Positions 1 through 31,144 of a DNA stretch of 31,144 nt are shown piece by piece. The notes beneath the pieces are model-generated. The model was not told the DNA's origin and made no database searches. It was given only the letters and a program-made list of their open reading frames with translations. The stretch spans positions 1-31,144 of the IMG/VR virus record IMGVR_UViG_3300047557_000342; one strand, 5' to 3'. This DNA comes from a virus. Positions within the stretch are counted from its first letter, which is position 1, and each line of letters begins with the position of its first letter. A program made the translations under genes and the position numbers.

Positions 1-1
1 C

Positions 2-982
2 TTGACGGTTGCTTCGCAGAAGCACATCGGCGTCAACTTTACGACCGCCGAAATGACGATGCAGTTGGACGACTTTGCCGAGCGCGTGCTGAAGCCGCGT
101 ATCAGCCAGTTGGCCTCTAGCATTGACGCTGACGTTGCCAACTCGTTCAACAACATTTACCAGTCGGTTGGTACTCCGGGCACGACTCCGGGCACTTCGC
201 TCGTTCTGTTGCAGGCGCAGCAGAAGTTGAACGAAGCCGCCGCTGGTATGTCGCCCCGCTACGCCACCGTGAACCCGGCTGCTAACGCCGCGCTTGTGGA
301 AGGCATGAAGGGCTTGTTCAACCCGGTGTCGACGATCAGCAAGCAGTTTAAGAGCGGCTTGATGGGCGAAGGCATCCTCGGTTATGACGAACTTGCCATG
401 TCGCAGTCGATCAAGCAGTTTACGACCGGCAGCCGCACGGGCACCATCACGGTGAACGGCACGGTTTCGGCGCAGGGTCAATCGACCATTACGCTAAACG
501 GCACTACGGGCAACACGCTCAAGAAGGGCGATGTGTTCACGATTGCTAACGTGTACTCGGTCAACCCGCAGACCCGCGAATCGACTGGCTCGCTCCAGCA
601 GTTCGTGGTCACTGAGGACATCACTGCCGCTGCCAGCGCGTTTACCAACGTGAAGATTGCTCCGGCCATCTACACGTCGAGCGTTGCTCTGGCGACTGTG
701 GATTCGTTCCCGCAGAACGGTGCTGCTGTGACGTTCTTGGGTGGCGCTTCGACGCAGTACCCGCAGAACCTCGTGTACCACCGCGACGCGATTGCGTTTG
801 CCACGGCCGACCTCCTGCTCCCGCAGGGCGTTGACATGGCTTCGCGTCAGGTCCACAACGGTATCTCCATGCGCGTTGTCCGTCAGTACGACATCAACAA
901 CGACCGTATGCCGTGCCGTATCGACGTGCTGTATGGCTACTCGGTGATTCGTCCGCAGATGGCCGTGCGCCTCTGGGGCTAA
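2..982 (+). CDS. P22-type major coat protein (5' truncated by window edge)
   Basis: Major capsid protein that forms the icosahedral shell. 326 residues are visible and the reading frame is open to the left edge, so the TTG at base 2 is unlikely to be the true start; P22 gp5 is about 430 residues, so roughly 100 are missing. The family call rests on overall resemblance to P22 coat proteins, for example the early ADVANSFNNIYQSVGTPGTTPG segment and the C-terminal run RIDVLYGYSVIRPQMAVRLWG seen in shorter form at the very end (VRLWG). The middle (about residues 145-260) is beta-rich and would correspond to the inserted domain. Its position directly before small decoration-like proteins and the gp4/gp10 neck genes supports the call. 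The scaffold gene expected just upstream is not in the window. Confidence 0.9.
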   Translation: MTVASQKHIGVNFTTAEMTMQLDDFAERVLKPRISQLASSIDADVANSFNNIYQSVGTPGTTPGTSLVLLQAQQKLNEAAAGMSPRYATVNPAANAALVEGMKGLFNPVSTISKQFKSGLMGEGILGYDELAMSQSIKQFTTGSRTGTITVNGTVSAQGQSTITLNGTTGNTLKKGDVFTIANVYSVNPQTRESTGSLQQFVVTEDITAAASAFTNVKIAPAIYTSSVALATVDSFPQNGAAVTFLGGASTQYPQNLVYHRDAIAFATADLLLPQGVDMASRQVHNGISMRVVRQYDINNDRMPCRIDVLYGYSVIRPQMAVRLWG

Positions 983-1012
983 CTCTTAACCTTATTCACG
1001 GAGTAATACAAA

Positions 1013-1411
1013 ATGGCACTTCCTAATGGCGCTGGTGGTTATCAAGTTACAGACGGTAATGTCGGCGAGCCGCTGCTGTTCGTGCAGGGCGCTCCTACGG
1101 CGTTGACCGCTGCTGCAACGGTAACTGCTGCTCAGTTGGCTAATGGTCTCTTCACGTTTGACGGTACGGCGGGCAACATGACGCTGCCGACCGTTGCTGA
1201 CCTTGAAGCCTATGTCTCGGCTGCCTCTAAGGTGGACGCGGCGTTTGACTTCTTTGTTGTCAACATCGACGGTGGCACGGATGACGTGACCGTTGCGATT
1301 GGCACGGGCTGGACGCTGGTTGGCGCTGGTCAGGTCGACAACGGTACGTCGGGTCACTTCCGCGCTCGTAAGACGGGCGACGGTGCGTGGACCTGCTACC
1401 GCATTTCGTAA
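1013..1411 (+). CDS. Small beta-rich structural protein, possible head decoration protein
   Basis: 132 residues, rich in Ala, Gly, Thr and Val, with no signal peptide or membrane segment. A Shine-Dalgarno GGAG at about 1000-1003 precedes the ATG. The C-terminal half (about residues 85-132) reads as alternating beta strands ending in a TCYRIS tail, a style shared by the neighbouring small proteins (1467-1937 and the C-terminal domains of the fibres). Position directly behind coat is where phage head-decoration or fibre-like accessory proteins are commonly found. The function is inferred from position and composition only; no specific family is recognised. Confidence 0.7.
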   Translation: MALPNGAGGYQVTDGNVGEPLLFVQGAPTALTAAATVTAAQLANGLFTFDGTAGNMTLPTVADLEAYVSAASKVDAAFDFFVVNIDGGTDDVTVAIGTGWTLVGAGQVDNGTSGHFRARKTGDGAWTCYRIS

Positions 1412-1419
1412 TGGCAATG

Positions 1420-1445
1420 CCTCCGGCGGGGAAACTTGCCGGGGG
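1420..1445 (+). other. RNA hairpin between structural genes
   Basis: The arms CCTCCGGC (1420-1427) and GCCGGGGG (1438-1445) pair over 8 bp with one U-G wobble and a 10-nt loop. No T-run follows, so this is not a standard intrinsic terminator. It may modulate transcript decay or partial termination between the abundant coat-region message and the genes downstream. Confidence 0.45.
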
Positions 1446-1466
1446 CTAACCTGAAGGGGTATTGAT

Positions 1467-1937
1467 ATGCCTAATACACAGGCTGTTGGTGTTGCATACG
1501 CCGACCCGGAGTTTCAGAGCGTAAACGTCACTGGTGCCGTCACGGCAGCCAGTGCGTCCGTTTCTGGCGCTCTATCGGCGGGCAGCGTGTCGTCGGCTTC
1601 GGTCACGGCAAGCGGCAATTTGTTTATAAAGTCGGCTACGGTAGCAGCAGCAGGCAGCAACCAAGGTACGGCGGCGGCTGTTGCGGGCGGTTTTACGCTT
1701 GTGACGGGTGCTGACGCTGCCAAGGGCGTTGTCCTTCCGGCGGCTGCGGCTGGCTTGGTTGTGATTATCAAGAACGCCGATGCGGCGAACGCGGTGCTGA
1801 AGGTCTATCCGGCCTCTGGCGATGCGATCAACGCGCTGGCTGCAAATGCTTCTTACGACATGGCGGCAAAGACCTCGATGCTGCTCGTGGCGTATGACGC
1901 AACGACTTGGTACACGGTGCCGTTGCTGGCTTCGTAA
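1467..1937 (+). CDS. Ala/Ser-rich beta structural protein
   Basis: 156 residues. The N-terminal third carries repeated valine-alternating strands built from VTGAVTAAS-, VSGALSAGS- and VTASGN-like units (about residues 20-50), typical of trimeric fibre or decoration stalks. The C-terminal two thirds (about residues 60-156) form a beta domain with a GFTLVTGAD...GVVLPAAAAGLVVIIKN pattern (quoted in part) that resembles C-terminal domains of many phage fibre proteins. An AAGGGG at 1454-1459 and the ATG at 1467 give the start. It is probably a virion surface protein. Exact role is unknown. Confidence 0.7.
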   Translation: MPNTQAVGVAYADPEFQSVNVTGAVTAASASVSGALSAGSVSSASVTASGNLFIKSATVAAAGSNQGTAAAVAGGFTLVTGADAAKGVVLPAAAAGLVVIIKNADAANAVLKVYPASGDAINALAANASYDMAAKTSMLLVAYDATTWYTVPLLAS

Positions 1938-1938
1938 T

Positions 1939-2142
1939 ATGCCGAATATCTACCTTCGCCACCCCAAGCACGGGGAAAAAGTAGCAATCTCGGTGCTTGA
2001 AGCGCGGGAAGATATGGAGCATGGGTGGGAGGAATTTGACCCCTCTGACCCGGATGATTCAGAATCCCCGGTGTCGGCAGACTTGTCGGCATCGGGGAAT
2101 TCTGATAACGCATTAAGGGCGCGACGACGACGCCGGGAGTAA
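1939..2142 (+). CDS. Small acidic protein with Arg-rich tail, unknown function
   Basis: 67 residues beginning MPNIYLRHPKHGEKVAIS. The ATG at 1939 lies one base after the TAA of the preceding gene. The first 35 residues form a compact globular part, followed by an acidic linker (FDPSDPDDSES) and a very basic C-terminus (RARRRRRE). Similar short proteins with a YLRHPxHGxKVA-like opening sit between coat and neck genes in other P22-like phages, as far as I can judge from memory. Tight spacing to both neighbours (1 and 3 nt) supports a real gene. Function is not known. Confidence 0.65.
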   Translation: MPNIYLRHPKHGEKVAISVLEAREDMEHGWEEFDPSDPDDSESPVSADLSASGNSDNALRARRRRRE

Positions 2143-2145
2143 TAC

Positions 2146-2859
2146 ATGGCAACCACCGCTGCTGACCAGATCAACGGTGCGCTGCGTCTGATCGGGCAAT
2201 TGGCAGAAGGTGAAGTGCCTTCGGCAGCCACGTCTCAAGACGCATTAACTGCCCTAAACCAGATGATTGACTCGTGGAATACCGAGCGATTGTCTGTTTT
2301 CTCTACTCAAGACCAAGTTTATAACTGGCAGCCCAACGTGCGATTTATCACGATGGGACCGACCGGTACGTTTGTAGCCGAGCGTCCGATCCTGATGGAC
2401 GACGCTACTTATTTCCGTGACGCCTCGACCAACGTGTCGTATGGCATCCGACTGATCAATAACGAGCAATACAACAACATTGCCGTTAAGACCGTAACGT
2501 CCACGTATCCACAGTTGATGTGGGTCAACATGACCTACCCAGACGTGGAGATTTATATTTATCCGGTGCCCACTCGGGTGCTGGAGTTCCACTTTGTGTC
2601 GGTGCGCCCGCTGACTCAGCCTGCCGCGCTCAATACGGTACTAGCGTTCCCGCCGGGATATCTGCGTGCGTTCCGCTACAACTTGGCTTGCGAACTGGCT
2701 GCCGAGTTTGGCGTGGAGCCGTCGCCGCAGGTACAGCGCATTGCCATGTACAGCAAGCGCAACTTGAAGCGCATCAACAACCCGGATGATTTGATGGCAA
2801 TGCCAGCGGCCCTGATGGTCAATCGTCCGCGCTTTAACATCTTCACGGGCAACTTCTAA
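2146..2859 (+). CDS. P22 gp4-like head-to-tail adaptor (tail accessory factor)
   Basis: 237 residues, longer than P22 gp4 (166). In P22 gp4 binds the portal ring after packaging and forms the first adaptor of the neck; gp4 is also reported to have muralytic activity. The N-terminal helical region (TAADQINGALRLIGQLAEGE, then QDALTALNQMIDSWNTE, residues about 4-50) is the hallmark of this adaptor family. A beta region follows (about 60-150), then a helical C-terminus with RAFRYNLACELAAEFG (about 178-193). The stop codon overlaps the ATG of the gp10-like gene by one base, matching the gp4-gp10 order in P22. Confidence 0.88.
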   Translation: MATTAADQINGALRLIGQLAEGEVPSAATSQDALTALNQMIDSWNTERLSVFSTQDQVYNWQPNVRFITMGPTGTFVAERPILMDDATYFRDASTNVSYGIRLINNEQYNNIAVKTVTSTYPQLMWVNMTYPDVEIYIYPVPTRVLEFHFVSVRPLTQPAALNTVLAFPPGYLRAFRYNLACELAAEFGVEPSPQVQRIAMYSKRNLKRINNPDDLMAMPAALMVNRPRFNIFTGNF

Positions 2860-4583
2860 TGAAGACGCCGATCCTCGGGTCGTCGTACGTCATCCGGTCG
2901 GTCAACGCTGCCGACAACCGGATGGTCAATCTTTACCCAGAAGTGGTGCCGGAGGGTGGAAAAGAGCCTGCGTATCTTCAGCGTTGCCCTGGATTGGCCT
3001 TAAAGACCACAGTTGGAAGTGGGCCTATTCGTGGGTTGTGGGAACACAAGAACTTTCTGTACGTTGTATCTGATAGTGAGTTTTATCGGGTCGGGCCTGA
3101 TTACATCCCCACCAAAATTGGCGATGTAACCGGCACTGGCCCGGTATCCATGACCGATAACGGAACGCAGATATTTATTGCCTGCAATCCTGACGGGTTT
3201 ATTTACAACACGGATACGTTGCAGTTTGCCCAAATTACTGACCCGGACTTTCCGGGTGCTGTGACGGTGGGCTACCTTGACGGCTACTTTGTGTTTAACG
3301 AACCGAACTCGCAAAGAGTATGGGTCACGAGCCTATTGGATGGCTTGTCAATTGACCCCTTGGATTTTGCGAGCGCGGAGGGTTCACCAGACGGGCTAGT
3401 CTCTCTGATCATTGACCACCGAGAAGCGTGGCTGTTTGGCACAAACTCGGTGGAGGTCTGGTACAACTCGGGCGACCCCGACTTCCCCCTCACCCGCATC
3501 CAAGGCGCTTACAACGAGATTGGTTGTATTGCCCCCTACTCGGTCGCCAAGATGGATAACTCTGTCTTTTGGCTTGGCGCAGACCCTCGCGGTCGGGGTA
3601 TCGTCTATCGAGCAAACGGCTATACCGGCGTTCGCATCTCTACGCACGCCGTAGAGTTCGCCATCCAGAACTATGCCAATCTGTCTGATGCGGTAGGTTA
3701 CACCTACCAGCAGGACGGCCATACGTTCTATGTGCTGAACTTCACCGACGCTGATACGACGTGGGTATTTGACGCTGCCACGGGCGCTTGGCACGAGCGC
3801 GCCTCTTATCGCAACGGCAAGTTTAAGCGCCATCGTGGAAACGCTTATGCGCGATTTAACGGCGATCTTATCGTAGGCGATTATCAGAACGGCAAGTTAT
3901 ATAAGTTTGACTTGGACGTATATGAAGATGACGGCCAAATTCAAAAATGGCTGCGTCGTTGGCGTGCCCTGCCTCCGGGTGCGAATGACCTAAAGCGCAC
4001 CGCCCATCACTCGCTTCAGATTGACTGCGAGACTGGCGTTGGACTTAGTGGCCTAGACTTTTTTGATCCTACGGCAGAAATCACAACGGAAAGCCCAACA
4101 ACCACAGGTGATCTGTTGTTGGAAGATGGTGGCTTTTTGTTGTTAGAAGATGGCAGTTTGGTGCAACAAGAAGCATTGTCGCCTGCGCCGGGTTTAGGCA
4201 CGCCGATAAACACCGAAACTGGTTCGCCAGAACTTGCTGCTAACTTGGGCACTAACGTGCCACAAGACATCAATACGCAAAATGACTTGTATACGCTTGG
4301 CGTGCTTGAAGACCCAGGTTTGACGTTGGTCGTAGACACGCCGACTGTTGTGGGCGCTAACCCGCAGTTGATGCTGCGTTGGTCAGATGACGGCGGTCAC
4401 ACTTGGAACGGCGAGCGCACAACCTCAATGGGGCGCATCGGCCAATACGGCACTCGCGCTATCTTCCGTCGCCTTGGCATGACGCTAAAACTCCGCGACC
4501 GCGTATATGAAGTCAGCGGCACCGATCCGGTCAAGGTCGCCATCATGGGCGCCGAACTACAAATTAGCCCGACGGCATCGTAA
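2859..4583 (+). CDS. P22 gp10-like packaged-DNA stabilisation (tail hub) protein
   Basis: 574 residues against 472 for P22 gp10, a beta-propeller-like hub that plugs the neck beneath gp4. The N-terminus (PILGSSYVIRSVNAADNRMV, then NLYPEVVPEGGKEPAYL) is typical of the family: a short tail-binding segment followed by blades rich in Gly, Tyr and Trp (residues about 50-380). An extra segment at about 390-480 is not expected from P22; it is Thr/Pro-rich and contains two copies of an LLLEDGxx octapeptide (residues 419-434). The C-terminus (about 500-574) returns to the family pattern with LRWSDDGGHTWNGE. It starts inside the preceding TAA (TAATG coupling) and ends in the same way on the next gene. 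Confidence 0.88.
   Translation: MKTPILGSSYVIRSVNAADNRMVNLYPEVVPEGGKEPAYLQRCPGLALKTTVGSGPIRGLWEHKNFLYVVSDSEFYRVGPDYIPTKIGDVTGTGPVSMTDNGTQIFIACNPDGFIYNTDTLQFAQITDPDFPGAVTVGYLDGYFVFNEPNSQRVWVTSLLDGLSIDPLDFASAEGSPDGLVSLIIDHREAWLFGTNSVEVWYNSGDPDFPLTRIQGAYNEIGCIAPYSVAKMDNSVFWLGADPRGRGIVYRANGYTGVRISTHAVEFAIQNYANLSDAVGYTYQQDGHTFYVLNFTDADTTWVFDAATGAWHERASYRNGKFKRHRGNAYARFNGDLIVGDYQNGKLYKFDLDVYEDDGQIQKWLRRWRALPPGANDLKRTAHHSLQIDCETGVGLSGLDFFDPTAEITTESPTTTGDLLLEDGGFLLLEDGSLVQQEALSPAPGLGTPINTETGSPELAANLGTNVPQDINTQNDLYTLGVLEDPGLTLVVDTPTVVGANPQLMLRWSDDGGHTWNGERTTSMGRIGQYGTRAIFRRLGMTLKLRDRVYEVSGTDPVKVAIMGAELQISPTAS
4113..4160 (+). repeat. Tandem LLLEDG octapeptide repeat within the gp10-like gene
   Basis: Two adjacent 24-nt units encode LLLEDGGF and LLLEDGSL (residues 419-426 and 427-434). 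The same kind of unit occurs in the unrelated 56-residue protein at 30081-30251. See the corresponding finding. Confidence 0.8.
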
Positions 4584-5290
4584 TGGCACAGAACATCACG
4601 CAAATCCCTGCCCCGCGTGTTCCGTTCCTTGATGAGCGGACGGGTCTTATTTCGCGTGAATGGTTCCGCTTTCTTAACAATCAGTACCAACTGACTGGTG
4701 GCGGCACGACCGCTACCACGTTGGCTGACCTTGAGATTACGCCGTCGTTAGCCGCTAACGTTGAGGACGAAGTGGCGGTGCTGCGTACTCAAGTTGACGA
4801 TCTGCAAAAAGGGCCGCCTCGATTTGAGCCAGGGTTAGTTAATTACGGATCGTTCTTTTCCACGCAAACGCAAGCCGCGACCGTCATCAATACGGCAACG
4901 GCAATTACCTATAACAACGCTGACCCTGCGTATGGCGTGTATCGTGATCCGGGCGACAGCAGCAAGATTAAAGTAAGCCGCCCTGCCATCTACAACGTGC
5001 AATTTTCTATCCAAGTAGACAAAACTTCAGGTGGAACGGGTCAGTTTTACATTTGGCCTGCCATCAACGGCACGGCTGTGCCTAACTCAGCGTCGTTGGT
5101 TCAAATCCAAGGCAACAACGCGGAAATCTTTTCTGCGGCTAACTTCTTTTTGCCGTTGTCTAACGGTGATTACTTTCAGTTGTATTTTTCAGTTAGTGAC
5201 TTGAGCGTACAGTTGCAACACTTTGCTGCTGTTGCGCCCGTCCCAGCCATACCTTCTATCATTTTGACTGTTATGCAGGTGTACGTATGA
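4583..5290 (+). CDS. Tail protein, possible tail-needle analogue with distal beta knob
   Basis: 235 residues, close to the 233 of P22 gp26, and in the gp26 position right after gp10. Unlike gp26 it is not mostly coiled coil. It has an N-terminal segment (residues about 8-34, RVPFLDERTGLISREWFRFL) found in many phage tail proteins, a Gly/Thr linker, a short predicted coiled coil (about 55-75, VEDEVAVLRTQVDDLQK), then a beta-rich C-terminal domain of about 150 residues that reads like a jelly-roll or C1q/TNF-type knob. Needle function is an inference from position and architecture; a fibre or fibre adaptor is equally possible. Confidence 0.6.
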   Translation: MAQNITQIPAPRVPFLDERTGLISREWFRFLNNQYQLTGGGTTATTLADLEITPSLAANVEDEVAVLRTQVDDLQKGPPRFEPGLVNYGSFFSTQTQAATVINTATAITYNNADPAYGVYRDPGDSSKIKVSRPAIYNVQFSIQVDKTSGGTGQFYIWPAINGTAVPNSASLVQIQGNNAEIFSAANFFLPLSNGDYFQLYFSVSDLSVQLQHFAAVAPVPAIPSIILTVMQVYV

Positions 5291-6087
5291 CCGTTTACCT
5301 TTCAGCCTTTGCTGGCGCCGGAGCGCAGTTCTTCACCGACGACGGCCAAGTGCTGTCGGGCGGAAAGATCTACACCTATGCTGCTGGCACAACCTTGCCG
5401 CAAACAACTTACACATCGGTGTCGGGCGTTGATGCCAACCCAAATCCAATCATTTTGGACTCTGGTGGGCGCCTACCCGAAGACATGTGGTTGTCGCAGG
5501 GCGTGTTATATCGGTTTGTATTGGCTAACTCTGACGGAATTCAAATTGGCGAATACGACGACATTGGCGGCATCAACGACGTATCCACGCAGTCAATTGC
5601 TTGGTCAACGATTACGGGCACCCCGACCACGGTGGCTGGATACGGGATTACAAATGCGCTGACGACGACGGCAGCAGCGGCCACTTACGCCCCTCTTGCC
5701 TCGCCCACGTTTACCGGCACGCCGCTGATCCCTGACAACGACACGCCGAACGTAAACTTTGCCGTGGGCTATCGAGATGCGCCGCAGGTTAGCAAGACGG
5801 CTAACTACCAATTGGTGTTGGCGGATCGCGGCAAGTCCATTTTGATGAATGGCACGTCACTGACCCTAACCATCCCGGCTAACTCGGCTGTGGCGTTCCC
5901 GGTTGGCACGGTCATCATTATTGTTAACGTCAATACGACGGCGCTGTCGATTGCTATTACGACCGATACGTTGACGCTGGCTAACAGCACGACGACGGGC
6001 ACTCGTACGTTGGCGCGTAACGGCCTGGCGACTTGCGTCAAGATTGGCTCGACCTCGTGGCTGATTAGCGGAGCAGGATTGTCCTAA
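5287..6087 (+). CDS. Tail fibre protein
   Basis: 266 residues. Residues about 1-95 match the virion-binding head domain common to many phage fibres: AGAQFFTDDGQVLSGGKIYT, then NPNPIILDSGGRLPEDMWL, then VLYRFVLANSDG. A short stalk (about 100-150) includes the fibre repeat TYAPLASPTFTGT. Residues about 158-266 form a C-terminal beta domain that is clearly related to the C-terminus of the second fibre at 30255-30971. The ATG overlaps the previous stop in an ATGA arrangement, so it is probably translated by coupling. With no enzymatic domain it is likely a receptor-binding or connector fibre. Confidence 0.85.
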   Translation: MTVYLSAFAGAGAQFFTDDGQVLSGGKIYTYAAGTTLPQTTYTSVSGVDANPNPIILDSGGRLPEDMWLSQGVLYRFVLANSDGIQIGEYDDIGGINDVSTQSIAWSTITGTPTTVAGYGITNALTTTAAAATYAPLASPTFTGTPLIPDNDTPNVNFAVGYRDAPQVSKTANYQLVLADRGKSILMNGTSLTLTIPANSAVAFPVGTVIIIVNVNTTALSIAITTDTLTLANSTTTGTRTLARNGLATCVKIGSTSWLISGAGLS

Positions 6088-6740
6088 TGGGCGGCGCTAC
6101 CCTAGCAGCGGCGATTGCAGGCACGACCGGAGGTTCCGGTGGTGTCTTTGACTTTGACTCGGGGTCAGGGTCGGTATCTATTCCAGGCGGAGCCACAGGC
6201 GTCACCATCGAGGTGTGGGGCGCAGGCGGTGGTGGCGGCTACGGTACGGTAACAAACATCTTTGGCGAGTTTGCCTATGAGCCGCAAGAGAACCCCGGTG
6301 GCGGTGGTGGCGGTGGCGCCTACGTTAAGACGGTGCTGGTGTTAACCGGCCCGGATGCTGGTAAAACCATCCTGTACACTGTCGGCGCTGCTGGCGCAGG
6401 CGGTTCGTTTGGTGACGCAGTGGGCGGCGCAGGTGGTCAGTCAGTAGCCTATGCCGGAACGTATGCCCTACCCGAGATGATCGCTACGGGCGGCTTTGGC
6501 GGCTACGGTGGCATCGGTATCTACGGCAGCCAACAGGGTGCCGGTGGAACGGCCTCTGGCGGCAATACAAGCAACGACAACGGCAATGGCGGCGCTCCCT
6601 TTACCCAGACAGGCGCGGCGCCGAGATCGGGCGTAGGAAGCCTTACAGCGGGTGGTGGCGGAGATGGTGGCGACCCTGTGGAAGGCGGCGCTCCCGGCTT
6701 GCCTGGGGCTAATGGCCGCGTCCGAATAGTATTTACATAG
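6087..6740 (+). CDS. Glycine-rich fibre-tip (adhesin-like) protein
   Basis: 217 residues with about a third glycine. A short beta segment (residues about 30-48, SVSIPGGATGVTIEVWGAG) leads into polyglycine runs, with repeated GGxGG-type motifs to near the C-terminus, which ends NGRVRIVFT. This is the architecture of the glycine-rich domain found at phage fibre tips, in which long Gly loops form a polyglycine-II-like core and variable loops touch the receptor. It overlaps the fibre stop by one base. A second gene of the same kind sits at the right edge of the window after the second fibre. Confidence 0.78.
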   Translation: MGGATLAAAIAGTTGGSGGVFDFDSGSGSVSIPGGATGVTIEVWGAGGGGGYGTVTNIFGEFAYEPQENPGGGGGGGAYVKTVLVLTGPDAGKTILYTVGAAGAGGSFGDAVGGAGGQSVAYAGTYALPEMIATGGFGGYGGIGIYGSQQGAGGTASGGNTSNDNGNGGAPFTQTGAAPRSGVGSLTAGGGGDGGDPVEGGAPGLPGANGRVRIVFT

Positions 6741-6747
6741 GTGACAC

Positions 6748-7083
6748 ATGGCAGTTAACGTCAAAGTCCTGATCCCCGCAAAGATTGCGGAGAATACCCA
6801 GACAACTCAATACACAGCGACGAACGTGTCGGCCATTATCGACAAGTTCACGGCGACTAATTACAGCGCCTCTGCGGCTACTCTGTCGGTCAACCTCGTG
6901 ACCCAGTTTGACGCTGCGGGCAACCAAAACTTGATCATTAAGGCCAAAACCCTGCTGCCGAGCGAGACGTACACGTTCCCTGAATTGGTCGGCCATGTGC
7001 TGCAACCGGGCGGGTTTATCTCAACGCTGGCTGGCACGGCCTCGGCTATCAACATCCGGTCGTCGGGGCGAGAAGTCTCGTGA
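6748..7083 (+). CDS. Small structural protein of the tail-fibre cluster, unknown function
   Basis: 111 residues starting at an ATG with an AGGTGA Shine-Dalgarno at 6739-6744. The sequence is an alternating beta pattern with no signal peptide, membrane helix or catalytic motif; it contains TFPELVGHVLQPGGFISTLA near the end (about residues 75-95). Such proteins often sit between fibres and injection proteins. The last codons overlap the GTG of the cupin-SET gene by four bases, so the two are probably co-translated. Confidence 0.6.
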   Translation: MAVNVKVLIPAKIAENTQTTQYTATNVSAIIDKFTATNYSASAATLSVNLVTQFDAAGNQNLIIKAKTLLPSETYTFPELVGHVLQPGGFISTLAGTASAINIRSSGREVS

Positions 7084-7952
7084 CGGAACTGGCGACAATA
7101 GGCGCTCAAGCGTTGCAGTTGTTCGGCAGCCCAGAGGAAGCCGAAACCGCTATGCTGCCTATGCCACAAGTAGATTGCCCAGTGACGCACTACTTCGGGC
7201 CGGGAGTTGCTATTAGAGAGGTGTTCTTACCTGCTGGAACGTTGGCTGTGGGACACAAGCAAAAGCGTGAGCATCTGAACATTTTGCTGCGCGGCAAGGT
7301 AGTTATGTTGCACGACGACGGTACTTTGAGAACCGTATCGGCTCCGCTCATTTACACCAGCGCACCAGGCCGCAAAATCGGCTACGTTCTGGAAGATACG
7401 GTTTGGCAGAACATTTATTCTACTGACCTGAAAGATGCCGACGAAATTGAAGCCACGTTTATTGAAAAAAGCGAAACGTGGCAGCAGCATCAAATTGCAG
7501 ATTTAGCGCAACGGCAGTTTGGCCGCGCTGCTGATCGGCAGGACTTTCAATGCTTGCTATTAGAGTGTGGCATTTCTGCCGATGTTGTTGAGGCGCAGTC
7601 CGCCAACTTGGATGATCAAATCCATTTGGAGTGCGGAATTGTCCGCGTCCATGAATCGGAGATTCAAGGAAAGGGGTTATTTGTTACCGCCCCCGTTCCT
7701 GCCGGTCAGGTGATTATGCCCGCTCGAATTGATGGCAAACGCACCCAAGCCGGTCGTTATGTAAATCATTCGTTAACACCTAACTGCCGCATGGTGATGC
7801 GGGAAAACGGCGACATTGATTTGGTGGCGCTGGTAGACCTTGACGGATGTAAGGGCGGTAGCGTAGGGCAAGAAGTTACTATAGATTATCGGCAAACTTT
7901 GGCGCTATCTGGCGTCTATCTGCCGACGCAGGAGTTTGTATGTCAGCCATAG
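7080..7952 (+). CDS. Cupin and SET-domain fusion protein, putative protein lysine methyltransferase
   Basis: 290 residues. Residues about 35-135 look like a single cupin-type beta barrel: a GHKQKREHLNILLRGKV segment (58-74) resembles the cupin metal-binding motif with H59 and H65. Residues about 185-285 carry the three SET signatures: a GKGLF motif (197-201) in the usual N-terminal position, RYVNHSLTPNC (226-236, the NHS..PN knot motif) and GQEVTIDY (263-270, the GEEL.IDY-type motif with the active-site Tyr). SET proteins transfer methyl groups from S-adenosylmethionine to lysine. The start is GTG at 7080 overlapping the upstream TGA. It lies between fibre and ejection genes, so it is expressed late; the substrate could be a virion or host protein. 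Substrate and activity are inferred, not shown. Confidence 0.75.
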   Translation: MTELATIGAQALQLFGSPEEAETAMLPMPQVDCPVTHYFGPGVAIREVFLPAGTLAVGHKQKREHLNILLRGKVVMLHDDGTLRTVSAPLIYTSAPGRKIGYVLEDTVWQNIYSTDLKDADEIEATFIEKSETWQQHQIADLAQRQFGRAADRQDFQCLLLECGISADVVEAQSANLDDQIHLECGIVRVHESEIQGKGLFVTAPVPAGQVIMPARIDGKRTQAGRYVNHSLTPNCRMVMRENGDIDLVALVDLDGCKGGSVGQEVTIDYRQTLALSGVYLPTQEFVCQP

Positions 7953-8626
7953 CAGCAGCAATAGCCACCAGCGCCGTCGTAGGCGCATACAGCGCTAAAA
8001 AGGGCGCGTCGGCACAGAAACAAGCCGCCGACCAGTCCGCTGAAGTTCAGCGCGAGATATTCCAGAAACAAACGGAACTGGCAGAGCCATTTCGTCAGGC
8101 TGGCATTACCTCGCAGAACGAACTGATGCGGCTGCTTGGAATTGGCGGCGATCAGACTGCGGCGGATTACGGCATGTTGACTCGTGGTTTTGGCGAGCGC
8201 GACATGCAGATGGACCCTGGTTACGGCTTCCGTTTGCGCGAAGGCGAAAAAGCCCTTGAGCGTATGCAGTCTGCTCGTGGCAACTTGCTATCAGGCGGCG
8301 CGATTAAGGCTGGTCAGCGCTTCGGCCAAGACTTGGCTTCGCAAGAGTACATGAACGCCTTTAATCGAGCGCAGGCGCAGTTAGGCACGCGCCTTGGTGC
8401 GTTAGGCAGTTTGTATGGCGCTGGTCAGGCGGCCACCCAACAGGTTTCTTCGCAAGCCGGTCAGTACGGTGAAAACGTAGGCAACTTGTTGATGGCTGGC
8501 GGCGCTGCTCGTGCTTCGGGATATGCGGGTATGGCTAACGCCCTTAACCAAGCGCTTGGTCAGTATGTTAACTACCGTCAGGGGCAGGATTACCTGAATC
8601 GCCGATACCCAACAGGGGAGGTTTGA
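7940..8626 (+). CDS. DNA ejection (internal virion) protein 1, gp7-like
   Basis: 228 residues. The N-terminus is a small hydrophobic Ala-rich helix (residues 1-20, MSAIAAAIATSAVVGAYSAK), followed by a Gln/Glu-rich helical segment and a motif DPGYGFRLREGEKALERMQS (about 92-111) that is widespread in short-tailed phage DNA-transfer proteins. The rest is Ala, Gly and Gln-rich and helical. In P22 three ejection proteins (gp7, gp20, gp16) leave the capsid ahead of the DNA to build a conduit through the cell envelope; here three consecutive genes follow the same plan. AGGAG at about 7930-7934 precedes the ATG. The gene overlaps the end of the SET gene by 13 nt. Confidence 0.78.
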   Translation: MSAIAAAIATSAVVGAYSAKKGASAQKQAADQSAEVQREIFQKQTELAEPFRQAGITSQNELMRLLGIGGDQTAADYGMLTRGFGERDMQMDPGYGFRLREGEKALERMQSARGNLLSGGAIKAGQRFGQDLASQEYMNAFNRAQAQLGTRLGALGSLYGAGQAATQQVSSQAGQYGENVGNLLMAGGAARASGYAGMANALNQALGQYVNYRQGQDYLNRRYPTGEV

Positions 8627-8628
8627 TC

Positions 8629-9960
8629 ATGCCGATCAATCCGCAAATTTATGTTCCGCAAATTCAACCAATGCAGTTGCAAGACCCAATGGTGTTTGCT
8701 CGCAACGCTCTGGCGATGGATGAAGCGGAGGCATCAATTGCTGCTAATCAATTGAAAGTTAAGCGAGCGGAAGCGTTAAAAAACATTCTTGCAGGTCAAC
8801 CGCAAGAAAAGCGCGATCCGCAGTCAATTGCTAATGCGTTGCTTCAAGGCGGGTTTCCCGAAGAAGCCAAGCAAGTCATGGATTTTGCCACGTCCACGGG
8901 GCAATCACGTAGGGCAGGGCTTGAGGCAAAAACGGCTGAACTTGCATTGCTTGGCAGTGAGGCAGGCGGTTTTGCAAATGATCCTGCATCGCTTAATAAA
9001 GCGGCTATTTTGCCTTGGGCGGCTAGTGCCGTGCAAAGAGGGCTTTTAACGCAAGAAGCATTTAGCCGCTTTGAGGCAATGCCTGACGATCCACGACAGT
9101 TGCAAGCCGCGATGCGCCGGTTGCAAATACAAGCAATTCCGGCTGTGCAGCAACTTGAAACCAGTGTTATTCAACAAGACTTGGGTGGCACAACTCGCGC
9201 GGTGCGAATTCCGAAACTTGGCGGCCCCGGTGAAGTGGTGCCTGGAACAGAAGCAATCGTTACGGCTTCGCCAAACCGCCCTGTTATTAATTTGGCCGAA
9301 TCAAAGCGCGCCGGAACTCTTGGTGAGGCTGGTGCAAAAGCCGAAGTTGAAGAATACAACACTGTTAGAACGGCGGCTCGAAGCATTAACAAGGATTATG
9401 AAACCATTAAATTGCTTCAAGAAGGCAAGCCTTCTACTGGCATTACGGCTGAACTTGAACTTGGATTTAATCGTCTTAAGGCAGCCGCTGGCGGTAAGTC
9501 TGAAGCAATTGAAAAAGTTGCTGATACTGAATACTTGGAAGCGTTGCTTGGCTCTGACGTGTTTACTCAGTTTCAAGCGCTCGGTGTTGGCGCTCGCGGC
9601 CTAGATACGCCTGCTGAACGAGAGTTCTTGCGACAGGTCATTTCAGGTACGCGATCCTTGGATAAGGAAACGCTCATTCGCATGGCTGAAATGCGAGCCA
9701 AGTACAAGCGCGAAATGGTGGAAGACTTTAATTCCCGCGTTGAATCCGGCGAGTTGGATGACTTCTTTAGAGACTATGGTCGAAAGAAGCAAACATTTAA
9801 GTTGCCGCCTCCGCCGGAAGTTACTGTCACCGCTCCTGGTGGCAGACCTCTTGGAACAACTGCCGAGCAGCCAATTAAGGTTAAAAGCCCTGAAGAGGCT
9901 CGTGCATTAAAGCCTGGAACTAGGTTTATTACTCCTGATGGCCGTGAAAAGGTGCGGTAA
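8629..9960 (+). CDS. DNA ejection (internal virion) protein 2, gp20-like
   Basis: 443 residues from ATG 8629, chosen over the in-frame TTG at 8623 because AGGGGAGG (8613-8620) is spaced 8 nt from the ATG. The protein is mostly helical, Gln, Ala and Glu-rich, with an N-terminal segment full of Pro, Gln and hydrophobics (residues 1-25) and a disordered Pro-rich C-terminus (about 390-443). No enzymatic motif is seen. Size, composition and position as the middle of three ejection genes fit the P22 gp20 role. The base composition is somewhat more AT-rich than the coat region. Function is inferred from context. Confidence 0.65.
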   Translation: MPINPQIYVPQIQPMQLQDPMVFARNALAMDEAEASIAANQLKVKRAEALKNILAGQPQEKRDPQSIANALLQGGFPEEAKQVMDFATSTGQSRRAGLEAKTAELALLGSEAGGFANDPASLNKAAILPWAASAVQRGLLTQEAFSRFEAMPDDPRQLQAAMRRLQIQAIPAVQQLETSVIQQDLGGTTRAVRIPKLGGPGEVVPGTEAIVTASPNRPVINLAESKRAGTLGEAGAKAEVEEYNTVRTAARSINKDYETIKLLQEGKPSTGITAELELGFNRLKAAAGGKSEAIEKVADTEYLEALLGSDVFTQFQALGVGARGLDTPAEREFLRQVISGTRSLDKETLIRMAEMRAKYKREMVEDFNSRVESGELDDFFRDYGRKKQTFKLPPPPEVTVTAPGGRPLGTTAEQPIKVKSPEEARALKPGTRFITPDGREKVR

Positions 9961-11702
9961 TGGCGCCTCCAGTGAAACCTCAAGACGATCCATACGCTGA
10001 GTTTACCGACGCGCCTAGAACTCAGGACGTTACGGTAACGCGTATTGGAAACATGCAAATTGACCCGTATGCGGAGTTTGTTGATGCACCCGAAGGCATC
10101 CCGCAGCGCCAAGGTCTTGACGCGCTATCTCAATACGCGGGCGTAATTAACCGCGCTATTGCTCCATACGCCACGGTTGGAATCGGCGGAACTGCTGTTG
10201 GCGGCCCTATCGCGGGCGCTGGCGCTGTCGGCACGCTTGCCTTGACCGATCTTGGAGCCACACTAGCAAACCTTGGCTTGCAAGCCGCCGGGTCTGAGAG
10301 GCGCGTTCCTGTTCCGTCTGACGTGATTCGCAGCGGTTATGAAGCAGTAATGCCTAGTGCGTTTAGTGGGTTTCGTGAACCCGAAACGACCGGGCAACGA
10401 TATGTTGGAACGGGCGCAGAAGCGGCTATGTCCGCTTTTTCACAGGCCAACGCTTTGCGCCAACTCGCGCAAACCTATGGGCCGGGCGTGGCAAAAAACG
10501 TCCTTTCTACCTTGGGGCGAGATCGAGCGGCGCAAACTGCGGCTGCAACCGGCGGCGCATCCGCGCAGCAAGCAATGATTGAAGAATCGGAGCCGGGAAC
10601 AGCGCTACGCAATCCAGTGCTTGTGGCCGCTGTCGGCGCACTCGGAAGCATGGCAACAGGTCGCCTTGCTGCTCGCGGCCCTCAAACCATTAAAGAAATG
10701 GTTGGTAAAGGCACTCCATCCGAAGAGCAGTTGTATAAGCAAGCAAAAGCCAAGTACAGCGAACTTGATAACTCTGGCGTAGTGTTTTCTGGTTCAGCAT
10801 ACGACCGCTTGTTGTCTTCCTTGAAGAATCGCCTTGCCGATGCAGGCTATAAAGAAACCACTGCGGAAAGCGCAATTACGTCCATCCTTAACAAGATGGG
10901 TAAGTTTTCCGGCAAGAATCAAACGTGGTCTGAATTGGATCGCGTTAGAAGCGATATTGGCAAGTCGTTGATTAAGTCAAACGATGAAAATGTAAGGCGT
11001 CTTGGCCGGGAAATGGCTGACGAAATTGACGAGTTTGTGGATAACGTATCTCCGCGTGACTTGGTTATTTCTGTTGGCCCAGGCGGAACGGCAAAAACTG
11101 GCGATGTTAAAAGACTGCTTGCCGCAAGAGATCAAGCCCGCAATCTGTGGGGGCAAGTTAGCCGTAGCGAGGAAATGTCTGAACTTTTGCGTCAAGCCAA
11201 ATTAGAGGCTGGTGCAACCGATATAACCCTTGATCAAGCAATCAGAAACAAATTCTTAAATCTTGCAAAAGCGCAGGATGGGAGAAAATTAAAGAGATTT
11301 AGTCCCGAAGAGCAGCAGTTTATTTTGGAGGTCAGCCAAGGCGGCGACTTTACTAGATTGCTTTCGGAATTCAGTGATGCCTTGAAGTTTAATCGTGGCC
11401 TCGGCGGCGGACTGTATCTTGGCGTTGGAGGCTTGGCTACTCCGTATGCGGCGCAACTTGGGCAAATTGATTTTCCAACAGCGCTGGCTTTAGGCACTGG
11501 AATCGCCGGAGTTCGAGGAACAACTAGCGCCTTATCAAATCGCCTTGCTGCACGTCGTGCTGAAACTGCTGCGCGTGCTATGCGTGGATTCAGGCCGCAG
11601 CCGGTGACGGCTATAGGTCTTCCGTCGGTGCAAACGGCAGTTAGCCCAAATGTTAACTTCTTGACGCAATCAGAAGTTCTCAATGCTTTGTCTGGGAGAT
11701 AG
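9960..11702 (+). CDS. DNA ejection (internal virion) protein 3, gp16-like
   Basis: 580 residues. Two copies of DPYAEFxDAP occur at the N-terminus (residues about 10-20 and 35-45), a motif seen near the start of large injection proteins in many short-tailed phages. Residues about 70-100 form a Gly/Ala-rich hydrophobic stretch that could insert in a membrane. The centre (about 245-470) is long-helical and charged, and a second hydrophobic Gly-rich segment lies at about 490-530. P22 gp16 (609 residues) is of similar size and enters the host with the DNA. The ATG overlaps the previous stop (TAATG). No lysozyme or transglycosylase motif is apparent. Confidence 0.65.
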   Translation: MAPPVKPQDDPYAEFTDAPRTQDVTVTRIGNMQIDPYAEFVDAPEGIPQRQGLDALSQYAGVINRAIAPYATVGIGGTAVGGPIAGAGAVGTLALTDLGATLANLGLQAAGSERRVPVPSDVIRSGYEAVMPSAFSGFREPETTGQRYVGTGAEAAMSAFSQANALRQLAQTYGPGVAKNVLSTLGRDRAAQTAAATGGASAQQAMIEESEPGTALRNPVLVAAVGALGSMATGRLAARGPQTIKEMVGKGTPSEEQLYKQAKAKYSELDNSGVVFSGSAYDRLLSSLKNRLADAGYKETTAESAITSILNKMGKFSGKNQTWSELDRVRSDIGKSLIKSNDENVRRLGREMADEIDEFVDNVSPRDLVISVGPGGTAKTGDVKRLLAARDQARNLWGQVSRSEEMSELLRQAKLEAGATDITLDQAIRNKFLNLAKAQDGRKLKRFSPEEQQFILEVSQGGDFTRLLSEFSDALKFNRGLGGGLYLGVGGLATPYAAQLGQIDFPTALALGTGIAGVRGTTSALSNRLAARRAETAARAMRGFRPQPVTAIGLPSVQTAVSPNVNFLTQSEVLNALSGR

Positions 11703-11704
11703 TC

Positions 11705-11899
11705 ATGCTTAAAGGCGCATTGAAGTCTAAGACTGTTTGGTGGAACGTCCTGCTGGCCGTTCTCGGTGGGCTGGAGTTGGTAGGCGGCCACATGACTGTG
11801 CTGTGGGGTCAGGAAGTGGCTGCGGCCATTCTGATGCTTGGCGCTTTGGCTAACATTGTCCTGCGAACTGTCACCACGCAGGCACTTTCGGAGAAGTGA
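11705..11899 (+). CDS. Holin-like small membrane protein
   Basis: 64 residues with two predicted membrane helices: about residues 11-30 (WWNVLLAVLGGLELVGGHMT region) and about 36-55 (EVAAAILMLGALANIVLRTV). A basic N-terminus (MLKGALKSK) precedes the first helix. It heads the lysis cassette just before a single-TM protein, Rz/Rz1 and the endolysin. Holins permeabilise the inner membrane at a set time to release endolysin. The two-helix layout fits a class II holin, but the function is inferred from topology and position. It starts 2 nt after the ejection protein stop. Confidence 0.65.
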   Translation: MLKGALKSKTVWWNVLLAVLGGLELVGGHMTVLWGQEVAAAILMLGALANIVLRTVTTQALSEK

Positions 11900-11900
11900 C

Positions 11901-12137
11901 GTGGACGAAATGCAGGTTCTTTTTAACGTCGTCTTGGGCGTGGCCGCTTTCTTGGGCGGTTGGATGGTTAACAACCTGACCCGTAGCATCGAGCGATTGG
12001 ATGCGGACCTGCGTGATATGCCGCATACCTACGTCACCAAAGCAGATTACCGGGAAGACATCCATCATATCCGCAAGACGCTGGATGACATCTTTAATCT
12101 GATCAACCAACTGAGTACGACCAAGGCCGACAAGTGA
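11901..12137 (+). CDS. One-TM lysis-cassette protein (possible antiholin or holin partner)
   Basis: 78 residues if GTG 11901 is used; a GGAGA at 11890-11894 is 6 nt upstream, whereas the ATG at 11910 is too far from it. One membrane helix spans about residues 5-25 (VLFNVVLGVAAFLGGWMVNN), followed by an amphipathic helix with alternating charges (SIERLDADLRDM), a YVTKADYREDIHHIRKTLDD segment and a Lys-rich tail ending TKADK. Such N-in or N-out single-TM proteins are common beside holins. Its exact job is unknown. It ends by overlapping the Rz start by one base. Confidence 0.6.
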   Translation: MDEMQVLFNVVLGVAAFLGGWMVNNLTRSIERLDADLRDMPHTYVTKADYREDIHHIRKTLDDIFNLINQLSTTKADK

Positions 12138-12613
12138 TGTGGACTGCATGGCTGTGGCGTTTTGCGCCGCACGCAATCGTGGCAGCAGTGTTGGGTCTGA
12201 TATGTATATACGCTGTGTATACACTTCGGGAGCAGGGACGTGCGGAACTTAGGCCGCAAATTGAACGACTGGAGGCCGAGTTGGCAGCGGAGAAGGCTGA
12301 CCGAGCGCGTGCTGAACGTGCTTCGGCTTCGTACCAGTCCGAAATGGAGCGCCTTCGTGAGCGTACTGCTCGTGCTGCTGCTAATCGCGGCCCTGTCCGG
12401 CTGTGCGTCATCCCCACAGCCCCGCCAGCCGGGGACGCCGCCCTCAGAACTAATGGTTCCACCACCACCACCGGGAGCGATGAGCGAACGGCTGGAAGCG
12501 ATCCTAAAGCGGGGCCAGACATCGGAGCCGACCTCTACGCCCTAGCCGCCGCCTGTGACGCCGAGAACGCTAAACTACGGGCGTTGCAGGGTTGGGTGAA
12601 AGATGGGGGCTAA
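12137..12613 (+). CDS. Rz: Rz-like inner-membrane spanin subunit
   Basis: 158 residues. A single N-terminal membrane helix (about residues 9-30, APHAIVAAVLGLICIYAVY) is followed by a long coiled coil (about 31-80, rich in Glu, Arg and Ala with heptad spacing), the topology of Rz: anchored in the inner membrane with a periplasmic helical rod. Rz pairs with outer-membrane Rz1 and fuses the two membranes in the last step of Gram-negative lysis. The start ATG shares its A with the TGA of the preceding gene. An Rz1 gene lies inside it in the +1 frame. The C-terminal third (Thr/Gly/Asp-rich) is where the two frames overlap and is low in complexity. Confidence 0.82.
   Translation: MWTAWLWRFAPHAIVAAVLGLICIYAVYTLREQGRAELRPQIERLEAELAAEKADRARAERASASYQSEMERLRERTARAAANRGPVRLCVIPTAPPAGDAALRTNGSTTTTGSDERTAGSDPKAGPDIGADLYALAAACDAENAKLRALQGWVKDGG
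12357..12545 (+). CDS. Rz1: Rz1-like outer-membrane spanin lipoprotein, nested in Rz
   Basis: 62 residues in the +1 frame relative to Rz, entirely inside it. The start is a GTG at 12357 with GGAG at 12346-12349, 7 nt upstream. The first 15 residues are a lipoprotein signal (MSVLLVLLLIAALSG) ending at the lipobox LSGC with Cys16 as the lipidation site, followed by a Pro-rich mature part (QPRQPGTPP, then VPPPPPG) and a short helix. This is the classic Rz1 pattern: a small Pro-rich lipoprotein of the outer-membrane inner leaflet that binds the tip of the Rz rod. Nested Rz1 genes are known, but the call here rests on the visible lipobox, Pro content and start signal. Confidence 0.82.
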   Translation: MSVLLVLLLIAALSGCASSPQPRQPGTPPSELMVPPPPPGAMSERLEAILKRGQTSEPTSTP

Positions 12614-12615
12614 TT

Positions 12616-12987
12616 ATGGACTGGGCGCTCGTACCGAACTTTAAGGCCGAAGAGTTCAACTGTTCGCACTGCGGTAAGAACGAGATGCGGCAGGAGTTTA
12701 TGAACAAACTCCAAGCCCTGCGAAACATCTACGGCAAGCCGATGAAGGTTACATCCGGCTACCGCTGCGCCAAACATCCTATTGAGGCAAAGAAAGCCCA
12801 GCCTGGAGCGCACGCATCGGGCTGCGCTTGTGACATTGCTGTCGTTGGTGCGGACGCACACAGACTGCTGAAGTTAGCCTTTCAGATGGGCTTTACCGGC
12901 ATTGGTGTGCAACAAAAAGGCAGCGGAAGGTTTATACACTTGGATACTTTGGAGGGCGGCCTTCGTCCGAATGTTTGGTCTTACTAG
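12616..12987 (+). CDS. Endolysin, peptidase M15 family (D-Ala-D-Ala carboxypeptidase-like)
   Basis: 123 residues. The M15_3-type pattern is clear: FKAEEFNCSHCGKNEM (residues 9-24) as the N-terminal signature, TSGYR (46-50), then GAHASGCACDI with zinc ligands H66 and D73, and FIHLD with H108. The enzyme is expected to hydrolyse peptide crosslinks in peptidoglycan. No signal peptide is present, so it would need the holin to reach the wall. ATG 12616 is favoured by the G-run at 12604-12608; it lies just after the Rz stop. It is a single-domain enzyme with no wall-binding domain, normal for Gram-negative phages. Confidence 0.9.
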   Translation: MDWALVPNFKAEEFNCSHCGKNEMRQEFMNKLQALRNIYGKPMKVTSGYRCAKHPIEAKKAQPGAHASGCACDIAVVGADAHRLLKLAFQMGFTGIGVQQKGSGRFIHLDTLEGGLRPNVWSY

Positions 12988-12995
12988 GAGGCGTT

Positions 12996-13292
12996 ATGCG
13001 TCCCGACGGCATCCCCGAGCGCTTCCAATTAGCCGGTCACACCATCAAGGTCAAAGTAATATCGCCTTCAAAGTGGCGCCACGGCAAAAATTGTGTTGGA
13101 ATGTGGCTTCCTGATAAGTATGAGATTCACATCATAAGTTCTTGTAAAGGCACAAATCGGCAGCAAGTGTGGGCGCATGAGGCAACCCACGCGATGCTTG
13201 ACATCGCCGGTCATGGAGACCTTTCGTGCGATGAGCAATTTGTGGATCGAATCGGACACTTGCTGCAACAGATGCTCACAACCATGGAGTAG
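12996..13292 (+). CDS. Small HExxH metallopeptidase-like protein
   Basis: 98 residues with a zincin motif AHEATHAMLDIAGH (residues 60-73; HExxH = H61, E62, H65) and a downstream CDEQFVDRIG segment in which E80 could be the third zinc ligand. This arrangement resembles compact IrrE/ImmA or SprT-like metallopeptidases that phages often carry between lysis and early genes. The start ATG 12996 follows AGGAGG at 12986-12991. Substrate is unknown. It might act on a repressor or other host protein, but that is speculation. It is not an endolysin by sequence. Confidence 0.72.
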   Translation: MRPDGIPERFQLAGHTIKVKVISPSKWRHGKNCVGMWLPDKYEIHIISSCKGTNRQQVWAHEATHAMLDIAGHGDLSCDEQFVDRIGHLLQQMLTTME

Positions 13293-13295
13293 ACG

Positions 13296-14363
13296 ATGCA
13301 AGCAAAAGCCACCGACGATCAAATCCTAAAGGCACTACAGGACGCCAACGGCATACGATCCGTCGTCGCTAACAAACTGGGGCTGAACGAACGAAGCCTA
13401 CAGATGCGGATTAAGAAGATGAAGGCAAAGGGCTACATCGTTCCTGAGTCCACATATCAGCAAGGCGCCGTCAAGCAAGACGTAGAGAAGCCCGGATTTT
13501 CCTTTACCCCGCTGCCCGACGACGACATTCCTATCGAAGAACTGATTGAGCAGCGCAAGCGCAAGTTCCTACACAAGCGCGAACACGAAGAAGCCTCCAA
13601 ACTGATCCCGATTCGGGTCAAGTTGGGGGGCGCTATCGGCCTGCTGCACTTTGGCGACCCGCACGTAGACGACGACGGCTGCGACATCGGCGCAATTGAG
13701 CGTCACACGGCGCTGGTGAACAAGACTGAGGGGCTGTTTGCCTGCAACGTGGGCGACACTACGAACAACTGGTGTGGCCGCCTAGCCCGACTCTACGCCG
13801 ACCAGAGTACGTCAGCGGCGCAAGCCTGGAAGATTGCCGAGTGGTTTGTTGGCCGCTGCGACTGGCTGTACATGATTGCCGGAAACCACGACTTGTGGTC
13901 AGGTTCGGGCGATCCGCTGAAGTGGATAGCCAAGCAGCAGAACTCGCTTTATAAGTCCTCAGAAGCCCGTATAGCGCTTCGGTTCCCCAACGGCATGGAA
14001 GTGCGGGTCAACGCTCGCCACGACCACAGCGGCTCGTCTATTTGGAACCCGGCGCATGGCCCGATGAAGGCAGCCATCATGGGAACCCGCGACCACATCT
14101 ACGTGGCCGGTCACAAGCACGAGAGCGCTTATAGCGTGCTGAAGGATGCGATTACGGGTATTACCATGCACGCGGTTAAGGTCGCCTCATACAAGGTGTA
14201 TGACCGTTACGCCAAGGATCGAGGGTTCAGGGACAACGCCCTGTCACCCTGCGTCCTGACGACGATTAACCCAGACCTACCGCCTGACCATCCAGACTTG
14301 GTGAAAGTGTGGTGGGAACCGGAAGAGGGTGCGGACTACCTGAGTTTCCTGCGACGGCGCTAA
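13296..14363 (+). CDS. Metallophosphoesterase with N-terminal helix-turn-helix
   Basis: 355 residues. Residues about 8-48 form a HTH (ILKALQDANGIRSVVANKLG then LNERSLQMRIKKMKAKGY), resembling Fis-type or replication-regulator HTHs. Residues about 105-330 are a calcineurin-like phosphoesterase with the metal motifs GDPHVDD (D121, H123), GD at 153-154, GNHD (196-199), an HDH and a GHKHE. Such enzymes cleave phosphodiesters or phosphomonoesters with two metal ions. The HTH suggests the enzyme acts on or near DNA. It is in a late-reading position but faces the convergent leftward operon; its 3' end overlaps the antisense gene at 14266-14529 by 98 nt. Confidence 0.82.
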   Translation: MQAKATDDQILKALQDANGIRSVVANKLGLNERSLQMRIKKMKAKGYIVPESTYQQGAVKQDVEKPGFSFTPLPDDDIPIEELIEQRKRKFLHKREHEEASKLIPIRVKLGGAIGLLHFGDPHVDDDGCDIGAIERHTALVNKTEGLFACNVGDTTNNWCGRLARLYADQSTSAAQAWKIAEWFVGRCDWLYMIAGNHDLWSGSGDPLKWIAKQQNSLYKSSEARIALRFPNGMEVRVNARHDHSGSSIWNPAHGPMKAAIMGTRDHIYVAGHKHESAYSVLKDAITGITMHAVKVASYKVYDRYAKDRGFRDNALSPCVLTTINPDLPPDHPDLVKVWWEPEEGADYLSFLRRR

Positions 14364-14529
14364 AAATCTCAGCGCGTTCCCGAGCGGCCCGCAAGATGCA
14401 GTAGCGTTGGTGCAGCCGCTTGAGGAACGTCGTACGACGCTGACCGACGATCTCATCGTCAAGCAGGGCTTTGACCTGCTCTTCGTTCAGCGAGTTCAGT
14501 GTTTGGTTAAGTGAGCGCCAGTTGTTCAT
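14266..14529 (-). CDS. Small helical protein, phage-conserved, unknown function
   Basis: 87 residues. The first 58 residues form a compact helical unit: NNWRSLNQTLNSLNEEQVKA, then ERLHQRY-like KRLHQRYCILRAARERAEI. I recognise this as a recurring phage protein type, without a known role. The rest (about 58-87) is read from the antisense strand of the metallophosphoesterase and is low-complexity, so it may be an unselected extension. A TACAAT box (14536-14541) lies exactly 6 nt upstream of the ATG and no Shine-Dalgarno is visible, suggesting a leaderless transcript. It is the last gene of the leftward operon headed by the Cro-like gene. Confidence 0.65.
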   Translation of the reverse strand: MNNWRSLNQTLNSLNEEQVKALLDDEIVGQRRTTFLKRLHQRYCILRAARERAEIFSAVAGNSGSPHPLPVPTTLSPSLDGQAVGLG

Positions 14530-14535
14530 GGCGCT

Positions 14536-14541
14536 ATTGTA
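14536..14541 (-). promoter_or_regulatory. -10-like TACAAT 6 nt before ATG (leaderless start)
   Basis: TACAAT is read on the minus strand with a TTGCAG about 18 nt further upstream as a weak -35. The gap to the ATG (AGCGCC) is 6 nt. Transcription starting about 7 nt after the box would begin on the A of the ATG. Confidence 0.45.
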
Positions 14542-14547
14542 AACGAA

Positions 14548-14856
14548 TTATTTAAGCCGCTGCAAGTACAGGGCTTGAAGGGCGCATACGGTGTCGTCGG
14601 CGTCCCTGCCTTCGTACCACTCGCCCCTAGGCTCAAACAGCCCCCTAAACCGTTTCTGGCCGTCTGAGAGCCGCCCGCCTTTCGCCTTGACCTCTACCCA
14701 GCATATCCACGCCATGCCGTCGTGCATGGGCTTTACGGCAAGCAGGTCGGGGATGTCGTGACCGGCGCTGGCAAAGTCGATGACCTCGAAGTTGGCTTTG
14801 CGGAGGGCTTCGACTATCTCGGTGTGGTTGTTGTCACGACGTTTGGCGTAGCGCAT
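14548..14856 (-). CDS. VRR-NUC-like PD-(D/E)XK nuclease
   Basis: 102 residues. It shows the order of a compact PD-(D/E)XK enzyme: an N-terminal helix with E13 (NNHTEIVEALRKANFEV), then DIPDLLAVKP with D37, and WVEVKAKGG with E55 and K57. This is typical of VRR-NUC and Holliday-junction-resolvase-like phage nucleases, which cleave branched or flap DNA. The catalytic residues are all present. It ends with a DTVCALQALYLQRLK helix. A CATAAT box lies 6 nt before the ATG, overlapping the stop codon of the preceding gene; no Shine-Dalgarno is evident. It may resolve recombination intermediates made by the ERF and YqaJ-type proteins encoded on the other side of the switch. Confidence 0.8.
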   Translation of the reverse strand: MRYAKRRDNNHTEIVEALRKANFEVIDFASAGHDIPDLLAVKPMHDGMAWICWVEVKAKGGRLSDGQKRFRGLFEPRGEWYEGRDADDTVCALQALYLQRLK

Positions 14857-14862
14857 GGGGCT

Positions 14863-14868
14863 ATTATG
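14863..14868 (-). promoter_or_regulatory. -10-like CATAAT 6 nt before ATG
   Basis: Minus-strand CATAAT overlaps the TAA of the preceding gene and stands 6 nt (AGCCCC) before the nuclease ATG. This could be a secondary leaderless promoter or could simply reflect translational re-initiation across the 7-nt gap. Confidence 0.3.
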
Positions 14869-15178
14869 CCGCTTCCGCCCTTGCCTTCAATCTGTTTACG
14901 CCAGGTTCGCCCCACAACTCCCTGACCATGCCACGGATATGCGGGTCGCCGTAGGCTTCCTTCACATCGGTCAGGCTGCGAAGGATGTCGCCCACGTAGT
15001 TCTTGAGCCACGACGTGCGCTCTGCCCGCTGCGACCAATCACCCACGTTAATGCGAGCAAGGTACGCGTCGGCTAACCGGAGTTTATGGTAAGGATTATT
15101 CCTTACCGACTCCCAGTACCGGACGTTCGCCTCGGACGCCCACGAGATGTCGCTACTAACGATCTGCTGCTGGATCAT
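14864..15178 (-). CDS. Small helical protein of the leftward regulatory operon, unknown
   Basis: 104 residues, helical, with an IQQQIVSSDISWASEANVRYW start and a C-terminus of DPHIRGMVRELWGEPG then Ala/Glu-rich (quoted in parts). No catalytic motif or membrane helix is visible. It overlaps the end of the Cro-like gene by 23 nt and is read in a different frame, so it probably follows it in one transcript; GGTGAAG lies just upstream of the ATG as a weak Shine-Dalgarno. The protein has the pattern of small phage regulators or anti-host factors but I do not recognise it. Confidence 0.65.
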   Translation of the reverse strand: MIQQQIVSSDISWASEANVRYWESVRNNPYHKLRLADAYLARINVGDWSQRAERTSWLKNYVGDILRSLTDVKEAYGDPHIRGMVRELWGEPGVNRLKARAEAA

Positions 15179-15329
15179 TTGGCTTCACCACGCATTGAAT
15201 CTGATACAGCCGCAGGGCAGGAATCTTGTTTTCCTTAAACCAACGCAGCACGGCCTGACGAGTCACGCCTAACGCCCGAGCGATCTCCGCTTGGGAACCA
15301 TAAATCTTGAGTAGTTGCTTCGGTGTCAT
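15156..15329 (-). CDS. Cro-like helix-turn-helix regulator
   Basis: 57 residues. A typical Cro/CI-type HTH: SQAEIARALGVTRQAVLRWF (residues 12-31) with helix 2 AEIARALG and recognition helix TRQAVLRWF, followed by the KIPALRLYQIQ segment characteristic of Cro-like folds. It starts at ATG 15329, directly beside a divergent promoter pair with a perfect inverted repeat, as expected for an autoregulating phage repressor. Transcription from the minus promoter would start about on the A of the ATG, so the mRNA looks leaderless and no Shine-Dalgarno is present. Without an integrase in view it is more likely an early-gene switch than a lysogeny repressor. Confidence 0.82.
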   Translation of the reverse strand: MTPKQLLKIYGSQAEIARALGVTRQAVLRWFKENKIPALRLYQIQCVVKPNDPAADR

Positions 15330-15335
15330 GGGCGC

Positions 15336-15364
15336 ACTGTAACGACTGTTGACACCATAGTCAA
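15336..15364 (-). promoter_or_regulatory. Leftward promoter of the Cro-like gene
   Basis: On the minus strand TTGACT (15359-15364), a 17-nt spacer and TACAGT (15336-15341) give a good sigma-70-like promoter. The -10 box is 6 nt from the ATG at 15329. The -35 lies within the inverted repeat shared with the rightward promoter, so binding there would block both. Confidence 0.65.
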
Positions 15365-15366
15365 CA
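15347..15366. promoter_or_regulatory. Operator: perfect inverted repeat TGTTGAC-N6-GTCAACA
   Basis: Arms at 15347-15353 and 15360-15366 pair exactly. It covers the -35 of the rightward promoter and the -35 of the leftward one. A further TTGACT at 15376-15381 forms a second, wider repeat with AGTCAA at 15359-15364. The adjacent Cro-like protein is the obvious candidate ligand; this is inference. Confidence 0.65.
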
Positions 15367-15376
15367 TGCGTATACT
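15349..15376 (+). promoter_or_regulatory. Rightward early promoter
   Basis: TTGACA (15349-15354), a 16-nt spacer and TATACT (15371-15376) form a near-consensus sigma-70-type promoter firing into the recombination/replication operon. Its -35 is inside the operator. Confidence 0.75.
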
Positions 15377-15382
15377 TGACTC

Positions 15383-15397
15383 CGGGGATCGGCCCCG
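15383..15397 (+). other. Leader hairpin CGGGG-N5-CCCCG
   Basis: A 5-bp GC stem with a 5-nt loop (ATCGG) sits between the rightward promoter and the first gene, in the 5' leader. It could stabilise the early mRNA or bind a regulator. It has no T-run and is not a terminator. Confidence 0.35.
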
Positions 15398-15413
15398 CTT
15401 ATTGGAGACAACG

Positions 15414-15629
15414 ATGGAACAAGATGACTTCCGCATCTTGCAAGAGCAAGAGCGCGACAGACTCATGGAACTGCACTGCCGTGCAGAACACGCAGCCTTC
15501 AACGTCATCGAAGGCTTGAACGAACTCAACCGCATCGAAGCCGAAGGCGCTTTCAAACTGCACCAGGCATTTGCCGAGTGCCTCGCTGCTATTGACGCTG
15601 CATCCGCCAAACTGAGGGAACCACAATGA
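15414..15629 (+). CDS. First gene of the early operon, small helical acidic protein
   Basis: 71 residues, predicted almost fully helical, rich in Glu and Ala (MEQDDFRILQEQERDRLMEL and onward). ATG 15414 has GGAG at 15404-15407, 6 nt upstream. The 4-base overlap with the ERF gene (ATGA) suggests that the two are made together. It may be an accessory to the ERF protein or an anti-host factor; no family is recognised. Confidence 0.68.
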   Translation: MEQDDFRILQEQERDRLMELHCRAEHAAFNVIEGLNELNRIEAEGAFKLHQAFAECLAAIDAASAKLREPQ

Positions 15630-16201
15630 AGGTCTACGAGAAGATTGCCGCTGTTACCGCCGAACTGTCCAAGATCGGCATCAGCAAGGACAGCAAGAAC
15701 ACATCCCAAGGCTACGCTTTCCGTGGCATCGACGCTGTGTACGGTGCGCTCTCGCCCATGCTGTCAAAGCACGGCCTGTGCATCCTGCCTCGCGTGACTG
15801 ACCGACAGGTTATTGAGCGCCAGAACCGTCAAGGCACGGCGCTGTTCTACGTCACGCTGACCGTTGAGTTTGACTTTGTAGCCGCCGAAGACGGCAGCAA
15901 GCACACGGTCATTACGGTAGGCGAGGCGATGGATTCTGGCGATAAGGCCAGTAACAAGGCGATGTCTGCGGCTTACAAGTACGCCGCCTTCCAAGCCTTC
16001 TGCATCCCGACAGAGGGCGATAACGACGCAGACGCCCACACACACGAAGTATCTGCCACCGACCCTGCTGTTGAAGCGTCCGTAGAAGCCGCTACCACTA
16101 TCGAGGAGTTAAACAACGTATGGAAAAGCCTAAGCGCCGAACAAAGAAAGACCCACTTGCCGATCTTCTCAACCCGCAAGACCCAACTCTCCGGCAGGTA
16201 A
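15626..16201 (+). CDS. erf: ERF-family single-strand annealing recombinase
   Basis: 191 residues. The ERF core is visible in residues about 5-135: KIAAVTAELSKIGISKDSKN, GYAFRGIDAVYGALSPMLSKHGL (quoted in part), then FVAAEDGS, GEAMDSGDKASNKAMSAAYK and FCIPTEGDND. These proteins form rings that anneal complementary single strands during phage recombination and genome circularisation, as Erf does in P22. The C-terminus (about 155-191) is a short helical tail typical of the family. It works with the YqaJ-type exonuclease at 17552-18160, which supplies the 3' overhangs. Its final 82 nt overlap the next gene in another frame. Confidence 0.88.
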   Translation: MKVYEKIAAVTAELSKIGISKDSKNTSQGYAFRGIDAVYGALSPMLSKHGLCILPRVTDRQVIERQNRQGTALFYVTLTVEFDFVAAEDGSKHTVITVGEAMDSGDKASNKAMSAAYKYAAFQAFCIPTEGDNDADAHTHEVSATDPAVEASVEAATTIEELNNVWKSLSAEQRKTHLPIFSTRKTQLSGR

Positions 16202-16404
16202 TTGACGACGTATCTGCATACATCGTCCGTTACTCGCTGACGACCACGGAGGCCAGTTTGGAACAGATCATTGAAGAACGGTTAGCCGGTGATTGGAAGC
16301 ACGGGTTCTTCGTCAAGAACAAGACGCAAGACCTTCGCATCCTGCGCGACCACCTTGAGGCCGTGCGGATCGTGCGAGGTTGGTACGAGGTGCCGCCACT
16401 ATGA
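16120..16404 (+). CDS. Small basic/acidic mixed protein overlapping ERF, unknown
   Basis: 94 residues, beginning MEKPKRRTKKDPLADLLNP. GAGGAG at 16104-16109 stands 10 nt before the ATG. After a basic N-terminus it has DDVSAYIVRYSLTTTEASLE, then KHGFFVKNKTQDLRILRDHL (quoted in part), giving a helical domain that resembles small DNA-binding or nuclease-associated phage proteins. The first 82 nt are shared with the ERF C-terminus in a different frame. An alternative, later start cannot be excluded. Function unknown. Confidence 0.62.
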   Translation: MEKPKRRTKKDPLADLLNPQDPTLRQVIDDVSAYIVRYSLTTTEASLEQIIEERLAGDWKHGFFVKNKTQDLRILRDHLEAVRIVRGWYEVPPL

Positions 16405-16625
16405 AGGCATATACCAAACCGTCTCGCTATAACCTGCGGCTGTCGTTGGCGCAATACCAACTGCTGCTGTACCGCAAAAAAAAGGCTAGAGAAAACAACG
16501 AGCGTATTCGTTACAAAGACCTGATTGAAGCCTGGGGTGTACGCCAGAGCGTCATCGGGACTGCGTTGCAGCGCGGCATCAAACAGTACGATTACATCCT
16601 GTGGAAGCAGGGGTTACTGCAATGA
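16401..16625 (+). CDS. Small HTH-like basic protein
   Basis: 74 residues (MKAYTKPSRYNLRLSLAQYQ). It is basic in the middle (YRKKKARENNERIRYKD) and has a helical segment LIEAWGVRQSVIGTALQRGI (about 45-64) that could be a HTH, with spacing like a small DNA-binding protein. It overlaps the preceding stop by four bases (ATGA). A homopolymer of eight A bases in the Lys-rich part (around 16476-16483) could be a slippage site. Probably a regulator or an accessory of recombination. No named family. Confidence 0.6.
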   Translation: MKAYTKPSRYNLRLSLAQYQLLLYRKKKARENNERIRYKDLIEAWGVRQSVIGTALQRGIKQYDYILWKQGLLQ

Positions 16626-16846
16626 CTCCTTACTACGCGCTGATGTCGGATTGGGAAATCATCGGTCACACGATGGCGATTCCTGATTCGTCTGAACTAT
16701 CGCAAGCCTTGGCCGAGAAGTTGAAGCGAGTGTTAGAGCAGCGTGATGAGTACCGAGAGCAGAATTCGGCGTTACGAGAAAAGGTAGAGCGCTTAGAGCG
16801 CGAGTGCAAAGAACTTAACCGTCTCATGGAGACAGGAGAGGAATAA
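16622..16846 (+). CDS. Small protein with C-terminal coiled coil
   Basis: 74 residues. After an N-terminal aromatic patch (MTPYYALMSDWEIIGH) comes a long, heptad-like helix (about residues 27-70, EKLKRVLEQRDEYREQNSAL then REKVERLERECKELNRLMET), a typical dimerising coiled coil. ATGA overlap with the preceding gene and TAATG overlap with the next put it firmly in the operon. Function is not known. Confidence 0.6.
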   Translation: MTPYYALMSDWEIIGHTMAIPDSSELSQALAEKLKRVLEQRDEYREQNSALREKVERLERECKELNRLMETGEE

Positions 16847-17550
16847 TGAGTGCGCTTTTACAACGCATGGTTAAGACGTGGGTTGCTACGTCAAAAAACC
16901 CTTGTGAATGGCATTGGTTTGACTTGAGCGGATCAATCCCAACTGATCATGCTATCCATGTCGAGCCAGAGTTATGGCTTACAACTTATCGACCTCCGTT
17001 TGATAAAACCGTTTTGGTATATCAAGGGCAACGCAACGAAGTGTCGCACGAAGTTTTAATGACTTTGGAAGGAGATGACCCAGAGGTCGGTATTAAGTTT
17101 TCTGTAGTGATTCGATTTGGGGAGCATCTTCCGAAGTTACTAACAACGGCGATGTACTCAATTCGTAACGGGCAGTTGTTTTTGACGCGCAAAGCAGGCG
17201 AATCACAGCAAGAAATTGATAACCGAAACTGGGGGTTGACGTTGATTGCGATGCTGTATCAACGGCTTGCAAATATGCCGACGAAGGCATCAATTCCAAC
17301 CATTGATAACTTTATCAACAAGAAAAGACTAGAGCGAAACAAGCCGCCAATTTATACGTGGCGAACACTGATTGTCAGTGGAAAAAAGATTAGAAGCGAG
17401 GATCACGGCGGCACGCACGCATCGCCGCGATTCCATGAGCGTCGAGGGCATCATCGGCGTTTACCGAACGGGAAAACTGTTTGGGTAAAGTCGTGCAAGG
17501 TTGGCGACCCTGCTCGTGGCGCCGTATTTAAAGATTATAAGGTGGTGTGA
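16846..17550 (+). CDS. Phage protein of unknown function with basic C-terminal motif
   Basis: 234 residues. The N-terminal 140 residues look like a globular alpha/beta domain (WHWFDLSGSIPTDHAIHVEP near 22-41, quoted in part). The C-terminus is basic with Gly and His: THASPRFHERRGHHRRLPNG then KTVWVKSCKVGD and a final DYKVV. I recall the same tail pattern in uncharacterised proteins from other phages, but no function. AGGAGAGGAA sits just before the ATG and the start overlaps the previous stop. It has more A/T-rich codons than its neighbours, so it might be a recent arrival (see finding). Confidence 0.62.
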   Translation: MSALLQRMVKTWVATSKNPCEWHWFDLSGSIPTDHAIHVEPELWLTTYRPPFDKTVLVYQGQRNEVSHEVLMTLEGDDPEVGIKFSVVIRFGEHLPKLLTTAMYSIRNGQLFLTRKAGESQQEIDNRNWGLTLIAMLYQRLANMPTKASIPTIDNFINKKRLERNKPPIYTWRTLIVSGKKIRSEDHGGTHASPRFHERRGHHRRLPNGKTVWVKSCKVGDPARGAVFKDYKVV

Positions 17551-17551
17551 C

Positions 17552-18160
17552 ATGGAACAGCGAACAACAGAATGGCACCAAGCCAGACTTGGCAAGGTGA
17601 CGGCATCGAAGGTGGCTGACGTAGTGGCTCGCACCCGCACGGGTTATGCCGCAAGCCGCGCTAATTACATGGCGCAGTTGGTCTGCGAGCGTCTGACCGG
17701 CAAGCCGACCGAGGGTTTTTCCAACGCAGCGATGGAGTGGGGCGTTGAGCAGGAAGCCGCAGCCCGTGATGCGTACAGCGCCAAGGTGGGCGAACTCGTC
17801 ACCGAGGTGGGCTTTATCGACCATCCGAGTATCCCAATGTCGGGCGCGTCACCCGATGGCGTTGTGGGCGCAGGGATCGTCGAGATCAAGTGTCCGTCTA
17901 CGGCCACCCATATCGAGTACCTGATGGAGCGTGAGCCGCCGCAAAAATACTTTTATCAGATGCAATGGCAGATGGCCTGTACGGGTGCGGATTGGTGCGA
18001 TTGGGTTTCATACGATCCGAGGATGCCCGAGAACCTCCAGTTGCTCGTGGTGCGTATCCCAAGGGATACAGACTGCATTACCTTGTTAGAGAAAGAGGTC
18101 AGCGAATTCCTCGCTGAACTAGATGTTAAAGTGGCAAAACTGAAGGAGATGACCCTGTGA
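17552..18160 (+). CDS. YqaJ-like / lambda-exonuclease-type recombination nuclease
   Basis: 202 residues. Diagnostic motifs: an N-terminal RTTEWHQARLGKVTASKVAD (residues 4-23), a PD-(D/E)XK core with MEWGVEQE (61-68; E66 and E68), SGASPDG (97-103; D102) and VEIKCP (110-115; E111, K113), and a YQMQWQM helix (135-141). Lambda Exo relatives chew 5' ends to leave 3' strands, which the ERF protein anneals. ATG 17552 lies directly after the preceding TGA. The end overlaps the next gene by 4 bases (GTGA). It is the processive nuclease of a two-component annealing system. Confidence 0.88.
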   Translation: MEQRTTEWHQARLGKVTASKVADVVARTRTGYAASRANYMAQLVCERLTGKPTEGFSNAAMEWGVEQEAAARDAYSAKVGELVTEVGFIDHPSIPMSGASPDGVVGAGIVEIKCPSTATHIEYLMEREPPQKYFYQMQWQMACTGADWCDWVSYDPRMPENLQLLVVRIPRDTDCITLLEKEVSEFLAELDVKVAKLKEMTL

Positions 18161-18432
18161 ACTTTGATAACACCAACCGTGGCGTTTTGTTCCCGAATGA
18201 CAAGAAAGGCAACGAGAAGCGCCCGGACTTTACTGGCGACCTTAACGTGGGCGGCGTCGAGTACCGTCTGTCAGCCTGGAAGAAGGCGAGCAAGCAGGGC
18301 AATAACTTTTTGTCCATTAGCGTCCAGTTAAAGGAAGGTCAAAAGATTCCGCCCAAAAACGAGACGCCCGCTAGTACGATTACCGAAGAGAATTGGGCAA
18401 ACGCTGACTTGAACGACCCGTTGGGGTTCTAA
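18157..18432 (+). CDS. Small OB-fold-like (SSB-like) protein
   Basis: 91 residues with a GTG start; AAGGAG at 18143-18148 is 8 nt upstream. The sequence NTNRGVLFPNDKKGNEKRPD then FTGDLNVGGVEYRLSAWKKA and GNNFLSISVQLKEG is a beta-rich pattern close to DUF736-like and small OB-fold proteins that bind single-stranded DNA. The acidic end (ANADLNDPLGF) is like the acidic C-termini of SSBs, which dock partners. Its location directly after the exonuclease fits a role in protecting single strands. The exact family is not certain. Confidence 0.65.
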   Translation: MNFDNTNRGVLFPNDKKGNEKRPDFTGDLNVGGVEYRLSAWKKASKQGNNFLSISVQLKEGQKIPPKNETPASTITEENWANADLNDPLGF

Positions 18433-18747
18433 ATGATCAGCGACGAGAGAGCAGAAAAGGCGTTGCGGTATTTGGTTGATACCGACGAGCCTTGTGCGCT
18501 CGCCAAGGCTGAGATGGAGCGTGCGGAGTATGCGTGGAAGGCAACACGGGAAGCCGTGTTCACGCACGCCGAGGGTACGGTGGCGGAGCGGCAAGCGATT
18601 GCCGCGACCCACCACGCCACGAAGGAAGCGCACGACCGTTACTGCGCGGCCATAGCCGTGTACAGCAAGATGGCAAACAAGCGCGAGACAGAGCGGATAG
18701 TCCTCGACACCTGGCGCACAATCCAAGCCAACAAGCGACAGGGATAA
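18433..18747 (+). CDS. Helical phage protein, recurrent family, unknown
   Basis: 104 residues, almost entirely helical: ISDERAEKALRYLVDTDEPC, then ERAEYAWKATREAVF and HAEGTVAERQAIA. I recognise the overall pattern (an ISDERAEKAL start and a WRTIQANKRQG end) as a protein that recurs in phage replication clusters, with no known role. It sits directly behind the SSB-like gene with no gap and is followed by a hairpin. It could be an accessory of the recombination proteins. Confidence 0.68.
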   Translation: MISDERAEKALRYLVDTDEPCALAKAEMERAEYAWKATREAVFTHAEGTVAERQAIAATHHATKEAHDRYCAAIAVYSKMANKRETERIVLDTWRTIQANKRQG

Positions 18748-18771
18748 AAAAAGCCCCACCGAAGTGGGGCT
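18745..18771 (-). terminator. Intrinsic terminator for leftward transcription (UUCG tetraloop)
   Basis: The 8-bp stem AGCCCCAC/GTGGGGCT (18752-18759 and 18764-18771) closes a 4-nt loop. Read leftward it forms a C(UUCG)G tetraloop and is followed by seven T bases (A-run 18745-18751 on the plus strand). Read rightward it lacks a T-run. Thus it would stop leftward transcription, for instance read-through from the small-gene operon at 20.2-22.9 kb, before it enters the early operon antisense. Confidence 0.7.
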
Positions 18772-18798
18772 AAGGACTCTGTAACAGGAGAACTAACG

Positions 18799-18882
18799 AT
18801 GCCCGATCAGACTACATGGCGGGCGAGGGGTTTGCAATGGACATATTTGACGAGATTCGGGAACGCGATATCAGCAAACTGA
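18799..18882 (+). CDS. 27-residue putative leader peptide
   Basis: A short reading frame (MPDQTTWRARGLQWTYLTRF, 27 residues in all) starts at an ATG preceded by AGGAG (18786-18790) and the ACTAAC sequence seen before other genes of this phage. It overlaps the start of the helicase gene in another frame. The start signal is better than that of the helicase, so it may be a leader that sets helicase expression. It could also be a remnant of a lost gene. Translation is not proven. Confidence 0.4.
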   Translation: MPDQTTWRARGLQWTYLTRFGNAISAN

Positions 18883-20165
18883 CGCCCGCACAGTGGTTTG
18901 GCCGCTTTGCGTACGTGAGAAGCGAGGACAGTTACTTTGACATGGTGGAGCGCCGCGAACTGTCGCGCCAGTCGTTCAATGCCATGTACCGGCACGTTTC
19001 GTGCGCCTCGATACATAACAAGCGCCGCATCGAAGCCTCTATCGCGTTCGACGAGAGCCGCGCTGACATGGGCGGCCATGCCTTAGAGGGTATTACCTTT
19101 GCCGCCGGAGAAGCCGCCCTCGTAGGCCGTGCGGGGCTGGTATACGGCAACCGATGGAGGGACGCTAGGCCGAAGGCCGTACCCGCTGACGTATCGCCGT
19201 GGCTGAACCATGCCGAGCGGATGATTCCCGATCCCATGGAACGGAACCATGTCCTCGATGTGATGGCGTACAAGCGGCAGAACCCGAACCGCAAGATAAA
19301 CCACGCGGTGCTGCACGGGGGCTTACCTGGGTCTGGTAAAGACACGCTCTGGACGCCCTTCCTGTACGCCATAGGCGGCAATTTGAACAGCAACGTCGCC
19401 ATCGTGCGCTCGGACGAATTACAAACCCAATGGGGCTACGCGCTTGAATCCGAGGTCGTCGTCATCAACGAACTGCGGCAAGCGGGTAAAGACCCGAGAG
19501 CGTTGGAGAACAACCTCAAGCCGTTAATCGCCGCCCCGCCCGAACTGCTGCAAGTGAACCGCAAGGGCTTGCACCCTTACTATGCGCTAAACCGTCTGTT
19601 TGTTTTGGCGTTTAGCAATGAGCGTGACGCTATTGCCTTACCCGCTGACGACCGTCGATGGTTTGTCCTCTGGTCGCACGCCCCACGGATGCGGGACGAT
19701 GAGTCAGCGAGCCTGTGGCGATGGTATGCCGATGGTGGCCTTGATGCCGTGTGCGCGTACCTCGACGCCCGAGACGTTAGCGCGTTCAATCCTGGAGCCG
19801 CCCCACCGATGACCGATGCAAAGGCCATCCTGCTACAGACTGGCATGAACCCGACCGAAGCCGCACTCGCCGAGATGATTGCAGCGCGTCAGGGCGTGTT
19901 CCGGCACGGCTTTATCACTAGCCCGTTTCACAAGTTGGTGAACGACTTACAAAGCGCGCTTGGAGATCGCTATAGGGTTAATCAAGCCGCGCTGAATATC
20001 GCGCTAAAGGATGCGGGATGGACAGACCGAGGGCGCATCTACTCAAAGGAACACGTTACCAAGAAACACGTATTCACCGCCCCCGAACACTCGCACCTTT
20101 CCAATTCGGAAGTGCGGCGCATGGTCGAAACCGCTGCGCCGCCCCCCTTGTCAGTCGTCAAATAG
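18837..20165 (+). CDS. D5/superfamily-3-like replication helicase (primase-helicase C-terminal type)
   Basis: 442 residues from ATG 18837, chosen over ATG 18816 because GAGGGG (18825-18830) is 6 nt before it. A P-loop ATPase core is clear: Walker A GLPGSGKDT (162-170), Walker B VVVINE (207-212), sensor-like FSN (259-261) and arginine finger ADDRRWFVLW (270-279). This arrangement matches DUF5906/D5-type helicases that unwind phage origins. A typical archaeo-eukaryotic or DnaG-type primase domain is not seen in the first 150 residues, so priming may come from the host. It is the only replication enzyme visible and is the likely partner of the iteron region. Confidence 0.83.
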   Translation: MDIFDEIRERDISKLTPAQWFGRFAYVRSEDSYFDMVERRELSRQSFNAMYRHVSCASIHNKRRIEASIAFDESRADMGGHALEGITFAAGEAALVGRAGLVYGNRWRDARPKAVPADVSPWLNHAERMIPDPMERNHVLDVMAYKRQNPNRKINHAVLHGGLPGSGKDTLWTPFLYAIGGNLNSNVAIVRSDELQTQWGYALESEVVVINELRQAGKDPRALENNLKPLIAAPPELLQVNRKGLHPYYALNRLFVLAFSNERDAIALPADDRRWFVLWSHAPRMRDDESASLWRWYADGGLDAVCAYLDARDVSAFNPGAAPPMTDAKAILLQTGMNPTEAALAEMIAARQGVFRHGFITSPFHKLVNDLQSALGDRYRVNQAALNIALKDAGWTDRGRIYSKEHVTKKHVFTAPEHSHLSNSEVRRMVETAAPPPLSVVK

Positions 20166-20213
20166 TACGGAGAACAACACGGTGACGGCTACGGCTATCA
20201 GGAACCCTGCCAT
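20151..20213 (-). CDS. 20-residue membrane peptide
   Basis: MAGFLIAVAVTVLFSVLFDD, a single hydrophobic helix with an acidic tail. GAGGG is 7 nt before the ATG on the minus strand. It is the last gene of the leftward cluster and its stop overlaps the helicase end by 15 nt. It could be a membrane-targeting or toxin-like micropeptide. Confidence is limited by its size. Confidence 0.42.
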   Translation of the reverse strand: MAGFLIAVAVTVLFSVLFDD

Positions 20214-20332
20214 AGCGTAGCCCTCGCCGTGTCAATGCAACGCCCTAGGTACGTGATCCAATACTTGCGGGTGCAGCGTGTCAGTTTAGGGTATTGAGGC
20301 GGCAAGCCCCAACGCTCGTGAAACTCGGTCAT
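20198..20332 (-). CDS. 44-residue basic protein, unknown
   Basis: Begins MTEFHERWGLPPQYPKLTRC; rich in Arg, Tyr and Trp. The ATG overlaps the stop of the gene before it (ATGA), which is the most convincing evidence that it is translated. No motif is recognised. Confidence 0.5.
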   Translation of the reverse strand: MTEFHERWGLPPQYPKLTRCTRKYWITYLGRCIDTARATLWQGS

Positions 20333-20526
20333 GAGCGGCCATCCAAAGCGCGGCGCAGTTCCTCGACGAACAATGAAAGGTCGCGGATCGGTATATCTTC
20401 ATCCCACGCATAAAGAAACACTCGCACGGCATCCCGAAGGTTCGCCGTGTTGTCGAATCCATCGTCGTCCATTTCGCGGAATAGGTCTTCAAGTTCTGCA
20501 ATGGTCGGTGTGTGTGGTTTTTCCAT
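20329..20526 (-). CDS. Small acidic helical protein
   Basis: 65 residues (MEKPHTPTIAELEDLFREMD onward), strongly acidic, helical, with FVEELRRALDGRS at the C-terminus. It starts 3 nt after the stop of the gene at 20530-20649 and ends in an ATGA overlap. No clear Shine-Dalgarno is seen (GGTGA only), so translational coupling is likely. It has the size and charge of phage anti-host proteins; no family is recognised. Confidence 0.6.
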   Translation of the reverse strand: MEKPHTPTIAELEDLFREMDDDGFDNTANLRDAVRVFLYAWDEDIPIRDLSLFVEELRRALDGRS

Positions 20527-20529
20527 AAG

Positions 20530-20649
20530 TCACCAATAAACTGAATCGGGGTTGATACGTCGGCGAGAGTGCCAATTAGGGCGCGGCACTTCCCGCCAAT
20601 CCAAGCCGCGACAATGCCAGAAAGACAGGCGACGCCATAGGCTACGCAT
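20530..20649 (-). CDS. 39-residue Arg/Trp-rich protein
   Basis: MRSLWRRLSFWHCRGLDWRE and onward, ending NPDSVYW; highly basic with six Trp. The ATG lies within the last codons of the HTH gene before it (8-nt overlap). It fills what would otherwise be a gap in a tight operon. Real translation is plausible but not certain. Confidence 0.45.
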   Translation of the reverse strand: MRSLWRRLSFWHCRGLDWREVPRPNWHSRRRINPDSVYW

Positions 20650-20848
20650 GGGGCGCACCTCGCAGTCTGTAGCGGGCGTACCGCTTGCCGTTGGTTGTTT
20701 CCGTCCGACACTCGATGTCCATGCCCTCACGCCTTAAATCGGCCACACGAGCGGCAAGGCGGAAGCACCCGAAGTCTTCCAAGGCATCGAGCGGAGTAAG
20801 TGACCGCCCCGATAGCAGGGCGGCTTTGATCAATTCATTTTGAGACAT
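20642..20848 (-). CDS. Winged-helix/HTH_39-type small protein
   Basis: 68 residues from ATG 20848, chosen because GGGAG lies 8 nt upstream. Residues about 15-45 (SLTPLDALEDFGCFRLAARV then ADLRREGMDIE) match the helix-turn-helix found in HTH_39 phage proteins, followed by a short wing (TNGKRYARYRL). Such proteins are found in leftward early operons and are thought to bind DNA. It may regulate the operon or act on the host. Confidence 0.72.
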   Translation of the reverse strand: MSQNELIKAALLSGRSLTPLDALEDFGCFRLAARVADLRREGMDIECRTETTNGKRYARYRLRGAPHA

Positions 20849-21020
20849 CAAGCGAACTCCCTAGGTTTACTTCGTCAATCTCCCAATCTAGTTCAGAATG
20901 GACGGTGTAGCCGTGTTTGGCGATCTCCAACGCCACTTCAACGGCGTCATCCTCGTCGGCAGCCTCAACGGTAATAACCTCGCGGACGGTTGCCCACATG
21001 ATTACGTCATAGGCTTTCAT
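20835..21020 (-). CDS. Small acidic protein, related to the one at 21241-21441
   Basis: 61 residues (MKAYDVIMWATVREVITVEA then ADEDDAVEVALEIAKHG). The pattern of an MK-Y-V strand, a valine-rich strand and an acidic DAVEVALE helix is repeated in the protein at 21241-21441, so the two look like paralogues. This compact fold is common among phage small early proteins that act on the host. The ATG overlaps the preceding stop by four bases and the 3' end overlaps the HTH gene by 14 nt. Confidence 0.68.
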   Translation of the reverse strand: MKAYDVIMWATVREVITVEAADEDDAVEVALEIAKHGYTVHSELDWEIDEVNLGSSLDVSK

Positions 21021-21244
21021 GCGGCTACCCTCCCAACGTGCGGCACGATGCGGAACTCATCGCGGGTCGGCATGTCTTCAAGGTGACCCATGTCCACGGC
21101 ATAGCGACAGTCGCGCAGATGCTCCGACAGGGCGACATCTGCGTCTTCGTAACTGTCGAACGTTTCCGGTTGTTCGTCTAACTCCCACACGTTCTCCCAA
21201 TGGTTACCCACGAGCGTAAGGACTTCCCAACGTTGCGTATTCAT
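21017..21244 (-). CDS. Small acidic phage early protein
   Basis: 75 residues: MNTQRWEVLTLVGNHWENVW then FDSYEDADVALSEHLRD and DEFRIVPHVGRVAA. The pattern of RWEV strand, W-N-W turn, an FDSYEDA helix and a final IVP strand recurs in uncharacterised phage proteins. It starts with an AAGGTG Shine-Dalgarno and the CCGCATGA junction, and ends in the same junction. Function is unknown. Confidence 0.68.
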   Translation of the reverse strand: MNTQRWEVLTLVGNHWENVWELDEQPETFDSYEDADVALSEHLRDCRYAVDMGHLEDMPTRDEFRIVPHVGRVAA

Positions 21245-21441
21245 GCGGCCACCTTTACCGGCTTGACTTCATGGACGAATTCTTCAGCGTGGACACAACC
21301 CATGTCGGTGAAAAACATATCGCCACCATTGTCCCATTCTTCAAATGCTGCCTCTTCAGCAGCGTCGGCGTTTTCTGCCTCAACTTCTAATTCGTAAACG
21401 TGGTGTTCGATACGGGCAATTTGTACGGTGTAGCGTTTCAT
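21241..21441 (-). CDS. Small acidic protein, paralogue of 20835-21020
   Basis: 66 residues from ATG 21441 (MKRYTVQIARIEHHVYELEV), which overlaps the preceding stop by four bases. The beta-beta-alpha pattern with an EVEAENADAAEEAAFEEWD helix resembles that of the protein two genes downstream. Longer in-frame extension upstream would overlap a real gene and is discarded. Function is unknown. Confidence 0.68.
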   Translation of the reverse strand: MKRYTVQIARIEHHVYELEVEAENADAAEEAAFEEWDNGGDMFFTDMGCVHAEEFVHEVKPVKVAA

Positions 21442-21650
21442 GCGGCTTCCCCTTGCGCTTGAATGATGGCATCTAATTCGTCGGAACCCATTAAACACGC
21501 CCGCTCGTAAGCCATAACAACGGCCATTGAGAGGCGAACGTCCTCGGGCAGGTTGGTTGAAATTACGTTCGGTTGGGCGAGCAGCCGCATAGTTTCGGCT
21601 GCTACGAAATCAACCAATGCGTCCACCTGTTTATCGGTTGCGCTGCTCAT
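21438..21650 (-). CDS. Small helical protein of leftward operon
   Basis: 70 residues: MSSATDKQVDALVDFVAAET, then MRLLAQPNVISTNLPEDVRL and YERACLMGSDELDAI. All-helical with no motif I can name. It has the CCGCATGA junction on both sides. GAGGT lies just before the start. Function is unknown. Confidence 0.65.
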   Translation of the reverse strand: MSSATDKQVDALVDFVAAETMRLLAQPNVISTNLPEDVRLSMAVVMAYERACLMGSDELDAIIQAQGEAA

Positions 21651-21961
21651 GCGGTTACCTCTTCGCGGATCGCGTCTACCAAGTGTTCAGCGATTTCGTA
21701 CCAATTAACGTCATCCAAGAACGCTCGCACCCATCCGTCCACAATGTCCGAAGGCGTTAACATCCGGCTACGGATACCGACCGGCTCGCTCAACGCTGCG
21801 TCTATGACTTCTTCTGCGTAGCCTTGCGCCCATCGCGCAACGTCGCAGACTTCTGGCAACCCGTCGAAATGGTCGCGCAGGTTCAGCCCGTCGAACGTCT
21901 CCAAGTTGACGCGCCAAGTAGCGTAATTCGTCCAACCGTTGTATCGGGTTTCGTTTTGCAT
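21647..21961 (-). CDS. NGWTNYATWRVNLE-type phage protein (DUF7249-like)
   Basis: 104 residues. The opening RYNGWTNYATWRVNLETFDG (about 6-25) is a motif conserved across many phage small proteins of unknown role. The remainder is helical with a WAQGYAEEVID segment and a WVRAFLDDVNWYEIAEHLVD segment. It begins a run of tightly linked genes: AGGAGACACTAACT stands before its ATG, a leader shared with several genes of this phage. Function is unknown. Confidence 0.75.
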   Translation of the reverse strand: MQNETRYNGWTNYATWRVNLETFDGLNLRDHFDGLPEVCDVARWAQGYAEEVIDAALSEPVGIRSRMLTPSDIVDGWVRAFLDDVNWYEIAEHLVDAIREEVTA

Positions 21962-21994
21962 AGTTAGTGTCTCCTAGTTAGTTGGTCTCATCAG

Positions 21995-22011
21995 CGGCAG
22001 CATTACTGCCG
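21995..22011 (-). other. Intergenic hairpin CGGCAG/CTGCCG
   Basis: A 6-bp perfect stem with a 5-nt loop lies in the 56-nt gap between two leftward genes. It has no T-run in either direction, so it is more likely an RNA stability or processing element than a terminator. Confidence 0.35.
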
Positions 22012-22017
22012 GACGCC

Positions 22018-22173
22018 TCACGGCGTTTCGACCTCATGCGAGTCAATGTCGGATTGTTCAATTTCGGTTAAGGCTTCGTGAACGGCTAGGAGCGAGACTC
22101 CGAGGGAGTCTGCAATCTCCTGCTCTTTCATTCCGTCCACAAAATACATTTCGTACACGTCATCCAAAATCAT
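22018..22173 (-). CDS. 51-residue sigma-region-4-like HTH protein
   Basis: MILDDVYEMYFVDGMKEQEI then ADSLGVSLLAVHEALTEIEQ: a short HTH that resembles sigma-70 region 4 or a small regulator. ATG 22173 is chosen because the AGGAGACTAACC leader stands right before it; a longer frame upstream would use a weaker start and overlap another gene. It ends with an acidic tail (SDIDSHEVETP). It could adjust transcription of the operon or modify host RNA polymerase, but that is speculation. Confidence 0.68.
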   Translation of the reverse strand: MILDDVYEMYFVDGMKEQEIADSLGVSLLAVHEALTEIEQSDIDSHEVETP

Positions 22174-22190
22174 GGTTAGTCTCCTGTAAA

Positions 22191-22340
22191 TTAATCGTTT
22201 GTAAGGATAGCGAGGATTGCAGCGGTAAGGCTGAAACAACCTGCAAGGAATAGCGGCAGGATGGCTTGCGCGTCTGCGATGAAGGCGCAGATAAAGCAAG
22301 CGTAAGAGATAGGCAGAGTCACGGAAGATAGGCGAGTCAT
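22191..22340 (-). CDS. 49-residue two-helix membrane protein
   Basis: MTRLSSVTLPISYACFICAF then IADAQAILPLFLAGCFSLTA and AILAILTND: two hydrophobic stretches (about residues 8-22 and 25-46). The ATG overlaps the stop of the previous gene by four bases (ATGA), strong support for a real gene. Its role is unknown; small early membrane proteins in phages often affect the host envelope or superinfection. Confidence 0.62.
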   Translation of the reverse strand: MTRLSSVTLPISYACFICAFIADAQAILPLFLAGCFSLTAAILAILTND

Positions 22341-22672
22341 AATTGCACCCCAAACGCAGCGAGAGCGGCTTCAATAGTCTGATAGTCGCGGGCAGGGTCT
22401 ATCGTTGGATTGCCGCCATAATTCTCCACTTCTGTGAGTGAGCGGCTACCGTCGCGCAGGATGTAGGCTAGTTGGGTTCCTTCCTCTTCTAAACCCACAA
22501 TGAAGTCATCATCAGAGCAGTCGGCTGATGTGCCACCGGCATCCGTCACAAGAACGTAGCGGCTACCCTCAAGCGTTTTGAAGTAGGCATAACACCCGCC
22601 TCCGGTTGACTCAAGGGTGAATCCTGCGTTCCAAAGTTTGCGTTGGAGATCGTTGTCCGATGTGGTGATCAT
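22337..22672 (-). CDS. Small acidic phage protein, unknown
   Basis: 111 residues. Opens MITTSDNDLQRKLWNAGFTL and contains YFKTLEGSRYVLVTDAGG and DFIVGLEEEGTQLAYILRDG (quoted in part). A compact alpha/beta fold with acidic surface. Its start shares one base with the previous stop. No family is recognised. Confidence 0.65.
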   Translation of the reverse strand: MITTSDNDLQRKLWNAGFTLESTGGGCYAYFKTLEGSRYVLVTDAGGTSADCSDDDFIVGLEEEGTQLAYILRDGSRSLTEVENYGGNPTIDPARDYQTIEAALAAFGVQL

Positions 22673-22917
22673 TAGCGAATCTCCGGCAGGAAAGCAGGCG
22701 ACGAGATCAGGCGAGACGACGGGAGCACGAGATCACGCGCAAACGTCTCGGCAGATTCCAGCGATGAGAACCAACGGACGGTAACGACTGACTCGGATTC
22801 AAGATCAGTCAAAAACACCTTATAACGACGATCCGCATTAGCGCGGAAAGGTGCAGAGACGTAGAACACCTCGGCAGTCATCTGTGTTTCGTGGTTAGTG
22901 AATTCTGCTACGCACAT
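22672..22917 (-). CDS. First gene of the leftward early operon, unknown
   Basis: 81 residues from ATG 22917 (MCVAEFTNHETQMTAEVFYV). GGAGCAACTAACC stands before this ATG, whereas the upstream TTG at 22947 belongs to the promoter region and would need translation of the leader. The protein is a mixed alpha/beta fold with KVFLTDLESESVVTVRWFSS in the middle. Function is unknown. As the first gene behind the strong leftward promoter it is likely made early and in quantity. Confidence 0.65.
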   Translation of the reverse strand: MCVAEFTNHETQMTAEVFYVSAPFRANADRRYKVFLTDLESESVVTVRWFSSLESAETFARDLVLPSSRLISSPAFLPEIR

Positions 22918-22954
22918 GGTTAGTTGCTCCAGGTAGTTATGTGTCAACGATTCC

Positions 22955-22984
22955 TTTATACCCTAGGGCGTTTCATAGTGTCAA
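22955..22984 (-). promoter_or_regulatory. Strong leftward early promoter with GTTGACAC motif
   Basis: Minus-strand TTGACA (22979-22984), an 18-nt spacer and TATAAA (22955-22960) give a sigma-70-type promoter for the small-gene operon; transcription would begin around 22948 and leave a 30-nt leader. The -35 is embedded in TGTTGACACTATG, which resembles the left half of the operator at 15347-15366; a second GTTGACAC lies downstream in the leader. Confidence 0.72.
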
Positions 22985-23038
22985 CAAATAATTTACAGAT
23001 GATACCAACCCCTGACGCTGTGCAATTCTGGTGGGTAT

Positions 23039-23238
23039 GTTAGGCAGAAGTTAGGCGACGTTAGGCAGGGTTAGGCAAGTCAAAATAGGGATTTTGTAAA
23101 GGAAAAGAGAAAAGAGAGACGAAACTATCCAGGTTAGGCGAGATCGAGCCGTCTAGGTAGTCACCAAGTTAGGCGAAAGTAGGTAAGTAAAAAAAGACTG
23201 AAAAGTAAGGGGAAAAGCAAAAGGTATGCGAGTTAGGC
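23039..23238 (+). repeat. GTTAGGC iteron array, candidate replication origin
   Basis: Seven direct copies of GTTAGGC start at 23039, 23050, 23060, 23070, 23133, 23168 and 23232. The first four are spaced 11, 10 and 10 bp, so they lie on one face of the helix, as protein-binding iterons do. Purine-rich stretches separate the others. No gene lies in the region. An AT-rich block follows about 300 bp to the right. Iterons with an AT-rich unwinding region are the usual form of a phage or plasmid origin. Which protein binds is not visible; the helicase at 18837-20165 is a candidate partner. Confidence 0.6.
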
Positions 23239-23519
23239 TATGTCTCTTACTGCCGATTCTTTCATCAAATAGGAAAAGGAATTGAAAGTAGATCGCCTAA
23301 ATAGCATACCGCTCCCCTTTGCTAACCTTTTCCCCTCTCCCTGTTGCATAAAAACCACACGTATATACCTGTCGTATATACGCCACACTGTTGCGCCTAC
23401 GCTACATTGCGTAAACAATTCTCGTTCACATAACTACATAAGAATCGTTTGCATCCAGGCTTGTGGTACACGCACAACATTGTGTTGCGGTAAAACAACA
23501 GGGGGGGGTAGGGCCAGAG

Positions 23520-23533
23520 CGTGACCGGTCACG
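23520..23533. promoter_or_regulatory. 14-bp perfect palindrome CGTGACCGGTCACG
   Basis: A fully symmetric 14-bp site in non-coding DNA near the origin candidate, of the size bound by a dimeric regulator. The protein that binds is not known. Confidence 0.5.
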
Positions 23534-23548
23534 ATTACGAAGCGTTCA

Positions 23549-23573
23549 CAAAAACTTTTTATTTTTTTTATTT
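23549..23573. other. AT-rich block, possible DNA unwinding element
   Basis: A 25-nt stretch with almost only A and T (AAAAAC, T5, A, T8, ATTT order) follows the palindrome by about 15 nt. No GC stem precedes it, so it is not a terminator. In an origin it would be the site of strand opening. Confidence 0.45.
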
Positions 23574-23770
23574 ACCCCACTTCCTAATAAACGATTCCTT
23601 GATATCCTTTACTTGCAACGTCTGACCAGATGCGCTGGTAGCGACCGAGAGGTAACTGAAGGAAGGACTCCACCATCTAAGGCACTAAACGTTTAACGCT
23701 TCCGCCTCGGCACACAGGCTCCACGGTAGTTGGAGATCGCGGCCTCCCGATGGGACAATCCCATACGTTG

Positions 23771-23800
23771 TTGTTATCTCGCCAAACCTTCTGTTACAGT
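23771..23800 (+). promoter_or_regulatory. Rightward promoter before the packaging operon, leaderless type
   Basis: TTGTTA (23771-23776), an 18-nt spacer and TACAGT (23795-23800). The -10 box stands 6 nt (TCCCGC) before ATG 23807, so transcription would start at the ATG. The layout is nearly the same as that of the Cro-like gene (TACAGT-GCGCCC-ATG). Confidence 0.5.
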
Positions 23801-23806
23801 TCCCGC

Positions 23807-24010
23807 ATGGCACTAAAGATGACGGAAGAGGAGTGGTCGCAGTTTGCTGCCACGGCTTTGGTATGCCGCTCCTGCTTCTGGTCTGCCGAAGTAACCCGTC
23901 CGCAAAACAAGATTTGGTGCGCTCATCGTGTCGTCCACGGTTGGGTGACGGATAAGCCTCGATGCGACGGTCTGGCCTTTAAGTACGAGGACAAACGTGG
24001 AGACGTTTAG
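23807..24010 (+). CDS. Small Cys-rich protein, possible zinc-binding
   Basis: 67 residues (MALKMTEEEWSQFAATALVC). Four Cys (VCRSCFW, IWCAHR, PRCDG) in a C-x2-C...C...C order, plus two His (AHRVVHG), suggest a zinc site. No Shine-Dalgarno precedes ATG 23807; instead TACAGT is 6 nt upstream. It overlaps the TerS GTG start by 14 nt. It might regulate late genes or help terminase; the function is unknown. Confidence 0.62.
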   Translation: MALKMTEEEWSQFAATALVCRSCFWSAEVTRPQNKIWCAHRVVHGWVTDKPRCDGLAFKYEDKRGDV

Positions 24011-24545
24011 GTCGATCCCTTTTAAGCCTCGGGAACTCAAAGCCTCTCAGGAGGTTTTAGATAAGATTTACGAGGCTGCCAAACTTGGGCTGAAGGGTGA
24101 TGCCCTAGCCTTTGCTGCGGACATGCTGCCAACCGAGTATCGTAGGCTCTGCCAAATGGATGGGGCGGCTGCTATCGCGGAGGCAAAGGGTCGTGCTGAC
24201 AGTGAATTTGAGGCGGCAAACCAGTTGCGCGTGGCGGCTCTTGGTGGCGATAGCAAGGCAGCACTTGCTCTCTTGCAGCACGTGCATGGGTGGGTCGCTA
24301 AGACCCAGGTCCAAGTCGATGTTAAATCGCAGATCAGTATCATCGCGGCACTGCAAGAGGCGGAATCCCGCGTTATTCAGGGCAGAGTGGTGCAGGATAT
24401 TCCGGCTGCACTAGATGGTACAATTGACGAAGCCCCGAACCGTTCCAGCGGATCGAGGCTTCTGACCAACCAACCTTCGAGAGAGGCTGATTATGGCTAC
24501 GAAGATTCTAACGCAAGAACGCCTGAGAGAGTTGCTGCACTATGA
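23997..24545 (+). CDS. terS: Terminase small subunit-like protein
   Basis: 182 residues with a GTG start; GAGG (23987-23990) is 6 nt upstream. Residues about 15-55 (KASQEVLDKIYEAAKLGLKG then DALAFAADMLPTEYRRLCQM) form a HTH-like DNA-binding segment, followed by helical oligomerisation regions (about 60-130). The tail is disordered and overlaps the HNH gene by 53 nt in another frame. TerS binds the pac site and loads DNA on TerL. The call depends on helical pattern and on position two genes before TerL, as sequence similarity of TerS proteins is low. Confidence 0.7.
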   Translation: METFRSIPFKPRELKASQEVLDKIYEAAKLGLKGDALAFAADMLPTEYRRLCQMDGAAAIAEAKGRADSEFEAANQLRVAALGGDSKAALALLQHVHGWVAKTQVQVDVKSQISIIAALQEAESRVIQGRVVQDIPAALDGTIDEAPNRSSGSRLLTNQPSREADYGYEDSNARTPERVAAL

Positions 24546-24981
24546 TCCGGCAACCGGCGTCTTTACATGGCTCAAGCCATGCAGCAGGTTTAGCCAAGTG
24601 AAACCCGGCGACCCCGCAGGCTGCGTACACGCACGCGGTTATATCCACATAAAGGTAAATGGCGTTGGATATAAGGCACACCGACTGGCGTGGCTATATA
24701 CGCATGGTCGCTGGCCGGAACCGGCTATAGACCATATCAACCGAGTTAAAACCGACAACCGCCTTGCCAACCTGCGCGAAACCGATCAACTCGGCAACAT
24801 GCAGAACAAGGGGCAATACAGAAACAACACCAGCGGTTACGTTGGCGTTTCTAAACATTCATCCGGTAAGTGGGCAGCCCAGATTCAGGTCAACCGCAAA
24901 AACCGTCATTTAGGGCTTTTTGCCACACCTGAGTTAGCATCTGGTGCGTACCAAGCCGCTAAAAAGCAAATGGCCGCCTAA
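24493..24981 (+). CDS. HNH endonuclease with AP2-like DNA-binding domain
   Basis: 162 residues. The HNH core is YKAHRLAWLYTHGRWPEPAI then DHINRVKTDNRLANLRE (about residues 55-96): the first His in KAHRL, the DHIN with Asp-His-Asn, and the RLANLR Asn form the HNH metal site. Residues about 112-155 (TSGYVGVSKHSSGKWAAQIQ and onward) match an AP2-type beta-sheet domain that binds DNA. HNH/AP2 proteins are typical free-standing homing endonucleases. It sits between TerS and TerL, where HNH proteins can also assist packaging. Whether it is selfish or functional for packaging is open. Confidence 0.86.
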   Translation: MATKILTQERLRELLHYDPATGVFTWLKPCSRFSQVKPGDPAGCVHARGYIHIKVNGVGYKAHRLAWLYTHGRWPEPAIDHINRVKTDNRLANLRETDQLGNMQNKGQYRNNTSGYVGVSKHSSGKWAAQIQVNRKNRHLGLFATPELASGAYQAAKKQMAA

Positions 24982-26504
24982 TGCAAACGACGATTTATAC
25001 CGCTGACGAAGAAATGGCGCTGATGTCGCGCCTGTGGTCTAAAGACATTGCTAACAATCCTGAAGCCTTTGTCCGATTTGTCTTTCCTTGGGGAAAGAAA
25101 GGCACACCGCTAGAGAATCATCCCGGTCCTCGACGTTGGCAGCGAGACATCCTGCGGCAGATTAAAGAGCATATTGATGCCAATAACGGCCAAGTAGACT
25201 TTAAGGTTCTACGCATGGCCGTGGCGTCAGGTCGCGGTATCGGCAAATCGGCCTTAGTAAGTTGGCTTGTTATTTGGATGCTTTCTACCCGTATCGGCGG
25301 TAGCGTCATTGTTTCGGCCAACTCTGAGGCGCAGTTGCGTTCAATTACGTGGTCGGAAATCACCAAGTGGCTGGCGATGTCCATGAACAGCCATTGGTTT
25401 GAGATTTCGGCTACTCGCGTAACCCCGGCTAAATGGTTGTCCGAACTGGTAGAGCGTGACCTGCGAAAAGGTACGCGCTATTGGTCAATTGAAGGTCGGT
25501 TGTGGTCAGAAGAGAACCCAGACGCCTACGCGGGTCTGCACAACTCTGATGGCGTCATGCTGATATTTGACGAGAGTTCTGGTATTCCAGACAAGATTTG
25601 GGACGTTGCCCAAGGCTTCTTTACCGAAAACACGCCAAACCGTTTCTGGTTTGCGTTTAGCAACCCACGCCGAAACGAGGGCTATTTCTATGAGTGCTTC
25701 AACGCGAAAAGGAATTTCTGGGCGACGCAAAGCATCGACGCCCGGCAAGTCGAAGACACCGACAAAGCGGTCTACGAACAAATCATCGAAGAGTACGGCT
25801 CGGACTCCCCGCAAGCCCGAATCGAAGTGTATGGACAGTTCCCCGCCGATGGAGACGACCAGTTCATCTCTCCGAGCATGGTGGACGAAGCAGCGTCTCG
25901 CCCTAAGTACCAGGATGAAACTGCTCCGATTGTATTGGGCGTTGATCCGGCTCGAAGTGGTAATGACTCGACGGTCATTGTCGCGCGTCAAGGCCGCGAT
26001 GTCGTCGCGATTAAGCGTTATAAAGGCGAAGATACGATGGAGATCGTCGGGCGAGTAATCGACGCTATCGAAGAGTTCCGCCCTGCGCTCGTTGTCCTTG
26101 ACGAAGGCGGCCTCGGCTACGGCATCTTGGATCGCTTGAAAGAACAGCGATACAAGGTGCGTGGCGTTAACTTTGGTTGGAAGTCGTCAAAGCCTGCAAT
26201 GTGGCAGAACAAGCGTGCAGAGATGTGGGGTGATATGCGCCAATGGCTGCGTACCGCCTCGATCCCCAACGACCGGATGCTTAAATCCGACCTGTGCGGC
26301 CCGCAGTACAAGACCAATTCCTCGGGTGCTATAGCCCTAGAAGCCAAGAAAGACATGAAGGCTAGAGGCTTGGCCTCCCCTGACGCAGCAGATGCGTTGG
26401 CGGTTACTTTCGCGTACCCTGTTGCAAGTCGGGAGTCAAGAGTTAAAATCCAACGTAGGTTTTCAGGACGCGGCGAGATGCTCTCGTCGTGGATGGGTGC
26501 TTGA
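24981..26504 (+). CDS. terL: Terminase large subunit
   Basis: 507 residues. The ATPase has Walker A SGRGIGKS (83-90) and Walker B VMLIFDE (192-198) with the coupling SNP-like FSNPRR (226-231). The nuclease has GVDPARSGNDST (320-331; D322), LDEGGLG (373-379; D374) and SPDAADALAV near 465 with the last acidic residues. TerL translocates DNA into the procapsid through the portal and cuts it. The ATG overlaps the HNH stop by one base. Its nuclease motif order resembles the headful-packaging type, in line with circular permutation. Confidence 0.95.
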   Translation: MQTTIYTADEEMALMSRLWSKDIANNPEAFVRFVFPWGKKGTPLENHPGPRRWQRDILRQIKEHIDANNGQVDFKVLRMAVASGRGIGKSALVSWLVIWMLSTRIGGSVIVSANSEAQLRSITWSEITKWLAMSMNSHWFEISATRVTPAKWLSELVERDLRKGTRYWSIEGRLWSEENPDAYAGLHNSDGVMLIFDESSGIPDKIWDVAQGFFTENTPNRFWFAFSNPRRNEGYFYECFNAKRNFWATQSIDARQVEDTDKAVYEQIIEEYGSDSPQARIEVYGQFPADGDDQFISPSMVDEAASRPKYQDETAPIVLGVDPARSGNDSTVIVARQGRDVVAIKRYKGEDTMEIVGRVIDAIEEFRPALVVLDEGGLGYGILDRLKEQRYKVRGVNFGWKSSKPAMWQNKRAEMWGDMRQWLRTASIPNDRMLKSDLCGPQYKTNSSGAIALEAKKDMKARGLASPDAADALAVTFAYPVASRESRVKIQRRFSGRGEMLSSWMGA

Positions 26505-26768
26505 ATGGCTAAGAAGTCGGTATCGCTCTCCGTTGGCCGTGGCGAAAAGCAGCCCGTTTCTAAGGGCGCTGGACTTACCGCCAAGGGTCGCGCCAAGTAC
26601 AACCGTGCTACAGGCAGCAAACTGAAGGCTCCGGCGCCTAGCCCTAAGACAAAAGCAGACGCAGGACGCAAAAAGTCGTTCTGTGCGCGTATGAAAGGCG
26701 TTGTGGCAAAGGCTAAAGGCCCCGCCGAGCGCGCTAAAGCATCACTCCGACGATGGAAATGTAACTAA
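26505..26768 (+). CDS. Very basic small protein, DUF6321-like
   Basis: 87 residues with 24 or so Lys/Arg. The SVGRGEKQPVSKGAGLTAKG then RAKYNRATGSKLKAP pattern, followed by RKKSFCARMKG, is one I recognise from many phages (DUF6321-like), where it lies beside terminase or portal. It ends in a Cys-rich RRWKCN. It probably binds nucleic acid. It begins 1 nt after the TerL stop. Confidence 0.78.
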   Translation: MAKKSVSLSVGRGEKQPVSKGAGLTAKGRAKYNRATGSKLKAPAPSPKTKADAGRKKSFCARMKGVVAKAKGPAERAKASLRRWKCN

Positions 26769-26923
26769 TGGCTGCTAAAAAGGGCTTGTACGCCAACATT
26801 CACGCTAAACGGGCGCGTATTGCTGCCGGTTCTGGCGAAAAGATGCGTAAACCGGGTGCTAAAGGCGCTCCGACCGCTAAAGCGTTCCGTCAATCGGCCA
26901 AAACGGCCAAAAAGAGGAAATAA
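26768..26923 (+). CDS. 51-residue basic protein between TerL and portal
   Basis: MAAKKGLYANIHAKRARIAA then GSGEKMRKPGAKGAPTAKAF. A recurring phage small protein (KKGLYANIHAKxxRI and GSGEKMRKPG) with no known function. The ATG is inside the preceding TAA (TAATG). It was found by translating the plus strand between the longer genes. Confidence 0.75.
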   Translation: MAAKKGLYANIHAKRARIAAGSGEKMRKPGAKGAPTAKAFRQSAKTAKKRK

Positions 26924-26925
26924 AC

Positions 26926-27111
26926 ATGAAGTACGGCCCTGTTGGTGTATCTCCCGGCGCCACGATTGGCGACATGATCGTGGGTTCGCGTCAGCCGAAG
27001 CCCCGTATGCCCGCCCCTCGCGGCCCGCGTCGGGTAAACGAGGACATGATTCGCACGACGGTCGCGTTCCGCCCGACTCCGGTCGTTAAGCCGCGTGGAC
27101 GGATGGGCTAA
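26926..27111 (+). CDS. 61-residue Pro/Arg-rich protein
   Basis: MKYGPVGVSPGATIGDMIVG then a Pro/Arg-rich part (KPRMPAPRGPRR) and a basic end. Starts 2 nt after the previous stop; its stop shares a base with the next ATG. It probably is a disordered nucleic-acid or virion-binding peptide. No family is recognised. Confidence 0.62.
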   Translation: MKYGPVGVSPGATIGDMIVGSRQPKPRMPAPRGPRRVNEDMIRTTVAFRPTPVVKPRGRMG

Positions 27112-27251
27112 TGCCCTTAGTCAAGTCGGCAAGCAAAGGCGCCTTTCGCAAGAACATTCGTGCGGAAGTGAAGGCTGGTAAGCCGGTCAAGCAGGCCGTT
27201 GCCATCGCGTATTCGGTCAAGCGTCGAGCAGCAGCAAAGAAGCGCAAATAA
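27111..27251 (+). CDS. 46-residue basic protein, DUF6496-like
   Basis: MPLVKSASKGAFRKNIRAEV then KAGKPVKQAVAIAYSVKRRA and a KKRK end. This closely fits the short DUF6496-type pattern (PLVKSASKKAF then KPxKQAxAIAYSVKR) known beside phage portal or terminase genes. One-base overlaps on both sides (TAATG) show it is part of the operon. Function is unknown. Confidence 0.75.
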   Translation: MPLVKSASKGAFRKNIRAEVKAGKPVKQAVAIAYSVKRRAAAKKRK

Positions 27252-29410
27252 TGGCTAAAGACCCTACAGGCATTAAAGGCGCCGGTTACGTCGCCAACAC
27301 GCCAGAATCCCGTCGCGGGAAGAGCAATGCGGACATCCTAGCGCAAGCGCGTACCCGGATGCAGTTGTCGCTGACCGCGTACAGCGAGTCACGCGACAGC
27401 GAACTGGACGACCTGCGCTTTATGGCAGGTTCGCCGGATAACCGCTGGCAGTGGCCGCAGGAAGTGCTGGCTACCCGTGGTGCCGTGCAGGGTCAGACGA
27501 TCAATGCGCGTCCCTGCTTAACCATCAACAAACTGCCCCAGCACGTTCGGCAGGTCACTAACGACCAGCGCCAGAACCGCCCCTCGGGCAAAGTTATTCC
27601 GGTTGATGATCAGGCCGACGTTGAAGTCGCAGAAGTATTCGACGGCATCGTTCGGCATATCGAGTACATTTCGGACGCCGATGTCGCCTACGACACCGCC
27701 TGTGAGAACCAAGTCACGTATGGCGAAGGCTATATCCGCATCCTGACTGAATACTGCGACGACAACACGTTCGACCAAGACATTCGTATCGGACGTGTGC
27801 GAAACTCGTTCTCGGTCTATATGGACCCTCACATTCAAGACCCCTGCGGGTCGGATGCTGAGTGGTGTTTCATTACTGAGGACATGCCGCGTGAGGAGTT
27901 TGAGCGTCATTTTCCTGACGCCGAGCCAATCTCGTCGATCCAGCAGCGTGGTGTTGGTGACGAGAATCTGGCGCAGTGGATTACGGATGACTCCGTTCGG
28001 GTCGCGGAATACTTCTACGCTTACTACGAAAAAGCGAAGTTAAACCTTTATCCGGGAAACCAAACGGCGTTTGCCGGGTCACCCGAAGCCAAGCAGTTGG
28101 AAATGATGGGCTTGCAGGCTGTTCGCAGCCGCGAAGTGGACATTCGCCGCATCAAGTGGATTAAGACCAACGGCTACGAGATTCTGGAAGAGCAAGAGTG
28201 GCCGGGTAAGTGGATTCCGGTCGTCCGCGTTGTCGGTAACGAATACGAAGTTGAAGGCCGTATCTATATCAGCGGCCTCGTGCGTAACGCTAAAGACGCG
28301 CAGCGCATGTACAACTACTGGGTATCCCAAGAAGCGGAAATGCTCGCCTTGGCCCCCAAAGCGCCGTTTATCGGCTATGGCGGGCAGTTTGAGGGATACG
28401 AGCATCAGTGGAAGACCGCCAATACCCAGAACTGGCCGTATTTGGAGGTCAATCCTGACGTTACGGACGGCGCTGGCAACATGCTGCCGCTGCCCCAACG
28501 TGCCGCCCCACCCCTTGCACAAACAGGGCTTATTCAGGCTAAGATGGGCGCGTCGGACGACATCAAGTCTACGACGGGCTACTATGACTCTAGCCTTGGC
28601 GCCACGTCTAACGAGCGTTCGGGTCGGGCCATATTGGCGCGTGAACGTCAGGGCGATACGGGGTCATATCATTACGTAGATAACCTTGCCCGCGCTATCC
28701 GCTACGTCACGCGTCAACTCGTTGACTTGATTCCGAAGATTTACGATACCCAGCGTATCGCTCGCATCATCGGCATCGACGGCGAAACCTCGACGGTGCG
28801 TATCGACCCGATGCAGCAAGAGCCTGTCCGCAAGTTGATGGATCAGGCTGGCGTTGTCATTGAGAAAATTTACAACCCGTCCGTGGGTAAGTACGACGTA
28901 GCCGTCACGACCGGCCCGTCCTACATGACCAAGCGCCAAGAGGCGATGGACGCGATGTCGCAAATCCTGCAAGCCAACCCGAACCTTTGGGGCGTGGCAG
29001 GCGACCTGTTCGTCAAAAACATGGATTGGCCGGGAGCGCAGGAAATTGCCAAGCGCCTTGCCAAGACAATTGATCCCAAGTTGCTTTCCGATCCTGACGA
29101 AGACCCAGCGTTGCAGGCTGCTAACCAGCAGATTGAAGCGATGGGCGCTGAGATGGATCAAATGTTCCAGATGCTCCAGAACGTCTCGCGTTCGATGGAA
29201 GCCACTGAACTGCGGATCAAGGAGTACGAGGCGCAGGTCAAGGCGTATGACGCTGAAACCAAGCGTATCAGCGCTGTCCAGTCCGGCTTGAACGAAGAGC
29301 AGATTCAAGACATCGTGATGGGCACAATTTCGGGTATGATGTCAACAGGTGATTTAATGCCCCCGGAAGCGCCTCGTGAGGCTCCGATGATGGGCGAGGG
29401 TATGGCATGA
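27251..29410 (+). CDS. P22 gp1-like portal protein
   Basis: 719 residues, against 725 for P22 gp1. Portals form the dodecameric ring at the capsid vertex through which DNA passes. Family features: early helical DLRFMAGSPDNRWQWPQEV, then RPCLTINKLPQHVRQVTNDQ with RQNRPSGKVIPVD (quoted in part), the central SFSVYMDPHIQDPCGSDAEW segment and a long helical C-terminus (about residues 600-690) corresponding to the P22 barrel. The order TerL then portal is as in P22. The end overlaps the next gene by four bases. Confidence 0.93.
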   Translation: MAKDPTGIKGAGYVANTPESRRGKSNADILAQARTRMQLSLTAYSESRDSELDDLRFMAGSPDNRWQWPQEVLATRGAVQGQTINARPCLTINKLPQHVRQVTNDQRQNRPSGKVIPVDDQADVEVAEVFDGIVRHIEYISDADVAYDTACENQVTYGEGYIRILTEYCDDNTFDQDIRIGRVRNSFSVYMDPHIQDPCGSDAEWCFITEDMPREEFERHFPDAEPISSIQQRGVGDENLAQWITDDSVRVAEYFYAYYEKAKLNLYPGNQTAFAGSPEAKQLEMMGLQAVRSREVDIRRIKWIKTNGYEILEEQEWPGKWIPVVRVVGNEYEVEGRIYISGLVRNAKDAQRMYNYWVSQEAEMLALAPKAPFIGYGGQFEGYEHQWKTANTQNWPYLEVNPDVTDGAGNMLPLPQRAAPPLAQTGLIQAKMGASDDIKSTTGYYDSSLGATSNERSGRAILARERQGDTGSYHYVDNLARAIRYVTRQLVDLIPKIYDTQRIARIIGIDGETSTVRIDPMQQEPVRKLMDQAGVVIEKIYNPSVGKYDVAVTTGPSYMTKRQEAMDAMSQILQANPNLWGVAGDLFVKNMDWPGAQEIAKRLAKTIDPKLLSDPDEDPALQAANQQIEAMGAEMDQMFQMLQNVSRSMEATELRIKEYEAQVKAYDAETKRISAVQSGLNEEQIQDIVMGTISGMMSTGDLMPPEAPREAPMMGEGMA

Positions 29411-29769
29411 AACCGGCTGACTTCGTAGGTTTGTTGTTCCTAGCGCGGGATGTAACCCATTCCGTGCATTTGAACACCCGTTCGTATGCCAAACACAAGG
29501 CGCTCGGTAAGTTTTACGAGAGCGTTGTGGGGCTGGCAGACGACTTCGCGGAGGCTTATCAGGGCCGTCACGGCCTGATTGGCCCTATCTCGCTTCAGTC
29601 GGCGAAAAAGACTAGCAACGTCATTGAGTTCTTGCAGGACCAGTTAGCCGAGATTGAGGCTAACCGTTACAAGTTCTGCGACAAGGAAGAGACGGCGATT
29701 CAGAACATTATTGACGAGATCGTCGCGCTGTATCTGTCCACTTTGTACAAACTCCGCTTCTTGGCTTGA
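29407..29769 (+). CDS. Ferritin-like helical protein, DUF5856-like
   Basis: 120 residues: LLFLARDVTHSVHLNTRSYA, then KHKALGKFYESVVGLADDFAE and a helix with DQLAEIEANRYKFCDKEETA. The helix pattern with His and Glu residues is like the DUF5856 family found in phages next to structural genes, with a ferritin/DPS-like bundle. Metal binding is possible (H20, H23 and E residues) but unproven. ATGA overlap with portal suggests coupled translation. Confidence 0.75.
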   Translation: MKPADFVGLLFLARDVTHSVHLNTRSYAKHKALGKFYESVVGLADDFAEAYQGRHGLIGPISLQSAKKTSNVIEFLQDQLAEIEANRYKFCDKEETAIQNIIDEIVALYLSTLYKLRFLA

Positions 29770-29778
29770 GGTAACGAC

Positions 29779-30081
29779 ATGGAACTTCTTAATCCCCTTG
29801 CTGACGGTCTGTTCCCAGCCAAGACCGCTTCCTTTACGGGCACGGCTGGCTCAACCGGCACATGGCCCGCAGGTCCGCAGGGCGTTGTGGTGTGGTGTAC
29901 GCAAGATGCCTACGTCCTTGTGGGCGAAGGCGTGACCGCTACGACCGGCAGCACCCCGATCCCGGCTAACACCCCTGTCCCGTTTATCGTTCCGCAAGGC
30001 ACGGGCGCACCGTGGCGTGTGAGCGCCATTCAGGTGTCCTCTGGCGGTACGGTTTACGCAAAGCCCATTAACCAAAACTAA
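29779..30081 (+). CDS. Small beta structural protein
   Basis: 100 residues: MELLNPLADGLFPAKTASFT then AGPQGVVVWCTQDAYVLVGE and GAPWRVSAIQVSSGGTVYAK. A single beta domain of the size of decoration or fibre-base proteins. GAGGTAAC stands just before the ATG. Its stop shares a base with the next ATG. Confidence 0.65.
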   Translation: MELLNPLADGLFPAKTASFTGTAGSTGTWPAGPQGVVVWCTQDAYVLVGEGVTATTGSTPIPANTPVPFIVPQGTGAPWRVSAIQVSSGGTVYAKPINQN

Positions 30082-30251
30082 TGGCTCGTTATTTCGGTGT
30101 AGCGCTAAGGAATGGCCTAGCCCTCGGGCTTGGGTCCATTATTGCCCTTGGCAAACCTAAAGCCGCTGCCCCAGCGGGCGCAAGTTACTTGTTGCTTGAA
30201 GACGACTCATTTGTGCTGCTTGAAGACAGCAGCAAAATTGAATTGGAGTAA
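30081..30251 (+). CDS. 56-residue protein with hydrophobic N-terminus and LLLED repeats
   Basis: MARYFGVALRNGLALGLGSI then IALGKPKAAAPAGASYLLLE and DDSFVLLEDSSKIELE. The first 25 residues are weakly hydrophobic and Gly-rich. The C-terminus repeats the LLLEDxSF unit found in the gp10-like protein. It begins within the preceding TAA (TAATG). It may be a connector peptide of the second fibre locus. Confidence 0.62.
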   Translation: MARYFGVALRNGLALGLGSIIALGKPKAAAPAGASYLLLEDDSFVLLEDSSKIELE

Positions 30252-30254
30252 GTC

Positions 30255-30971
30255 ATGGCCGACACTAAGATTAGTGCATTAAGTTCCGGCGCACCGGCCC
30301 AAGCAGGCGACGAGTATGTCATTGCCCGCTCCGGCGCTAACTACAAACTGACCGGAACGAACCTTCTCGGGCTAGTCACTAGCACCGCTAACACCTTTAC
30401 CGCTGCCCAGACGTTTCGCGCTGCCAGTGCGGTGCGCTCCGAGGCTGCTTCTACGCAGGACGCGGTGGTGTTGGCTGGTCGCGCTGGCGGTACAAACTCG
30501 TATGCCGTTACGCTGACCCCGACGACGCTTTCTGCCAGCCGCACGATGACGCTGCCGGACGCCAACACAACGGTGCCGGTATTTAGCCAAGTCATTACGT
30601 TTACCGGCCCGTCTGCTGCGCGTACCGTGACGCTGCCGGACGAGAACTTCAGCGTCGGTTTTCGCAACATCCCGCAGTCCGGATCGGCTAAGACGACTTC
30701 CTATTCGCTGGCTACCGGCGATGTCGGTAAGTTCATCGAGGTGGGCGCTTCTGGCTCTATCACGATTCCCGATGCGACGTTTGCGGCTGGCGATGTGGTG
30801 TCTATCTTTAACAACACCTCGGGCGCTATCACGATTACTTGCACGATTACGACGGCGTATATCGCGGGTACGGATGCAGACAAGGCGAGCGTGTCATTGG
30901 CTACAAGAGGCGTGGCGACAATACTGTTCTTATCAGGTACGGTTTGCGTTATTAACGGCAACGTGAGTTAA
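30255..30971 (+). CDS. Second tail fibre protein
   Basis: 238 residues. The opening ADTKISALSSGAPAQAGDEY is a common start of fibre or fibre-connector proteins. The middle has a Thr-rich stalk with repeated TLPDANTTV and TLPDENFSV units (about residues 99-134). The C-terminus (134-238) is homologous by eye to the C-terminus of the fibre at 5287-6087: both carry GFRNIPQ/GYRDAPQ, a GK strand, a TIP strand, and a final TR-LA-G-AT-block. It starts 3 nt after the preceding stop. Confidence 0.78.
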   Translation: MADTKISALSSGAPAQAGDEYVIARSGANYKLTGTNLLGLVTSTANTFTAAQTFRAASAVRSEAASTQDAVVLAGRAGGTNSYAVTLTPTTLSASRTMTLPDANTTVPVFSQVITFTGPSAARTVTLPDENFSVGFRNIPQSGSAKTTSYSLATGDVGKFIEVGASGSITIPDATFAAGDVVSIFNNTSGAITITCTITTAYIAGTDADKASVSLATRGVATILFLSGTVCVINGNVS

Positions 30972-30974
30972 GCC

Positions 30975-31144
30975 ATGAGCGGCATTATGAGTTTGCTGCT
31001 CGCTGCCAAAGTTGCGGGCGGCGGAGCGTTTACCGAGTACAAGATTTTCACCGCATCGGGTAACTGGACTGCCCCGACCGGCGTGACGCAAGTTGAATAC
31101 CTTGTCGTCGCGGGTGGTGGTGGGGGTGGTGGGCGATTTGTTGG
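30975..31144 (+). CDS. Glycine-rich fibre-tip protein (3' truncated by window edge)
   Basis: 56 residues are visible and the frame is open at the right edge. MSGIMSLLLAAKVAGGGAFT then FTASGNWTAPTGVTQVEYLV and a VVAGGGGGGG run. The FTASGNWTAPTGVTQVEYLVV opening (quoted in parts) is typical of phage glycine-rich domains. It parallels the gene at 6087-6740, giving a second fibre plus Gly-rich pair. Confidence 0.75.
   Translation, partial: MSGIMSLLLAAKVAGGGAFTEYKIFTASGNWTAPTGVTQVEYLVVAGGGGGGGRFV

Follow-up and report, generated by a model that had tools for sequence, protein, structure and literature searches.

A putative tail-module phage cupin fused to a compact, predicted SET protein-lysine methyltransferase

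Analysis of a virus record of 31,144 bases that lacks end repeats (hereafter the window, meaning the whole stretch of DNA) revealed a gene whose product joins a cupin to a SET domain. We assign a probability of roughly 0.6 to the reading that this protein is a cupin of the tail/ejection module equipped with a SET protein-lysine methyltransferase (predicted) that is compact and probably active, and that would act on a virion or host protein nearby. The parts are of known kinds, and databases already list their combination, as 'hypothetical' or with names derived from motifs.

The cupin-SET gene and its reading frame

The initial annotation had described a 290-residue frame at 7080-7952, and this frame is intact: it forms one open ORF of 290 codons on the plus strand, encoding 290 amino acids from a GTG start, and the three SET signatures lie exactly at the residues given for them (Table 1). 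The GTG start and the stop codon of the preceding gene interlock in a 4-base overlap (GTGA), through which the two genes are translationally coupled. Profile phrog_34170 covers the full protein, while the tail PHROGs cover the cupin part alone. Where it could be estimated, dN/dS over the whole protein was 0.02-0.17, and the gene is under purifying selection. Because of these low values and the residues conserved over 86 relatives, a chance origin is excluded; homology, selection and fold together ruled out a frame artefact or chance reading of the ORF.

Table 1 Features of the cupin-SET locus in the window
Feature	Position	Strand	Evidence
Major head protein	2-982		
Head-tail adaptor	2146-2859		
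Head closure Hc3 / gp10-like packaged-DNA stabilisation protein	2859..4583	+	phrog_578, E = 7e-130
111-aa conserved neighbour, upstream	6748..7083	+	just 5' of the fusion in many relatives, 44-96% identity
Cupin-SET fusion gene	7080..7952	+	phrog_34170 over residues 19-278, E = 3e-86
Cupin (jelly-roll) domain, predicted, residues ~19-130	7134..7469	+	phrog_12032 and phrog_24280 over 22-144; AF2 strands 35-113; Foldseek cupins
Helical linker, predicted, residues ~131-185	7470..7634	+	AF2 helices 120-127, 132-147, 150-163, 167-174
Compact SET domain, residues ~186-278	7635..7913	+	Pfam SET; SET-only AF2 model
GxG motif GKGLF, residues 197-201	7668..7682	+	G197, G199, F201 invariant, n = 86
Shortened SET-I region, residues 213-223	7716..7748	+	MLL1 alignment; R216, R221 invariant
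NHS motif RYVNHSLTPNC, residues 226-236	7755..7787	+	N229, H230 invariant, n = 86
GQEVTIDY, residues 263-270, with catalytic-type tyrosine Y270	7866..7889	+	E265, Y270 invariant, n = 86
DNA-ejection protein, P22 gp7-like, directly downstream	7940..8626	+	phrog_598, E = 6e-31; same slot in relatives

A compact SET domain with invariant signature residues

The SET domain claimed for the C-terminus was borne out by profile, predicted fold and invariant signatures. In the profile search that had been suggested as a check, the Pfam SET model PF00856 matched residues 223-270 above its curated cut-off (24.7 bits against 22.4, E = 3.3e-5), and it matched 57 of the 57 rows of the homologue alignment, with a best E of 4e-9. 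Across 86 relatives ranging from ~98% to ~29% identity, G197, G199, F201, R216, R221, G225, N229, H230, E265 and Y270 were invariant; these correspond to the positions that bind the cofactor and serve catalysis in SET enzymes. Other motif positions varied in the same set, R226 being changed once, D269 replaced by N in three relatives and S231 by A in 16.

We class the C-terminus as a SET-domain protein, the SET-I region being its one qualification. In the alignment with MLL1, about 10 residues separate the matched halves, compared with about 44 in MLL1, so that the region is some 34 residues shorter. The SET-I insert normally contributes to the substrate groove and to substrate binding, and is variable within the SET family; its shortening is a qualification of SET membership and no exclusion from it. 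R216 and R221, both invariant in the shortened stretch, may take over part of the work of SET-I. The flank on the C-terminal side consists of a short helix (270-276), with a single C-terminal Cys in many members but not all, and no CxC-x4-C post-SET motif was found in the fusion family.

Structure prediction, also named beforehand as a check, yielded both the SET fold and the cupin barrel. The full-length AF2 model, computed from an alignment with 57 homologues, reached a pLDDT of 91.2 and a pTM of 0.86. In it, N-terminal helices precede a beta barrel (35-113), which a helical linker (120-174) joins to a beta-rich C-terminal domain. When this one model was compared with the PDB by Foldseek, cupins and MLL SET domains were both matched, and the best PDB matches of the barrel were cupins such as TM1459 (E = 2e-5). 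A SET-only model (pLDDT 85.9) matched nothing but SET methyltransferases among the 50 PDB matches listed, with query TM scores of 0.56-0.65; these included SAM-bound SET enzymes as well as vSET, at a TM score of 0.60 both ways. From the PDB alignments, the SET domain is predicted to contain the pseudo-knot and a SAM pocket. Matches in a search of viral models included phage proteins consisting of the cupin alone, as well as further SET proteins of viruses. In the alignment with separate SET genes, the end of the linker (DYxxxLxExG...DQ) accompanied the SET domain where SET is a gene of its own.

Relation of the N-terminal half to phage tail cupins

Residues 22-144 matched phrog_12032 (E = 5e-32) and phrog_24280 (E = 5e-23), and the labels of these cupin PHROGs, 'short tail fiber' and 'tail fiber adhesin', are annotations and not measurements. 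By this homology and its gene slot, the cupin half belongs to a podovirus tail-cupin family. The earlier proposal of a cupin held for the fold, as the AF2 model contains a barrel with cupin matches in the PDB, and did not hold at the level of Pfam, where no cupin model matched the protein. A search of solved structures with the cupin profile gave a weak cupin match (E = 0.014), and no tail cupin of a phage was among the results. The spacing of cupin motif 1 is preserved over residues 53-72 (G-x5-H59-x-Q61-x3-H65-x6-G72), and H59, Q61 and H65 are conserved within the fused clade. The metal site is incomplete: the second His and the Glu of motif 1 are replaced, a motif-2 His is not evident, and the set of residues differs in SET-less relatives.

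Gene neighbourhood

As the initial annotation had stated, the gene is located in a late virion cluster, with the fibre region upstream and a DNA-ejection gene directly downstream. The order runs from the major head protein through the head-tail adaptor, the Hc3/gp10-like gene, four fibre-region or unknown genes and the 111-aa gene to cupin-SET, followed by the gp7-like gene and two large proteins. This order is common to relatives, including Rhodoferax phage P26218, Pseudoalteromonas phage PH1 and MW202744, and it recurs with a SET-less cupin in Thalassomonas phage BA3, Vibrio phages 234P7a and VPMS1 and Shewanella phage X14. In P22-like phages the cupin is placed between the gp10/Hc3 gene and the gp7-like gene; in a Sphaerotilus phage of the T7 supergroup it is flanked by tail tubular B on one side and internal virion proteins on the other. 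The slot and the homology together suggest the cupin as the part of the fusion that associates with the tail or ejection apparatus.

Several other genes of the window, all on the plus strand, were also noted. Directly 3' of the gp10-like gene, 4583-5290 encodes a 235-aa protein with IPAPRVPFLDERTGLISREWFRF at its N-terminus and a beta-rich C-terminus, which by eye could represent a tail needle bearing a TNF-like knob and had no family match. The fibre region includes a glycine-rich-domain protein (6087-6740; Pfam PF21722 above cut-off). Farther downstream are a Fis-like helix-turn-helix (just below cut-off) fused to a calcineurin-type phosphoesterase/DNA repair exonuclease (13296-14363), a recombination cassette of an Erf-like annealing protein and a RecE-like exonuclease (15626-18160), and an HNH endonuclease gene (24493-24981; phrog_99, E = 5e-70) immediately 5' of the large terminase gene.

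Distribution and modularity of the fusion

At least 344 relatives of the cupin-SET protein were found in viral contigs, which rules out the fusion as a lone oddity of this contig; prophages and phage contigs carrying relatives came from Paraburkholderia, Comamonadaceae and others. A search with the SET domain only could have returned other partners, yet nearly all of the loci carried a cupin, and cupin and SET shared one reading frame in 84 of the 87 loci fetched. Two loci have the reversed fusion, with SET before cupin (L106, 3662-4801; L115, 2950-3819), and in a third, from Paraburkholderia ferrariae (L103), cupin and SET are separate genes with a 4-base overlap. The equivalents of the GxG, N229, H230 and Y270 are kept in separate SET genes and in the reversed fusions. 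That the fusion occurs in both orders and also as a split, adjacent pair gives good grounds for concluding that the two halves work together.

The search with the cupin gave the complementary picture, SET being absent from 66 of 80 loci. On the cupin tree, which is built on few columns, no fewer than 11 changes are required to explain where SET is present, and the well-supported branches alone force 4; the count was made with the cupin-only loci truncated at contig ends (L214, L245 and L246) set aside. In one pair of loci (L219 and L216), the cupins are 92% identical and the downstream ejection proteins 80% identical, and one member carries a linker and SET totalling about 130 residues where the other has a short helical-looking tail. 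SET is thus an optional, swappable cassette, yet one nearly always linked to the tail cupin. Since it is optional on a widespread cupin family, methylation is unlikely to be needed to build the tail or the particle, and since phages without SET can have nearly the same cupin as SET-bearing ones and an ejection protein 80% identical to theirs, no core virion protein needs it. The ORF downstream of the fusion at another locus (L100) was considered as a separate cupin and rejected: it scored E < 1e-3 in one scan, failed the stricter cut-off and has a sequence unlike a full cupin.

Proposed function and alternative explanations

We propose that the cupin half would place the protein at the site of tail/ejection assembly, as its stand-alone relatives presumably do, and that the SET half would bind SAM via the GxG and NHS motifs and transfer the methyl group by means of Y270, modifying whatever the cupin brings near. 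The reaction would take place late in infection, inside the producing cell and during assembly, and the substrate would be one of the neighbouring proteins of the tail or ejection apparatus, or else the fusion itself. Methylation would be optional for virion building and would serve to tune entry, stability or evasion more probably than assembly. Its cofactor, SAM, is cytoplasmic, so that action outside the cell is unlikely, which points to work at assembly time or to injection. The parts of the proposal differ in strength: catalytic activity of the SET half is quite likely, an association of the fusion with the tail or its assembly is likely, and late timing in the producing cell with a virion substrate is a tentative suggestion. 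Observations that stand against the best reading are that most of SET-I is missing, that there are SET-less phages with near-identical cupins, and that the ejection protein is not enriched in lysine. Lysines were in fact slightly fewer in the gp7-like ejection protein of SET-bearing phages, a comparison confounded by kinship, and in the absence of enrichment we rejected lysine content as a signal that this protein is the substrate. A literature search for virion proteomics of any family member found none, and no structure placing a member in a virion tail was found either.

Modification of a virion protein or of the fusion itself at assembly time is the scenario that we favour, at somewhat less than even odds. 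Next to it comes an injected effector, in which the protein would be packaged, accompany the ejection proteins into the new host and there methylate a host protein, for example blunting defence or reprogramming the cell. The position of the gene directly 5' of the ejection genes in all arrangements agrees with this, as optional presence and cassette swapping agree with a host-directed function; but packaging and injection are only supposed, the stand-alone cupin relatives are labelled as tail proteins, and cupin-SET had no match in a search of anti-defence models, all of which makes the scenario unlikely. We regard it as equally unlikely that the cupin is a non-virion helper that loads the ejection proteins while SET modifies this client. 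Such an assembly factor would account for the slot before the ejection proteins in both P22-like and T7-like phages, which resembles the slots of T7 gp13 and P22 gp14, and it sits poorly with the PHROG labels of tail fibre or adhesin and with natural SET-less versions that have similar ejection proteins.

The remaining two explanations concern what the domains themselves do. A loss of most of SET-I and a Pfam match confined to the C-terminal half of the SET domain are what one would see if the fold were a structural relic, a rigid beta-clip or binding module that had lost methylation. A scaffold would not need the GxG, N229, H230 and Y270, which are invariant in the 86 relatives down to ~29% identity and kept in the separate SET genes and reversed fusions, and we therefore consider a relic improbable. 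Still less probable, to the point of being very doubtful, is a metal-dependent cupin enzyme that would turn the fusion into a two-enzyme protein: the motif 1 spacing and the three residues conserved in the fused clade speak for it, against which stand the replaced motif 1 residues, the lack of an evident motif-2 His, the changed set in SET-less relatives and the missing Pfam cupin match. Viewed across the family, these proteins may form a modular and widespread class of tail-linked protein-lysine methyltransferases of phages, in which the cupin would bring an active SET (predicted) to the tail/ejection apparatus, methylation of a protein of the virion or the host would give an optional infection advantage, and the cassette would be gained, lost and swapped at a fixed domain junction; we put this forward as a tentative generalisation.

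Relation to known systems

The same full-length cupin-linker-SET build, in the same slot, is found in PHROG 34170 (P26218_30 of Rhodoferax phage P26218, PH1 gp49 and MW202744). Its members in the phage collection are ~29-50% identical to the window protein, mostly annotated as hypothetical and, as far as we know, never characterised; the MW202744 member is annotated 'pbcV-1 histone H3-lys 27 methyltransferase structure'. The cupins of PHROG 12032/24280 (Thalassomonas phage BA3, Vibrio phages VPMS1 and VvAW1; PHA00672) are homologous to the N-terminal half and occupy the slot before the DNA-ejection gene, but they lack SET and have a short C-terminal tail instead. Among SET proteins, vSET of PBCV-1 (A612L; PDB: 1n3j, 3kma) is a small viral enzyme with the same core fold; it comes from an algal virus, methylates histone H3K27 as a stand-alone protein and has no cupin. 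MLL1, ASH1L and SETD8 gave the best sequence and fold matches to the SET core, SAM-bound structures included; these are eukaryotic chromatin enzymes, and in the window protein their SET-I region, and apparently their post-SET region too, is reduced or missing.

We know of no characterised SET lysine methyltransferase in phages that attack bacteria, and to our knowledge the methylation of lysines in virions, or by proteins of the virion, has hardly been studied. The earlier statement that no phage enzyme of this build is known to have been characterised fits our open-access literature searches, in which no paper describing a cupin-SET fusion was found; a SET protein, ORF62, is merely listed for Stenotrophomonas phage Ps15 (PMC9025141). 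In hundreds of environmental phages at least, the family links a predicted SET enzyme with the tail/ejection module, and Rhodoferax phage P26218 and Pseudoalteromonas phage PH1 are cultured carriers. Natural pairs with and without the cassette are ready comparisons that allow a direct test of what protein methylation does in phage entry, and a compact SET domain missing most of SET-I is a useful case for substrate choice by SET enzymes.

Compact phage SET domains with a similar RTPxG..NHS stretch also occur in PHROG 28741 (cyanophages P-RSM6 and P-SSM7 and Pelagibacter phage Kolga), as stand-alone genes of ~100 aa without a cupin. In P-RSM6 (L182, 5058-5357) this gene adjoins a gp25-like baseplate wedge gene. 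In P-SSM7 it is located among the metabolic genes nrdB/talC, and proximity to tail genes therefore fails as a rule for phage SETs.

Follow-up and report, generated by a model that had tools for sequence, protein, structure and literature searches.

Putative leaderless starts at four genes of a freshwater podophage clade

The virus, its relatives and the four genes

The window, the complete 31,144-base IMG/VR virus record analysed here, is a freshwater virus of bacteria, a podophage. Its terminase large subunit is 69% identical to the homologue in an uncultured Manatee Spring podovirus and 66% identical to the one in Phage DSL-LC05 from Dishui Lake, and its portal protein matches a phage portal family; no near relative at the DNA level was found among annotated phage records. 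Contigs that carry related terminases in genome assemblies fall mostly into bins of freshwater beta- and gammaproteobacteria, although two of the bins are actinobacterial and contamination of bins is possible; the host is therefore probably a proteobacterium of these freshwater groups. Relatives were collected from IMG/VR with three single-protein scans and three alignment scans, yielding some 400 loci, many of them on the same contigs, which were collapsed to distinct upstream sequences before counting per gene.

Three of the genes considered here lie on the minus strand: a Cro/YdaS-like regulator gene of 57 aa (15156..15329; Pfam P22_Cro 3.9e-11, YdaS_toxin 5.2e-10; PHROG 409, transcriptional regulator), a VRR-NUC nuclease gene of 102 aa (14548..14856; Pfam VRR_NUC 1.3e-06) and a gene of 87 aa (14266..14529) for a small, conserved, uncharacterised protein with an LHQRYC motif. 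The fourth, on the plus strand (23807..24010), encodes a Cys-rich protein of 67 aa and is the first gene of the late/packaging operon. Annotated phage records (50,697) contain no match to the VRR-NUC protein and only four to the LHQRYC protein, all below 60% identity.

Each gene has a putative leaderless start, at 15329, 14856, 14529 and 23807, respectively, with a -10 hexamer ending exactly 6 nt before the ATG. On the minus strand, these are TACAGT (15336..15341) with the spacer GCGCCC, CATAAT (14863..14868) with AGCCCC and TACAAT (14536..14541) with AGCGCC; on the plus strand, TACAGT (23795..23800) is followed by TCCCGC and preceded by TGT, giving an extended -10. Shine–Dalgarno (SD) matches amount to 0–3 bases at each gene and never to 4 or more, and all four SD-less units of the original prediction were recovered. 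At 14529, 14856 and 15329, no in-frame start of the ORF precedes the ATG; at 23807, one in-frame ATG lies further upstream (23750), itself without an SD. Homologues begin with ATG in 56 of 59 cases for cro, the three others being low-identity hits in which the start is not placed, and in 54/54 for VRR-NUC and 20/20 for the late gene. Coding variation begins at the ATG, with third-position changes in codons 2–4, and this codon-like pattern from the very first codon indicates that the starts are well placed.

Among 56 hand-picked start positions, two of which are not start codons, four reached a -10 score cut-off at spacing 6, and these were only the four genes; the cut-off had been set after the four had been seen. 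The other 39 spacings gave a mean of 0.36 and a maximum of 3 of the 56 positions above the same cut-off, and shuffling the upstream sequences with dinucleotides preserved returned at least four at spacing 6 in 6 of 5000 trials. Taken alone, this within-window excess is modest, and neither the hand-picked starts nor the post hoc cut-off bears on the evidence drawn from relatives. In 13 genomes (the window, ten IMG/VR relatives and two phage records), ORFs of at least 45 aa show a peak at spacing 6 in the -10-like boxes that precede their ATGs, with 63 versus typically 20–25, a count in which some boxes fall inside a conserved exonuclease gene and close relatives are counted repeatedly. When the roughly 50 window genes with homologues were tested gene by gene over relatives, a -10 at spacing 6 was found in the four only. 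An independent promoter scan, whose total of promoter-like sites was no higher than in shuffles, identified -35 partners for the cro-like (17 nt) and VRR-NUC (16 nt) boxes.

The spacer had been described as C-rich, and in the window phage it is. Relatives carry, for example, GCAACCT, CTCGGT, CCGCTT or AAAACA instead, so that the distance is kept and the letters are not; this variation rules out a C-rich spacer as a conserved element. The original prediction was to fall if the spacing were absent in close relatives; it was checked there and is kept.

The cro-like gene and the two genes behind it

At the cro-like gene, a -10-like box lies 6–8 nt before the ATG in 34 of 43 distinct relative upstreams, and all nine without a box have an SD-like match of at least 4 bases in its place. 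The upstream sequences thus place the cro family in two forms, one predicted to be leaderless and one leadered. A 4-base SD-like match also occurs in 9 of the 34 boxed upstreams; in the cases inspected (e.g. GTGA in L254) it lies upstream of the -10 and therefore outside the predicted mRNA. The hexamer itself changes across lineages (TACAGT, TACTGT, TATTGT, TATCGT, TAGTCT, TATCCT and TAAAAT), all of these being -10-like.

The -35 box of this gene, TTGACT (15359..15364, minus strand), lies 17 nt upstream of the -10 and was identified by the promoter scan and in ten relatives, which carry TTGACA, TTGACT, TTGACG or TTGTCA at 17–18 nt, with TTGCGA at 16 nt in the two most distant. It forms one end of a 16 bp palindrome, TTGACTATGGTGTCAA (15349..15364, both strands), whose other end is the -35 box of a rightward early promoter, TTGACA-N16-TATACT (15349..15376, plus strand; 11/12 matches in the promoter scan). 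The palindrome has no second perfect match in the window, close relatives have TTGACNNNNNTGTCAA, and it is likely to be the operator bound by the Cro-like protein. Because the -35 boxes of both divergent promoters fall within it, one bound Cro dimer would shut both. The rightward transcript has a predicted leader of ~30 nt with GGAG before the ATG at 15414, as in an ordinary leadered gene. The Cro/YdaS helix–turn–helix protein adjoins divergent promoters, as is characteristic of a Cro-type switch regulator; no opposing CI-type repressor gene was found among the window proteins scanned, which cover part of the ORFs of a contig that may be incomplete.

Two further observations concern this family and its palindrome. 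Several cro relatives at ~40–50% identity (L149–L163) have an AGGAGG-type leader, with the -10 farther upstream. On the minus strand at 22941–22990, inspection by eye revealed TTGACA-N18-TATAAA and a second TTGACA, likely the promoter of a leftward operon of small genes (22917 to ~20200); a repeated GTGTCAAC in this region (minus strand) resembles half of the cro palindrome.

The VRR-NUC box is present at 6 nt in 30 of 44 distinct upstreams, reading CATAAT in 23 of the 30, and is missing in the other 14. The first base of CATAAT is a C, and the gene before it ends with the TAA inside this hexamer. A -35-like TTGAAG (14885..14890, minus strand), found by the scan and in relatives, lies 16 nt upstream of it within the preceding gene and is unchanged in close relatives with the same upstream gene. 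Support for a leaderless start is weaker here than at cro, 14529 and 23807.

Homologues of the LHQRYC gene have TACAAT, TACAGT or TATGAT at 6–7 nt in 12 of 21 distinct upstreams; the box is missing in the remaining nine, four of which also lack an SD. By eye, a -35-like TTGCAG (14560..14565, minus strand), half of which agrees with the consensus, can be read in the end of the VRR-NUC gene, 18 nt before TACAAT. The hexamers of both cro and 14529 differ by lineage and yet remain -10-like at about the same position, a pattern left unaccounted for by plain inheritance of a short sequence. In Stenotrophomonas and Pseudoxanthomonas phages, homologues of the LHQRYC protein are encoded beside DNA polymerase I; in MW202483, the homologue follows an SNF2-like ATPase gene, has GGAG upstream and lacks a -10 box at 6 nt.

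The late gene and its invariant block

The late gene shows the strictest arrangement, with the box at exactly 6 nt in 33/33 distinct upstreams over ten different spacers. It overlaps an invariant 17 bp block, GCCAAACCTTCTGTTAC (23781..23797, plus strand; -26 to -10 relative to the ATG; cited too as GCCAAACCTTCTGTTACAGT and GCCAAACCTTC), which is identical in 35/35 distinct upstreams, is flanked by variable sequence on both sides and occurs once in the window. No conserved -35 was found at this promoter among the distinct relative upstreams. These features would fit an extended -10 late promoter that may need a further recognition factor. A CRSCFW ... WCAH ... C pattern, resembling a small zinc ribbon, is conserved in the protein, which has no PHROG match.

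An 850-bp non-coding stretch precedes the late operon and holds an iteron-like array, present in some relatives only, of seven plus-strand copies of GTTAGGC (23039–23238), four of them 10–11 bp apart. One repeat copy, AGGTTAGGCGAGAT (23131–23144), equals the reverse complement of ATCTCGCCAAACCT in the late promoter (23776–23789) with one mismatch, and the reverse complement of the late block, AGGTTTGGCGAGAT, likewise agrees with the copy at 23131 at all but one position. A protein binding both the repeats and the late promoter is possible. Co-conservation does not support a link between array and block, the array being confined to some relatives and the block invariant in all.

Leaderless reading, alternatives and known systems

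Leaderless transcription of the four genes, as originally predicted, is strongly supported by comparative sequence evidence, and the four genes are best explained by leaderless initiation, most convincingly cro, 14529 and 23807. We regard it as highly probable that each gene has its own sigma-70-type promoter, with a -10 ending 6 nt before the ATG, and that this promoter would yield a leaderless mRNA translated from its 5'-AUG. Transcription by host RNA polymerase would begin at the A of the ATG or at most 1–2 nt from it, and the message would be translated by 5' AUG recognition through the 70S/IF2 route, with no SD. The promoters of 14856 and 14529, lying inside the operon downstream of cro, would make expression of these two genes independent of cro repression; both may also be translatable from the cro operon transcript, the two routes acting together.

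A somewhat unlikely alternative is that 14856 and 14529 are read from the cro operon transcript alone and translated by coupling or re-initiation, their hexamers being by-products of stop codons and AT-rich gaps. The two genes do start 7 and 18 nt behind a same-strand stop, CATAAT includes the stop TAA, and several more SD-less window genes begin at the preceding stop; the remaining coupled genes of the phage, however, have no such box, the -35-like hexamers upstream of both genes are unchanged in close relatives, and the 14529 hexamer varies among TACAAT, TACAGT and TATGAT over 56–100% protein identity while remaining -10-like at 6–7 nt. The boxes may instead be promoters whose transcripts carry a very short leader of 1–5 nt, making 'leaderless' an approximation. 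Many promoters show a scatter of a base or two in their start sites, and cro spacings of 7 or 8 nt occur in many lineages, in clade B and beyond, where the transcript could consequently carry a 1-nt leader. We consider such leaders unlikely as a general account, since a 6-nt spacing puts the A, in most cases a purine after a pyrimidine, at the commonest start position, and the late gene keeps spacing 6 without exception.

For the late block, conservation for packaging (pac/cos) rather than transcription, with the small gene starting elsewhere, for example at Met5, would agree with its position directly before the packaging genes and with the invariance of Met5. We judge this improbable: the block ends in a TG-extended -10, Met5 has no preceding SD, and Met1 is likewise invariant, with codon-like changes straight after it. 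As for chance matches to a loose hexamer, TANNNT-type boxes are common and the window count was reached in those few shuffles, but the boxes are conserved in relatives, including lineages whose hexamers differ, which makes such matches extremely improbable, and for cro, 14529 and 23807 the relatives largely rule them out.

The wider claim of two gene sets fared less evenly. Clear GGAG sites, ascribed to the other genes, are found at about two thirds of them; about a dozen further genes lack a clear SD, most of which begin on or close to the stop codon of the gene before them, in tightly packed operons, and a strict division of the genome into leaderless and led classes is therefore rejected. 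Likewise, the description of the leaderless set as regulatory and packaging-start genes suits the Cro/YdaS regulator and 23807, which opens the packaging operon, but not the VRR-NUC nuclease or the LHQRYC protein, leaving only one gene that is clearly regulatory. HNH and endonuclease VII-like genes of relatives share the arrangement of a -10 box 6 nt ahead of the ATG (TATACT at L196:13000; TATGCT at L178:15215, minus; TACAAT at L195:1593, minus); this suggests promoters that are compact and self-contained rather than the mark of a regulatory class, and leaderless promoters may be carried by mobile genes. A collection-wide scan for TTGACA-N17-TATAAT with an ATG at 6 or 9 nt gave totals that are not comparable between the two distances; among the matches listed, the ATG opens an ORF of at least 40 aa in 92/136 cases at 6 nt and 62/121 at 9 nt. 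These sampled counts suggest that short or absent leaders, with the -10 within 6–9 nt of the ATG, are common in environmental phages. It is quite unlikely that the four genes form a coordinated leaderless class in this phage clade (switch regulator, two genes behind it and first late gene), serving 70S/5'-AUG translation when infection alters SD-dependent initiation, with a phage factor recognising the invariant 17-bp block of a late promoter without a -35.

The leaderless mechanism is already known from lambda cI, PY54 cI and cro, paaR2 and TA-led genes. In lambda, cI is transcribed from PRM as a leaderless repressor mRNA beginning with AUG, and the original prediction was correct in naming it as a precedent; CI serves as the lysogeny repressor and is made from a promoter that requires activation, whereas the gene here encodes a Cro/YdaS-type protein. 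PY54 cro and cI, and paaR2, are closer. For both PY54 genes, 5' RACE gave a single leaderless mRNA (PMC4488713); PY54 cro is likewise a Cro-type regulator gene with its -10 right before the ATG, and that box, CATAAT, is the VRR-NUC box of the window. In PY54, a linear plasmid prophage, both switch arms are leaderless and no further gene was reported to be so (PMC4488713), whereas in the window cro is leaderless by sequence, its divergent early neighbour carries a predicted leader and three more genes, including the start of the late operon, appear leaderless. The mapped transcription start of paaR2, which lies opposite a YdaS gene in the cryptic prophage CP-933P, coincides with the start codon (PMC8630535); there the leaderless partner is PaaR2, and here it would be the YdaS-type gene itself. 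A TA-like signal ~10–12 bp upstream marks leaderless genes in bacteria at large (PMC3160421), as does TANNNT ~6–7 bp before the ORF in Deinococcus (PMC12340547). The four genes resemble such TA-led genes of bacteria and Deinococcus–Thermus in having a -10 motif ~6–7 bp before the ORF and no SD (PMC3160421, PMC12340547); that pattern is host-wide, whereas here it concerns a few genes in a phage that otherwise mostly uses SD sites. Thermus phage phiYS40 also has leaderless mRNAs (PMC3594737), in a host in which leaderless genes are very common, unlike the probably proteobacterial host of the window phage.

Among phages, the leaderless genes studied in depth are mostly lone repressors or regulators, and a literature search for leaderless late genes returned no match. 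It is unusual for one phage to have several genes with leaderless starts, among them the opener of the packaging operon; what is new is how many such genes a single phage clade has, their use at the late operon and the invariant promoter block found there. The interest of the case accordingly lies in this number, in the two-state cro family and in the invariant late block, within a clade whose four such starts can be traced in many environmental sequences. For annotation, gene finders that rely on SD sites may misplace starts of this kind. The cro family, with a -10 at 6–8 nt and no SD in one state and an SD with the -10 further up in the other, offers a natural series for asking when and why genes turn leaderless.

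Follow-up and report, generated by a model that had tools for sequence, protein, structure and literature searches.

Known and proposed helicase initiators and origins with iterons

P4 alpha is described as an SF3-type helicase that binds the repeats of its origin via a winged-helix domain and then unwinds the DNA, and that also carries a TOPRIM primase (PMC4234260). For SaPI Rep and SCCmec Cch2, the C-terminal domain is reported to recognise an origin of short iterons (PMC7581432). In the account of NrS-1, the Tail of the polymerase is named a novel fold and the origin, with its 8-nt recognition sequence, is merely guessed (PMC7102993), while lambda ori provides an example of iterons associated with an AT-rich region in a phage (PMC7466680). 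Here, we analysed a 31,144-nt IMG/VR virus record (hereafter the window) that contains an array of iterons and encodes an NrS-1-like SF3 helicase, and we compared both with their counterparts in related loci. Our search of the open-access literature found no published description of candidate origins of this kind.

An iteron array in the gap upstream of the terminase genes

The window is a tailed phage, whose gene content includes a P22-type portal, a TerL with an HK97-like family match, a RecE-like exonuclease, an Erf-like annealing protein, an SSB and the SF3 helicase. A preliminary description had reported seven GTTAGGC heptamers in 200 nt of non-coding DNA, the first four at helical spacing, and had read them as a candidate replication origin. 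The seven copies are indeed present, all on the plus strand (starts at 23039, 23050, 23060, 23070, 23133, 23168 and 23232), the first four forming a phased quartet (23039-23076) with spacings of 11, 10 and 10 bp and the others following at 63, 35 and 64 bp. They sit in a gap of ~860 nt between small minus-strand genes, ending at 22947, and a plus-strand gene starting at 23807, which is followed by the genes for TerS (23997-24545), an HNH endonuclease (24493-24981) and TerL (24981-26504). No DNA relatives of the gap were found among named phages, and genome_contigs gave no confirmed match to a prophage relative. The HNH endonuclease is also present between TerS and TerL in loci L011, L020 and L057, among others, and was not found there in, for example, L006, L007 and L060; because of this patchy occurrence among close relatives, it is likely a mobile insertion.

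The array exceeds what chance would produce. In 200 order-2 Markov simulations of the window, the maximum number of same-strand copies of a 7-mer per 200 nt was 4 in four runs, 3 in 189 and 2 in seven, compared with the 7 observed; when only the local 860 nt was simulated (order 1, 2000 versions), the maximum was 3. Over the whole window and both strands, GTTAGGC occurs 11 times where 3.8 copies are expected. An extra pair of copies 21 bp apart (8380 and 8401; 8380-8407) lies within a coding region, where it is possibly due to chance and conceivably a second initiator site.

The last iteron (23232-23238) is located within the left arm of an inverted repeat, referred to below as the core (23223-23310), whose arms (23223-23241 and 23292-23310) are 84% complementary and which contains the single minus-strand near-iteron, TTTAGGC at 23295. 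The purine-rich tracts mentioned in the preliminary description were also recovered: the plus strand between the iterons (23077-23232) is 73% purine, and the 150-nt segment starting at 23081 (73%) ranks first in purine content among 3100. The AT-rich block (23541-23580), a possible melting region, and the 14-bp palindrome (23520-23533) exist as well; their supposed tie to the iterons is contradicted by the recombinant locus L071, discussed below, in which both elements lie in a part of the gap that accompanies the terminase side rather than the iterons, leaving the block unlinked to iteron type. Inspection of GC skew, which had been suggested as a check, revealed no origin signal.

Imperfect palindromes of the form TGTTGCA..TGCAACA occur in two to four copies between 23342 and 23450; the window has degenerate versions and L060 and other loci have clearer ones, which accompany all iteron types and probably serve as operators for a different regulator. 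No DnaA box (TTATCCACA) occurs in the gap of the window, on which ground a DnaA-type origin was rejected for the window. Exact boxes do occur among the 75 related origin regions, in 8 of them (L034, L035, L039, L043, L016, L159, L190 and L191), where their sequence would be fitting for an origin role.

A separate finding concerns the segment 23615-23771 (plus strand), to the right of the candidate origin and upstream of the terminase operon, which by covariation is a structured RNA of ~145-195 nt, strongly covarying, with further copies in, for example, L077 (8837-8979) and L021 (15017-15185). In a 26-pair structure drawn by eye from the alignment of 53 distinct sequences, all 1378 of 1378 cells are standard pairs and 15 of the 26 pairs change on both sides, compared with 24-40% pairing in slid controls. 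No Rfam match was obtained at E up to 1 for positions 22800-24100, nor at the gathering score in L077, L104 and L131. A covariance model of the RNA matched 3 of the 39 sources searched, all three from its training set, and was not seen in the 36 others; nor was the RNA seen in the L191 clade, MW202483 or OR003940. The RNA accompanies all iteron types of the terminase group to which the window belongs, and could be a packaging RNA, a leader or an antiterminator.

The array in close relatives

Five relatives (L006, L007, L008, L009 and L060) carry repeats at the common offsets 0, 11, 21, 31, 94, 129, 139, 193 and 246, with 235 of 245 iteron cells and 613 of 755 spacer cells identical to the window. 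The fifth (23133-23139) and sixth (23168-23174) iterons are unchanged in all five, and the seventh reads GTTAGGT in two of them. The preliminary description had made its reading depend on conservation of the phasing in relatives, and this expectation was borne out in part: the offsets, including those of the quartet, are retained in the five genomes above and in L011, whose word is now GKTAGAC, whereas in seven close relatives (L004, L010, L012, L020, L026, L057 and L074) the left block, and with it the phased quartet, is missing. Since these seven do without the left block, the phased quartet is not indispensable; and since they retain the inverted-repeat core (~23223-23310), together with two to three TAGGC on the plus strand, the core looks like the basic element and the quartet like an extension of it.

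The helicase and its C-terminal domain

The proposed initiator is a 449-amino-acid protein (18816-20165, plus strand) with a Walker A motif near residue 169. Its sole Pfam match is DUF5906 (PF19263, E 9.2e-10, above the cut-off), its profile matches PDB 6k9c with an E of 5.4e-20, and these matches, with a VIA Z of 24.3, place it among proteins with an SF3 (AAA+) helicase domain. The gene ends 2.9 kb before the array starts (20165 and 23039, respectively), with minus-strand genes in between. A longer version of the protein is found in the ~50% clade, where the helicase ORF has 781 amino acids (L191, 4528-6873) and includes an N-terminal extension that is missing from the window's protein.

AlphaFold2 modelled the whole helicase with a pLDDT of 82.8 and a pTM of 0.71 (35 sequences), and the C-terminal domain alone with a pLDDT of 87.2 (33 sequences). 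In both models, residues 346-421 (19851-20078) follow the order helix, strand, helix, helix, strand, wing, strand, and the domain is accordingly predicted to be a winged helix, which the covariation described below would make the reader of the iterons. The predicted wing (residues 409-416; 20040-20063) includes Y409, K411 and T415, which align with sites 405, 407 and 411 of L191 and fall between the last two strands. Winged-helix proteins make up most of the structural matches to the C-terminal model, which were weak (best Z 6.5), and Foldseek returned none with an E below 0.001. The origin-binding domain of P4 alpha is absent among the matches listed for this model, which excludes nothing.

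The repeat word changes with the helicase

At the same intergenic site, other lineages carry the words TGGGCA, TTAGTA, TAGACA, ACGTCA and GGGTCA. For TTAGGC, TTAGTA, TGGGCA and TAGACA, the word follows the clade of the helicase and not the terminase. L071 is 95% identical to the window in TerS, 85% in TerL and 88.7% in the right half of the gap, compared with 35% in the helicase C-terminus, and its repeats are TTAGTA, as in the clade of its helicase. Judged from these alignments, L071 is a natural recombinant, in which a window-like terminase side is joined to a helicase and repeats that belong to the TTAGTA clade.

Smaller changes are visible among closer relatives, for which identities were tabulated separately for the helicase core and C-terminus (L010, L079 and L009 excluded). 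L011, at 93% identity to the window in the core, 81% in the C-terminus and 96% in TerS, has six plus-strand TAGAC in the iteron positions of the window and no TAGGC. In L005 (core 97%, C-terminus 89%), the wing has changed too and TAGGC is gone from the plus strand, its replacement not being firmly assignable; its sister L026, which shares its N-terminal alleles, retains the common C-terminus and TTAGGC.

Two further genomes also have arrays at this site. The complete circular genome MW202483 contains at least 11 repeats of the TGTAAAC type at the equivalent place and encodes a divergent related helicase (54% to L191). OR003940 (L462, 33440-33960) has about nine GGGTCA upstream of TerS, at the equivalent site; tblastn at E 1e-5 gave no helicase match in it, and by eye the C-terminus of its primase-polymerase showed no resemblance to the window-type helicase. 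Arrays at this site are therefore more widespread than the helicase family of the window.

Association of repeat class with the helicase C-terminus

The pattern GTTAGGCN4GTTAGGC retrieved 109 stretches, and the helicase was present in 9 of the 108 loci scanned, compared with 0 of 119 for the reversed control pattern. Seven of the nine helicases were strong matches and two were weak, at 26-28% identity; among the seven strong loci, L233 repeats the contig of L008 and the other six form one clade. Statistical analysis was carried out in the ~50% clade (L191), originally reached via the DNA pattern alone, with 80 loci taken around its helicase. The clade comprises 84 loci in total, 76 with enough flank and 72 of these with a full-length helicase, the frameshifted L020 and the truncated L159, L211, L334 and L341 being left out of the 72-row table. 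Repeat classes were assigned from DNA only, using a panel picked after the k-mer lists had been viewed; 64 rows could be classed and 8 could not, and dropping 13 of the 64 as duplicates left 51 distinct classed rows.

Counting rows and pairs that include related sequences, we observed N405 with K407 in 19 of 19 rows of class A (ACGTCA), N405 in 0 of 36 rows of class B (TAGGC), H405 in 4 of 5 rows of class C (GGGTCA), G-K-S at 405/407/411 in the single row of class D, and N-K-N, as in class A, in 3 of 3 rows of class E (TTGTCA). Helicases alike at these three sites shared their class in 230 of 261 pairs, compared with 264 of 1014 unlike pairs. The other 31 of the 261 identical pairs differ in class, and AVT is found at the wing sites in three class-B rows and one class-C row; at the level of these alignments, the three wing residues alone do not fix the repeat class.

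When alignment columns were ranked by mutual information with repeat class in these 51 rows, the first 11 were all C-terminal, as were the top 18 by z-score, compared with 47 of the 103 variable columns overall, and the most class-informative sites sit in the predicted wing. The AUC for class was 0.70 for the helicase C-terminus, 0.54 for its core and 0.49 for both TerS and TerL; among 83 ORFs conserved in 25 or more of the 51 loci (overlapping antisense ORFs included), the top four by AUC were the helicase or an ORF antisense to its C-terminus. Kinship is partly controlled by five independent, well-supported A/B pairs, all five of which point the expected way (sign test p 0.0625). On the helicase-core tree of the 72 rows, repeat class has changed at least 19 times. 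Taken together, these results suggest, indirectly, that the iteron sequence is set by the C-terminal domain of the helicase.

Alternative explanations

In P1 pac and lambda cosB, short repeats lie close to terminase genes, and by this precedent the array, ~0.8 kb upstream of TerS (23997-24545) and TerL (24981-26504), would serve in packaging, as a pac or cosB-like site for the small terminase whose gene follows just downstream. The repeats, however, do not track TerS: L011, L012, L020, L026, L057 and L074 have switched or reduced arrays, yet their TerS is 96-97% identical to that of the window. Because L071 retains the terminase with different repeats, and because similarity in either terminase subunit is uninformative on class (AUC 0.49 each in the 51 distinct rows), this explanation was rejected as highly improbable and is strongly disfavoured. 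The location of the gap between divergent genes would suit an operator that controls transcription of both gene sets through a small HTH protein such as that encoded at 22018-22176, which weakly matches an HTH of the sigma-70 region 4 type (E 2.8e-5, 24.1 bits for a cut-off of 25.7); an initiator sitting on the iterons may additionally repress a nearby promoter. Small HTH proteins had been put forward as possible binders in the preliminary description, but the 22018-22176 protein was found in none of the five other array-bearing relatives examined (tblastn, E 1e-4), no non-helicase gene of the L191 clade tracks repeat class at the level of the helicase, and a sigma-70 scan gave no promoter at the threshold of the tool, so that we regard an operator as quite improbable.

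It is unlikely, too, that the helicase binds the array as an auxiliary element (an enhancer, a copy-control site or a second cluster), with the true start elsewhere. P4 has such a second element, crr, seven close relatives manage with few sites, and the further GTTAGGC pair at 8380/8401 would be another place of binding; against this, the array is the sole multi-copy one seen in the window, and the equivalent gap holds an array in each other lineage examined, the complete circular MW202483 included.

Proposed role of the array and the helicase

The comparative evidence favours both the candidate-origin reading of the preliminary description and its guess that the helicase is the binder, as the word covaries with the predicted winged helix at the helicase C-terminus and not with the terminase. 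Because it covaries with a few residues in what would be the DNA-gripping tip of the helicase, the GTTAGGC repeats are most likely the replication start site. We consider it very probable that the array and the inverted-repeat core (~23039-23310) constitute a replication origin with the SF3 helicase (18816-20165) as its initiator, a proposal that combines covariation between sequences with a modelled fold and from which we infer binding, melting and origin activity. The C-terminal winged helix would grip the iterons, and the helicase would load itself and multimerise at the array, by analogy with P4 alpha, SaPI Rep and Cch2; it would then melt the DNA, possibly with the AT-rich block as the melting zone, and forks would start.

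More tentatively, the wing may be a compact, swappable address reader, in which changes in three to five residues (405, 407, 410 and 411 in L191; within 409-415 in the window) would retarget the initiator, origin and wing being repeatedly rewritten together; we see this as an open possibility of nearly even standing. There are hints of a code in the aligned sequences, N-K going with ACGTCA or TTGTCA, G with TAGG, and H with GGG in two clades (4 of 5 rows in class C and 7 of the 7 rows shown in the TGGGCA clade). A possible driver of the word changes is escape from origin-directed nucleases or satellites, by analogy with the PLE iterons, where origin-directed nucleases drive iteron change in that other system (PMC8263062).

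What was a bare repeat array would thus be paired with its initiator in a family of uncultured tailed phages, while the NrS-1-like (DUF5906) helicases would gain a likely role for their C-terminal domain. Since word and wing appear to have switched jointly many times among close relatives, these relatives amount to a natural experiment in the retargeting of an initiator to new DNA, and the set may also supply pairs of origin and initiator that would be expected not to cross-react.

Comparison with known systems

The closest solved structure to the window's helicase is the C-terminal region of the NrS-1 polymerase (PDB 6k9c, 6k9e and 6lrb; VIA Z 24.3 over 356 residues, rmsd 7.6), although NrS-1, unlike the window's protein, is fused to a primase-polymerase. 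Another of the better structural matches is the SaPI5 primase-helicase (7om0, Z 18.4; 7ola, Z 18.1); whereas the origin of SaPI Rep and Cch2 lies directly downstream of the helicase gene, in the window 2.9 kb and a convergent gene cluster separate the array from that gene. With lambda ori, the locus shares the combination of iterons and an AT-rich region; in lambda the iterons are within the initiator gene, whereas here the array lies between genes and the helicase itself is presumed to act as initiator. P4 alpha differs in its fused primase, none being visible in the 449-amino-acid protein of the window, and no solved winged helix gave a strong structural match to the C-terminal domain of the latter. 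The likeness to P4 alpha resides in the combination of an SF3-type helicase, a predicted winged helix and origin repeats, to which the helicase of the window would bind.
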